A stretch of 41,045 bases of DNA, taken from positions 1 through 41,045 of the forward strand of contig JAQVVD010000011.1 of the NCBI GenBank assembly GCA_028699155.1, read 5' to 3'. Below, piece by piece: positions 1 through 41,045 of this stretch (positions within the stretch are counted from its first letter, which is position 1; every line of letters begins with the position of its first letter). Position numbers and translations under genes: made by a program. Below the pieces are notes generated by a model that was given only the letters and a program-made list of their open reading frames with translations, made no database searches and had not been told where the DNA came from. Source of the stretch: Candidatus Peribacteraceae bacterium (GTDB lineage Bacteria > Patescibacteriota > Gracilibacteria > Peribacterales > Peribacteraceae).

Positions 1-822
1 CACACGCACTGGGCATGCCCGGAGATGCAGGAGCTCTTCGACAGGCGGGCGAACGGCTGGCGCGAAGATCCGACGGTGCTGGAGATGGTATCGCGCGATT
101 TCGATGACAGCGAGCTCTGGGAAGCGCACATGGCCGCCAAGCGGCGACTGATCAACGAAGTGAACAAGCACTCTGCGATTCCGTTCGACGAGCATCACCT
201 GACCATCGCATCTGCGCGCAGGGTCGTGCCGTACAAACGTCCGGAGTTACTCTACACCAACTTAGAACGCCTCAAGGAAATCTGCTGCGGGCGCGTGCAG
301 ATCATCCATGCGGGCAATGCACATCCGAGCGATCCTTTCTCACAGGGGGTTATCCAGCGTATGGTCCAGCGCGCGCATGAGATCAAAGATTCCGTGCGCA
401 TCGTGTACCTGGAGAACTACAACCCGGAACTGGCGAAGATGCTGGTTTCCGGAGCGGATGTGTGGCTCAATACACCGACCCGCCTGCACGAAGCATCCGG
501 TACATCGGGCATGAAAGCGTGTCTCAACGGCGTGCTCAATCTCTCCACGCTGGACGGCTGGTGGATCGAAGGCTACGGGCGCGATTCCGAAGCAGGCTGG
601 CGCATCGGTCCGCTCGCGCAGGCGCTCGACGCGGAGGAGCATAGGAAAGTCGATGCGGAAGATCTCTACACGCAGCTCCAGTACGAAGTGGTCCACGAGT
701 ACTACTACAAGGAGCGCAGGCGCTGGATTCGTCGCATGAAGCGATCGATCGCGCTCATGTCGTATTTCAGCACGCAACGATGCGTGCAGGAGTATCTGCA
801 GAAAGCGTGGAACGTCAATTGA
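1..822 (+). CDS. glgP: alpha-glucan (glycogen/maltodextrin) phosphorylase, C-terminal part
   Basis: The reading frame is open from base 1 and begins H-T-H-W-A-C-P-E-M, so the 5' part lies outside the window. The enzyme (GT35 family, PLP-dependent) releases glucose-1-phosphate from alpha-1,4-glucans in the cytoplasm. The visible C-terminal catalytic region holds the family signature EASGTSGMKACLNGVLN, whose Lys (codon 514-516) is the expected Schiff-base site for PLP. It is followed by LSTLDGWWIEGYG, typical of the short bacterial alpha-glucan phosphorylases. Upstream, ASARRVVPYKRPELL and QIIHAGNAHPSD also match the family. The stop is TGA and overlaps the convergent transporter gene by 8 bp. 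The family call is firm. The exact substrate (glycogen or maltodextrin) cannot be read from this fragment. Confidence 0.93.
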   Translation, partial: HTHWACPEMQELFDRRANGWREDPTVLEMVSRDFDDSELWEAHMAAKRRLINEVNKHSAIPFDEHHLTIASARRVVPYKRPELLYTNLERLKEICCGRVQIIHAGNAHPSDPFSQGVIQRMVQRAHEIKDSVRIVYLENYNPELAKMLVSGADVWLNTPTRLHEASGTSGMKACLNGVLNLSTLDGWWIEGYGRDSEAGWRIGPLAQALDAEEHRKVDAEDLYTQLQYEVVHEYYYKERRRWIRRMKRSIALMSYFSTQRCVQEYLQKAWNVN

Positions 823-1636
823 TCGTGAGCGGCGCCGCTTCTTCCGTGTGCGTTGCATCCAGATACTCCTCCGTGTGCGGTTCATGGAAGAGCGTTGTCA
901 TAGCGTAAATCACCATCATCCCGGTGATCAGCAGTACGAATTGGACGAGTGCCCTGCGCATGCCCGTTTCCTTATGGAGTTCAGGCATCAAATCCGTTCC
1001 CGCAATGTACAGGAAGTTCCCTGCCGCAATGGGGAGGAGAAATGTTTCAATGTTGGGGATGCCGCCGCTTGTGACCAGCACGAGCGCTGCGCCCAGGAAG
1101 GCCGTAATTGCGGACAGAAAGTTCAGGAAGAGCGCTTTGCGTTTGGAGTACCCGCTGTAGAGCAAGACGGCGAAATCACCGATTTCCTGCGGTATCTCGT
1201 GGAATACGACCGCAGTCGTCGTTGCGATGCCCATGGGTACGCTGACGAGGAAGCTGCCTGCGATCAGGATGCCATCCAGGAAGTTGTGCACGCCGTCGCC
1301 GATCACATTCATCATGCCGACCGGATGAATGTTATTCCTGCACTCAAGGTCGTGGCAGTGCCGCCAGTGGATGAGTTTCTCCAGCAGGAATGACCCGGCG
1401 ATTCCTGTGAGTATCAGGACGAGCTGCATGTGGAATGCAGCGTGGTTCTCCGCCATTTCCGGAATCATATGGAGGAACACCGCGCCGAGGAGCGTCCCTG
1501 CAGAGAGGCTCACGAATGGGATGAGCCAGTGTTTCACCAGAGATGCATGGAGCGAGAATATGACCACTCCGATGAGTGAGATGATGCTGACGAAAAAGAT
1601 GCTGCTGAACGCGTAGAGGAGAATCTGATGTTCCAT
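815..1636 (-). CDS. ZIP-family divalent metal transporter
   Basis: This is a polytopic membrane protein of about 273 aa with roughly eight hydrophobic segments. It carries the two metal-site helices of ZIP transporters: HNFLDG in TM4 and HEIPQEIGD in TM5. A His-rich loop, HWRHCHDLECRNNIHP, precedes TM4. ZIP proteins import Zn2+ or related metals into the cytoplasm, and bacterial members of this shape resemble ZupT-like proteins. I choose the ATG at 1636 (MEHQILLYAF) over the upstream ATG at 1684. A -10-like TACACT (1647-1652, minus strand) ends 10 nt before it, and the 16 extra residues look non-homologous. The last codons overlap the phosphorylase stop. The metal specificity is not visible. 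Confidence 0.9.
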   Translation of the reverse strand: MEHQILLYAFSSIFFVSIISLIGVVIFSLHASLVKHWLIPFVSLSAGTLLGAVFLHMIPEMAENHAAFHMQLVLILTGIAGSFLLEKLIHWRHCHDLECRNNIHPVGMMNVIGDGVHNFLDGILIAGSFLVSVPMGIATTTAVVFHEIPQEIGDFAVLLYSGYSKRKALFLNFLSAITAFLGAALVLVTSGGIPNIETFLLPIAAGNFLYIAGTDLMPELHKETGMRRALVQFVLLITGMMVIYAMTTLFHEPHTEEYLDATHTEEAAPLTIN

Positions 1637-1732
1637 ACGTGGGCGCAGTGTAATAGAGGCGCGAGTATTTACCATGAAATTCATGCCGAAAATGTATCCG
1701 CAGAAGCGGGGCAGCTCGGCACTGCGCGTGCG

Positions 1733-2554
1733 TCATGCGAAGACGATATTCACGATTGCCGCGCTGGCAAGAACCACGAGCAACCCTATTGCAACACGGA
1801 GAATGAGGTTCCGCGCTTTCTGGTACTGGTCGTCATTCCCCATGTTCAGGATCATCATAATTCCTGCGATGACGATGAAGATCACGGCTAGGAGCCCTAC
1901 GAATCCGAGGATCGCATTCACGATCGGGACGATGACGTCAGAGACGAATGTTCCCGGCGACATGTCATCAACGATCGCCGCTTTGATGGGGACGCGCAGG
2001 ACGATAATGGTGAAGCCGGAAACAGCTGCGATCACTGCAGTGCGCATCTGTGCGCTTCCTTGGTCACTGCCGTAACTCACCACGGCCCGTATGCCGCTCA
2101 CGATGAGCATGAGGATAGCGATGACCGCTGCGATGCTGCTGAGCCAGTCGGCGATGCCGATGATTTCCGGAGACAAGTCGCCGTAGGAAATGGCGCCGCC
2201 CAGACTGAATCCGCCGGGCTCCAGCGCCGTTCGGATCACGCCTGCAAGGGCGGCGAGCATGATCGCCAGGATGCCTCCTATGAGTGCGCGGCGTGCGGTT
2301 GTCATTTCCTCCTCACCCTGGCTGAAGACCATGGCCAAGCCAGATGCGACAACAACCAGAATGGCGATGCCTGTCACAATGGGGACGAAGAGTAACGCGA
2401 CTCCTTCTGCGATCGTTTCGAAATTGGTTCCGAACATCATAAGCCTCCCCCCCGCAGCTGCCTGAATTCCCTGGTTCGGATCATATGCCAGTGCACGCTG
2501 CGGGAGCAGCGTGGAGCAGAGGAGCGCGATGTGATGGAGCGTTGCAAAACTCAT
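1733..2554 (-). CDS. TrbC/VirB2 (T4SS-pilin-like) membrane protein with three pilin repeats
   Basis: This 273-aa membrane protein has an N-terminal signal-like segment (cleavage possible after ALA-Y) and about six hydrophobic helices. The helices form three similar hairpins: two hydrophobic segments joined by a short polar loop with a small basic motif (EEEMTTARRALIGG, DQGSAQMRTAVIA, DDQYQKARNLILR). This is the pattern of CPR proteins of the T4SS_pilin/TrbC-VirB2 group, usually found as one hairpin per protein. The start ATG overlaps the stop of the upstream gene as ATGA (2551-2554), so the two are co-translated. The role is inferred: a membrane component of a pilus-like or secretion-like assembly. 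No VirB4-type ATPase is in this window. Confidence is good for the fold type and low for the function. Confidence 0.7.
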   Translation of the reverse strand: MSFATLHHIALLCSTLLPQRALAYDPNQGIQAAAGGRLMMFGTNFETIAEGVALLFVPIVTGIAILVVVASGLAMVFSQGEEEMTTARRALIGGILAIMLAALAGVIRTALEPGGFSLGGAISYGDLSPEIIGIADWLSSIAAVIAILMLIVSGIRAVVSYGSDQGSAQMRTAVIAAVSGFTIIVLRVPIKAAIVDDMSPGTFVSDVIVPIVNAILGFVGLLAVIFIVIAGIMMILNMGNDDQYQKARNLILRVAIGLLVVLASAAIVNIVFA

Positions 2555-3342
2555 GCGGGGAGGAGCACTTGGATGAGACCAAGAGAGAGTGCGATGATGA
2601 CAACGGCGACCAGGGAGCTGATGATGATGGATTTTGCCTTATCCTTCAGGCTCTCATTGACGGAGACGATGAGTAGGATGCCGGCAACGATGATGGCAAC
2701 GACGGCAAGAATTCCGAAGAGCACGCCGAGGAAGTTGGCAATGCCGACAATCTCCTGATTGATTCCGTGATTGAAGGAGCCTGGCGCGACCATCTGCAGC
2801 ACCGGTGCACCAAGCATGACCAATGCGGCGCCGATGAAGCTACGGATCAGGTTGCCGCGTGCGGCGGTCATGCTTCCTTCGTCCGTCGAAAGGAGCAGTC
2901 GTATGCCCTGAACGACGATGTTCAGGAGCAGGACTGCCCCGGTGAGCTGGACGATGTACGTCACAATGCTGGTAAGGATGCTCTGCTCTACATTCACCGG
3001 GTCAATGACGCCTTCTGTGCCGAAACTCTGCGTGATCACATATGCCCCGAGTACGATTGTCGCGCCTGCAAATACCTGCAGGTACGCGGTCATCGCCTCG
3101 GTCATGGCGCTGTCTTTCCTGCTCTCCGCGGCAAGTTTGATGCTGTAGAAGACGAGCGCCGCGAACAGGAACCCGCCGAATGCCAGGATCAGGTTATTGA
3201 CGATGGCGTCGCGGAAATGCCCGGCCAGGTCACTGGTGCACGTCAGGCTGGTTATGCACGGGTTGATGCCCTGTGCATGGCACGCTGCCGGCACGAGAAT
3301 CCCGGTCAGGAATCCGATGGCTCTGAGGGAAAACGAGCGCAT
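2551..3342 (-). CDS. TrbC/VirB2 (T4SS-pilin-like) membrane protein, signal peptide and repeated TM hairpins
   Basis: This 263-aa protein has an N-terminal signal peptide (about residues 1-23, ending ACHAQ) and a small Cys pair (NPCITSLTC) after it. Hydrophobic hairpins follow; the second and third contain GSMTAARGNLIRSFIGAA and NESLKDKAKSIIISS. They match the pilin-type hairpin of the next gene, so the two proteins are likely paralogous and act together in the inner membrane. A TATAAT -10 (3351-3356, minus) ends 8 nt before the ATG at 3342, giving an essentially leaderless mRNA. The downstream partner overlaps by four bases. A function in secretion or pilus assembly is inferred from the family only. 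Confidence 0.7.
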   Translation of the reverse strand: MRSFSLRAIGFLTGILVPAACHAQGINPCITSLTCTSDLAGHFRDAIVNNLILAFGGFLFAALVFYSIKLAAESRKDSAMTEAMTAYLQVFAGATIVLGAYVITQSFGTEGVIDPVNVEQSILTSIVTYIVQLTGAVLLLNIVVQGIRLLLSTDEGSMTAARGNLIRSFIGAALVMLGAPVLQMVAPGSFNHGINQEIVGIANFLGVLFGILAVVAIIVAGILLIVSVNESLKDKAKSIIISSLVAVVIIALSLGLIQVLLPA

Positions 3343-3350
3343 ATCAGAGT

Positions 3351-3379
3351 ATTATACAACAAAGAGCGCAGGATTTCCA
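3351..3379 (-). promoter_or_regulatory. promoter of the pilin-like operon
   Basis: On the minus strand a perfect TATAAT (3356 to 3351) is preceded by a weak -35, TGGAAA (3379-3374), with a 17-nt spacer. The start codon of the 263-aa pilin-like protein comes 8 nt after the -10, so the transcript should be leaderless or nearly so. Confidence 0.6.
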
Positions 3380-3403
3380 GCGCACAGTGCTCAAGACCGT
3401 GCG

Positions 3404-3431
3404 TTGAGCGATGCGGCGATTCGTGTACAAT
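3404..3431 (+). promoter_or_regulatory. promoter of the BAX-inhibitor-1-like gene
   Basis: TTGAGC (3404-3409), a 16-nt spacer and TACAAT (3426-3431) form a good sigma-70-type promoter. The ATG at 3441 lies 9 nt after the -10, again implying a leaderless mRNA. It also argues against the upstream start codon at 3411, which would lie inside the promoter. Confidence 0.6.
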
Positions 3432-3440
3432 AGCAGCACT

Positions 3441-4133
3441 ATGCAGACATTCGATACAACAAGGAGCCGCCCTCTCTCGCTCGCAGCCTCCACAGAGGCG
3501 CAGACGTACGCTCTCTTTGCGCTTGCCATGGGGCTGACGGTCCTGGGCGTCTTCATCGGCGCGCAGTACACAAACGCGATCCTGAGCGGCGGGTTCCACA
3601 TGATGCTCCTGATTGCGGAGTTGGCGATCATCCTGACTGCGCGGTTCTGGATGGAGCGTTCGCCGCTCAATTACCTCCTCTTCGGGCTCTTTCCGCTGCT
3701 CTCCGGCATCACAGTTGCGCCGTTTCTCAGCGCAGTCATGATCGGTTACGAGAACGGTCAGCTGATTCTTCTGAATGCGCTCGGGGCAACCGGCTTCATG
3801 GCGGTGGCTGCCGCGGTGTTCGCCCGGGTGACTCCCTGGGATCTGGGCGCAATGGGACGGGCGCTCTTCTTCGCCCTCCTCGGCCTCATTGCATTCGCAC
3901 TGCTCCAGATCTTCGTGCCTTCCCTGCGCACGCAGCAGGCGGAACTGATCATTTCCGGTGCGGGAATTGTCATCTTCGCACTCTTCACCGCATTCGACAT
4001 GCAGCGGATTGAGCGAATGGGGAAACTGGGCGCCAACCCATTCCTGCTGGCACTGAGCCTCTACCTCGATATCTTCAACCTCTTCCTCTACCTGCTGCGC
4101 TTCATGATTGCCCTCTCAGGGAATCGCAGGTAG
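3441..4133 (+). CDS. BAX inhibitor-1 (BI-1/YccA) family membrane protein
   Basis: This protein of about 230 aa has seven predicted hydrophobic segments, the number expected for BI-1 proteins (UPF0005, YccA/YbhL type). The C-terminal stretch LSLYLDIFNLFLYLLRFM is the family hallmark, and the segment before it, FTAFDMQRIERMG, also fits. Bacterial members are inner-membrane proteins linked to Ca2+ leak or to modulation of FtsH proteolysis; which applies here is unknown. The start at ATG 3441 is chosen because a -10 (TACAAT, 3426-3431) sits just upstream. The gene is transcribed divergently from the pilin-like pair. Family call firm, role uncertain. Confidence 0.87.
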   Translation: MQTFDTTRSRPLSLAASTEAQTYALFALAMGLTVLGVFIGAQYTNAILSGGFHMMLLIAELAIILTARFWMERSPLNYLLFGLFPLLSGITVAPFLSAVMIGYENGQLILLNALGATGFMAVAAAVFARVTPWDLGAMGRALFFALLGLIAFALLQIFVPSLRTQQAELIISGAGIVIFALFTAFDMQRIERMGKLGANPFLLALSLYLDIFNLFLYLLRFMIALSGNRR

Positions 4134-4179
4134 GGCGGCGAGAAGCAGGGTGTTTCATCGAGATAATTGCAGATCAGTT

Positions 4180-4208
4180 TTGACATAATGTAAAAAAAAT
4201 ATTATAAT
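4180..4208 (+). promoter_or_regulatory. consensus sigma-70 promoter for the VanW gene
   Basis: TTGACA (4180-4185), 17 nt, TATAAT (4203-4208): both hexamers match the consensus exactly with ideal spacing, in a locally AT-rich stretch. Transcription should start near 4215, leaving a leader of about 40 nt before the ATG at 4256. The leader has no Shine-Dalgarno sequence. This is one of the strongest promoters in the window. Confidence 0.85.
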
Positions 4209-4255
4209 ATAACAAACATCAGATCAAACAACATCCATACACATTACTCACTCCT

Positions 4256-5632
4256 ATGAAGAACACACACAAATCCCTGCTCGCCCGCGTGCGTTTCGAC
4301 TGCGAGGAACTCGCGGCACTTCTCGGCATAGCCCTGCTGCTCTTCTGCGGCGTGCGGGGAGCGGTGCGCCTGCAATCCGACTCGCTCATCGGGTCGTTTC
4401 TGACGGGAACGCAGGGCGTGTTCGCAGAAGGGAACCCGCAGACAGAACGCATTGCCGATCGCCTGGGCAAACGCCTCGCGGCGAAAGGAATCAGGCACTC
4501 GCAGGCGGCTTTGAGCAATGCCGTGGCAACGCGGCAGGTGCTCCTGAAGAGGAAGACTGATGTACAGATCCGGCACGGAGACGGGACCCAGGAATCCTGG
4601 CAGATGAGCGTGGCTGCGGAGCCGCTGCTCGTGCGACCGGTGTTCTCCCAGAAAGAAGCGGCGTTCGAACTCGATGCAGAACGCATACGCCAGATGCTCC
4701 AGGAGAGAGTGGGTGAGCTCGTTCCTCCTGTCGATGCGCGGATCACCGGCGTAGAGGAGCGCGATGGATTCCTGCGCATTACAACCGATGGCGTGGCGAA
4801 GGAGGGGGATGTGCTGGATGAAGCTGCAGCGAACGACATCCTTTTCAATGCATTGCAGGATGGGACCGAACACGCATCTCTCATTGTCCAGAGAGTGTCC
4901 GGGCAACTCATCAATGAGACAGAGCGGGATCTGGGGCAACTCATGCTCCTCGGGACAGGGCGATCGAATTTCGCCGGGTCCACATGGGCCAGGTCCCAGA
5001 ACGTGCGCAAGGCACTGCGCGAACATGTCAACAACACGCTCGTTACGTCCGGGGCGACGTTCTCGTTCAACCAGACGCTGGAACGCCCCGTGACAACGGG
5101 GAACGGCTGGTACATGGCGAAAGTCATTGTGAACGGCGTCGATCTTGTCATGGCGCCCGGGGGCGGCATCTGCCAGGCGTCTACCACCGTTTTCCGTGCG
5201 ATGACCAATGCAGGGTTTACCGCTGAGGAACGCAAGGCGCACAGCCTGTACGTGACGTACTACGAGGAGTACGGGGTGGGAATCGATGCCACGGTGTTCC
5301 CGGGGGCGCAGGATCTTACCTTCGTGAACGATACCGGGAATTACCTGATCGTGCAGGCGTACGACGATGGGTATGACGCAGTGGTGAACATCTACGGGAC
5401 GAGCGATGGGCGCAGAGTGAAACTGGAAGGTCCGTTCTTCTCCGGCAGCGCGCCGGAGCAGATCCTGCAAGGGCAGAAGAAGCTCTCGTCCAATGATATC
5501 GCGTGGCTGCAGGGAATCGAGTACGCAGACGGCAGCAGGAAGGAGAATCTCATCCTCTCGCGCTACAGGGCCATTCCGCGTTCCCTGCCGCAGAAGTATC
5601 TGCTGCATGCCGGTGCAGGGGAGGAATCGTAA
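4256..5632 (+). CDS. VanW family protein, membrane anchored
   Basis: This 458-aa protein has an N-terminal membrane segment (about residues 19-37) and then an extracytoplasmic region. The VanW domain fills the C-terminal half: NTLVTSGATFSFNQTL, then the Gly-rich GGGICQASTTVF (about residues 302-313), then AHSLYVTYYEEYGVGIDATVF. A less conserved region between (about 110-200) resembles the peptidoglycan-binding type domains often placed before VanW. VanW proteins occur near some vancomycin-resistance loci, but their reaction is not established; here nothing links it to resistance. The gene stands alone behind a consensus promoter. It is followed 74 bp later by the small basic protein and nusB. 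Confidence 0.9.
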   Translation: MKNTHKSLLARVRFDCEELAALLGIALLLFCGVRGAVRLQSDSLIGSFLTGTQGVFAEGNPQTERIADRLGKRLAAKGIRHSQAALSNAVATRQVLLKRKTDVQIRHGDGTQESWQMSVAAEPLLVRPVFSQKEAAFELDAERIRQMLQERVGELVPPVDARITGVEERDGFLRITTDGVAKEGDVLDEAAANDILFNALQDGTEHASLIVQRVSGQLINETERDLGQLMLLGTGRSNFAGSTWARSQNVRKALREHVNNTLVTSGATFSFNQTLERPVTTGNGWYMAKVIVNGVDLVMAPGGGICQASTTVFRAMTNAGFTAEERKAHSLYVTYYEEYGVGIDATVFPGAQDLTFVNDTGNYLIVQAYDDGYDAVVNIYGTSDGRRVKLEGPFFSGSAPEQILQGQKKLSSNDIAWLQGIEYADGSRKENLILSRYRAIPRSLPQKYLLHAGAGEES

Positions 5633-5706
5633 AAAAGGATTCCGAATTTCCTTTTCCTCATTGCGCAAATCGTCTACGCTACTGCGGCATTTCGTGATGC
5701 GTTCTT

Positions 5707-5892
5707 ATGTCCAAGCGTCCTACACCCAAGAAGCGGCGGGAAAAAAGCAGAGGGCGTACACAGTATTCCGTGTACGCGCAGAAGCAGACGCGCAGGCTCA
5801 CCGAACGTCAGCAGTCTCCGTATGCCAGCGTTGCAGAGCCGAAGCACAAGGAGAAGAAGGCGCTCAAAGGCATTACGAGAATTAAGGCGTAA
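5707..5892 (+). CDS. small, very basic 61-aa protein (possibly ribosome-associated)
   Basis: The 61-aa product is rich in Lys and Arg (MSKRPTPKKRREKSRGR at its start) with no hydrophobic segment. That fits a nucleic-acid-binding or ribosomal protein. It precedes nusB and rnc on the same strand, a place where rpmF (bL32) or other small ribosomal genes are sometimes found. However, the CxxC zinc ribbon of most bL32 proteins is absent, so I do not assign it. The reading frame is clean and ends TAA at 5892. It could also be a lineage-specific rRNA-binding protein. Confidence 0.6.
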   Translation: MSKRPTPKKRREKSRGRTQYSVYAQKQTRRLTERQQSPYASVAEPKHKEKKALKGITRIKA

Positions 5893-5990
5893 ATCATTGA
5901 GAATGCAGGAGGGAGAATTTAGAATGAGGCGGCAGTGTAGGGATGCCAGGCAATCATCACTCTGCATTCTCTCCTTTCACAAAATTCCCT
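5893..5990. repeat. intergenic palindromic repeat before nusB
   Basis: The 98-bp gap holds GAGAATGCAG (5899-5908) and its exact reverse complement CTGCATTCTC (5962-5971). Degenerate repeats of the same purine-rich words lie inside (GGGAGAATTTAGAATGAGG). The arrangement would allow a long hairpin in RNA or a cruciform in DNA. It belongs to the class of low-complexity palindromic spacers seen several times in this window. Confidence 0.6.
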
Positions 5991-6395
5991 ATGGCGCGCA
6001 AGCGGCACCTCTCCAGGATCGCAGTCATGCAGGCGCTCTTTGAGCATGAGAAACGCCCGGTAGATCCGCAGCAGTCGCTCGCACTCAACGCAGAGGACCT
6101 TGGGGATATGGACGATGTATTCGCACGGTCCCTCCTGGAGGGAGTTCTCTCCAAACAGAAAGATCTCCAGCGTACCATTCAGGAGCATGCGCCCGACTGG
6201 TCGCTCGATCGCATGGATCCGATTGCCAGGTGCACGCTGCTCGTCGGAGCGTACGAGCTGCTGTACGGCAATGATGCTCCTCCTGCGGTCGTGATGAACG
6301 AAGCGATTGAGATTGCCAAAGAATTCGGTACCGGGGAGAGCGGCAAGTTCGTGAACGGCGTCCTCAATGCGATCGCGCAGGGGAAGAAAGCGTAA
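5991..6395 (+). CDS. nusB: transcription antitermination factor NusB
   Basis: The 134-aa protein is the usual length for NusB. It starts with the family signature RKRHLSRIAVMQALFEHE. The C-terminal helices contain RCTLLVGAYELLYGNDAPPAVVMNEAIEIAKEFGTGESGKFVNGVLNAI, again diagnostic. NusB binds boxA RNA with NusE (ribosomal protein uS10) and promotes antitermination of rRNA operons. It is notable that rpsJ, coding for uS10, lies less than 1 kb downstream on the other strand. The ATG at 5991 is chosen because the RNA-binding N-terminus begins there and the upstream codons (from 5943) lie in a palindromic spacer. The gene lies between the small basic protein and rnc. Confidence 0.95.
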   Translation: MARKRHLSRIAVMQALFEHEKRPVDPQQSLALNAEDLGDMDDVFARSLLEGVLSKQKDLQRTIQEHAPDWSLDRMDPIARCTLLVGAYELLYGNDAPPAVVMNEAIEIAKEFGTGESGKFVNGVLNAIAQGKKA

Positions 6396-6431
6396 CGCAG
6401 ATACGTCCGATGTGTGTGGAGGCATCTTGCT

Positions 6432-6459
6432 TTGCTCATCCCTGTTTTCTCAGTACACT
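6432..6459 (+). promoter_or_regulatory. probable promoter of rnc
   Basis: TTGCTC (6432-6437), 16 nt, TACACT (6454-6459). The -10 ends 8 nt before the ATG at 6468, so rnc may be expressed from its own leaderless transcript in addition to read-through from nusB. Confidence 0.45.
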
Positions 6460-6467
6460 GGCTGCAT

Positions 6468-7160
6468 ATGAGTATGGCAGCTTCTTCCGTTTCACTTGAG
6501 AAGATGATCCAGGTGTCCTTTCGGGACAAGGATCTGCTGCAACAGGCGCTGACTCACAGGAGCGCGGTACGGGGCAGGGGAACGCTCAGCCACAACGAGC
6601 GCCTGGAGTTCCTGGGGGATGCCGTGCTTGAGCTGGTTGCGACCGAATACCTCTTCCAGTATCGCGAGAAGACAGAGGGGGAGCTCACGAGCTGGCGCGC
6701 CGCCCTTGTGAAGGGTGAGCATTTGGCTTCCGTAGCCAGGGAAATCAAGCTGGGTGACTACATTCATATGAGCAGAGGCGAGGAAGCGAGCGGAGGAAGA
6801 GAGAAAGAGTCGACCCTTGCCAATGCGCTGGAAGCTCTCATCGGAGCGATGTTTCTCGATCAGGGATACGAGGTTGCGCATCAGTTCTGCGACAGGTTCA
6901 TCCTCGTGCGCCTGAAGGGGTTGCTGGCACAGGGCAAGGACAAAGACGAGAAGAGCGTCTTCCAGGAACGCGCACAGGAGCAGACCGGCATCACGCCGCA
7001 CTATCAGGTGCTCTCGGACAGCGGACCTGACCATGACAAGACTTTCGTCTGCGCCGTCTTCATCGGCACAGAGCAGGTGGCGCAGGGGGAGGGGAACAGC
7101 AAGCAGCGCGCCGAACAGGAGGCGGCGAAAGCCGGCCTGAAAGTGAAGGGGTGGAAGTAG
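6468..7160 (+). CDS. rnc: ribonuclease III
   Basis: RNase III cleaves double-stranded RNA, for example the 16S and 23S precursor stems. The protein of about 230 aa has the catalytic domain signature HNERLEFLGDAVLEL (residues 42-56) with metal ligands E44, E47 and D51. The second metal motif LANALEALIGAMFLDQGYE follows, with E122. The position of E. coli D114 is Asn here, a substitution common in the family. The C-terminal double-stranded RNA-binding domain runs from about residue 160 (SVFQERAQEQTGITPHYQV) to the end (KQRAEQEAAKAGLK). The ATG at 6468 is preferred over the in-frame ATG at 6414 because a -10 element (6454-6459) lies between them. The gene ends 7 bp from the convergent rpsJ stop. 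Confidence 0.96.
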   Translation: MSMAASSVSLEKMIQVSFRDKDLLQQALTHRSAVRGRGTLSHNERLEFLGDAVLELVATEYLFQYREKTEGELTSWRAALVKGEHLASVAREIKLGDYIHMSRGEEASGGREKESTLANALEALIGAMFLDQGYEVAHQFCDRFILVRLKGLLAQGKDKDEKSVFQERAQEQTGITPHYQVLSDSGPDHDKTFVCAVFIGTEQVAQGEGNSKQRAEQEAAKAGLKVKGWK

Positions 7161-7167
7161 GATCACC

Positions 7168-7644
7168 TCACCCCATCTTGATTTCGATATCCACGCCGGA
7201 AGGCAGGCTGAGGCTCTGCAGGCTCTCTACCGTCTTGAACGTCGTCTCGCGCAGGTCGATGAGCCTCCTGTGCGTGCGCATCTCGAACTGGTCGCGGGCA
7301 TTCTTGTGCACGAACGTAGAGCGGTTCACTGTGAACTTGCGGATCTTGGTGGGGAGGGGGATCGGTCCGTGGACGACGGCGCCGGTCCGTTCCGCCGTAT
7401 CGATGATCTTGGTGCTCGCTTCATCCAGAATCACATGGTCAAACGCACTCAGGCGAATGCGAATGGATGCGACTTTGGGGGCATCGGTTTTCTTCTTCTG
7501 TTCGGGCTTTCTCTCCTCTCCTGCTTTCACTGCGGGTGCAGGCGCCTTCTTCATAGGTTTCGCAATCTTCTTCGCTGGCGCCGCTTTCTTCTTGGCAACG
7601 GGCTTCTTGGCAGCGGGGGAAGGTTTCTTCTTGGCGGGATTCAT
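7168..7644 (-). CDS. rpsJ: ribosomal protein uS10 with a Lys/Ala/Pro-rich N-terminal extension
   Basis: Residues from about 58 to the end are a complete uS10 ([19 protein letters not shown] ... [17 protein letters not shown] ... [14 protein letters not shown] ... [12 protein letters not shown]). uS10 is a 30S head protein and, as NusE, the partner of NusB in antitermination. The first 57 residues are an unusual low-complexity tail of Lys, Ala and Pro ([22 protein letters not shown]) absent from standard uS10 of about 100 aa. Similar tails are known on other CPR ribosomal proteins; they probably stay disordered and contact rRNA. The gene follows tuf as in the str/S10 arrangement, but the next gene is convergent rnc, so no rplC-type S10 cluster continues here. 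Confidence 0.95.
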
Positions 7645-7682
7645 AGCAGCGGGAGGGAAAGATCGGGGGAAGAAATGCCTGT

Positions 7683-7706
7683 GAGGGAGAGGTTTCCCTC
7701 TCCCTC
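7683..7706 (-). terminator. hairpin between tuf and rpsJ
   Basis: GAGGGAGAGG (7683-7692) and CCTCTCCCTC (7697-7706) form a perfect 10-bp stem with a 4-nt loop in the 73-bp tuf-rpsJ gap. No U-run follows on the minus strand. It may therefore act as a partial terminator or an RNA-processing or stability element that uncouples tuf from rpsJ levels, rather than a full stop. Confidence 0.5.
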
Positions 7707-7717
7707 AAGACAGTGAA

Positions 7718-8896
7718 TTACTCAATGATTTTGGTGACGACTCCTGCACCAACTGTGCGACCGCCTTCGCGGATGGCGAAGCGGGTGCCTGCATCCAGGG
7801 CGATCGGGCAGCCGAGCGTCACTGTGAATTTCACCTTGTCTCCTGGCATCACCATTTCCACGTTCGCCGGAAGCTCCACCGTCCCTGTTACGTCCGTCGT
7901 GCGGATGTAGAACTGGGGCTTGTATCCTTTGAAGAACGGCGTGTGGCGACCGCCCTCCTCTTTCGTGAGGATGTAGACCTCGGAATCGAACTTAGTGTGC
8001 GGGTGGATGGAGCCAGTCGTTGCGAGCACCTGTCCGCGCTCGATCTCATCACGCTCAATTCCGCGCAGCAGCAAGCCGACGTTGTCGCCTGCCATGCCCT
8101 CGTCCAGGAGTTTGTGGAACATTTCCACGCCGGTCACGACCACCTTGCGTGTATCGCGGATGCCGACGAGTTCGACTTCATCGTTCACCTTCACCTTGCC
8201 CTGGTCGATACGACCGGTTGCAACCGTGCCGCGACCCTTGATGGAGAAGACGTCTTCCACGGACATGAGGAACGGTTTGTCCGTCTCGCGCTTGGGCTCA
8301 GGGATCCGCTCGTCCAGCGTCTTGAGCAGCGTCTTGAGGTTCTCAATCTGCTCCGCATCGCCTTCCACCGCCTTGAGGGCGCTGCCGCGAATGATCGGAG
8401 TCTTATCGCCGGGGAACTCGTACTTGCTCAGCAATTCGCGGATTTCCACTTCCACGAGTTCGAGGAGTTCAGGGTCTTTGACCATGTCCACCTTGTTGAG
8501 GAAGACGACGATGTACGGCACGTTCACCTGGCGTGCGAGCAGGATGTGCTCACGCGTCTGGGGCATCGGGCCGTCCGCTGCGGAAACCACGAGGATCGCG
8601 CCGTCCATCTGCGCCGCACCCGTGATCATGTTTTTCACGTAGTCGGCGTGTCCCGGACAGTCCACGTGCGCGTAGTGACGTTTCTCGGACTCGTACTCCA
8701 CGTGTGCGGTCGCAATCGTAATTCCGCGTTCCCTCTCCTCGGGCGCGTTGTCGATGTCTTCGAACTTCTTCTTCTCCCCCTCGGGCGAGAAATTAATGGA
8801 GAGCGCCGCAGTGAGAGTGGTCTTACCGTGGTCGACGTGACCGATGGTACCCACGTTCACGTGCGGCTTGCTGCGGTCGAATTTCTTGTCTGCCAT
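7718..8896 (-). CDS. tuf: translation elongation factor Tu
   Basis: EF-Tu delivers aminoacyl-tRNA to the ribosomal A site with GTP hydrolysis. All G motifs are present: G1 GHVDHGKT (19-26), G2 GITI (58-61), G3 DCPGH (79-83, with the catalytic His at 83), G4 NKVD (134-137) and a G5-type SALK near residue 171. Domains 2 and 3 are complete, ending [15 protein letters not shown]. The length of 392 aa is typical. The gene is transcribed toward rpsJ, 73 bp away, and has its own promoter on the minus strand. There is no Shine-Dalgarno sequence before the ATG (upstream is TTTCCCCCTTTGAC), which is striking for such a highly expressed gene. Confidence 0.98.
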
Positions 8897-8969
8897 GTCA
8901 AAGGGGGAAAGTGAAAAAGAATAAAGGGTTCAAGAATGAGTGAAGCGTGAGACTTCAATCGCGCAAGCG

Positions 8970-8999
8970 AGTCTACGGGTGCGGTTGCCTGCAAGTCAA
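8970..8999 (-). promoter_or_regulatory. promoter of tuf-rpsJ
   Basis: On the minus strand TTGACT (8999-8994), an 18-nt spacer and TAGACT (8975-8970) form a recognisable promoter. Transcription would start near 8963, giving a leader of about 65 nt before tuf. The leader is pyrimidine-rich close to the start codon and has no Shine-Dalgarno sequence. Confidence 0.6.
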
Positions 9000-9066
9000 C
9001 AGATTCACCCAGAAAGAATGAGGTTTTTACCGGCTGCATTTTTGGGAACACCCCTCTAGAATCCGG

Positions 9067-10056
9067 ATGCAGATGGACAAGCGGGAGCGTATCAACGGCT
9101 TCGTACGGGAACTGTGGCTGTGGTATGCGCTGCACAAGCGATCGTTGCCATGGAGGGATCTGCAGGATGTGGAGCCGAACCGGCGCGCCTACAGCGTTGC
9201 CGTGTCGGAATTCATGCTGCAGCAGACGCAGGTAAGCAGGGTGGTTCCCGCATTCCGTTCCTTCCTTGGACGCTTTCCGACGATAGAGAGCCTCGCACGC
9301 GCGCAGAACGCAGATGTCATCCGCGCCTGGCAGGGGATGGGGTACAACATGCGTTCACTGCGCCTGCGCGATGTTGCGCGGGTGGTAGTGGAGGAGCATG
9401 GCGGGCGCTTTCCGCAGGAGATGCGCGACCTGCTGGCCATGAAGGGGATCGGTGCGTACACGGCGGCAGCGATCAGAAATTTCGCATTCGACCTGCCGAC
9501 CCCCTGCCTCGACACCAACATCCGCCGCATTCTGCACCGCACGTTCGTGGGACCGGAGCGCGCCGATGGCACATGGAAGCAGCATGACCGATACCTGCTG
9601 CAACTTGCGGCCGAAGTTCTGGATGTGGCGTTGCAATTTCAAATTTCAAATTTCGAAATGCGCATTTGCACTGCACAGTGGCACGCGGCGCTCATGGATT
9701 TCGGCTCCCTCGTCTGCACCAAACATGCGCCGCGGTGGGATGTTTGCCCGCTCACTGCCCAGGGGCTCTGCAGGGCTTCCTACAAAGTGCCGCAGCGCAG
9801 GGCGCGCATCCGGCGCACAGAGCCCGGTCGACTGGTGGGTTCGCAGTTCATTCCAAACAGAATTTTTCGGGGGAGGGTGGTGGAGGAATTGCGCGGTGCC
9901 CCCGGCGGTTTGACGCTGGAGGAAATCGGCAATCGCATCTGCATCGACTGGCAGCAGGAAGATCACCGGATCTGGCTCCAGGATATCCTGCATGGTCTCG
10001 TGAGGGATGCGCTCCTGCGCGAGCGGCGGGCGCAATCCGTGTACACGCTCTCGTAG
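9067..10056 (+). CDS. mutY: A/G-specific adenine glycosylase (MutY-like), degenerate Fe-S motif
   Basis: This HhH-GPD DNA glycosylase removes adenine mispaired with 8-oxoguanine. Seen here: RSLPWR near the N-terminus, catalytic Glu48 in VSEFMLQQTQV, the helix-hairpin-helix MKGIGAYTAAAI (about 125-136) and catalytic Asp149 in LDTNIRR. The Fe-S loop, normally C-x6-C-x2-C-x5-C, reads C217-x6-W224-x2-C227-x7-C235, so one ligand is Trp and the last spacing is changed. Before it, residues about 188-201 are an extra segment encoded by an AAATTTC-type simple repeat. The C-terminus is a short winged-helix-like region (IPNRIFRGRVVEEL onward) and not a clear Nudix-type 8-oxoG domain. A TAGAAT (9057-9062) lies just upstream; translation may start at ATG 9067 or 9073. 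Confidence 0.87.
   Translation: MQMDKRERINGFVRELWLWYALHKRSLPWRDLQDVEPNRRAYSVAVSEFMLQQTQVSRVVPAFRSFLGRFPTIESLARAQNADVIRAWQGMGYNMRSLRLRDVARVVVEEHGGRFPQEMRDLLAMKGIGAYTAAAIRNFAFDLPTPCLDTNIRRILHRTFVGPERADGTWKQHDRYLLQLAAEVLDVALQFQISNFEMRICTAQWHAALMDFGSLVCTKHAPRWDVCPLTAQGLCRASYKVPQRRARIRRTEPGRLVGSQFIPNRIFRGRVVEELRGAPGGLTLEEIGNRICIDWQQEDHRIWLQDILHGLVRDALLRERRAQSVYTLS
9633..9670. repeat. AAATTTC simple repeat inside mutY
   Basis: Three copies of an AAATTTC/AATTTC word followed by ATTTCGAAAT, a perfect palindrome, interrupt the GC-rich coding sequence. They keep the frame and encode about 13 residues between the helical core and the Fe-S loop region. The AT content differs sharply from the flanks. Confidence 0.65.
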
Positions 10057-10059
10057 AGG

Positions 10060-10872
10060 TTACTGCTGCGCACCAGTATCGGTGCCTGTTGTGCCCCCAT
10101 TATGGGCGGTTTCTTCCTTTATCTCTTCGATTACTTCCTGCAGCCGAGTCGAACTCTGCTCCGCAGGGGGAGGAGGGACTGCCGTCTGCTGCTGCTTCTC
10201 TGGTATCAGAGTGGCCATGGAGCCCATCTTCTTTTTCAGCAGCATGAATGCCCCCAGGCTGAGCGCCCCCAGTATCGCGGCGATGCCGATCACTTCGATG
10301 CCGCCGATGCCGGAGAGCATTTCTTCCCGCGCGGATGGCGCGGGTGATGGCACAGGTTCTTCCTCTTCCGGCGTTTCCTCTTCTTCGGTTATTTCAGCCT
10401 GTCGCTCTGCCGCCTGCAAGGCTTCTATGAGCGCATCCGGATCTGCTCCTTCATCATCCGTCCTATCTTCCGCAGGAAGAACTTCTTCCTCTGTCGGCTG
10501 ATTCTCCGTCGTGCCATTCGGATCCGCCAGAGGTTCGGCGATGTCCACGGGCTCCCCGCCGCGGTAGAACGTGCGTGCGGTATCCGTAGGAACTTCTTCT
10601 TCAGCTGCCGGTCTGAGGAGAGCATCCGATCCGTCGACAGTTTCCGTATCCGCATCGGATGGTATATCGCCGTTTTCGTCGGATGCGGCGTCCGTTCCGT
10701 TGGCAGGCGGCACAGCCGTTTCCTCCGGTGATGGCAGGGATTCGGTCGATGGTTCCGCCGGCAGCTCAATGCCGAAGACTTCCTCCGGCGAGAGGTATGC
10801 AAGCGCCGGGATGGGCAGGCAGATGCCGATTGTCAGTATCGCCAGAATGGGTGCTTTGCGGAGAATCTTCAT
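10060..10872 (-). CDS. secreted/anchored acidic single-pass protein of unknown function
   Basis: The 270-aa protein has a signal peptide (about residues 1-25, ending PALAY). A long disordered stretch rich in Glu, Asp, Pro and Ser follows (about 26-185), then one transmembrane helix (VIGIAAILGALSLGAFMLL, about 195-215). A basic stop-transfer KKK and a short cytoplasmic Pro-rich tail complete it. No enzymatic motif is seen. Its ATG overlaps the stop of the giant Cys-rich protein gene (ATGA, 10869-10872), so the pair is translationally coupled. It may act as a membrane anchor or stalk for that protein, which is an inference from coupling and topology. It ends 3 bp from the convergent mutY stop. 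Confidence 0.75.
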   Translation of the reverse strand: MKILRKAPILAILTIGICLPIPALAYLSPEEVFGIELPAEPSTESLPSPEETAVPPANGTDAASDENGDIPSDADTETVDGSDALLRPAAEEEVPTDTARTFYRGGEPVDIAEPLADPNGTTENQPTEEEVLPAEDRTDDEGADPDALIEALQAAERQAEITEEEETPEEEEPVPSPAPSAREEMLSGIGGIEVIGIAAILGALSLGAFMLLKKKMGSMATLIPEKQQQTAVPPPPAEQSSTRLQEVIEEIKEETAHNGGTTGTDTGAQQ

Positions 10873-13800
10873 AGAATAAAGAGGAGAGAAGCGAGGACGG
10901 ATGTTACCTTAGAGAATATGGAAATGATGTGAGCGAACGGAGGACTGTTGATGTACAGGGAGGTACTGCACACGTCTGTCTGTTGGCTGTGGCATAAGCG
11001 CGCAGTAGAGTTCGGTTGCGCGAACGCGCTGTTTGCGGAGGTGAGAGGGATGTAGACCTGAATCTTGCTGCCGCGCCTGCAGAGGTACTGTTTGCTCGCT
11101 TCCATGAAGCCGCGGGATGTTTCCAGGATAGCGCACGTATCGAAGTCTTTGGAGTACGTAATGAGCAGTACATCGCCCTGCAGATTGATGCTGTGGAGCG
11201 TTATGGGAGCGGACGTAGGCAGGGAGAGCGTTGGAATGAGGATTTGGCACTCGGATGGTTCCCCGAAGCACTGCCATCCGTCTTCGATATTGCAGGTGCC
11301 CGAGCAACCGTCATCATCCTTCGTATTCCCGTCGTCGCACTGCTCTTTCCCCTCGATCTTTTCGTTGCCGCACACTGCTGTAACCTGTCGGCAGGTTTCC
11401 GGACAGCTCGGATCCAGTTCCGTGTAGTACCTGCAGGTATTCTGTGTGTTCTGTGCGGCGCAGTCCGCATCGGATTCGCAGATGAGAGCGTACGGGTTCT
11501 TTCCGCAGCGCTTGACGCTGGTGCCCGGTATCAGCTCGCACCTGTTGCAGTCGCTGCTCGTGCGGCACGAGAGGGACGTATCATGCGAACAGACCGCACC
11601 GTTGTCGCACTGTTCGCCAAGCGTTTCCTGCACGATTGCATCGCCGCAGAACTCCTTGAGGCACGCTGCGGCACAGCCGTCTCCATCCTTCGTATTCCCG
11701 TCGTCGCACTCCTCCTCTTCCTCTGCTGTGCCATTGCCGCATTGCTCCTGGGGCACGTCAACGCGCGGGACGCACTCGCCGGTACAAACCGTTATGCAGG
11801 GTTTGCCTGGCTCGCATGGGTAGGGGTTGCAAACACCCTGATCAGTCGTGCAGAACATGTTTTGCGGGCATTCTGCGCTCGATGTACAGAATTCCGGGAC
11901 GGGCGCTTTGCAGTCTGCCGGGCAGTTGCAGTGGTCCTCGCCCGATGCGCAGGTGCCATTGCCGCAGGTCTGTCGCCAGCCGTCCACGCATGTTCCCTGC
12001 GATCCGTCATTCATGCTGATGCATACGCCATTCACCGCAACAGTAGCAGGTTTGATGCCAGAATTTTCATTGCAGCAAGTGGTGGGGCCAAGTGCTGCGC
12101 TCCCATAGACTTTCTGACCGTTTTCAGCGCATTCCGGTTCCGGTGATGCAGGGCAGTCCTGCGGGCAGTTCAGTCTCTCATCCTCGCTCTCGCACACGCC
12201 GTTGCTGCATACAGGGCCGCCGGACGGACAGTCTGCCGGGCAGACTGCGTGGCACTCCGTTACGCAGGGGGTTCCGGGGAGGCACTGTGTGCAGATGATG
12301 CGAGCTTCCTCCTCATCGCAGATGCCATCTCCGCACTGCGTGGCACTCGGCGCTACGCTGACCGAGAGGAGAACCGTATGTTTGCGGTTCTGGATGAAAC
12401 CGACGAGCATGAAGCGGTAGGTGGCATTCGCATCGTTTGCCGTAGGAGTCCATTCCAGGCGCACGGCAGCCGTACCTTGTGTAACGGTAGCCTGCTGCGG
12501 GAATTGCTTGCCGGAATTCTGGTTGAAGATTTGATGATCCAGGCTGTTGACGCTTCCGTCGAAGTTCAGGTCGTACTCCGGATCGTAGAGCGCATCTCCC
12601 CTCACGGAGCCGTATTTGGCTGCGAGGAATACCAGATCGCTTGCTGCCACCTTCTTATCTCTGTCGAAGTCTCCTGCGAGCAGAAGGGCGTACTGCCCGC
12701 CGGCAGGCGTCGGATGTTCCAGTGAGAACGTCTTGCCGACACTCGCATTGAATGTTCTCTGCATGTCCCATCCTTCGATTGCTTCCTGCTTGCATTCACC
12801 AGAGCAGCCGTCTCCGTTCTGCTTATTCCCGTCATCGCACTCCTCACCCGTCTCTACCTTGCCGTTGCCGCAGGCAGGTTCTGCGTCCAGAATCTCCGCG
12901 ATTTTTGCGTCAATCGCATCCTGGAAGTGCCGTGCCTCTATATCTCTCCGGATATCGCGGCTGTACCCGTAGGTTGCCGGATCCTTGCCCGACTGCAGCT
13001 GTGCCACAGTGTGCAGTTTTTTAGGCTGTGAGTCATAGAGGTACACGTTCATGCTGTCGAGCACTGTTTTCTGTTCCCATCCGGCGCCATCTGTTTGCTG
13101 TCGCTCCATCTTCTGTTTTTGTGCAACGAAACTCAGGAAGCGTCCTGTTGCATCCTCGAATCGCAGTGCCGTAATAGTGGGTATCTGCTGGATAATCAAT
13201 GCGGGAATAGAGGTGTCATCGGGGTATTCGTACACACTGATACCGAGTACTGGCGTGGGCGACTGCGATGCTTCCTGCCATATGTACAACATGTTTTCCT
13301 GTACAGTTTTGTACTGCGGAATTCCGCCCGTTGTTCCGAGAGTGTCAAGATACCGCTTGTTCATCGCGGCTACGAATGCAACCCTCTTCCCGTCGCGGGA
13401 AATTACGACGTTCAATTCTGACGTAGGCAGGAGCATACTGGCCGGCGCGACAGTATCCGCAACAATATTCTCTGTCGTGCCGTCCTCCGTCCTGATCCGC
13501 AGCACGGAGGTCTGGTAGGTGAATACCACCTGGTTATTCGCTCCGGACGTTCTGTTCCTGCTGGTTCTCCGCACCGCAACGTACCGACCGTCACCCGAAA
13601 TGGTGGGCTGTGAGAATGACGTGTACTTGTCTGCTCCAGTGATGAGCTCACGCACGCTCCGTTTTCCCGTATCCAGGAAGTAGACGCTGGCGGGACGTGG
13701 TCCCCCGTCTGTCGGCTGGACGTACACCAACTTCTTCCCGTCTTCACTCATGCTCAGGTGTGCCGTGTGGGTAGACAATGAGTTCATGGCATTGGTCATA

Positions 13801-14981
13801 TGCTCATCGAAGGTGCGGGAATCCGTTTCTGTGCACACGCTGGGTTCGCCTATGCATGACCATGCATCCTCAATGCGACATGCGCTGTCGCACCCGTCTC
13901 CGTCTTCCGTATTCCCGTCATCGCACTCCTCATCTTCTTCCACGATGCCGTTGCCGCAGACAGATTCCTCATCATCATCACCGGTTTCCACCGTGCAATT
14001 CGCACTGCAGCCATCGCCGTCTTCCGTATTCCCGTCATCGCACTCCTCTCCTTCTTCTTTCAGACCGTTGCCGCATTCATCAGGTTGGACGCACTTATTC
14101 TCCACGCAAAGAGTCTCCGGAGCACAGACGAGTCCGCTGTCGCCGCATTCCAGCAGACAGATGTCGGCGCATCCGTCGCCGTTCACGGCGTTCCCGTCAT
14201 CGCACTCCTCTCCTTCTTCTTTCAGACCGTTGCCGCATTCATCAGGTTGGACGCACTTATTCTCCACGCAAAGAGTCTCCGGAGCACAGACGAGTCCGCT
14301 GTCGCCGCATTCCAGCAGACAGATGTCAGCGCATCCGTCGCCGTTCACGGCGTTCCCGTCATCGCACTCCTCACCTTCTTCCACGATGCCGTTGCCGCAC
14401 CCATATTCATCATCATCGGTCTCCACCGTGCAATTCGCACTGCACCCGTCTCCGTCTTCCGTATTTCCGTCATCGCATTCCTCCGCGCCTTCCAGCACTC
14501 CATTGCCGCAGGCCTGCACGTAGCTTATGCCTTCGCCGCACCGGAAGAAGAGGTCCTTCTCCGTCATGAAGTAGTAGGCTTTTCCTCTCTGGAGAGTGCC
14601 TAACTTGTTGATGACGCCGTACTTGGGATTCACATGCAGTTCTCCTTTGGATATGTGGAACTTCCCGTGGAACGGGGGTTCGTCTCCCGTAAATTCGTAT
14701 CCCCAGAACCGCACTTGTTCATTCTTCTCCACCGGTCCGGAGAACGCGGGAAATGCGCCGTCGCCGTCACAGCGTACCTGGTTGTGGTCGTTTGCCTTGA
14801 TCACGATGCCCTTTTCGCACTGGGCTTTCGTGTAGGCGTGAATGGCCGGCACGTACGTGGGTGCGGCCTGACCGAGCAGCGCCCCGCCGTCGCGGACATT
14901 CACTGTCGCGAAGAAGGCGAGCGCGCTCAGCGCGAACGCCCCGAGGAGGAAACGCCTGTTTCCGAAGAGTGACGCGGACAT
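10869..14981 (-). CDS. giant secreted Cys-rich protein: DUF4215 repeats, beta-propeller-like and dockerin-like segments
   Basis: This is a protein of about 1370 aa. An N-terminal signal or anchor segment (RRFLLGAFALSALAFFATV) is followed by five DUF4215-type (Myxococcus Cys-rich) repeats with the pattern CGNG-x-EEGEECDDGN-x5-GCxxxC. A middle region of beta-propeller-like strands follows (TISGDGRYVAVRR, VISRDGKRVAFVAAM), then a sixth repeat. Next comes a dockerin-like Ca2+-binding pair (LLAGDFDRDKKVAASDLVFLAAKYG ... DLNFDGSVNSLDHQIF). Further Cys-rich modules and about three more repeats lead to a hydrophobic C-terminal tail. It is surely extracytoplasmic and likely disulfide- and Ca2+-stabilised; adhesion or surface recognition is inferred. 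The ATG at 14981 is chosen for the signal peptide and for its upstream promoter. It is coupled to the acidic protein. Confidence 0.85.
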   Translation of the reverse strand: MSASLFGNRRFLLGAFALSALAFFATVNVRDGGALLGQAAPTYVPAIHAYTKAQCEKGIVIKANDHNQVRCDGDGAFPAFSGPVEKNEQVRFWGYEFTGDEPPFHGKFHISKGELHVNPKYGVINKLGTLQRGKAYYFMTEKDLFFRCGEGISYVQACGNGVLEGAEECDDGNTEDGDGCSANCTVETDDDEYGCGNGIVEEGEECDDGNAVNGDGCADICLLECGDSGLVCAPETLCVENKCVQPDECGNGLKEEGEECDDGNAVNGDGCADICLLECGDSGLVCAPETLCVENKCVQPDECGNGLKEEGEECDDGNTEDGDGCSANCTVETGDDDEESVCGNGIVEEDEECDDGNTEDGDGCDSACRIEDAWSCIGEPSVCTETDSRTFDEHMTNAMNSLSTHTAHLSMSEDGKKLVYVQPTDGGPRPASVYFLDTGKRSVRELITGADKYTSFSQPTISGDGRYVAVRRTSRNRTSGANNQVVFTYQTSVLRIRTEDGTTENIVADTVAPASMLLPTSELNVVISRDGKRVAFVAAMNKRYLDTLGTTGGIPQYKTVQENMLYIWQEASQSPTPVLGISVYEYPDDTSIPALIIQQIPTITALRFEDATGRFLSFVAQKQKMERQQTDGAGWEQKTVLDSMNVYLYDSQPKKLHTVAQLQSGKDPATYGYSRDIRRDIEARHFQDAIDAKIAEILDAEPACGNGKVETGEECDDGNKQNGDGCSGECKQEAIEGWDMQRTFNASVGKTFSLEHPTPAGGQYALLLAGDFDRDKKVAASDLVFLAAKYGSVRGDALYDPEYDLNFDGSVNSLDHQIFNQNSGKQFPQQATVTQGTAAVRLEWTPTANDANATYRFMLVGFIQNRKHTVLLSVSVAPSATQCGDGICDEEEARIICTQCLPGTPCVTECHAVCPADCPSGGPVCSNGVCESEDERLNCPQDCPASPEPECAENGQKVYGSAALGPTTCCNENSGIKPATVAVNGVCISMNDGSQGTCVDGWRQTCGNGTCASGEDHCNCPADCKAPVPEFCTSSAECPQNMFCTTDQGVCNPYPCEPGKPCITVCTGECVPRVDVPQEQCGNGTAEEEEECDDGNTKDGDGCAAACLKEFCGDAIVQETLGEQCDNGAVCSHDTSLSCRTSSDCNRCELIPGTSVKRCGKNPYALICESDADCAAQNTQNTCRYYTELDPSCPETCRQVTAVCGNEKIEGKEQCDDGNTKDDDGCSGTCNIEDGWQCFGEPSECQILIPTLSLPTSAPITLHSINLQGDVLLITYSKDFDTCAILETSRGFMEASKQYLCRRGSKIQVYIPLTSANSAFAQPNSTARLCHSQQTDVCSTSLYINSPPFAHIISIFSKVTSVLASLLFIL
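14041..14364. repeat. near-perfect 162-bp tandem duplication inside the DUF4215 gene
   Basis: Unit 1 (14041-14202) and unit 2 (14203-14364) appear to differ by a single base (ATGTCGGCG versus ATGTCAGCG). Each encodes one 54-residue module containing CGNGLKEEGEECDDGN and CVENKCVQPDE. The near-identity implies a recent duplication or ongoing homogenisation. Confidence 0.85.
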
Positions 14982-15017
14982 GGGAGGATGGGGAAATGTA
15001 TGTGAAAAATTCTCCCT

Positions 15018-15046
15018 ATTGTACCAAAATTTTCCCTTGGTGTGAA
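15018..15046 (-). promoter_or_regulatory. promoter of the DUF4215 protein gene
   Basis: On the minus strand TTCACA (15046-15041), 17 nt, TACAAT (15023-15018). It lies downstream of the rny hairpin and gives a leader of about 30 nt before the ATG at 14981. Confidence 0.6.
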
Positions 15047-15068
15047 GGGCAGATCCGGTTTGGGTTCC

Positions 15069-15100
15069 CAAAGCCGCACGCGGGAACGCATGCGGCTTTG
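15069..15100 (-). terminator. hairpin downstream of RNase Y gene
   Basis: CAAAGCCGCA (15069-15078) pairs with TGCGGCTTTG (15091-15100): a 10-bp stem with a 12-nt loop, 18 bp after the rny stop codon. There is no clear U-run on the minus strand, but its place between rny and the next promoter suggests termination or 3'-end protection. Confidence 0.55.
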
Positions 15101-15117
15101 TTTCTATGAATGCATGC

Positions 15118-16674
15118 CTACTTCGCCGTCTCGATGATCCTCCTGTCCCGGATGACGTTCACCTTGATCACGCCGGGGTACGTGAGCTCATCCTCAATTT
15201 TCTTCGTGATGTTCTTCGCGAGTTTCTCCTGCTCCAGATCCGTTACTTTCGCCGCATCCACGTACACGCGGATCTCGCGGCCGGCGGAGATGGCGAACGC
15301 GCGCTGCACGCCCTCGAAACTCTTGGCGGCCTCCTCCAGTTCCTTTAAGCGCTTGATGTACGCTTCCACGGACTCTTTGCGGGACCCGGGGCGCGCGCCG
15401 GAGATCGCATCCACCGCGGCGACAATGAATGCTTCCGGCGACTGCATCGGCACGTCTTCGTGATGCGCCTCCACGCAGTGGATCACTTCCGGGCGAATCT
15501 TGAACCGCTTGCAGATCTCCACGCCGATCTCCACATGCGTTCCTGCCACTTCGTGGTCGAGTGCTTTGCCGACGTCATGGAGCAGACACGCCTCCACGAC
15601 GGTCCGTGCATCCGCGCCGATTTCCTCCGCAAGCATCCGCCCGATGTTCGCCATTTCCACGGAGTGCTTGAGGATGTTCTGACCGTAGCTGGTGCGGAAC
15701 CGCAGGCGTCCGATGATCTTCATGAGATCCTGCGGGTAGCCGGTAATGCCCAGCTCCGCAGTGGCGCGCTTGCCGAATTCCAGCATCATCTTTCCGACTT
15801 CTTCCTTCATCTTCTCCACGACTTCCTCGATGCGCGCCGGCTGGATGCGGCCGTCCTTGATCAGCTTCTCCATCGCCAGTTTCGCCACGTAGCGCCGGGC
15901 AAGGTCAAAGCCGGAGATGATGATGGCGCCGGGCGTATCATCGATCACGATGTCTACGCCGGTGAGCTGCTCGAACGTAGTGATGTTGCGGCCCTCCTTG
16001 CCGATGATCTTGCCTTTCACGTCGTCGGAAGGGAGTTGCACGATGGTCGCCGTCGATTCGCTGGCGACCTCGGACGCGTAGCGATGAATCGCTTCGACCA
16101 TCAGGTTCTTCGCATCCTCCTCGTACTCCGCTGATTTCTCCGCTTTCAGGCGCTTGAGTTGCTCCGCGTAGAAGCCGGAGAATTCCTCCTCCAGTTCGGC
16201 CCAGAGCAGTTTCCTGGCTTCTTCTTCGCTCAATTTCGATACTTGTTCCAGCGCTTTGCGGTGCTGCTGCGCGGCAGCGGAGAGTTCCCCGCGCATCTCC
16301 TCGACGTTCTTCTCCTTATCGGCGAGGGAGGTACGTTGGCGATCGACCTCTTTCACTTTCTCATCGAGGCTTTTCTCCTTCTCCTCCAGGCGGGCCTGTT
16401 CTGCCTCAATCTTGGATTCCGCCTCGCTCGCACGAATCTTCGCTTCACTGATGATTTCCTTGGCGGCCACCCGCGCTTCGTTCTCCGCGACTTTTATGGC
16501 GTTCTGCGCTGCCGATGCTTTCTGCTGGAGATTGCTGACTTCTTTCTCCTGCTCGCGAATTTGCGTGAGCAGGGCCTGGCTCATTTTCTTGTTCTTGGAG
16601 AACCAGAATCCGCCGACGAGCACGCCAAGAGCGAAGCCCGCAGCGATAACGAGATAGATGATGATTGTTGGCAT
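15118..16674 (-). CDS. rny: ribonuclease Y
   Basis: RNase Y is a membrane-bound endoribonuclease that initiates mRNA decay. The 518-aa protein shows the full order: an N-terminal transmembrane helix (about 3-25), a long coiled coil rich in Glu, Ala and Lys (about 30-190), a KH domain with VQLPSDDVKGKIIGKEGRNITTFE, then an HD domain with LLHDVGKALDHEVAGTHVEIG (His-Asp near residue 363). The end, IRVYVDAAKVTDLEQEKLAKNI ... YPGVIKVNVIRD, is diagnostic. Length and architecture are standard. Its mRNA seems to start near 16836, leaving a leader of roughly 160 nt. With rnc in the same window, two central RNases of this organism are accounted for. Confidence 0.97.
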   Translation of the reverse strand: MPTIIIYLVIAAGFALGVLVGGFWFSKNKKMSQALLTQIREQEKEVSNLQQKASAAQNAIKVAENEARVAAKEIISEAKIRASEAESKIEAEQARLEEKEKSLDEKVKEVDRQRTSLADKEKNVEEMRGELSAAAQQHRKALEQVSKLSEEEARKLLWAELEEEFSGFYAEQLKRLKAEKSAEYEEDAKNLMVEAIHRYASEVASESTATIVQLPSDDVKGKIIGKEGRNITTFEQLTGVDIVIDDTPGAIIISGFDLARRYVAKLAMEKLIKDGRIQPARIEEVVEKMKEEVGKMMLEFGKRATAELGITGYPQDLMKIIGRLRFRTSYGQNILKHSVEMANIGRMLAEEIGADARTVVEACLLHDVGKALDHEVAGTHVEIGVEICKRFKIRPEVIHCVEAHHEDVPMQSPEAFIVAAVDAISGARPGSRKESVEAYIKRLKELEEAAKSFEGVQRAFAISAGREIRVYVDAAKVTDLEQEKLAKNITKKIEDELTYPGVIKVNVIRDRRIIETAK

Positions 16675-17059
16675 AATGGGAGGGGGCAGACGAAAAGAAA
16701 TCGTTCGTCATGCCCTGTACGACGGGCTCACAGGCGCCAGCGGCACGTGATGAGTTGCTTCATGGATGGTCTTTCTAAAGGGTTGAAAACACATGGGAAT
16801 TCTCCACGAATCTCCGTACAGGGAGAAGAACATTGTAGTGCGAGTATACCATTGAATTCTCCGAAGATCGAGTGTGTCTGTTTTGGCTTACATAAGCGTT
16901 CTGACGAATGCGAGCCAAAAAAAAGTCGTTGATTTTCCCCGTGGAATGTGTGGGAGTGTTCTCTCCCGTGAAAGAACGGAGGAAACGGCTTCCTGCTCAC
17001 CTGTACGCAGGAGCATTCTGCTTCAGGAGCACGCCGGCGGTTCCGGAAGATGGAACTGC
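16675..17059. other. 385-bp intergenic region: rny promoter and leader, LTD gene upstream region
   Basis: No gene is supported here. On the minus strand an extended -10 element TGGTATACT (16851-16843) is the best rny promoter candidate. The 160-nt transcribed leader that follows shows no Shine-Dalgarno sequence and no recognised riboswitch. On the plus strand a reading frame open from 16874 runs into the LTD gene, but its first 62 codons read like non-coding sequence. I found no tRNA or repeat. Confidence 0.5.
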
Positions 17060-19321
17060 ATGGTGAGATACCGTGCTATGCGCATCTTTCGGTTCCTCTT
17101 CCTTTTCTTCCTGGTGTGCGTTGCCCTCTACGCCCGGCGCGCATCGGCTGCTGCCGTCATCAGCGAAGTGCTGTGGATGGGCTCGGAGCGCAGCACCGCC
17201 GATGAGTGGGTGGAACTGGCCGGGGTGGGGGAGGCGCAGGACATGAGCGGCTGGACGCTTACTGCGCTCGCAGGCAACGGCGAGGAAGTTGCGATGGTCC
17301 GCTTCGCGGAGGGAACGGTCATTCAGGCGGGCGGCTACATGGTCATCAGCAATTTCGGCGCGCAGGAATCGTGCCTCTTGAACGAGCCCGCAATTGTCAC
17401 GACAGCAATCGCGCTCCCGAATTCCAAACTGCTCCTGCGCCTCTACGACGCGAGCGGCGCGCTCATAGACCAGGCGGATGACGGCGTCGGCGAGCCGTTT
17501 GCAGGCATCAATGCTTCCGGCACCGGCACGCGCGCCAGCATGGAGCGCATTGATCTCACGCTTCCCGGCGACCAGAAGGAGAACTGGGCGCACGCCGTGG
17601 TGAAGCTGGGGTTGGACGAGGAGTGCGCGGTGCTCGGGACGCCGGGGCGGGGGAGAGAAGTTGTAGAGGTGGTAGAAGTACCGGAGGTAGAAGAAGTGGT
17701 AGAAGTACCAGAGGTTGTAGAAGTGGAAGAGGAGAACGCGTCTTCCACCTCTTCCACTTCGTCTGCTGTTTCTGTCTTCATCACAGAGATCCTCGCCAAT
17801 CCTCCCGGCGCAGATGATGCGGAGTGGGTGGAGATTGCGAATCTCGGCGCGGAGAGCGTAGACATCGCAGGCTGGGTGCTCAAATTGGAGAGCGCGGGGA
17901 AAGGGTACAAAATTCCTGAGACACAGGCGGGATCGGGCTTTCTGCTCGCGCCCGGGCAGCATGCCGTCTTTCGGAAGACCGAGAGCGGCATTGCGCTCAA
18001 GAATGCGGGAGATACCGTTCTCCTCCTCCATGGCGATACGGTGATGCACGCACTCTTCTACTTCGAGACCGCGGAGAACGTGAGCTACGGGCTGGACCCT
18101 TACGATCCCAGCCACCCCATGCGGCTCTGCCTGCCGACACCCGGTGCGGCAAACCGGCTCTCCTCCATAGATGTCTCCATCGGTATCCAATCACATACGG
18201 GAAAGAGCATGGAGAAGGGGGTCATATCCGGCGTGGGGAAAGTGAGCGTGAATCCGGAGGCCAGGTCGCCGCACTCGCTCACGGGGATTGCATGCAGGTG
18301 GAATTTCGGCGACGGGGAGACGAGCGACAGCTGCAATCCAGGCGCGCACGTGTACGACCTGCGTGGCGCGTATGGCATCACCATGCAGGCAGTGGATCAG
18401 TGCGGGAGCGTGAGCAGCGATGAGCTGGCGGTGTTTGTGGAGGAGAAGGAATGCAAGGATTGCCAAGAAAACAAGGAAAGCAACGAAGGCGAAGGGGAAA
18501 CAAGTTCCTTGCCTTCTTCGCTTTCCTTGCAATCCTTTTCATCTTCCCATTCCTCCTGCGTTCCCTCCAACTTCTCCGGCATCGCTGTTTCAGAATTCCT
18601 GCCGAACCCCGCGGGTGACGATGCGGCGGGCGAGTGGATCGAGCTCGTCAATCAGGCGGAGCAGGAAGCCGATCTCTGCGGGTGGTCCGTGGACGACGCG
18701 GAGGGCGGGAGCGAGCCGTTTTCTCTGGATGGTCTCACCATTGCGCCCGGCAGATTCCTGCTGCTGCCCAGGGCGCAGACCAAGATCGCGCTCAATAACA
18801 GTGACGATGCCGTGCGGCTGTTCGCGCCGACGGCATCGGGGAGTTCACTCCTGCAAGAAGTGCCCTACGGCAAGGTGAAAGAAGGCGAGTCCTACGCGCT
18901 CACCGGGAGCGGCGCGTACGCGTGGACGGCGGAGCCGACACCGGGGTACGCGAATGTTCTCCTGTTGGGAAACAAGGAAGAATTAAAAAGTACAAAGTCA
19001 AAAACAAGCGTAAAATCAGAGGGAAAAACCGAACAAAAAAATTATACAAGTAGCACGGTGAAATCCACGGGAAAGCAGACTGTTGCTTCCAATTGGCTCA
19101 CAACCCGGTACCGGAATGTGCTGCCGCAGGTGGAGGAGGTAGAGGAGGAGATTCCGGAATCGCACAGGTATCTGGCGCAGGCGATCCTGCCGGGAGCGAA
19201 TACGCCGTTGCCCGTTCTTCCTGATGCACAGAAAGGGGGAGGGGAATTCGTCTTCGTCCTCATCGCAAACGCAGCCGGAGCACTGTTTCTGATTGCGAAG
19301 AAGGGGATTATTGACAAATAG
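17060..19321 (+). CDS. surface protein with three lamin-tail domains (LTD) and a PKD-like domain
   Basis: From the ATG at 17060 (or 17078) the product is about 750 aa. A signal peptide (FRFLFLFFLVCVALYARRASA) is followed by LTD1 (AVISEVLWMGSERSTADEWVELA) and a Val-Glu-Pro repeat linker. LTD2 (FITEILANPPGADDAEWVEIAN) and a PKD-like fold with CRWNFGDGET follow. A low-complexity linker leads to LTD3 (AVSEFLPNPAGDDAAGEWIELVN), a Lys/Ser/Thr-rich tail and one C-terminal transmembrane helix ending KKGIIDK. It should be displayed on the cell surface by its C-terminal anchor; the role (adhesion, DNA or glycan binding) is unknown. The last 72 bp, up to the stop, recur exactly at 23328-23399. Two of the linkers are encoded by palindromic repeats. 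Confidence 0.85.
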   Translation: MVRYRAMRIFRFLFLFFLVCVALYARRASAAAVISEVLWMGSERSTADEWVELAGVGEAQDMSGWTLTALAGNGEEVAMVRFAEGTVIQAGGYMVISNFGAQESCLLNEPAIVTTAIALPNSKLLLRLYDASGALIDQADDGVGEPFAGINASGTGTRASMERIDLTLPGDQKENWAHAVVKLGLDEECAVLGTPGRGREVVEVVEVPEVEEVVEVPEVVEVEEENASSTSSTSSAVSVFITEILANPPGADDAEWVEIANLGAESVDIAGWVLKLESAGKGYKIPETQAGSGFLLAPGQHAVFRKTESGIALKNAGDTVLLLHGDTVMHALFYFETAENVSYGLDPYDPSHPMRLCLPTPGAANRLSSIDVSIGIQSHTGKSMEKGVISGVGKVSVNPEARSPHSLTGIACRWNFGDGETSDSCNPGAHVYDLRGAYGITMQAVDQCGSVSSDELAVFVEEKECKDCQENKESNEGEGETSSLPSSLSLQSFSSSHSSCVPSNFSGIAVSEFLPNPAGDDAAGEWIELVNQAEQEADLCGWSVDDAEGGSEPFSLDGLTIAPGRFLLLPRAQTKIALNNSDDAVRLFAPTASGSSLLQEVPYGKVKEGESYALTGSGAYAWTAEPTPGYANVLLLGNKEELKSTKSKTSVKSEGKTEQKNYTSSTVKSTGKQTVASNWLTTRYRNVLPQVEEVEEEIPESHRYLAQAILPGANTPLPVLPDAQKGGGEFVFVLIANAAGALFLIAKKGIIDK
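17720..17760. repeat. inverted repeat in an LTD-protein linker
   Basis: GAAGTGGAAGAGG (17720-17732) and its reverse complement CCTCTTCCACTTC (17748-17760) flank 15 bp. They encode first the Glu-rich and then the Ser/Thr-rich half of the linker between LTD1 and LTD2. Directly upstream lie degenerate repeats of GTAGAAGTACC. Confidence 0.75.
18455..18537. repeat. long imperfect palindrome in the second LTD linker
   Basis: AAGGATTGC (18455-18463) pairs with GCAATCCTT (18529-18537), and AAGGAAAGC (18473-18481) pairs with GCTTTCCTT (18520-18528), with further partial matches inside. The coding result is a Lys/Glu-rich stretch followed by a Ser/Leu-rich one between the PKD-like and LTD3 domains. 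Confidence 0.75.
19248..19319. repeat. 72-bp direct repeat, copy 1 (3' end of LTD gene)
   Basis: This sequence encodes the C-terminal membrane anchor of the LTD protein and the first base of its stop codon. It is identical to 23328-23399. The identity extends to 76 bp with one mismatch on the left. It includes TTGACA (19311-19316), which has no suitable -10 here. Confidence 0.97.
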
Positions 19322-19381
19322 AAAGATATAGTTCATTTTTATCGTAGGAGGAGTACAATCAATTAAGTTACACTAGTAAGT

Positions 19382-19921
19382 ATGTCCATGGCACCAGATT
19401 TCCTACCTAAAACACATCGGCAAATCTATGATTGCAGTACCGAACTCCCTGCGGGAATTCACCATCTGGGTACACCAGCTGTAGAGATGTGCCAGCAGAT
19501 GCGCCAAACATTCCGAGATCTTTTGTTAAGTGAGGCTACTAATCCGATTCCAGCGATTGATCGTTCGTATCAACTCGCTTTTTTGCTGGGAGAAAATGAT
19601 AGATTGCTAAGTCAGTATGAGAGAGAAGAAGGGCATGCAAGAATCGCAGCTCGCTACGAGGGGGATACCAGCATTCGGCAGGTTGCGGATGCATTATTGC
19701 GGGACAAGCAGGCTTTGAAAGAGAGATTGGAGAGAGAAAAAGAGGAGGAACGCAGGAGGAGAAACCCCCCAGTAGCTACAGTTCCTACGTCTCAGGCACA
19801 TGTGCCAGATCTCCCAAAACTGACACGACCAAATTTCAGAAGAATAGCAAGGAGCCAGCAGATTCTTGGAGCAGCGGGTAAGCACGCGTTTAAACTTTTT
19901 GGCATCTCAGATGGAGAATGA
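19382..19921 (+). CDS. 179-aa protein of unknown function, paralogue of the 255-aa protein at 25074
   Basis: No known domain is recognised. Residues about 35-115 align by eye with the product at 25074-25841: AIDRSYQLAFLLGENDRLLSQYE against ALDDSHRLAVVVGQSAGLLDAYE, with a following charged helix (KERLEREKEEERRRR against QEREEAAQRMREEEK). Both end in a basic C-terminal region (here FRRIARSQQILGAAGKHAFKLFG). The protein looks soluble and mostly helical. The ATG at 19382 follows a -10-like TACACT (19369-19374) by 7 nt, hinting at a leaderless mRNA. It is the only plus-strand gene within the repeat-bounded block. Confidence 0.7.
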   Translation: MSMAPDFLPKTHRQIYDCSTELPAGIHHLGTPAVEMCQQMRQTFRDLLLSEATNPIPAIDRSYQLAFLLGENDRLLSQYEREEGHARIAARYEGDTSIRQVADALLRDKQALKERLEREKEEERRRRNPPVATVPTSQAHVPDLPKLTRPNFRRIARSQQILGAAGKHAFKLFGISDGE

Positions 19922-20003
19922 AGAAAATACGTCGGAATATAGCTACGCAAGATGAATGAGTGCGGCATAGCAAAATAAACTACTTGGGAGTCTGATTGAT
20001 AAG

Positions 20004-20792
20004 CTATTTTCTAATGTCTTGCGGGAGTCCGAGTAGCTGGTTGAGCAGTTGTTGTTTCTGGGCTATCTCGCCTTCAATGAGGCGTTCCTGATCCGTTACT
20101 GCGCTTGGATGGAGTAGGGAGGACAATTCTTTATGGGTATCAATCGCGCATTCTTGCACTGCCAACGTACGTTCCATCATTTCCTGCAGGGGATCACCTA
20201 AGCAGCCAGGCATTTTTCTGATATCAACATTCTGTCCGATATTTTTGCGTATTGCAGCGGAAATAATTTTTACATCAAGTAAGCATCCCACCGTGTATTG
20301 GCGTGCATTCTTTTCCGCTCCATCGGATACAGCAAAGCCATGCCCGGGTAATGGGGTATCAAAATATTCACATGGAGTAACGCTCGGTCGAGTTCTTTGA
20401 AATTGCTCTCGCTCGTCTTCCCATTGGTAATAGCGCAGCTGATGTACATGTGTTCCATGCCGTATGCCACCAAAAAATTTCTTTACCTGGTGTGTAGCTG
20501 AAACAGGCGTTATAACTTCTTTCGCCGCATACATTTGTTGCCTTATTTCCTTCAGACCTGCAATTCCCATTCTAAGCAATTCAATCCTTTTTTCTCTTGG
20601 CGAGCGAATCGCCGTGAGTTGTGTTCTTAATTGCTGCAGACTTTCCATAAGTCTATTTACTGTTAGCACTCGCACCGCATCTATTTCTATATTTCCCTTT
20701 AGCTGCGCCCCCCCTTCCTGCGATTGAGTTAGTAATCTCTCGAGATCCCTAAGTAGCTCTGTATCTGCCGGCGTTTGGGGTTTTTTATCCAT
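20004..20792 (-). CDS. TPADTELLRDL-tag protein 3 of the tandem set (helical, unknown function)
   Basis: About 262 aa, no recognised domain. Residues 3-45 share the N-terminal block of the two upstream genes: KKPQTPADTELLRDL, then GAQLKGNIEIDAVR, matching GAQITGNIEIATVR in the next paralogue. The rest is mostly helical with heptad-like Leu spacing (LMESLQQLRTQL). A short central non-helical part and a C-terminal QKQQLLNQLLGLPQDIRK resemble the LDRLFGLPPSQSK end of the neighbour. ATG 20792 is chosen; an in-frame TTG two codons earlier is possible. It is last in a four-gene minus-strand operon, 15 bp after the previous stop. Codon use is AT-rich. Confidence 0.75.
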   Translation of the reverse strand: MDKKPQTPADTELLRDLERLLTQSQEGGAQLKGNIEIDAVRVLTVNRLMESLQQLRTQLTAIRSPREKRIELLRMGIAGLKEIRQQMYAAKEVITPVSATHQVKKFFGGIRHGTHVHQLRYYQWEDEREQFQRTRPSVTPCEYFDTPLPGHGFAVSDGAEKNARQYTVGCLLDVKIISAAIRKNIGQNVDIRKMPGCLGDPLQEMMERTLAVQECAIDTHKELSSLLHPSAVTDQERLIEGEIAQKQQLLNQLLGLPQDIRK

Positions 20793-20807
20793 AACCAAAA
20801 GAGGAAG

Positions 20808-21428
20808 TCATTTACTTTGAGATGGTGGAAGCCCGAATAGTCGATCCAGTCTTTGCTGGAGTTCGGAAATTTCTCTATCGATTATTGACAGTTCTGCGCT
20901 GCGTGTTTGTTGCTCCATATGCCGCAATGTGTCACGTACGGATTCAAGTCGCGAAAGATAGAATTTTAAACTTCCCTCCCCCCTCTCTATAAAAGCATTT
21001 TTCATTTGCTCTACAGAGCGATTAGATTGTGGCCACGTTTGGGACCCCACACAATTGCCAGGCGCTGGAATCCATTGCATAAAATATCCCGGGACGACTC
21101 TTCCATGTTCATCACAAACTTGTTGTGCTACTACTTTAGCCTCACGGATTGATGCAATTTCCCTTCTAATCTCAGCAACTTTAGTTTCGCACTGCGCGAC
21201 TGCTACCTGATAAGGTTTCAGATCGACGTTTTGTTTTTCGAATATTTGGTTTCTTCTTATTCTCAATTGGTCAATAGCTCTCGAAATTTCTTTTACCGCC
21301 TGCATCCGTACCGTAGCAATCTCAATATTCCCCGTGATCTGCGCACCGCTTTGATGGGACTGCTCTAACAATCCTGAGAGATCCCGCAGTAGCTCTGTGT
21401 CTGCCGGCGTTTTGGGTTTTTCAGGCAT
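20808..21428 (-). CDS. TPADTELLRDL-tag protein 2 of the tandem set (coiled coil, unknown function)
   Basis: 206 aa, no known family. It starts EKPKTPADTELLRDLSGLLEQS and continues GAQITGNIEIATVR, the part shared with tag protein 3. The centre (about 50-110) and the end (about 165-200, QTRSAELSIIDREISELQQRLDRLFGLP) are predicted coiled coils. Between them lies a short region with aromatic and Cys residues (FMQWIPAPGNCVGSQTWPQ) that could be a small loop or binding patch. The ATG is 6 bp after the stop of tag protein 1, so they are co-transcribed. No signal peptide or membrane helix is seen, so it is probably cytoplasmic. Confidence 0.75.
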   Translation of the reverse strand: MPEKPKTPADTELLRDLSGLLEQSHQSGAQITGNIEIATVRMQAVKEISRAIDQLRIRRNQIFEKQNVDLKPYQVAVAQCETKVAEIRREIASIREAKVVAQQVCDEHGRVVPGYFMQWIPAPGNCVGSQTWPQSNRSVEQMKNAFIERGEGSLKFYLSRLESVRDTLRHMEQQTRSAELSIIDREISELQQRLDRLFGLPPSQSK

Positions 21429-21434
21429 GATTAT

Positions 21435-22010
21435 TTAAAAATATTCCGGGACAAGTCCTCTGAGCTTTGTAAGGGTATCACTAATAAGCTTCAGATCGTG
21501 TTCAAGGATTTGAACGATTTCCGCATATATACCGATTCTGATTCCTTCAAAAGAATCATGATATTTTGCATATGTATCAATAAAATACTTATAATTGATG
21601 CGTCCCTGTCTGAGATCGTTAGATATTTCCGTTTCCATGGCTTTTATTGAGTCCACAATAAAAGCAGCTGAAATGCTAGATGGTTCACCTGATGCTCTCG
21701 ATACCAAATGTTCTATAGGTATGATTTGTAATGCCAGTCTTATTAGTTGCTGACGCTGGCTAGAAGCCGCTTGGCATTGTTTTAGATAAGGCTGTACATC
21801 TTCCACATCCATTAATTTTATCTTCTGGAGCATTGCATCCGCAGCTTGGTATTGCGAGTGTAATTGAGGCAGTCTCTGCATATTCAACAATAATGCCATA
21901 TCCTTTTGAGGTGATTGCACGTCTAACTCAGGTGTACTCTGCCCCCCAATTAATTTTGCTAGGTCTCGTAACAGCTCCGTATCTGCCGGTGTTTGTGGTT
22001 TTTTCTCCAT
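21435..22010 (-). CDS. TPADTELLRDL-tag protein 1 of the tandem set (helical, unknown function)
   Basis: 191 aa. The first about 20 residues (EKKPQTPADTELLRDLAKLIGG) match the other two tag proteins, but similarity then fades. The remainder is helical (MQRLPQLHSQYQAADAMLQKIKLM, HDLKLISDTLTKLRGLVPEYF). No catalytic motif, signal peptide or membrane helix is seen. It starts 3 bp after the stop of the TPR protein, so the two are tightly coupled. A short identical N-terminal tag on otherwise different bodies suggests a common docking or targeting signal; this is an inference. Confidence 0.75.
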   Translation of the reverse strand: MEKKPQTPADTELLRDLAKLIGGQSTPELDVQSPQKDMALLLNMQRLPQLHSQYQAADAMLQKIKLMDVEDVQPYLKQCQAASSQRQQLIRLALQIIPIEHLVSRASGEPSSISAAFIVDSIKAMETEISNDLRQGRINYKYFIDTYAKYHDSFEGIRIGIYAEIVQILEHDLKLISDTLTKLRGLVPEYF

Positions 22011-22013
22011 GGA

Positions 22014-23261
22014 TTAAGAGAGATGAGGCAGAAGAACGCAGAGTTCGTTATCCGTCGCAACATGCGCACGGTAGTACGCAGGATTTTTTTGGATCAGCAC
22101 TTTTAAGCATGCGGTAGCTTCCGCGCGTTTGCCTGCGCTGAATGCTACCTTCGCATAGAGGAACCACACTTCCAGATTATTGGGGTCCAGCTTGGTTGCC
22201 CGCCGCATGACACGCTCCGCGTGCGCATGCCGACCCATCTGCCGCAGGTTCTCCGCCAGATTCATTAGTGTATATGATGAAAGTTGAGGGTATTGCTGCA
22301 GCAGGTAATCGGCTTCACTGAACGCCACGGATGCCAGCTGCGTATTGCCGAGCGAACTCTGCACAGTGCCGGTAGAGACGTACACAAGGGGATTAATGTC
22401 ATCCTGCTTTTGCGCTTCCTGCAGGATGGCGAGCGTTCGGTCCAGATCCTGCAGCGAAGTCGCGCGTGCACGCGCGACTTCCGCGCGTTGCCACTGGTAG
22501 CGCGATTCCTTCTGCCGTTCCGTCATGCGTTGTGCTTCCAGTAATTGCTGGAGCAACCCTTGCTGCTGCTGGTGGGCGAGCATCACTTCCGCATGGGTCT
22601 GGAGGAAAGTTGAACGTACGCGATAAATTGCTTGCAGAACGGCCATCCGCGTAATGATTTGTTCATTGGTCATCTCTGTTACGCGTGAACCGATGTCTGT
22701 AAGAAGTGATTGTAGCAACTGTCTTGTGGCAGATGCTTCGTGACTAATTGTCATACTCATTCCGTCTACACGTTCTATTAATTTTCCACTGTTTACTGCC
22801 AGTTTTGATAAATGCTCTATCTGCGTATTACGTTGTTTAAAGGCGACAATAGCAGATGCAGCCGCAATTTCATTCCCTCGATATTGCAGCATGTTTCCTT
22901 GTTGGAGCAGCGGCGTGTGTGCTCCTGCGATTTGTACCATTGAACGTTGCGTGTCTATCACATCATCCAGTCGATCTGCCACTTCTCTCTGTGCTTCCGC
23001 CAGTTCGGATGTATCAAAAATAACTTCTGGTGCGGGCAAATACTCCGGGATTCGCTGTATCTGGGGTGCGGGCACCATTGCCCTGGAGGAAGAATGGAGC
23101 GCGCGTTCCGTCGTTTCCTGATGCCGGTCGAGCGCTTTGTGGATGCCTGCCAAATGCTTGAGCGCCAGGCCTTGGTCCGAGGTGAAAATGTTATAAGGAG
23201 CCCCGCCTACCAGGCTATCCACGAACTTCTGGCCGGATGATCTTTCAGGGGGTGTCGGCAT
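22014..23261 (-). CDS. TPR-containing coiled-coil protein, first gene of the tag-protein operon
   Basis: 415 aa. The N-terminal part (about 1-90) is Pro-rich and polar. A helical and coiled-coil middle follows (about 90-270, LLQQLLEAQRMTERQKESRYQWQRAEV). The last about 130 residues are tetratricopeptide-like helical pairs, clearest in YTLMNLAENLRQMGRHAHAERVMRRATKLDPNNLEVWFLYAKVAFSAGKRAEA. TPRs usually serve as protein-binding scaffolds, so it may bring together the three tag proteins encoded directly downstream; that is inferred from the operon. The gene has its own promoter (TTGACA at 23301-23296, minus) close to the ATG. The 3' half of the gene is visibly more GC-rich than the 5' half, hinting at mosaic origin. 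Confidence 0.78.
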   Translation of the reverse strand: MPTPPERSSGQKFVDSLVGGAPYNIFTSDQGLALKHLAGIHKALDRHQETTERALHSSSRAMVPAPQIQRIPEYLPAPEVIFDTSELAEAQREVADRLDDVIDTQRSMVQIAGAHTPLLQQGNMLQYRGNEIAAASAIVAFKQRNTQIEHLSKLAVNSGKLIERVDGMSMTISHEASATRQLLQSLLTDIGSRVTEMTNEQIITRMAVLQAIYRVRSTFLQTHAEVMLAHQQQQGLLQQLLEAQRMTERQKESRYQWQRAEVARARATSLQDLDRTLAILQEAQKQDDINPLVYVSTGTVQSSLGNTQLASVAFSEADYLLQQYPQLSSYTLMNLAENLRQMGRHAHAERVMRRATKLDPNNLEVWFLYAKVAFSAGKRAEATACLKVLIQKNPAYYRAHVATDNELCVLLPHLS

Positions 23262-23271
23262 GAATAATTGG

Positions 23272-23301
23272 TATTAATTCATATTTAGTGACTAATGTCA
23301 A
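23272..23301 (-). promoter_or_regulatory. promoter of the TPR/tag-protein operon
   Basis: On the minus strand TTGACA (23301-23296) is followed after 17-18 nt by ATTAAT/TTAATA (23278-23272). The ATG at 23261 is only about 10 nt further, so the operon mRNA is probably leaderless. It lies 26 bp inside the repeat-bounded block, pointing inward. Confidence 0.55.
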
Positions 23302-23327
23302 ATAGCAATTGTTTATCAGAGCAGAAC

Positions 23328-23399
23328 TCGTCTTCGTCCTCATCGCAAACGCAGCCGGAGCACTGTTTCTGATTGCGAAGAAGGGGATTATTGACAAAT
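23328..23399. repeat. 72-bp direct repeat, copy 2 (displaced 3' end of LTD gene)
   Basis: An exact copy of 19248-19319, here not attached to an LTD gene. In frame it would read ...AELVFVLIANAAGALFLIAKK..., with a stop codon only about eight codons upstream of the repeat. The TTGACA at its right end (23391-23396) is the -35 of the promoter for the 458-aa gene, so this junction looks like the original downstream context of the LTD gene. Confidence 0.97.
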
Positions 23400-23418
23400 T
23401 ATTATAAATATGTAGAAT
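23391..23418 (+). promoter_or_regulatory. promoter of the 458-aa gene, -35 embedded in the direct repeat
   Basis: TTGACA (23391-23396), 16 nt, TAGAAT (23413-23418), in an AT-rich stretch. The -35 is made from the last codons of the LTD gene remnant. The leader to ATG 23448 is about 23 nt and lacks a Shine-Dalgarno sequence. Confidence 0.7.
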
Positions 23419-23447
23419 AGAGGCATAGTACTTTCCAATTTCTTGCT

Positions 23448-24824
23448 ATGCCAGATACACATGGTCCCGACGCCACGCCGCCTTCTCCTGAGCCGGGTGC
23501 GAACGGGCGGGCCCGTTCCTACAAGGATGTCATGGCCCACGGCAGTGCCGAGGTGATAGGTGTAGCCGGTACATTCAAGGACCGGTTCGGTTCTGTGATT
23601 CCCGCACACGAAGAGCATGCAGACAAGCTCGATGATACGTATCAATCGTTCGCGGCGGGTCATGATGATGTGAGCGAGAGGGCGAGAGCAGTGCTGGAGC
23701 GCCTAGGCATTCCGCCCGAGGAAATCGAGCGGCGGTTTGAGGGCGTGCATGGCAGGAAAGAGCAGGCGAAATTCGGCACGTTCGCAGCGCGGCGCGAGCA
23801 GCACCGTGCGGTCAAGGAGGCGCTGCGCGTACTGCGCGAGAATGAAACAGAGGGGAACCGCGATGACTTCGTGCGCGCGTACGTCGTAGAGAGCGATTCC
23901 AATGTGGATGACTGGTTCTTCACGCACTTTGAGAGCGAGACGGCAGAGATCTTCATGCTGGAGGGCGATCCTGCAGATGCCTTCGCCAAGGCGGAAGCGC
24001 TGGTGAAGCGCGTGATGGCGAAGTTCGCTGCGCAACCGGAACTGCAAACACCGTTCATGGAGAAGGTGCAGGAGAGGGCAGGCATGGAGGATTTCCAGGG
24101 CAAGTCGCCGGAAGCGAAACTCGAGATCCTGCACCAGATTGTGGAGCTGGAGGCGCTCGAACTTGCGAAAGCAGCCGGCCTGATGCGCTTCCTCGCGAAT
24201 ATGCCGACAGAGGCGCTGGATGCCTACTACGGTAAGACGCTCGATCCCGATGGCAACCCCAAAGAGGAGCCTAACATGCTCGCGCTTTTCAACGGTGAGC
24301 AGTCCATCGGCGATGTGGTCCCCGCCAAAGCGCGTGTGCAGGTGATCATCAACAACAAGACATTCGACTGGTACATGGCAGACGAAGTCCCTGCTGAGGT
24401 GACTGCAGCAATGCGGCCTCCTGTGAACGCAAAAATCGTGCAGCTCTTCTACAGAGAAGACAAGGACGTAAATGCGCTCATGGCGCACCTGAGCATCGGG
24501 CAGGTCTACCGTTGCAAGCGTGCTGATTCCGATACGGAGATCGTGCTGGAAGGCACGATGGGTGATGCGTACAAAGTCGTCTCCGGTTTGAGCGATGCGG
24601 AGGTGGCGGACTTCCAGGCACGCCCGATGAAGTACCTTGCCTACGCGCGTCCGGGCATTGATCTGAATACCGCCCCGACCGATGGCGGCACTCCTGTGCG
24701 CATCCCGGAGGCGGGGAGAGGAGGTGCGACAGATGTCGTCGGTGGAGCATCCGGGAGACCATTGCCTTGGTTGCAGAGAGTTTGGAATGCAGGCTCAAGA
24801 CTATTCCGGAGGCGTGACCGATAA
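23448..24824 (+). CDS. 458-aa protein of unknown function, first gene of the 23-31 kb cluster
   Basis: No family is recognised. The N-terminal 25 residues are Pro/Gly-rich and polar. Residues about 35-270 are mainly charged helices (ARAVLERLGIPPEEIERRFEGV, EALELAKAAGLMRFLANMPTEAL). Residues about 290-400 look more beta-rich (ARVQVIINNKTFDWYMADEV, VYRCKRADSDTEIVLEGTMGDAYKVV). The end is basic and aromatic (WLQRVWNAGSRLFRRRDR), resembling membrane-touching or nucleic-acid-binding tails. No signal peptide or transmembrane helix is visible. It is driven by its own promoter and followed 39 bp later by the 63-aa gene. The coding pattern is solid (GC-rich third positions). Confidence 0.8.
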   Translation: MPDTHGPDATPPSPEPGANGRARSYKDVMAHGSAEVIGVAGTFKDRFGSVIPAHEEHADKLDDTYQSFAAGHDDVSERARAVLERLGIPPEEIERRFEGVHGRKEQAKFGTFAARREQHRAVKEALRVLRENETEGNRDDFVRAYVVESDSNVDDWFFTHFESETAEIFMLEGDPADAFAKAEALVKRVMAKFAAQPELQTPFMEKVQERAGMEDFQGKSPEAKLEILHQIVELEALELAKAAGLMRFLANMPTEALDAYYGKTLDPDGNPKEEPNMLALFNGEQSIGDVVPAKARVQVIINNKTFDWYMADEVPAEVTAAMRPPVNAKIVQLFYREDKDVNALMAHLSIGQVYRCKRADSDTEIVLEGTMGDAYKVVSGLSDAEVADFQARPMKYLAYARPGIDLNTAPTDGGTPVRIPEAGRGGATDVVGGASGRPLPWLQRVWNAGSRLFRRRDR

Positions 24825-24863
24825 GCCACATACAAGTTTTAGGAATTTTTCCCTTTATAGATC

Positions 24864-25055
24864 ATGACAATACAAACACTCCTCGCGCTGGTACCGGATC
24901 TCTCCGAGGAACGGCGCGCGCAACTGGCGGCAGGCTACGAAGCCGGCACGCTCTCCACTGAAGACAAAGCGCAGCTCGCAGAGTACATGTTCGCCCTCAT
25001 GGATCGTATGGAAGTGGAGAAGCAAGAGGCGAAAGCGCTCTTTGGAAAGCAGTAG
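24864..25055 (+). CDS. 63-aa acidic helical protein of unknown function
   Basis: A short acidic protein (LLALVPDLSEERRAQLAAGYEAGTLSTEDKAQLAEYMFALMDRMEVEKQEAKALF) with helical periodicity. It resembles small adaptor or chaperone-like helical hairpins. It lies between the 458-aa and 255-aa genes, 18 bp before the latter, on the same strand and with the same codon bias, which supports it as a real gene. No homologue is recognised. A secretion-chaperone-like or anti-sigma-like role would be pure speculation. Confidence 0.68.
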   Translation: MTIQTLLALVPDLSEERRAQLAAGYEAGTLSTEDKAQLAEYMFALMDRMEVEKQEAKALFGKQ

Positions 25056-25073
25056 AAAACCCCGCATTGCACC

Positions 25074-25841
25074 ATGCCAATCACCTCACCAGATTACGAT
25101 TTTCTGCCGGATGACACGCACCATGCGCTCGCTGCCATTGGGTACAGGCATCGCCCGGTGATCAGGGGGGCAGATCCTGCGATGGAGCCTCAGCGCGAGG
25201 AAATGAGCAGAAGAATACAACAATTGTTTACCGAGAGGGGCGATGGCCGCGGTGCGATGGCTCTCGATGACTCGCATAGATTGGCAGTGGTCGTAGGGCA
25301 GAGTGCGGGGTTGCTGGATGCCTATGAAAATTTCCCGGGCCACGGGGATGTAATTCCTTACAGGGAAGACCATGCTCATTTGATGGAACTTGCACGGAGA
25401 CTTTTCCGCGATTGGGGGCAGGAACGTGGAGAGGGAGAGATTGATGAGGAATCTGGCCGGATGATGCAAGCAGCACAAGAGAGAGAAGAAGCAGCACAAA
25501 GGATGCGGGAAGAGGAAAAGAATGAATCAAAAGAACCAGCGAAAACTACTGTCTATTCCTCCATCAAATTCAATCCTCTCACGCCCCAGCGAGGCCGCAG
25601 CCTGTTTGCAGGCATCGGATCCAAGAAAGGCACGCTCTCCGGACGGCTCTTCCATTGGCTGGGCCAGCGCACGATGTCGGAGACGTATGCAGAGATAATT
25701 CCGTTCCCTACCAAGCCGGAGACGACAGCGCCGGCGGCACCTAGCCAGGAGGAAAAACCGGCTCCAAAAAAGGAGAAAACCGAGAAGAAAACAGATGGTG
25801 GAGAGGAGGCGGGAGAGGAGAAAAAGAAGAAGGCCGCATAG
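25074..25841 (+). CDS. 255-aa protein of unknown function, paralogue of the 179-aa protein at 19382
   Basis: Residues about 45-150 are similar to the 179-aa protein in the repeat-bounded block (shared order: a helix with ALDDSHRLAVVVGQSAGLLDAYE, then a charged helix). The later part differs: TPQRGRSLFAGIGSKKGTLSGRLFHWLGQR (about 180-205) and a long Lys/Glu/Pro tail (about 220-255, KPAPKKEKTEKKTDGGEEAGEEKKKK), likely disordered. No signal or membrane helix is present. It is third in the unknown cluster. The relation to the 19382 gene is the main evidence that the repeat-bounded block and this cluster share ancestry. Confidence 0.75.
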   Translation: MPITSPDYDFLPDDTHHALAAIGYRHRPVIRGADPAMEPQREEMSRRIQQLFTERGDGRGAMALDDSHRLAVVVGQSAGLLDAYENFPGHGDVIPYREDHAHLMELARRLFRDWGQERGEGEIDEESGRMMQAAQEREEAAQRMREEEKNESKEPAKTTVYSSIKFNPLTPQRGRSLFAGIGSKKGTLSGRLFHWLGQRTMSETYAEIIPFPTKPETTAPAAPSQEEKPAPKKEKTEKKTDGGEEAGEEKKKKAA

Positions 25842-25875
25842 GAGCTCAGCCCTGCCTATAGAGGAGAATTCCCCC

Positions 25876-25904
25876 TTCCAAAAGCAGGTATTTTCTGCTA
25901 CAAT
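25876..25904 (+). promoter_or_regulatory. promoter of the 699-aa gene
   Basis: TTCCAA (25876-25881), 17 nt, TACAAT (25899-25904). The ATG at 25915 comes 10 nt after the -10. The same unusual TTCCA-type -35 occurs before the oxidoreductase gene (37186) and the F420-ligase gene (38772, minus strand). Confidence 0.5.
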
Positions 25905-25914
25905 AGTAAGATTT

Positions 25915-28014
25915 ATGGCCGAAAACCAGTCCGATACAGAGCAGGCAGGACCGCTGGATTCGCTCAACTTCGAGGCGGAAGATCGCATGGAGCACGGTAC
26001 GGAGGTCGCGGCGATCATGAGCGAGATCCGTGCATTGAGCGGGCAACAGCTCGGGAGAGCAACTGTACTGCGCCGCGGACGCATGAATATTCCGCAGCAG
26101 AATTTGAGTGAAGCCGAAGCGCGGCGCCATGTTGATGCGATTGCAGAGAATCTGTTCAATGATTCTCGCTTTCCCGCATTGAGAGGGGTTCGGCAGGAAA
26201 TGCGCACACGTTTTGAGCGCATACTCGCCGCACGCCGGTATCAGCCCGGGAGGAGTACGGATCAGGTGGCTGCGTCGATTACCGTGGGTCGAGCATTGCT
26301 CGATGCTGTGTACGAGCAGATCAAAGCAACAGATCTGGAGGCGATTGCGCTAAGTATTCTGCGCAAGATGTCAAACAGAGGTAATGCTGGTGCAATAAAA
26401 ACCCATTATCTCACTGGCAATAGATTGAACGCTGCAGGCTTGGAATTATTGGAACGCTTGCGCAGCGGCGGTGCAAGTCCTGCGAAGGCGATTCTCGCAT
26501 TTTCCGCTGCATTGGATGCAGATCATTCTGACGGTGGGATAGAGGCATTGTATACAGCAGATCCAAATCGGATCAATGTGAATGCGGTTCTCGTAATGCC
26601 AAGAGAGGGCATGACGCAAGAGGTGTACCGTCGATTGCAACGAATAGCTTCTGCAACAGAAGCTTACAAGAAAGCATATGAGGCCGATCAAATCATTCTC
26701 AATTATCCCGGAGTGTTTAATGCAATGGGTATTAGGGGAGATGTTGGAACGGCGTATGTAAAGCATCAGGAAAGAGAAGACAAATTCCAAAAAGGTCTTG
26801 CATTGCAGAGAGCAGTTTTCCACGCGGCGAATGATTTACATTTGTATTTGACTACACCTATTAGCGGGAGACTTCCACATCTTCCAACTACATTGCAGCA
26901 TTTTGGCCCTGCAACACTTACAGCATTACAGCCGCCGACTCGTATAATAGCCGGTACGATTCTTCTGGCGCCCGACAGGATTGAATCCATCTTCTCGGGT
27001 GCAGTTGAAGGGGGGATTGAATCAGCAGAGTCATATGCAACAAACGCTGTCCAAACTGGAGCACAGCAGGGTCTGCGTGGCACCGAAGCCTGCGACAAAA
27101 TCCTGGCAGAGTACGTCCGCCGCGTGGGCGGCGTAGACGAGGAGACGGCCAAGACCGGGCTGGCCGCCCTCACGGGCCGCGTGATCGCGGCCAAGGAGAG
27201 CATCCGCACACAGCGTACAGACCGTGCCGCTGTGGATACGAATCCCGATGAGTCGCATCGCAGCAGATCGTGGTACACGCTCGGGCTGCTGCGCCGCGGA
27301 GCAACCGATGGCGAGATTGCCTTCAACGAGAAAAACAAAGAGGCGCGCGGATGGTTTACGCATCGGAATCCATACGGCAATTTTATGAGCCGCCTGAATC
27401 AGGCAAGTGCGCTCGGATTGCCGCAGCCGCGCCAACCCATGAGCCCTGCGAATTCCATTACGCAGCTCATGACGCGCTACTACGGTTTGCGCCAGCTCAC
27501 GCAGCTGTCGGCGGATAACGAGCAGCACGTCCCGATGACATCGAGTATTGCCGCGGAACTCACGGCACTGCGCAATGCCATTGTTGAGCGGCAGGTACGC
27601 AATGTGAGTGTGATCCTGCGCAAGAAAGGCATTGATCGCCTGCGCCCCGAAGACGTAACGAAGATGGGGTTGCAGGGAGCGCACATCGAGAACATTCCGT
27701 TCGATGAAGTGCAGGACAAATTGTTCTCCTGGCTCGATTCCGGCGAAGTGCCGGAAAGCGTGAAGGGGAGTGTGGATACGAAAATTGCCTACGCGTTTAA
27801 GCCTATTGCAGACCGCAAAGCGCGGTCAGAGTGGGTGCGCCATCCGGTAAAGAAGCTGGTAGGTGGCACCGCAAGCGCCCTCATCGGCCGCGGCTCCGCC
27901 AAGAATCCCATCTCCTGGCCAGCCAAGACGATCAAAGGCTCCGCCAGGCTCGGCTTGGGGGCTCTGAAGGGCTTCTGGGCCTGGGGCACACGTCCCGCCA
28001 AAGTCTTCGGTTAA
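25915..28014 (+). CDS. 699-aa protein of unknown function
   Basis: No domain is recognised. The product starts MAENQSDTEQAGPLDSLNFEAEDRMEHG; earlier in-frame codons (from 25795) overlap the preceding gene and the promoter, so I reject them. Most of the protein is helical, with a helix-rich first half and a second half rich in Arg and Ala. The C-terminus (about 640-699, VRHPVKKLVGGTASALIGRG ... GSARLGLGALKGFWAWGTRPAKVFG) is Gly-rich, basic and amphipathic, as if it inserts in or lies on a membrane. Base composition jumps inside the gene: 26701-26760 is about 43% GC and 27121-27180 about 78%, with the change near 27055. This suggests a recombinant gene. The next gene starts 10 bp after the stop. 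Confidence 0.8.
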   Translation: MAENQSDTEQAGPLDSLNFEAEDRMEHGTEVAAIMSEIRALSGQQLGRATVLRRGRMNIPQQNLSEAEARRHVDAIAENLFNDSRFPALRGVRQEMRTRFERILAARRYQPGRSTDQVAASITVGRALLDAVYEQIKATDLEAIALSILRKMSNRGNAGAIKTHYLTGNRLNAAGLELLERLRSGGASPAKAILAFSAALDADHSDGGIEALYTADPNRINVNAVLVMPREGMTQEVYRRLQRIASATEAYKKAYEADQIILNYPGVFNAMGIRGDVGTAYVKHQEREDKFQKGLALQRAVFHAANDLHLYLTTPISGRLPHLPTTLQHFGPATLTALQPPTRIIAGTILLAPDRIESIFSGAVEGGIESAESYATNAVQTGAQQGLRGTEACDKILAEYVRRVGGVDEETAKTGLAALTGRVIAAKESIRTQRTDRAAVDTNPDESHRSRSWYTLGLLRRGATDGEIAFNEKNKEARGWFTHRNPYGNFMSRLNQASALGLPQPRQPMSPANSITQLMTRYYGLRQLTQLSADNEQHVPMTSSIAAELTALRNAIVERQVRNVSVILRKKGIDRLRPEDVTKMGLQGAHIENIPFDEVQDKLFSWLDSGEVPESVKGSVDTKIAYAFKPIADRKARSEWVRHPVKKLVGGTASALIGRGSAKNPISWPAKTIKGSARLGLGALKGFWAWGTRPAKVFG

Positions 28015-28024
28015 ATAAACTCTT

Positions 28025-31000
28025 ATGGAACACACACACAACCAATTCCGGCAGGCAACAGGGGAGCACAGGCTCTGCCCGCTCAATGCGCCGCGCCAGC
28101 TTGGCGAAGCGTACGAGTCGCTGCAGTCCTCGGACCGCATGCGCGCTAACCCGGATCTCAAAGCTGTCATAGAACTGTACGACAACATGTTCCTCAAGGC
28201 GGAGTTCGCAGAAATGCGTAGTCCGCTCGACAGGGCGTACTTCTACGCACTCCTCTATGACGGTGTTATCCGCGTAGGTGGAACAAAGTACGAGGATGTG
28301 AAGCGCAGTGATTTGAATGTGAGCGATCCCATGCGCCTCGCAGGCAAACCTGCCGCTGAGGCGGTGAAAATAATCAGGGAGTCCTTGCCTGAGCTTTTGG
28401 AGCAGCTCACGGCAAATGGTGCGGCGACCGATGAGGAAATTCTCCAAGCGTATAAGGATCGTATCGCTCTTACCGACATGCGCTGGAGAGAAGCGAAAGT
28501 CCCGGACGATGATCAGCTGCTCGAGGCGCCGTTCCTCCATTATAAAGCCGTGAAGGCGCGCGTGGACGGGGCACTGCGCAAGTACGGCATACTGGTGCCC
28601 GGCACGGAAGCCAGATCAGCCCTCGCTTCCTATGCGGGCAGGCCAAGGCTCTCGCGTGATGAGTACCTGCTCCTCCTTAAACTGGCATGGGGCAATCCGG
28701 CTGCGGCGCAGCAGGAGATAGAGAATCGCAGGGATGTGCAGAAGGTGCAGCAGTGGTTGGGCAGGGAGCGTGGCAAGCCGGACAATAAGCGTGTGCAGCA
28801 ACTCTACACTGACTTTAGTGCGGTGGAGGTGAGCCCGCAGGAGGCGCTCGCCGGATTCGGCGTCCAGGTGGGCGAGATGGCACGCGGCGCGTACATCAGC
28901 AGGATGATGGCCAGCCAGCATCCGAATGTGCCGGTCGATCCCAATGCGGCGCAGGAGAAGTTCGTGTCTGCTGCAGCGTGGGAGAACGACCCTGCGCAGG
29001 CATACCGGTTCCTCTCGGATCCCGAGGTCGGGTTCCCGGGAACAGCAAGGAACGGAGCGTTCCTCACGGGGCTGCGCTACTGGTTCATAGAGCAGCGCGG
29101 GCCGGTGCCTGCCATGAGCAAGGAAGACACTCTCGCAATTCTGCGGCTCGTCGTGCAGGAACTGGTGGCGGCGGAAGCAGTGGTGCGCAGCAGCCTGGAC
29201 CAGCGCGAAGGGCTCAGGAAGAAAATCACCGGTGCAGAGAAGCTGGAAGACATAGGCGCAGGCGTCTGGGAGTACATGAAGGAATTCCGGGACCATCCGG
29301 TGGGCTCAGCTGCTATGTGGCTGGTTGCCTTCATGGCGGTCAGGCAGATCATTAAATTCGTGAAAGGCGATTCCAACAACTTCGTGAAGTACGGGTTCTG
29401 GATTGGCATGTCTGGGCTCGCAGCAGGGCTCTACCAGCAGCACACAAAAGGCGAAGCCTGGTGGGAGGGGCTGTGGGGCAGAGCGCAGGGATGGTTCGGT
29501 AAGGAGGCGCAACTGGAGTCCGGGGAACAGACGTTGCCCAACTACTGGGCGCAGATGCTTGGCAAGGAGCAGGGCAAGGACGATCTCCTCTCTCCGGAGA
29601 AGGAGCGGCTCTGCATTTCCATACTCCAGACGCAGAACACCAAGAGTGTGCTCGAGTGGTACAGGCAGAAGCGCACCAGCGCGCCCGGTACCAGGGTTCC
29701 GCTCCCGTTTGCCATCGACTTCAAACTCCGGGAGCAGTTCGGCAGGAATGCAGATATCAAGGGCATAGAGGAGCTCATGCACCGCTCGTTGCAGCGTATC
29801 CTCCGCAATCGCGGGAAGGTCGCGCGGCAGGAGCAGCTCCTGCTCAATGTGCCCAACCAGATCAGCAGCGGCGATGAGGACATCGGCTACCAGTACCTCA
29901 TGGAGCGCTATGTGGAGCGCAAGTACTTCAGGGCGATCCTCGTGAACACGCTCCAGATGGTGTGCGTGCGCATCGGGGAGAGGAATGTGGATGTGAAAGA
30001 TCCGGAGGTTGCGCGGCAGCTCCTCGATGATCCGCGCGTTCAAGCCCTGCCCGAGCTGCAGATGATGCTGCAGAACTCATATATCTTCTACCAGGACGAG
30101 GCTCGGGAAGTCTCCACGGCGGACTGTCCGCTGTGGTACGTGCTCCTCACAGAATCGGATCCCGAAATTATGCGCAGGATGAATGCGCGGGCGGGGGAGG
30201 GTGCCGGACTGATAGATGAGTTGTACAAGAACGCGAGCGAACTCTCCATCCGCGAGGAGTGGTACAAGCGCACCTGGGGCGTGGAGCCGCACATGGTCAA
30301 GTCCTTCATGGAGAAGATTGATGCCTTCGGGAAGGTGGCGGGCAAGGACGCAGAAGTCGGGCCGGAGCGGAAAGGCGAGTCGGTGCGCATCTACATGCCC
30401 TCGGGGGTCATGGGGTACGGAGCCGGCAAGTACGGCATGGAAGTCTCCTTCCAGGAATTCGTCACGACCGCTCCCGCGCAGCTCATAGAGAAGTGGAAGC
30501 AGCACGCGTTTGAGCAGAAGCGCGAGGAACTCAAGAACAGTGCTGACACCAAAGATATCTACGAGTTCCTGCAGCCTGCACGCGCTGGCGACACGGTCCA
30601 GCTCGGCAATCCCGCGTACAAGTTCTACCCCAGGTGGAGCCTGCCGCTCATGGACTTCCTCAAGAAGGAAGAAAAAGATTTTGATGTCGTTTTGAAAGAC
30701 GACCCGAAACTGCAGCTCACTGCCAAGTTCGTGGGTGCTGGCGCGGCGCGCAAGATTGAGATCCGCGCGAGAGCCGTACCGGGCGGGTATCCGGAACAAT
30801 TCAATATTGCGGACATTGCAGGTGAAAGCTACGAGCAGGTGGAGAAGAGGTGGCTGAAGATCCAGGCAACGCGAATCGAGCGGGAGGTGAAAGCATTGCC
30901 GGATCGTGCTGCCAATTATCCAGATCCTGATTTCATCTTCACGTATGATGCTGCGAAACAGGAGGTGGTATGGGGAGGGAAAGATGCAGTGACCGATCGG

Positions 31001-31111
31001 ACGATAAAAGCGTCACTCTACGATATGATCAAACACTCTACCCCGGAGCTCTTCAAGCGGTATCACGATTGGGTAAAGGCTGGAAAGAATCCCGCAGTGA
31101 ATCCGTTCTAA
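28025..31111 (+). CDS. 1028-aa membrane-associated protein of unknown function
   Basis: This is the largest protein of the cluster. Residues about 1-420 are helical and soluble-looking. A hydrophobic pair (SAAMWLVAFMAVRQIIKFV and YGFWIGMSGLAAGLY, about 428-470) may span or dip into the membrane. The region 500-780 is again helical and charged. The end (about 800-1000, VRIYMPSGVMGYGAGKYGMEVSFQEFV, FDVVLKDDPKLQLTAKFVGAGAARKIEIRARAV) is richer in beta strands. No signal peptide, nucleotide-binding motif or repeat family was found. It follows the 699-aa gene by 10 bp and ends at a strong hairpin, so it closes the operon. Its size and topology would suit a structural or translocation component, but nothing proves it. 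Confidence 0.8.
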   Translation: MEHTHNQFRQATGEHRLCPLNAPRQLGEAYESLQSSDRMRANPDLKAVIELYDNMFLKAEFAEMRSPLDRAYFYALLYDGVIRVGGTKYEDVKRSDLNVSDPMRLAGKPAAEAVKIIRESLPELLEQLTANGAATDEEILQAYKDRIALTDMRWREAKVPDDDQLLEAPFLHYKAVKARVDGALRKYGILVPGTEARSALASYAGRPRLSRDEYLLLLKLAWGNPAAAQQEIENRRDVQKVQQWLGRERGKPDNKRVQQLYTDFSAVEVSPQEALAGFGVQVGEMARGAYISRMMASQHPNVPVDPNAAQEKFVSAAAWENDPAQAYRFLSDPEVGFPGTARNGAFLTGLRYWFIEQRGPVPAMSKEDTLAILRLVVQELVAAEAVVRSSLDQREGLRKKITGAEKLEDIGAGVWEYMKEFRDHPVGSAAMWLVAFMAVRQIIKFVKGDSNNFVKYGFWIGMSGLAAGLYQQHTKGEAWWEGLWGRAQGWFGKEAQLESGEQTLPNYWAQMLGKEQGKDDLLSPEKERLCISILQTQNTKSVLEWYRQKRTSAPGTRVPLPFAIDFKLREQFGRNADIKGIEELMHRSLQRILRNRGKVARQEQLLLNVPNQISSGDEDIGYQYLMERYVERKYFRAILVNTLQMVCVRIGERNVDVKDPEVARQLLDDPRVQALPELQMMLQNSYIFYQDEAREVSTADCPLWYVLLTESDPEIMRRMNARAGEGAGLIDELYKNASELSIREEWYKRTWGVEPHMVKSFMEKIDAFGKVAGKDAEVGPERKGESVRIYMPSGVMGYGAGKYGMEVSFQEFVTTAPAQLIEKWKQHAFEQKREELKNSADTKDIYEFLQPARAGDTVQLGNPAYKFYPRWSLPLMDFLKKEEKDFDVVLKDDPKLQLTAKFVGAGAARKIEIRARAVPGGYPEQFNIADIAGESYEQVEKRWLKIQATRIEREVKALPDRAANYPDPDFIFTYDAAKQEVVWGGKDAVTDRTIKASLYDMIKHSTPELFKRYHDWVKAGKNPAVNPF

Positions 31112-31116
31112 TAAGT

Positions 31117-31149
31117 AAATCGCCCGGCAGCTCCAAAGCCGGGCGATTT
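31117..31149. terminator. terminator hairpin closing the unknown cluster
   Basis: AAATCGCCCGGC (31117-31128) and GCCGGGCGATTT (31138-31149) form a perfect 12-bp GC-rich stem with a 9-nt loop, 6 bp after the stop of the 1028-aa gene. The A/T ends of the stem let it work in both directions, since the minus-strand gene 31190-31984 converges on it. Confidence 0.85.
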
Positions 31150-31189
31150 GAGTGACCAAGAACAAGTCTTGGCCGGTGGCAGGTACTCT

Positions 31190-31984
31190 TCAGTCATCCT
31201 CAGGCTCTTCGTAGGAAAGCCCTTCGGTGCCTGGGATTGAGGTGGTGACCGTGTCGCCGGTTGCTGCCGTACCAGGAGAGGTCGCCACCGGAGCGGCGTC
31301 CTTCTTCTGCCCGGGCAGATCATCCGTGAACCCGGCCTCCTGCAACTTCCTTGTAACGGATTCCCGCGTTGCCCGAAGAAAGTCAAGCGTCTTCTCGTAC
31401 GTCGGTTCGCCGGCCTTGAACGTGCAGGAGCCGAACCCCTTGTCGGTCCGCTTGGTAGCGTCCGCAGGGTCGGGTGCTGTTAAGGTAAAACGCACGTAGT
31501 ACGAGATGAGCTTGTGGTCTTCGAAGTAGTAGCGAACCCGTTCGACACTCGCTTTCCAATCCTTGAAGCGAGAGTCGGCTTCCGTCACTTTCATCTGCTT
31601 GTGGACATCTCCAACGACCTGGCTTCGTGCCGAATTGCTGAGGAGGCTTGCAGGGAATGTCACTTCCAGTTCCCCGGATTCGCCGACGACCGGAACCATC
31701 CGGATCTCCGACATCTTCTTCTCGTCGTAGAATTTGCCCAGGGGAACGAGCTTGTCCATCTCCTTCTGGACAAGCGACGGTTGCTGCCACTCGGTGTAGA
31801 CGCTCTTCGCGTCCTGCCAAGCGGCGTGGCCACGCCACACGACAATCGCAACGACACCGAGCAGGAGTACCACTCCGATGAGGGTCGCGACGAGGTCGTT
31901 GGGGTGGCTGGCCCGGTACATGTTGAACAGGTAAAGGGCCAAAAAGAACAGGACGACAGCAGCGAAAAGCCATACCAGGTTCAT
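31190..31984 (-). CDS. 264-aa two-TM protein of unknown function with a strong Shine-Dalgarno site
   Basis: Two transmembrane helices lie at the N-terminus (about 3-21 and 33-50). A largely hydrophilic domain follows (about 60-215, with FKDWKASVERVRYYFEDHKLISYYVRFTL). The tail is Pro/Thr/Ala-rich and acidic (DDLPGQKKDAAPVATSPGTAAT ... YEEPEDD). No family is recognised. Upstream of the ATG stands GAGGAGA at optimal distance (31997-31991, minus), preceded by a small hairpin (GGTCT-ctcaaa-AGACC). A Shine-Dalgarno site this good is missing from nearly all neighbouring genes. Together with the TTGACA/TACTAT promoter this makes the gene look imported. Confidence 0.75.
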   Translation of the reverse strand: MNLVWLFAAVVLFFLALYLFNMYRASHPNDLVATLIGVVLLLGVVAIVVWRGHAAWQDAKSVYTEWQQPSLVQKEMDKLVPLGKFYDEKKMSEIRMVPVVGESGELEVTFPASLLSNSARSQVVGDVHKQMKVTEADSRFKDWKASVERVRYYFEDHKLISYYVRFTLTAPDPADATKRTDKGFGSCTFKAGEPTYEKTLDFLRATRESVTRKLQEAGFTDDLPGQKKDAAPVATSPGTAATGDTVTTSIPGTEGLSYEEPEDD

Positions 31985-32086
31985 GAGAGTTCTCCTCGGT
32001 CTTTTGAGAGACCAAAAAAGGGTTTCCGATTTCGTATTCCACAGTGATCGATTGTACCTGCCGACAAAGTAAAGGAGCTATTTATA

Positions 32087-32114
32087 ATAGTATACTTTTT
32101 AATGAATTTGTCAA
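32087..32114 (-). promoter_or_regulatory. promoter of the 264-aa two-TM protein gene
   Basis: On the minus strand TTGACA (32114-32109), 16 nt, TACTAT (32092-32087), in a stretch of about 80% A+T. The leader to ATG 31984 is about 95 nt and ends in a Shine-Dalgarno sequence. Confidence 0.65.
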
Positions 32115-32158
32115 TATCCTTTCAATACTTCATTCATTCTCAATACTGAGAGATTTTT

Positions 32159-32195
32159 GCACGTTGAAAACCGTGGGGGGACGCCACGGTTTGGA
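32159..32195 (-). terminator. repeat/terminator hairpin, left copy
   Basis: AAACCGTGG (32168-32176) pairs with CCACGGTTT (32184-32192). Read on the minus strand, the stem is followed by a short T-run, so it fits a terminator after the GIY-YIG gene. The whole 37-bp unit recurs at 32841-32877 with one mismatch. Confidence 0.7.
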
Positions 32196-32213
32196 AGAAT
32201 AAATGAACAGCGT

Positions 32214-32358
32214 CATGGTTCGACCAATCTGCGCCAAGGCTACGCTTGGCAAGCAGAGCTCACCATGACATGGCAACATCATGGTTCGACAGAGCTCACC
32301 ATGACATATCACCCTGAGCCAACACACTCTGTCACCCTGAGCTCTGTCGAAGGGTGAC
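32214..32358. repeat. REP-like palindromic cluster, left of the GIY-YIG gene
   Basis: It contains TCATGGT ... ACCATGA palindromes, one with an inner stem GCCAAG-gctacg-CTTGGC and one at 32279-32307 with loop TCGACAGAGCTC. A half-unit TCACCCTGAGC lies at 32309. A full GTCACCCT (32331-32338) ... AGGGTGAC (32351-32358) hairpin has the same 12-nt loop in reverse orientation. The 29-bp unit 32279-32307 recurs exactly at 32737-32765. Confidence 0.85.
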
Positions 32359-32712
32359 GGATATCCTTCTTTTTGTGGAATATCGCAGATGTTTGAACGG
32401 CTGATGCCTAAATAATGCCGTGATGTTTTGGCATTTAGCCAGTGCAGGCAGTCCCTCAAAATCCCCTCGCATAAGTGCTTCCTTTTTCTTTCTGGACCAA
32501 CGTTTCACGCGTTTCTCCCAATCGATTGCTTCGTGGATGTCGCCGAAAGTCGCCAAGTACACCAAACGTACCGGCCGCCTTTTGCATGTGTAGGATCGTG
32601 TATCAATACCTTGCTGATGATCGTTCAAACGCGATTCGTAATCATTCGTAACGCCGGTGTAATACGATCCATCGTTGCAATGCAATACGTAGACGTAGTA
32701 TTCCCTGGGCAT
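32332..32712 (-). CDS. GIY-YIG family nuclease-like protein, embedded in REP-like repeats
   Basis: 126 aa. The first about 85 residues are a single GIY-YIG domain: YYVYVLHCNDGSYYTGVTND gives the YVY ... YTG strands, R28 follows in the RLNDH helix, and the end of the core is EAIDWEKRVKRWSRKKKEAL with the catalytic-type Glu. Such one-domain proteins (UvrC-N/YhbQ-like) are putative nucleases of mostly unknown substrate. The last eight codons and the stop (VTLRQSSG*) are read from the GTCACCCT-type hairpin at 32331-32358, so the repeat forms the gene's end. An extended -10, TGATATACT (32730-32722, minus), ends 9 nt before the ATG, giving a leaderless mRNA. The repeats on both sides suggest a substrate link. 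Confidence 0.85.
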   Translation of the reverse strand: MPREYYVYVLHCNDGSYYTGVTNDYESRLNDHQQGIDTRSYTCKRRPVRLVYLATFGDIHEAIDWEKRVKRWSRKKKEALMRGDFEGLPALAKCQNITALFRHQPFKHLRYSTKRRISVTLRQSSG

Positions 32713-32733
32713 AGGAGCGGGAGTATATCAGAG

Positions 32734-32827
32734 ATGTCATGGTTCGACAGAGCTCACCATGACATGGCAACATCATGATTCGACCAATCTACGCCAAGGC
32801 TACGCCCGGCAAGCAGAGCACCATGAC
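32734..32827. repeat. REP-like palindromic cluster, right of the GIY-YIG gene
   Basis: ATGTCATGGT (32734-32743), loop TCGACAGAGCTC and ACCATGACAT (32756-32765) form a perfect 10-bp hairpin. A second unit (32774-32827) parallels the larger unit at 32214-32267 with several substitutions and a two-base gap. It overlaps no gene but begins next to the nuclease promoter. Confidence 0.85.
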
Positions 32828-32840
32828 AAGGAAAATCCGA

Positions 32841-32877
32841 GCACGTTAAAAACCGTGGGGGGACGCCACGGTTTGGA
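32841..32877 (-). terminator. repeat/terminator hairpin, right copy
   Basis: AAACCGTGG (32850-32858) and CCACGGTTT (32866-32874). On the minus strand it lies about 30 bp after the stop of the secreted Cys/Pro-rich protein gene and is followed by a T-run. It is a near-identical copy of 32159-32195, 682 bp away. Confidence 0.75.
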
Positions 32878-32906
32878 TGACAGTGCGATGACGAGCATCG
32901 GACTAT

Positions 32907-33524
32907 CTAGTCGACAGGATCGGGGATGTCCGCACAAGTGCGGTAATCCCGGAACATCAGGGTGCCGTCGGCACGGTACCAGATCCAGCCCGAGAGCTGG
33001 GCAGGTTGGTGCCGGTAGGAACCCCGGTGGGACAATGGAATGACGAAGACCACGCGGCGGTTATTCACTACCGCGCGGAACGCGTTCCCATTGAGCCATT
33101 CGAGAGGCTGCAGGGTAACCCATACCCCACCGTTGGGGGCGGGACAGGCAGCCGGGGTCGGCTGGCACGGCACGCAAGGCGTCGCTACCGGTTGGTACAC
33201 CGGCGCGCACGGCTGCGTACAGGGCGCACAAGTTCGCGGCCGAGGTGCGCAGAGCATCCCGGATTTCACTACTGCGTCGAGGCTCTTGCTCAGCCCCAGC
33301 GAACTCTCGTTCGCTTTCTGCTGGGCGAGTTGGAAGCCCCGCTCCACATCCGGCTTCGAAGCCGAGACCTCGTACCCCTTGTGCTTCGAGGCGAAGGACG
33401 AGCCTCCGCCCGAAACAGTGACTTCCCACCCGCCGTCCTTGACGGTGATCTCGGCGAAGGCGGGGGTCACGAACAGGGCGACACATAGCACGACGGTCAG
33501 GGCGAGCAACATTTTCCGAATCAT
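32907..33524 (-). CDS. secreted Cys/Pro-rich protein of unknown function
   Basis: From ATG 33524 the product is 205 aa with a clear signal peptide (MIRKMLLALTVVLCVALFVTPAFAE). Next comes a short beta-type region (ITVKDGGWEVTVSGGGSSF) and a helical segment. A Cys/Pro-rich middle follows (CAPRPRTCAPCTQPCAPVYQPVATPCVPCQPTPAAC), probably disulfide-linked, then a C-terminal beta-rich part (WVTLQPLEWLNGNAFRAVVNNRRVVFVIP). No known family. An AAGGAG Shine-Dalgarno sequence precedes the ATG at ideal distance, and the promoter lies about 175 bp upstream. In-frame codons upstream of 33524 are rejected because they lie in this leader. It shares style with the genes at 31190 and 33889. Confidence 0.75.
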   Translation of the reverse strand: MIRKMLLALTVVLCVALFVTPAFAEITVKDGGWEVTVSGGGSSFASKHKGYEVSASKPDVERGFQLAQQKANESSLGLSKSLDAVVKSGMLCAPRPRTCAPCTQPCAPVYQPVATPCVPCQPTPAACPAPNGGVWVTLQPLEWLNGNAFRAVVNNRRVVFVIPLSHRGSYRHQPAQLSGWIWYRADGTLMFRDYRTCADIPDPVD

Positions 33525-33700
33525 GAGTTTCTCCTTGGTCGAAATTTCCTTTCGTAACGTTCCCTCCCACGAGATCCTATCTTCGTCTGCTCCGTCCCCG
33601 AGCAAACAAAAATAAGGCTCGTGGGCGGTCCAGTCTTGTCGAAGACAGGAGACGTGGGAAGAAGAAATCGGTGGTGTGCAAAGAGCAGAGTCCAATAATG

Positions 33701-33729
33701 ATAGTATAATAAAATGACATAAATGTCAA
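33701..33729 (-). promoter_or_regulatory. promoter of the secreted Cys/Pro-rich protein gene
   Basis: On the minus strand TTGACA (33729-33724), 17 nt, TACTAT (33706-33701); a TATACT at 15-nt spacing overlaps. The same hexamers serve the 264-aa gene at 31984. Confidence 0.6.
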
Positions 33730-33797
33730 TAAAACGTGGATGAGAATGTTCAATGAATCTGGCAATACTCTAAGAATACAATGGAATATGGGAATTA

Positions 33798-33828
33798 TTG
33801 ACAAAATAGTAAATAATATTATTATAAA
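33798..33828 (+). promoter_or_regulatory. promoter of the four-TM protein gene
   Basis: TTGACA (33798-33803) followed after 18-19 nt by TTATAA/TATAAA (33822-33828). The leader to ATG 33889 is about 55 nt and carries AAAGGAG. Confidence 0.5.
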
Positions 33829-33888
33829 TAATAGGAATGTAAAAACGTGTCCGATCTTTCACACTTTTTCTCTGAAAGGAGAAACGTT

Positions 33889-34341
33889 ATGAGGGGTTAC
33901 GCAGTGGCAGCCGTCAGCTTCCTCACCGTCGCGGCGGGCGCTCTCATGTGGGGCGCCGTGTTAAGTCCGTGGGGTTGTCTCGCAGGTGTCGTTTTTAGTC
34001 TCATTGTCGTGTTGTCCTTCGCAGCCGCGAAGCGGGAGTGGGAGGAGCGGGGAGAACGGGGGGAACTTGTCCTTCCCGCCACCGATTATGACCCTCGTGG
34101 AAAGAATCCGCGGGTCTACCTACTCACCGTGTTCGACAGTGCCGCAACTCGGTGTGCCATTCGTCTTGGCACGCTCGGCTTGGTTGCGGGGCTGGCGGTC
34201 CAGCAATGGGCCGCTGTCGCGCTCGGAACCGCGGGCTTCGCGGCACTCGCACTAAGTGCGGGCATGGCGATTGCGTTCTTCAACGCATTCACCGCCCCCC
34301 CCGCATCCCCGGCGGAAACGCCGGAAGACGGCACGACCTGA
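33889..34341 (+). CDS. 150-aa multi-pass membrane protein of unknown function
   Basis: About four hydrophobic helices: YAVAAVSFLTVAAGALMWGAVL, CLAGVVFSLIVVLSFAAA, then after a charged loop (KREWEERGERGELVLPATDYDPRG) LGLVAGLAVQQWAAVALGTAGFAALALSAGMAIAFFNAF. The tail is short and acidic. No family is recognised. AAAGGAG (33875-33881) lies 7 nt before the ATG at 33889, which decides the start over the in-frame GTG at 33847. A terminator follows directly. Like the genes at 31190 and 32907 it has a Shine-Dalgarno site and an AT-rich promoter. Confidence 0.72.
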   Translation: MRGYAVAAVSFLTVAAGALMWGAVLSPWGCLAGVVFSLIVVLSFAAAKREWEERGERGELVLPATDYDPRGKNPRVYLLTVFDSAATRCAIRLGTLGLVAGLAVQQWAAVALGTAGFAALALSAGMAIAFFNAFTAPPASPAETPEDGTT

Positions 34342-34357
34342 TCGGCAACATTCCTTC

Positions 34358-34414
34358 TCCGCAGCATCTAAGCTGCGGATACAAAAAGGGCGGCTACGCG
34401 AGTGGCCGCCTTTT
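34358..34414 (+). terminator. double hairpin terminator
   Basis: TCCGCAGC-atctaa-GCTGCGGA (34358-34379) is followed by a GGCGGC (34389-34394) / GCCGCC (34405-34410) stem flanked by A's and a TTTT run (34411-34414). The second hairpin is a typical Rho-independent terminator for the four-TM protein gene. Confidence 0.8.
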
Positions 34415-34543
34415 CCTTGTGCCTGTTCTGCGCTGCTTAAGAACGCACTTCTGTCTTTTGCGGTAGGCAAAACACGAACCGAAGCCGATTGCAATCCTGA
34501 CTTTCTATTCATGGAGCGATCGTCCAAGTACTATTGTTGGCCC

Positions 34544-34843
34544 ATGGCGGAACCGGAAATCACACTCAAGGTGCTCCTCGTCCATATGCAGCATATGGAG
34601 CAGAGGCTTACAAGCCGCATAAATGAGCTTGATGTGAGATTGTCAAAACGCATTGACGGCGTCGAATCACTCTTCAGTGTTCTTCAGAATAGAATTGATC
34701 GTCTGGATACCAAGTTCTCTACGCAGATCGGCAACATTGATGAGCGGCTCGATGGAATAGAGATCACGTTGGTGGAGGGGAGGTATGACCATCGCCTCAA
34801 GCGGCTGGAGAACCGTGCCGGATTTTCATCTTCTGTGAAATAA
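34544..34843 (+). CDS. 99-aa coiled-coil protein of unknown function
   Basis: The product (MAEPEITLKVLLVHMQHMEQRL...) is almost wholly coiled coil, with heptad Leu/Ile/Val spacing through INELDVRLSKRIDGVESLF and IDRLDTKFSTQIGNIDERLDGIE. It ends in a short polar tail. Similar short tropomyosin-like proteins are common in CPR genomes and have no known function. ATG 34544 is favoured by a TACTAT -10 (34529-34534) ending 9 nt before it; ATG 34511 would add 11 residues. In-frame codons further upstream run through the terminator at 34358-34414 and are rejected. Confidence 0.65.
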   Translation: MAEPEITLKVLLVHMQHMEQRLTSRINELDVRLSKRIDGVESLFSVLQNRIDRLDTKFSTQIGNIDERLDGIEITLVEGRYDHRLKRLENRAGFSSSVK

Positions 34844-34946
34844 ATGTAGAGGGAGCATCGTACTTCGTGTACTCTGTCCCGGACGAACCCGCCTTCGTCC
34901 CGCACCCGCGGAACTACGGACGGGCAAGTGGCAACGCTCAGCATCT

Positions 34947-36086
34947 ATGGCTACATTAATACTCTCTGACGGCACCCGCTTCACCGGAGACGCATTTGGT
35001 GCGAAGGTGGAGAGCAGTGGCGAGGTCGTCTTCAACACGGGCATGGTCGGGTACCCCGAGAGCCTCACGGATCCCAGCTATCGCGGGCAGATCCTCACGT
35101 TCACGTACCCGCTCATCGGCAACTACGGCGTGCCGAGCGAGGAGAAGAACGAGGAGGGATTTGCCAAGAATCTGGAGAGCGAGACCGTCCATGTGCGCGG
35201 CGTGATCGTCGGCCAGCTCAGTGAAGAGTTCAGCCATCATAAAGCAGTCAGCTCTCTGCATAACTGGCTGGAGCACCACAAGGTGCCCGGCATCACGGGC
35301 ATCGATACGCGTGCGCTCACCAAGAAGCTGCGCGAGCACGGCGTGATGCTAGGGCGGATCGTGCAGGATGATTCAGAGATCAGAGGTCAGAGATCAGAGG
35401 TCAGAGATCAGAAATCAGAGATCAGTATTGCAGATCCGAATCTACAGAACCTGGTTGCCGAGGTGAGCGTGCGTGAGGTGAAGACCTACGAACCGAAACA
35501 GAAGGACATCGTCGCCACGGTTGCCTGCTTCGATTGTGGCATGAAGAACAACATCCTGCGGTCCTTCCTCAGGCGCGGCGTGCGCGTGCACCGCCTGCCG
35601 TGGAACTTCGATCTCGCGGGGAGCGATCTCACGTACGATGCCGTCTTCGTGAGCAACGGACCTGGCGATCCGAAGATGTGCAGGGAGACGATCGAGCAGG
35701 TCAAACGCGCGGTCGAGAAGAAGATCCCGACGTTCGGCATCTGCCTGGGCAACCAGCTGCTCGCGCTTGCCATTGGCGGGGATACGTACAAGCTCAAGTA
35801 CGGGCACCGCGGCGCCAACCAGCCCTGCATCGAGATCGGAGCGGACGGTGAGCCTTCACAGAAGTGCATCATCACCTCGCAGAACCACGGCTTCGCCGTG
35901 GATGAGCAGACGCTGCCACAGGGGTGGCGCGCCTGGTTTAAGAATGCGAACGATGGGACCAACGAAGGCATCATGCATGAATCCGGCAAGTTCTTCTCCG
36001 TCCAGTTCCACCCGGAAGCAACGCCGGGACCGGAGGATGCGAATTATTTGTTTGATGAATTTCTGACAGTAGTGAAGAGTGGTTAG
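34947..36086 (+). CDS. carA: carbamoyl-phosphate synthase small subunit (glutaminase)
   Basis: CarA hydrolyses glutamine and passes ammonia to CarB for carbamoyl phosphate, the precursor of pyrimidines and arginine. The 379-aa protein has the CarA N-terminal domain (LILSDGTRFTGDAFGA ... VVFNTGMVGYPESLTDPSY) and a class I amidotransferase domain. Nucleophile Cys266 lies in FGICLGNQLL, and His355 and Glu357 in QFHPEATPGP. Between the two domains (codons about 143-160) is an insert, EIRGQRSEVRDQKSEIS, encoded by a CAGAGATCAGAGGT-type tandem repeat. It keeps the frame and sits in a linker, so activity is probably kept. carB is not next to it in this window. Confidence 0.96.
   Translation: MATLILSDGTRFTGDAFGAKVESSGEVVFNTGMVGYPESLTDPSYRGQILTFTYPLIGNYGVPSEEKNEEGFAKNLESETVHVRGVIVGQLSEEFSHHKAVSSLHNWLEHHKVPGITGIDTRALTKKLREHGVMLGRIVQDDSEIRGQRSEVRDQKSEISIADPNLQNLVAEVSVREVKTYEPKQKDIVATVACFDCGMKNNILRSFLRRGVRVHRLPWNFDLAGSDLTYDAVFVSNGPGDPKMCRETIEQVKRAVEKKIPTFGICLGNQLLALAIGGDTYKLKYGHRGANQPCIEIGADGEPSQKCIITSQNHGFAVDEQTLPQGWRAWFKNANDGTNEGIMHESGKFFSVQFHPEATPGPEDANYLFDEFLTVVKSG
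35373..35425. repeat. in-frame tandem repeat in carA linker
   Basis: Degenerate copies of TCAGAGATCAGAGG / TCAGAAATCAGAG fill about 53 bp between the two domains of CarA. The words resemble the low-complexity intergenic repeats of this genome rather than the flanking codons. Confidence 0.85.
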
Positions 36087-36102
36087 TGGTTAGTGGGTAG
36101 TG
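36085..36102. repeat. 18-bp inverted repeat, left arm, before the S23-type gene
   Basis: AGTGGTTAGTGGGTAGTG is the exact reverse complement of 36468-36485. It overlaps the last base of the carA stop region and is preceded by a further partial AGTGGTT copy. Confidence 0.9.
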
Positions 36103-36114
36103 TATGATCTGACC

Positions 36115-36480
36115 ATGCTGAAACTGCCGTATCAGAAGCTACAGATTTGGCAAAAAAGTTTTGCATTAGCGAGGCTAACATATGACATTACGCGGACTTT
36201 CCCTGAAGAAGAGCGCTATGGTCTTATTTCCCAAATGAGAAGGAGTGCCGTATCTGTCCCCAGCAACATTGCAGAAGGTAGCCAGCGTACGACTAACCGG
36301 GATTTTCATTCATTCATTGCAATTGCAAAAGGGTCGTTGGCAGAGGTAGAGACGCAGGCTCTTCTGGCCCATGAGATTGGATATATCACCAAGGAAGATG
36401 CAGAGAAATATCTCGGTCATGTACAAGAAGTGTCAAAAATGCTCCGTGCATTTGCTGCGAAACTTACCACTACCCACTAA
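36115..36480 (+). CDS. four-helix bundle protein (S23/23S rRNA-IVP family)
   Basis: 121 aa from ATG 36115 (a GTG at 36100 lies within the left repeat arm). The order is typical: YQKLQIWQKSFALARLTYDITRTFP, then EERYGLISQMRRSAVSVPSNIAEGSQR, then DFHSFIAIAKGSLAEVETQALLAHEIGYI. Members form pentameric four-helix bundles; some are encoded in intervening sequences of 23S rRNA and a related fold (Avd) serves diversity-generating retroelements. Neither context is present here, so the function is unknown. The gene is bracketed by exact 18-bp inverted repeats, and its TAA stop is inside the right arm. That makes it look like a small cassette placed between carA and purN. Confidence 0.9.
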   Translation: MLKLPYQKLQIWQKSFALARLTYDITRTFPEEERYGLISQMRRSAVSVPSNIAEGSQRTTNRDFHSFIAIAKGSLAEVETQALLAHEIGYITKEDAEKYLGHVQEVSKMLRAFAAKLTTTH

Positions 36481-36485
36481 CCACT
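36468..36485. repeat. 18-bp inverted repeat, right arm, containing the S23 stop codon
   Basis: CACTACCCACTAACCACT is the exact reverse complement of 36085-36102. The TAA of the S23-type gene (36478-36480) is part of it. Confidence 0.9.
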
Positions 36486-36489
36486 CGTC

Positions 36490-37080
36490 ATGAACTTCGT
36501 CGTCCTCTCTTCCTCCCGCGGCACCACGTTCCAGGCAGTGATTGATCGCATTGCAGATGGAACACTCACCGCCAAATGCGCGGGGCTCGTCACGGACCGC
36601 GCAGATCGTGGTTGTGCGGATAAGGCGCGTGCGGCAGGCATTCCGGTCATGGTTGTAGAGCGCGAGAAAGGCGAGGACCGCGAGGCGTACAATCAGCGGC
36701 TCGATGCGGCAATCCGCTCGTTCGGGCGCGTGGATGTCATCGCGGCACTCGGATGGATGTGGATCCTCACACCGTGGTTTGTGCATGTGTGGAAGGGCCG
36801 CATCATCAATGTCCACCCCGCGCTCCTGCCCAAATTCCCCGGCGCCCACGGTATCGAGGATGCGATGGCAGCAGGGGAGACCGAGACGGGAATGACAATC
36901 CACATTATTGATGAAGGCGTTGATACAGGGCCGATACTTGTACAAAAAAGTTGTTCAATAAGTCGCGATGATACCATCGACTCGCTCAAGGAACGCATTC
37001 AGGAGCTGGAGAAGGAGTGGTATCCCAAGGTGCTCCAGATGCTCGAGGAAGGGGAGATAGCGGTGCCGTACGAGACGTGA
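36490..37080 (+). CDS. purN: phosphoribosylglycinamide formyltransferase
   Basis: PurN transfers a formyl group from 10-formyl-tetrahydrofolate to GAR in purine synthesis. The 196-aa protein has the phosphate-binding start LSSSRGTTFQAVI (a variant of the GxGSN loop), the catalytic set N107-V-H109-PALLP, and D145 in DEGVDTGPIL. TGMTIHIIDEG is also diagnostic. The length is normal. It follows the S23-type cassette by 9 bp. The TGA stop (37078-37080) runs directly into a palindromic repeat. No other purine genes are visible here. Confidence 0.93.
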   Translation: MNFVVLSSSRGTTFQAVIDRIADGTLTAKCAGLVTDRADRGCADKARAAGIPVMVVEREKGEDREAYNQRLDAAIRSFGRVDVIAALGWMWILTPWFVHVWKGRIINVHPALLPKFPGAHGIEDAMAAGETETGMTIHIIDEGVDTGPILVQKSCSISRDDTIDSLKERIQELEKEWYPKVLQMLEEGEIAVPYET

Positions 37081-37180
37081 GTTGTGAGTCTTGAGTTACA
37101 AGAGTCTTGAGTCGTGAACTATGAATAACTTGCTCCTTCTCTCTCACGACTCAGAACTCACAGCTCACGACTCACAACTT
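37079..37180. repeat. GAGTTGTGAGTC-type palindromic repeat, copy A
   Basis: AGTTGTGAGTC (37080-37090) pairs with GACTCACAACT (37169-37179), and GAGTCGTGA (37109-37117) with TCACGACTC (37144-37152). The interior is filled with degenerate GAGTCTTGAGT / ACTCACAGCTC words. The first 21 bp (37079-37099) recur exactly at 40257-40277. It follows the purN stop codon directly. Confidence 0.85.
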
Positions 37181-37185
37181 TTATA

Positions 37186-37214
37186 TTCCAAAAAGCCGAT
37201 CAAGAAACTAGACT
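37186..37214 (+). promoter_or_regulatory. promoter of the oxidoreductase gene
   Basis: TTCCAA (37186-37191), 17 nt, TAGACT (37209-37214). The -10 ends 8 nt before ATG 37223, giving a leaderless mRNA. It lies immediately after the palindromic repeat. Confidence 0.55.
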
Positions 37215-37222
37215 TCATCCCG

Positions 37223-37936
37223 ATGCCCCTCCCCCAGTACACGTTCACCTGCACGCAGAATCGAGAGATCGCGCACGATGTCCATGAGCTGAAATTCTCG
37301 AAACCCGCAGGATTCACGTTCCAGCCCGGGCAGTTCCTCATGCTCGATGTGCCATCACTGACCGATGCGGCGGATCTCCAGCCGCGCGCCTACTCCATTG
37401 CATCCACGCCCGCAGAGGAGGAGGTGATCATCGGGATCAAGATCAAGCACGGCGGCAGGGCCGGGGAGTGGGTCAAGCAGACACTGAAGCCCGGTATGGA
37501 GGTTGCGGTCAAGGGGCCGCTTGGCGTGTTCCTCCTGAAGAAGGAGACGATCAGGGACTACCTCTTCATCTGCACCGGCGCAGGTATCGCGCCGTTCCGC
37601 TCCATGGTCAAGGCGGCACTGGAGGCGGGGGAGAGCCGCCGGATGGATTTGGTTCACGGCGTGTGCGAGCAGCAGGATTTCTTCTGGAAGGAAGAGCTCG
37701 ATGCGCTCGCGGAAACGTATTCCAATTTCCATGTCCACTACACGCTGAGCAAACCCGGACCAGAGTGGCAGGGCCATACGGGATACGTACAGACCGTGGT
37801 GCCGCGCGTGATTGAGAACATCGGAGAGCGCAATGTGTACGTCTGTGGCAATCCGGTCATGGCCGGTGACTGCAAGCGCCTCTGCCTGGAGGAGTGGGGG
37901 ATTCCGAAGGAGGAGTTCCACATGGAAGGGTACTAA
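37223..37936 (+). CDS. ferredoxin-NADP reductase-like FAD/NAD(P)-binding oxidoreductase
   Basis: 237 aa. The FAD-binding barrel has FTFQPGQFLMLDVP and RAYSIAS (FAD contact). KGPLGVFLL follows, then the NAD(P)-binding domain with FICTGAGIAPFRSMVKAAL and YVCGNPVMAGDCKRLCLEEWG. This is the two-domain FNR fold without a fused 2Fe-2S domain. It passes electrons between NAD(P)H and a ferredoxin, flavodoxin or other partner, which is not visible in this window. The start is ATG 37223, set by the promoter just upstream; an earlier in-frame ATG at 37121 lies in the palindromic repeat and is rejected. It is convergent with the F420-ligase gene. Confidence 0.88.
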   Translation: MPLPQYTFTCTQNREIAHDVHELKFSKPAGFTFQPGQFLMLDVPSLTDAADLQPRAYSIASTPAEEEVIIGIKIKHGGRAGEWVKQTLKPGMEVAVKGPLGVFLLKKETIRDYLFICTGAGIAPFRSMVKAALEAGESRRMDLVHGVCEQQDFFWKEELDALAETYSNFHVHYTLSKPGPEWQGHTGYVQTVVPRVIENIGERNVYVCGNPVMAGDCKRLCLEEWGIPKEEFHMEGY

Positions 37937-37965
37937 GTAAGGGAAAAGGAAAAGAGGCTTTCCCC

Positions 37966-38742
37966 CTATACAGCCCCCCGGAACAGGTCTTCTTCCGGCT
38001 CGATCCCGGGTACCCAGCCCTCATAGTTCGTGAATGGAACGCCGTGGTCACGGAGCACTGCAGCCGGTATCGATTCGTCCGCATTGCCCATGAGGAAGTT
38101 CGCCGCTGTCGCGAGCTGGTCGGCTACGGCCTCCTGCGTCATCGTGAGCGGCTTGCCGAAGAGGTCGCGTTTCCCGATCTCACTTTGAAGCGGATCAAAG
38201 CCGCTCACAGCAAGCGCGATGGCGGTTACGCCGATGCGCCGCGGGCGGCAGCAGGAATCCGTGAGGAGGACTGCCACCTTCTTCCCGGAGTACTCCTGCA
38301 ATCTTTGCCGCAGTTGCCGAACTGTTTCCACAGGGTCGTGCGGCCATCCGATGGCGTAGCCGTCCTGTACGTTCGAACGGTCCAGCCCCGCATTGGCTGC
38401 CAGGATGCTTCCTTCTGCCAGGCCGTCCGGCTTGAGGTCTGTGAGCATCGCAAGGGGACAGTCGCCGATGGCATGTCCGTGCATCCGCTGCGTCTCCTCC
38501 AGTATTGCCTGGCGGAACGCCGCATCGTCCGCATGGCCGCGCTGCAGGCGGTCCGACCATGCCTGCGCCTGCGCACTCACCTCCATTCCCTGCAGTGCGA
38601 CGAGTGTACCCTCCGCCATTGCCGCGGTCTTGGAGGAAATGGCGACGATGTCGCCATCTTCCAGCGCGCCGGCATCCGCCAGGATGCGCGCGAGGTCGTT
38701 GCCCGGTTCGATCAGCCGCGTGCGGATAGGGAGGAGCTGCAC
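37966..38742 (-). CDS. coenzyme F420:L-glutamate ligase-like (CofE/FbiB-N family) protein
   Basis: CofE adds glutamates to F420-0 using GTP. Family motifs seen: GDIVAISSKTAAMAEG, NAGLDRSNV, VAVLLTDSCCRPRRIGVTAIALAVSGFDPL and KRDLFGKPL. From GTG 38742 the protein is 258 aa, near the size of stand-alone CofE. That start is set by TTCCAC-17-TATGCT (38777-38749, minus), which ends 6 nt before it. An in-frame TTG at 38811 lies inside a terminator stem and is rejected. No other F420 gene (cofC, cofD, cofG/H) is in the window. The real substrate may differ, since related domains occur in lineages without F420. Confidence 0.82.
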   Translation of the reverse strand: MQLLPIRTRLIEPGNDLARILADAGALEDGDIVAISSKTAAMAEGTLVALQGMEVSAQAQAWSDRLQRGHADDAAFRQAILEETQRMHGHAIGDCPLAMLTDLKPDGLAEGSILAANAGLDRSNVQDGYAIGWPHDPVETVRQLRQRLQEYSGKKVAVLLTDSCCRPRRIGVTAIALAVSGFDPLQSEIGKRDLFGKPLTMTQEAVADQLATAANFLMGNADESIPAAVLRDHGVPFTNYEGWVPGIEPEEDLFRGAV

Positions 38743-38748
38743 GGTCTT

Positions 38749-38777
38749 AGCATAGGGTTGGAGCGAAAACTGTGGAA
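38749..38777 (-). promoter_or_regulatory. promoter of the CofE-like gene
   Basis: On the minus strand TTCCAC (38777-38772), 17 nt, TATGCT (38754-38749), followed after 6 nt by the GTG start at 38742. It lies just downstream of the terminator of the preceding gene. Confidence 0.5.
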
Positions 38778-38796
38778 GGAATTGTGGGCGTATTCT

Positions 38797-38845
38797 AAAA
38801 AAGGAGTCCAAGGAGACCGAAGAGACCTCGGTCTCCTTGGACTCC
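38797..38845 (-). terminator. strong Rho-independent terminator
   Basis: An 18-bp perfect stem (38803-38820 with 38828-38845, arm GGAGTCCAAGGAGACCGA) and a 7-nt loop is followed on the minus strand by a run of six T. It terminates the minus-strand gene ending at 38854. Confidence 0.93.
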
Positions 38846-38853
38846 TCCCTGCC

Positions 38854-39351
38854 CTACCAAACGCGCACTGATTCATCTTTCACCAATACGATCTCCTGTT
38901 CCACTTCTTCCGTCTCCATGCGGACGCGTATGGCGCGCACCTTCAGCGGCACCCTGGTCGGGTTGTGGATCAGGAGGGATTCCGGGGCATCTTTTGCGTA
39001 GAACACCACGGTTGCCTTCGGCGGGAACACCCACCGCGTGAAACCGAGCGCGGGCGCTTCGCTCAGGACCGACGCGAGGGGCGTGTTCTTCACCTCGCTG
39101 CGCCGCCATGCGCTCGGGATGCTCACCAGAACTTCCTCCTCTCCCTCGTGCGAAATTTCTATCAGGCTCTGTCCCTGGAGAGTGGACATCTTCACGTGTG
39201 CTGCCAGCGGTTGCTGGTGCTCGAATGCGATGTCGACGGTTCCTCCGGAGTCCTGCAGCGACGCGGTCGGGGGCAGCGAACGCACCGAGACGACAGCCAG
39301 GGCACAGAGCGCTCCGACGGCGAGGAATCCATGCAGCCAGATGCGGGGCAT
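38854..39351 (-). CDS. secreted or membrane-anchored 165-aa protein of unknown function
   Basis: An N-terminal hydrophobic signal or anchor (WLHGFLAVGALCALAVVSV) is followed by a beta-rich domain (VDIAFEHQQPLAAHVKMSTLQ, EVLVSIPSAWRRSEVKN, TRWVFPPKATVVFYAKD, LLIHNPTRVPLKVRAIRVRM). The pattern is like an immunoglobulin-type or pseudopilin-like extracellular fold. No known family is assigned. It is a single-gene unit: an extended -10 TGGTACTCA (39365-39357, minus) lies just before the ATG and a strong terminator lies behind. There is no Shine-Dalgarno sequence. Confidence 0.75.
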   Translation of the reverse strand: MPRIWLHGFLAVGALCALAVVSVRSLPPTASLQDSGGTVDIAFEHQQPLAAHVKMSTLQGQSLIEISHEGEEEVLVSIPSAWRRSEVKNTPLASVLSEAPALGFTRWVFPPKATVVFYAKDAPESLLIHNPTRVPLKVRAIRVRMETEEVEQEIVLVKDESVRVW

Positions 39352-39481
39352 TCTTGTGAGTACCAGAGTGAAACTATCCTATTCCCGCAAGGGCGCGAGC
39401 GGCAAGCTGGGCACATGCCGCGTGCGGTTTTTCCACGGAGCTCTTTTCCCGATTTTTCTGTCATCGCAATCATTTTTTTGC

Positions 39482-39487
39482 TATACT
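39482..39487 (+). promoter_or_regulatory. -10 element of the zinc-ribbon gene
   Basis: TATACT ends 7 nt before ATG 39495, the clearest leaderless layout in the window. The upstream stretch is T-rich and no good -35 was found. Confidence 0.5.
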
Positions 39488-39494
39488 GGCATCG

Positions 39495-39875
39495 ATGGAA
39501 ATGGATCCGCACACCCTGCAGCAGATACTCGAGAAAATCCATCAGCAGATGCGCTGTCCGCAATGCGGCAAGAAGGTGCCGGTCAATTTGGAAGCGATCA
39601 AAGTCATCTCTGAGGAGGCAATGCTTCTGCAGCTCAAGTGCGAGGGTTGCAATGCGTACATCGTCCTGCAGGCGTCGCTCGCCGGCGTGGAGCAGGTGAG
39701 TGCGCCGCCGTACGAGGGGAACGAGTTTGCCAATGCTTCTTCCACGCTCACGGACGAGAAGAGCATCGAGCTCCTGCGCAAAGCGGTGGAGAGTTCCGGC
39801 GGGTCGTTTACAAAAATGTTCAGGAAAGAAGAGGCCACGAATCATACCGCCGATCCGGGAACGCAGATCGCCTAA
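39495..39875 (+). CDS. 126-aa zinc-ribbon protein of unknown function
   Basis: Four cysteines form a zinc-ribbon pattern: C21-P-Q-C24 and C49-E-G-C52, with a beta segment between (KKVPVNLEAIKVISEEAMLLQLK). An N-terminal helix (DPHTLQQILEKIHQQM) precedes it. The second half is polar, with a helix (EKSIELLRKAVESSGGSFTKMF), and the tail is probably disordered. It may bind nucleic acid or a protein partner; a transcription-linked role is possible but unproven. The start is given by the TATACT element 7 nt upstream. It is followed by a palindromic spacer and a lipoprotein gene. Confidence 0.75.
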   Translation: MEMDPHTLQQILEKIHQQMRCPQCGKKVPVNLEAIKVISEEAMLLQLKCEGCNAYIVLQASLAGVEQVSAPPYEGNEFANASSTLTDEKSIELLRKAVESSGGSFTKMFRKEEATNHTADPGTQIA

Positions 39876-39876
39876 A

Positions 39877-39945
39877 GAAATGGAAAATTGAAAATGGAAA
39901 ATGAATAATTTTCAATTACCAATTTTCCATTTTCCATTTACCATT
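39877..39945. repeat. AAATGGAAAAT-type palindromic repeat
   Basis: AAATGGAAAAT (39878-39888) pairs with ATTTTCCATTT (39929-39939). Further TGGAAAAT / ATTTTCCA and TTGAAAAT / ATTTTCAA words lie inside. It fills the gap between the zinc-ribbon and lipoprotein genes and is of the same architecture as the other palindromic spacers, but with different words. Confidence 0.8.
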
Positions 39946-39951
39946 CGTTCC

Positions 39952-40251
39952 ATGCGCAGTCTTGCAGCAGCCACCGCCATCGTCTGTGCGCTCAGCCTCT
40001 CGGGCTGCGCATCTCTCATCGCCATGAAGTCCAATGCTTCGGATCTGTGGGAATGGGCGAGCTGGTCCATGAGCGGCATGACGCTCCGGCAGCCGCAGGA
40101 GTATGTCCGGGATGCGGTGCAGGAAGTGACGGAGCTGAAAACGGACGTCGAGGAGCGCGTCGGCAATATCGGCGAAGGCGTGCAGAAACTTAAGGAGGGG
40201 ACTGATCTGATCAAGGAGGGGCTGGGGACGGGGACGGGGAGCGTGCAGTGA
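39952..40251 (+). CDS. small lipoprotein of unknown function
   Basis: 99 aa from ATG 39952. The N-terminus MRSLAAATAIVCALSLSGC is a lipoprotein signal with lipobox LSGC, so Cys19 should be lipidated and the protein held at the outer face of the membrane. The rest is polar and helical (YVRDAVQEVTELKTDVEERVGNIGEGVQKLKEGTDLIKEG), with a short coiled coil. In-frame codons from 39901 are repeat sequence and are rejected. The TGA stop is followed within 6 bp by the second copy of the GAGTTGTGAGTC repeat. Confidence 0.78.
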   Translation: MRSLAAATAIVCALSLSGCASLIAMKSNASDLWEWASWSMSGMTLRQPQEYVRDAVQEVTELKTDVEERVGNIGEGVQKLKEGTDLIKEGLGTGTGSVQ

Positions 40252-40256
40252 AGCGA

Positions 40257-40330
40257 GAGTTGTGAGTCTTGAGTTACGAGTATGGCATCACCGAAGATCA
40301 TTCGTAACTCAAGACTCAAGACTGAAAACT
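40257..40330. repeat. GAGTTGTGAGTC-type palindromic repeat, copy B
   Basis: The first 21 bp equal 37079-37099. TGAGTCTTGAGTTACGA (40263-40279) and TCGTAACTCAAGACTCA (40302-40318) form a perfect 17-bp stem around a 22-nt loop. It lies between the lipoprotein gene and the transposase gene. Confidence 0.9.
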
Positions 40331-40410
40331 CGCGCCTTTTTTGGAACCAGACCAGCAATGAGTTGGTAAAAATAGTGAGGTAGGCTTCTACAAGCCTTTT
40401 CCTCCACATT

Positions 40411-41045
40411 ATGTCTGCAAAAACAATTTTCTGTCAGTCCTGCGGTGCTGCCGGTTCCCAGAAATACGGCAAGGATCGCAACCGAAGACAGCGATACAAA
40501 TGTCCGCATTGCGGCAGAGTTTTTACCGGGAGAACCCGTTCTATGAAGAGCGGTAGCCAGCTCACAGACACACAGTGGATGACTGCACTCAGGCTCTTCT
40601 GCACACGAGGGGGCATGTCAGCCGCAGATATGGCGAGACTCATGGGTATCAACCGCAAGACGGCACAGAGGCTCAACCGTACATTCCGTCTGCTGGTGAA
40701 GGAACTGGAGCCCACCCATCTTCCCGGAGCATCGGAATGGGATGAGTCCACAATGAGCAGGCAATGGATCCTCGGCGGAGTATCGAGACAGATGCGCCAG
40801 TGCCTTCTGCAAACAATTGCCAATCGCTCTGAGGGAACGCTGGTTCCTGCCGTGGAAGCTGTCTCAGATCCGGATAGTCTTGTGTTCACCGATGAATGGC
40901 TCGGATACAGTGCAATTCCCAATCGCATGTCTGTGTGCCACAGCAGGGAGTTCGTCAACAGCCAGGCCACCTTCGTGCATACGAATACGCAGGAAGGAAT
41001 CTGGGGCCACATGAAGCCTCTTTCGCACCATGTCTACCGCGGCTT
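40411..41045 (+). CDS. IS1595-like (ISXO2-type) transposase, 3' end beyond the window
   Basis: The frame is open to the window edge (211 codons). An N-terminal zinc ribbon (C8-x2-C11 ... C31-x2-C34) is followed by a helix-turn-helix-like part (GGMSAADMARLMGINRKTAQRLNRTF). A DDE-type core comes next: D111 in EWDES, D161 in FTDEWLGY, and E185 in HTNTQEGIWGHMK. These are the motifs of IS1595/ISXO2 transposases. The translated part shows no stop or frameshift, so it may be intact. No left terminal inverted repeat could be fixed, although a 17-bp stem repeat lies just upstream (40263-40318). The element's right end is not visible. Confidence 0.85.
   Translation, partial: MSAKTIFCQSCGAAGSQKYGKDRNRRQRYKCPHCGRVFTGRTRSMKSGSQLTDTQWMTALRLFCTRGGMSAADMARLMGINRKTAQRLNRTFRLLVKELEPTHLPGASEWDESTMSRQWILGGVSRQMRQCLLQTIANRSEGTLVPAVEAVSDPDSLVFTDEWLGYSAIPNRMSVCHSREFVNSQATFVHTNTQEGIWGHMKPLSHHVYRG

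Follow-up and report, generated by a model that had tools for sequence, protein, structure and literature searches.

Organization of the locus

The window, that is, the whole stretch of 41,045 nucleotides that was analysed, is contig C16 of a genome of 1.18 Mb in 44 contigs. On the plus strand it carries a gene for a surface protein with three LTD domains and a PKD domain (Pfam matches) and a C-terminal hydrophobic anchor (17078-19321). The open reading frame of this LTD gene opens at 16874 (16874-19321), and the protein probably starts at 17078 with the signal peptide MRIFRFLFLF. Two identical 72-bp direct repeats, spaced by 4,080 bp, are found at 19248-19319 and 23328-23399.

Copy 1, the left or attL-like end, corresponds to the final 72 nt of the LTD coding sequence. 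Its in-frame translation is VFVLIANAAGALFLIAKKGIIDK, a hydrophobic helix followed by a basic tail, which is the C-terminal membrane helix of the LTD protein. In the relatives, many LTD proteins likewise finish in a hydrophobic helix with a short basic tail. The last base of copy 1 is the first base of the LTD stop codon TAG, and the rest of this codon comes from the block between the repeats. Copy 2, the right or attR-like end, contains the -35 element of the next operon. Indeed, TTGACA (23391-23396) lies within the repeat and the -10 element TAGAAT within the right flank; the resulting promoter-like site, TTGACA-16-TAGAAT (23391-23418, plus strand), has 11 of 12 matches and is the best sigma-70-like site of the region. 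It stands upstream of a 458-aa gene (23448-24824, plus strand), the first gene after the block. The TTGACA of copy 1 has no partner -10 at the right distance. The sequence TTGACA-N8-TAAATATG is shared by this promoter and by 23262-23310 on the minus strand, upstream of the TPR operon described below.

Both copies of the 72-bp repeat in the genome are located here, and shuffles of the window gave zero matches to it, even with up to 3 mismatches. When the 70-bp left and right flanks of the two copies were aligned, the result was no better than with shuffles, and homology thus stops at the repeat. Within the 9 bases to the left of the repeat, 6 match between copy 2 and the LTD-side copy; as sequence evidence, this is at most a hint of microhomology. 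A dyad inside the repeat (TCATCGCAA/TTGCGAAGA, 24-bp spacer) was set aside, being within chance by estimate. The preliminary description of this DNA had proposed perfect 72-bp repeats bounding a 4.08-kb block, with copy 1 as the 3' end of the LTD gene and copy 2 carrying the -35 of the following gene. All three points are borne out: the first by the repeat search, the shuffles and the whole-genome search, the second by the LTD open reading frame and the reach of the repeat into the first stop base, and the third by the promoter-like site.

Other repeats are present in the window. At 13890-14442, within a 1,400-aa cysteine-rich gene (10869-15071), a perfect repeat of 137 bp recurs with a period of 162 bp. 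At 32130-32880, an ORF on the minus strand (32332-32712), named GIY-YIG-like endonuclease from reading the sequence alone, is flanked by repeated sequences of 24-30 bp (32167/32849, 32254/32748 and 32279/32737). An ORF 53% identical to it overlaps the LTD stop codon in one relative, G012 (L053, 4645-4983).

Composition and gene content of the block

The block between the repeats (19320-23327) measures 4,008 bp, or 4,080 bp including one repeat copy. Its GC content is 46.5%, whereas 4-kb windows taken across this genome average 55.9% (sd 3.7%), with 8 of 189 windows as low. Tetranucleotide values are also unusual but not unique, with the same proportion of windows (8 of 189). Most of the GC deficit falls within 19320-22010 (44%), in agreement with the earlier statement that the block is AT-rich in large parts.

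The first gene of the block (19382-19921, plus strand) encodes a 179-aa protein, which is paralogous to, but diverged from, the 255-aa protein encoded downstream of the block (25074-25841). The two proteins are 29% identical (BLASTP E 2e-7), and none of 2,000 shuffles reached their score, even without the charged tail. The rest of the genes form a tight four-gene operon on the minus strand. It begins with a 415-aa coiled-coil and TPR protein (22014-23261; Pfam TPR_2, 5.6e-10), for which the structure model was poor and of low confidence. Three paralogues of 191 aa (21435-22010), 206 aa (20808-21428) and 264 aa (20004-20798) follow, as identified by sequence comparison. The 206-aa member is predicted to be an all-helical coiled coil (pLDDT 73), and its model had no PDB match at E<=0.001.

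The three paralogues (20004-22010) have in common a near-identical N-terminus of 17 residues, KPQTPADTELLRDL. Outside this tag, the two other paralogues are 21-32% identical to the 206-aa member. Since the tag is near-identical and the rest so diverged, the sequences suggest either that the tag serves for docking, perhaps to the TPR protein encoded alongside in this operon, or that the 5' ends underwent gene conversion. The three tagged coiled-coil proteins had no relative in 288 class genomes, 380 phylum genomes, genome_contigs or viral contigs. Similarly, no donor or parent of the block as a whole was found in genome_contigs, viral contigs, plasmids, phages, or the 288 class and 380 phylum genomes.

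Family searches of the block revealed no match to an integrase, a resolvase, a transposase or a relaxase. Only two tyrosine recombinases were detected in the genome, neither of them in the window: one, Xer-like, on contig C1 and one on contig C40, whose place in the genome of this organism is uncertain. This fits the earlier remark that no integrase is visible and that the island may be non-autonomous. The same description had seen only unknown genes in the block, and here it needs correction, given the TPR protein at 22014-23261 and the 19382-19921 paralogue of the gene at 25074-25841. The block has no tRNA and no Rfam family, and its best PHROG hit is weak (E 0.03); an island derived from a tRNA, an RNA or a phage was rejected on these grounds. 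A defence island was also rejected, as PADLOC E-values were only near 0.03. Finally, a DDE transposon or IS was rejected: in inverted orientation, the two ends of the block are no more similar than shuffled sequences, and the duplication is 72 bp and not short.

The locus in related genomes

LTD homologues occur in 68 of 74 genomes of the family, and the 1028-aa gene in 14 of 74. We fetched and compared 39 relative loci from the family, all from other genera. The common order is rny (minus strand), LTD (plus strand), one to several variable genes in the direction of LTD, and carA. Among the variable genes there is often one that is 739-like and one that is 1028-like. In 32 of the 34 loci with a gene downstream of LTD, this gene points in the same direction as LTD and usually lies close to it.

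Homologues of the block genes were found in none of the 39 loci. In contrast to the situation envisaged earlier as fatal to the proposal, in which all relatives would carry the block with diverged ends, the block is thus absent from these relatives. In one of them (G052, L100; a complete, single contig), the gene that begins 31 bp past the LTD stop codon is homologous to the 458-aa gene (phmmer E 1.1e-6 over residues 246-370). In another (G048, L045), a homologue of the 255-aa gene occupies the second position downstream of LTD. The simplest reading of this gene order is that LTD and the 458-aa gene were once neighbours and that the block came between them.

The preliminary description had suggested searching relatives for an empty site, in which LTD would be joined directly to the promoter of the next gene with a single repeat copy. 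At the level of gene order, such an arrangement exists in G052. At the nucleotide level, no exact empty site was found in the 39 family loci from other genera. The DNA of the LTD 3' end is not conserved, and the 3' ends of the relatives resemble the repeat over no more than about 10-15 bp. When the two junctions were aligned locally with the LTD ends of the relatives, the loci split 15 versus 14, which by itself does not favour copy 2. In several relatives (L044, L058, L056, L045), a sigma-70-like promoter is located at or just past the LTD stop, as at copy 2; the promoter-like site closest to copy 2 is that of L101, ATTGACAAAT...TACAAT (ATTGACAAATGAATGTAAAATAGTACAAT). Because the general junction alignment fails to discriminate between the copies, these candidate promoters serve only as supporting evidence for the insertion reading.

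In the first 19 relative loci, we found one other spaced repeat of at least 24 bp (26 bp long) and no second case. Contigs of several relatives and of a second LTD locus of the present genome (L032, L055, L059 and L060; contig C39 in this genome) stop within or shortly after LTD, as expected if the downstream region varies between strains.

Origin of the block

From gene order and reading frame, the block is best read as a lineage-specific insertion and not as a duplicated segment. That it was inserted, by whatever route, is highly probable. As to the route, we lean slightly towards an additive (Campbell-type) single crossover within the 72-bp identity at the LTD 3' end. The two origins considered earlier were segmental duplication and integration at the gene's 3' end in a way that restores the coding sequence. 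Of these, the second is the one in line with the data. Synteny and reading frame uphold integration. Segmental duplication is unsupported because the block is single-copy and, besides one old paralogue at 29% identity, nothing in it resembles the flanks; the repeat and the coiled-coil and TPR genes are each found only here in the genome.

In the ancestor, LTD would have been directly followed by the promoter and gene now at 23391-24824. Its frame would have run on to ...IIDKLL-stop, with the repeat joined to TATTATAAATATGTAGAATAG. The incoming DNA, presumably a circular intermediate, would have comprised the block and its own version of the terminal 72 nt of the LTD gene. One crossover inside the 72-bp identity would then add it, leaving one repeat copy at each end. 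Copy 1 and the TAG supplied by the block would regenerate the LTD membrane anchor, and copy 2 would retain the -35 of the downstream operon. A single crossover would yield one additional copy of the repeat and spare both neighbours. Recombination between the two copies would in turn remove the block precisely.

The recombinase could have been host RecA, a tyrosine recombinase acting in trans, or an integrase since lost. A dedicated integrase is disfavoured, because none is present in the block, the genome has only the Xer-like protein of C1 and that of C40 (of uncertain assignment), and the target DNA is unconserved. The insertion reading is also weighed down by this last point, as an unconserved LTD 3' end would be unusual for the target of a site-specific integrase. 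Homologous recombination over the 72 bp and a replicative illegitimate event are both real alternatives as the insertion route.

Alternative explanations

Homology-facilitated illegitimate recombination, or microhomology-mediated replicative insertion (MMBIR model), could introduce foreign DNA and duplicate a local sequence even if the element encoded no recombinase. Here, during uptake of foreign or allelic DNA, a replication fork would have switched into the donor, copied the block and returned 72 bp upstream, thereby duplicating the LTD end; selection would have kept the insertions that spared anchor and promoter. We consider this course possible, though rather unlikely. It suits a block devoid of recombinase, an unconserved target and a locus that is hypervariable across the family. 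Moreover, the gene at the start of the block is similar to one in the downstream cluster, which would be expected of DNA from a related locus, and 6 of 9 bases left of copy 2 match LTD sequence. However, this microhomology is imperfect and confined to the right junction, in which the block differs from an MMBIR-type insertion, and the left flanks are overall not similar. Chance plus selection would also be required for the 72-bp duplication to stop precisely at the end of the gene, on its stop codon.

The perfect repeat dates the repeat as young and says nothing on the age of the block. It is therefore conceivable that the block is old and that copy 2 arose later, by a templated duplication of the 72-bp LTD end, which gave the next gene a new -35; the 11/12 promoter made by the TTGACA of the repeat would fit. 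This is improbable, as two independent events are required and relatives have the next gene directly after LTD. Still more improbable, in our view, is that the rny-LTD-carA interval is a dedicated cassette-exchange locus, at which a trans-acting recombinase would swap blocks between copies of the LTD 3' end, so that surface-associated gene sets vary and anchor and promoter are regenerated each time.

An artefact of assembly or strain mixture is very improbable. The assembly is a draft of 44 contigs, and at least one fetched contig (C11) looks foreign. Contig ends in the same assembly overlap by 124-127 bp, which indicates a de Bruijn assembler with a k of about 127, some 55 bp above the repeat length, so that single k-mers spanned each junction; the repeat also occurs nowhere else in the genome. 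Misassembly of a k-mer type, one form of the assembly error that the preliminary description had named as a way in which the proposal could fail, is thus unlikely, and a k-mer artefact was rejected on these overlaps. The foreign-looking contig of the bin (L077, G000:C11) encodes a protein with the N-terminus LEPLEDRCMLS, which we take to be typical of planctomycetes, and looks like bin contamination.

A tandem duplication of the LTD region that later decayed and left the present remnant, to which the kinship of the 179-aa and 255-aa genes might point, is the least credible origin: no LTD-like sequence remains left of copy 2, and paralogues at 29% identity beside a repeat at 100% differ in age and do not stem from one event.

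Comparison with known systems

Two features expected of an autonomous integrative element are absent: an integrase gene inside the block, and a conserved target sequence across the LTD 3' ends of the relatives. Prophage e14 at icd is an example of integration at the 3' end of a protein-coding gene. More generally, IMEs, prophages and islands with tyrosine integrases can occupy such 3' ends, which are likewise regenerated by the copy that the element brings (PMC5704250). The block differs from them in that it has neither an integrase nor an identifiable core with arm sites, and that its target is unconserved across the family.

CIMEs are decayed ICEs or IMEs that keep attL and attR and have lost their recombination and transfer genes (PMC5704250). 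The block resembles them in that no recombinase or transfer gene of its own was matched; the likeness of the direct repeats is one of geometry only. No trace of an ICE or IME parent was found in genome_contigs, viral contigs, plasmids or phages. The block also differs in that its target is a fast-evolving surface gene and its 72-bp repeat exceeds the usual 8-60 bp of att repeats (PMC5704250).

Significance

The block is best regarded as a genuine insertion, specific to this lineage and with clear boundaries, that regenerates its target gene, and as such a new example of an already known type of insertion. Among the five complete genomes of Ca. Peribacter riflensis, the main differences are indels in twelve proteins, of which seven are very large and several are predicted to be extracellular (PMC4736985). 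The present locus provides a concrete case of a small, streamlined genome gaining genes beside a surface-protein gene with neither neighbour broken. Across the whole family, rny-LTD-...-carA offers an interval of conserved position and hypervariable content in which gene gain can be followed.
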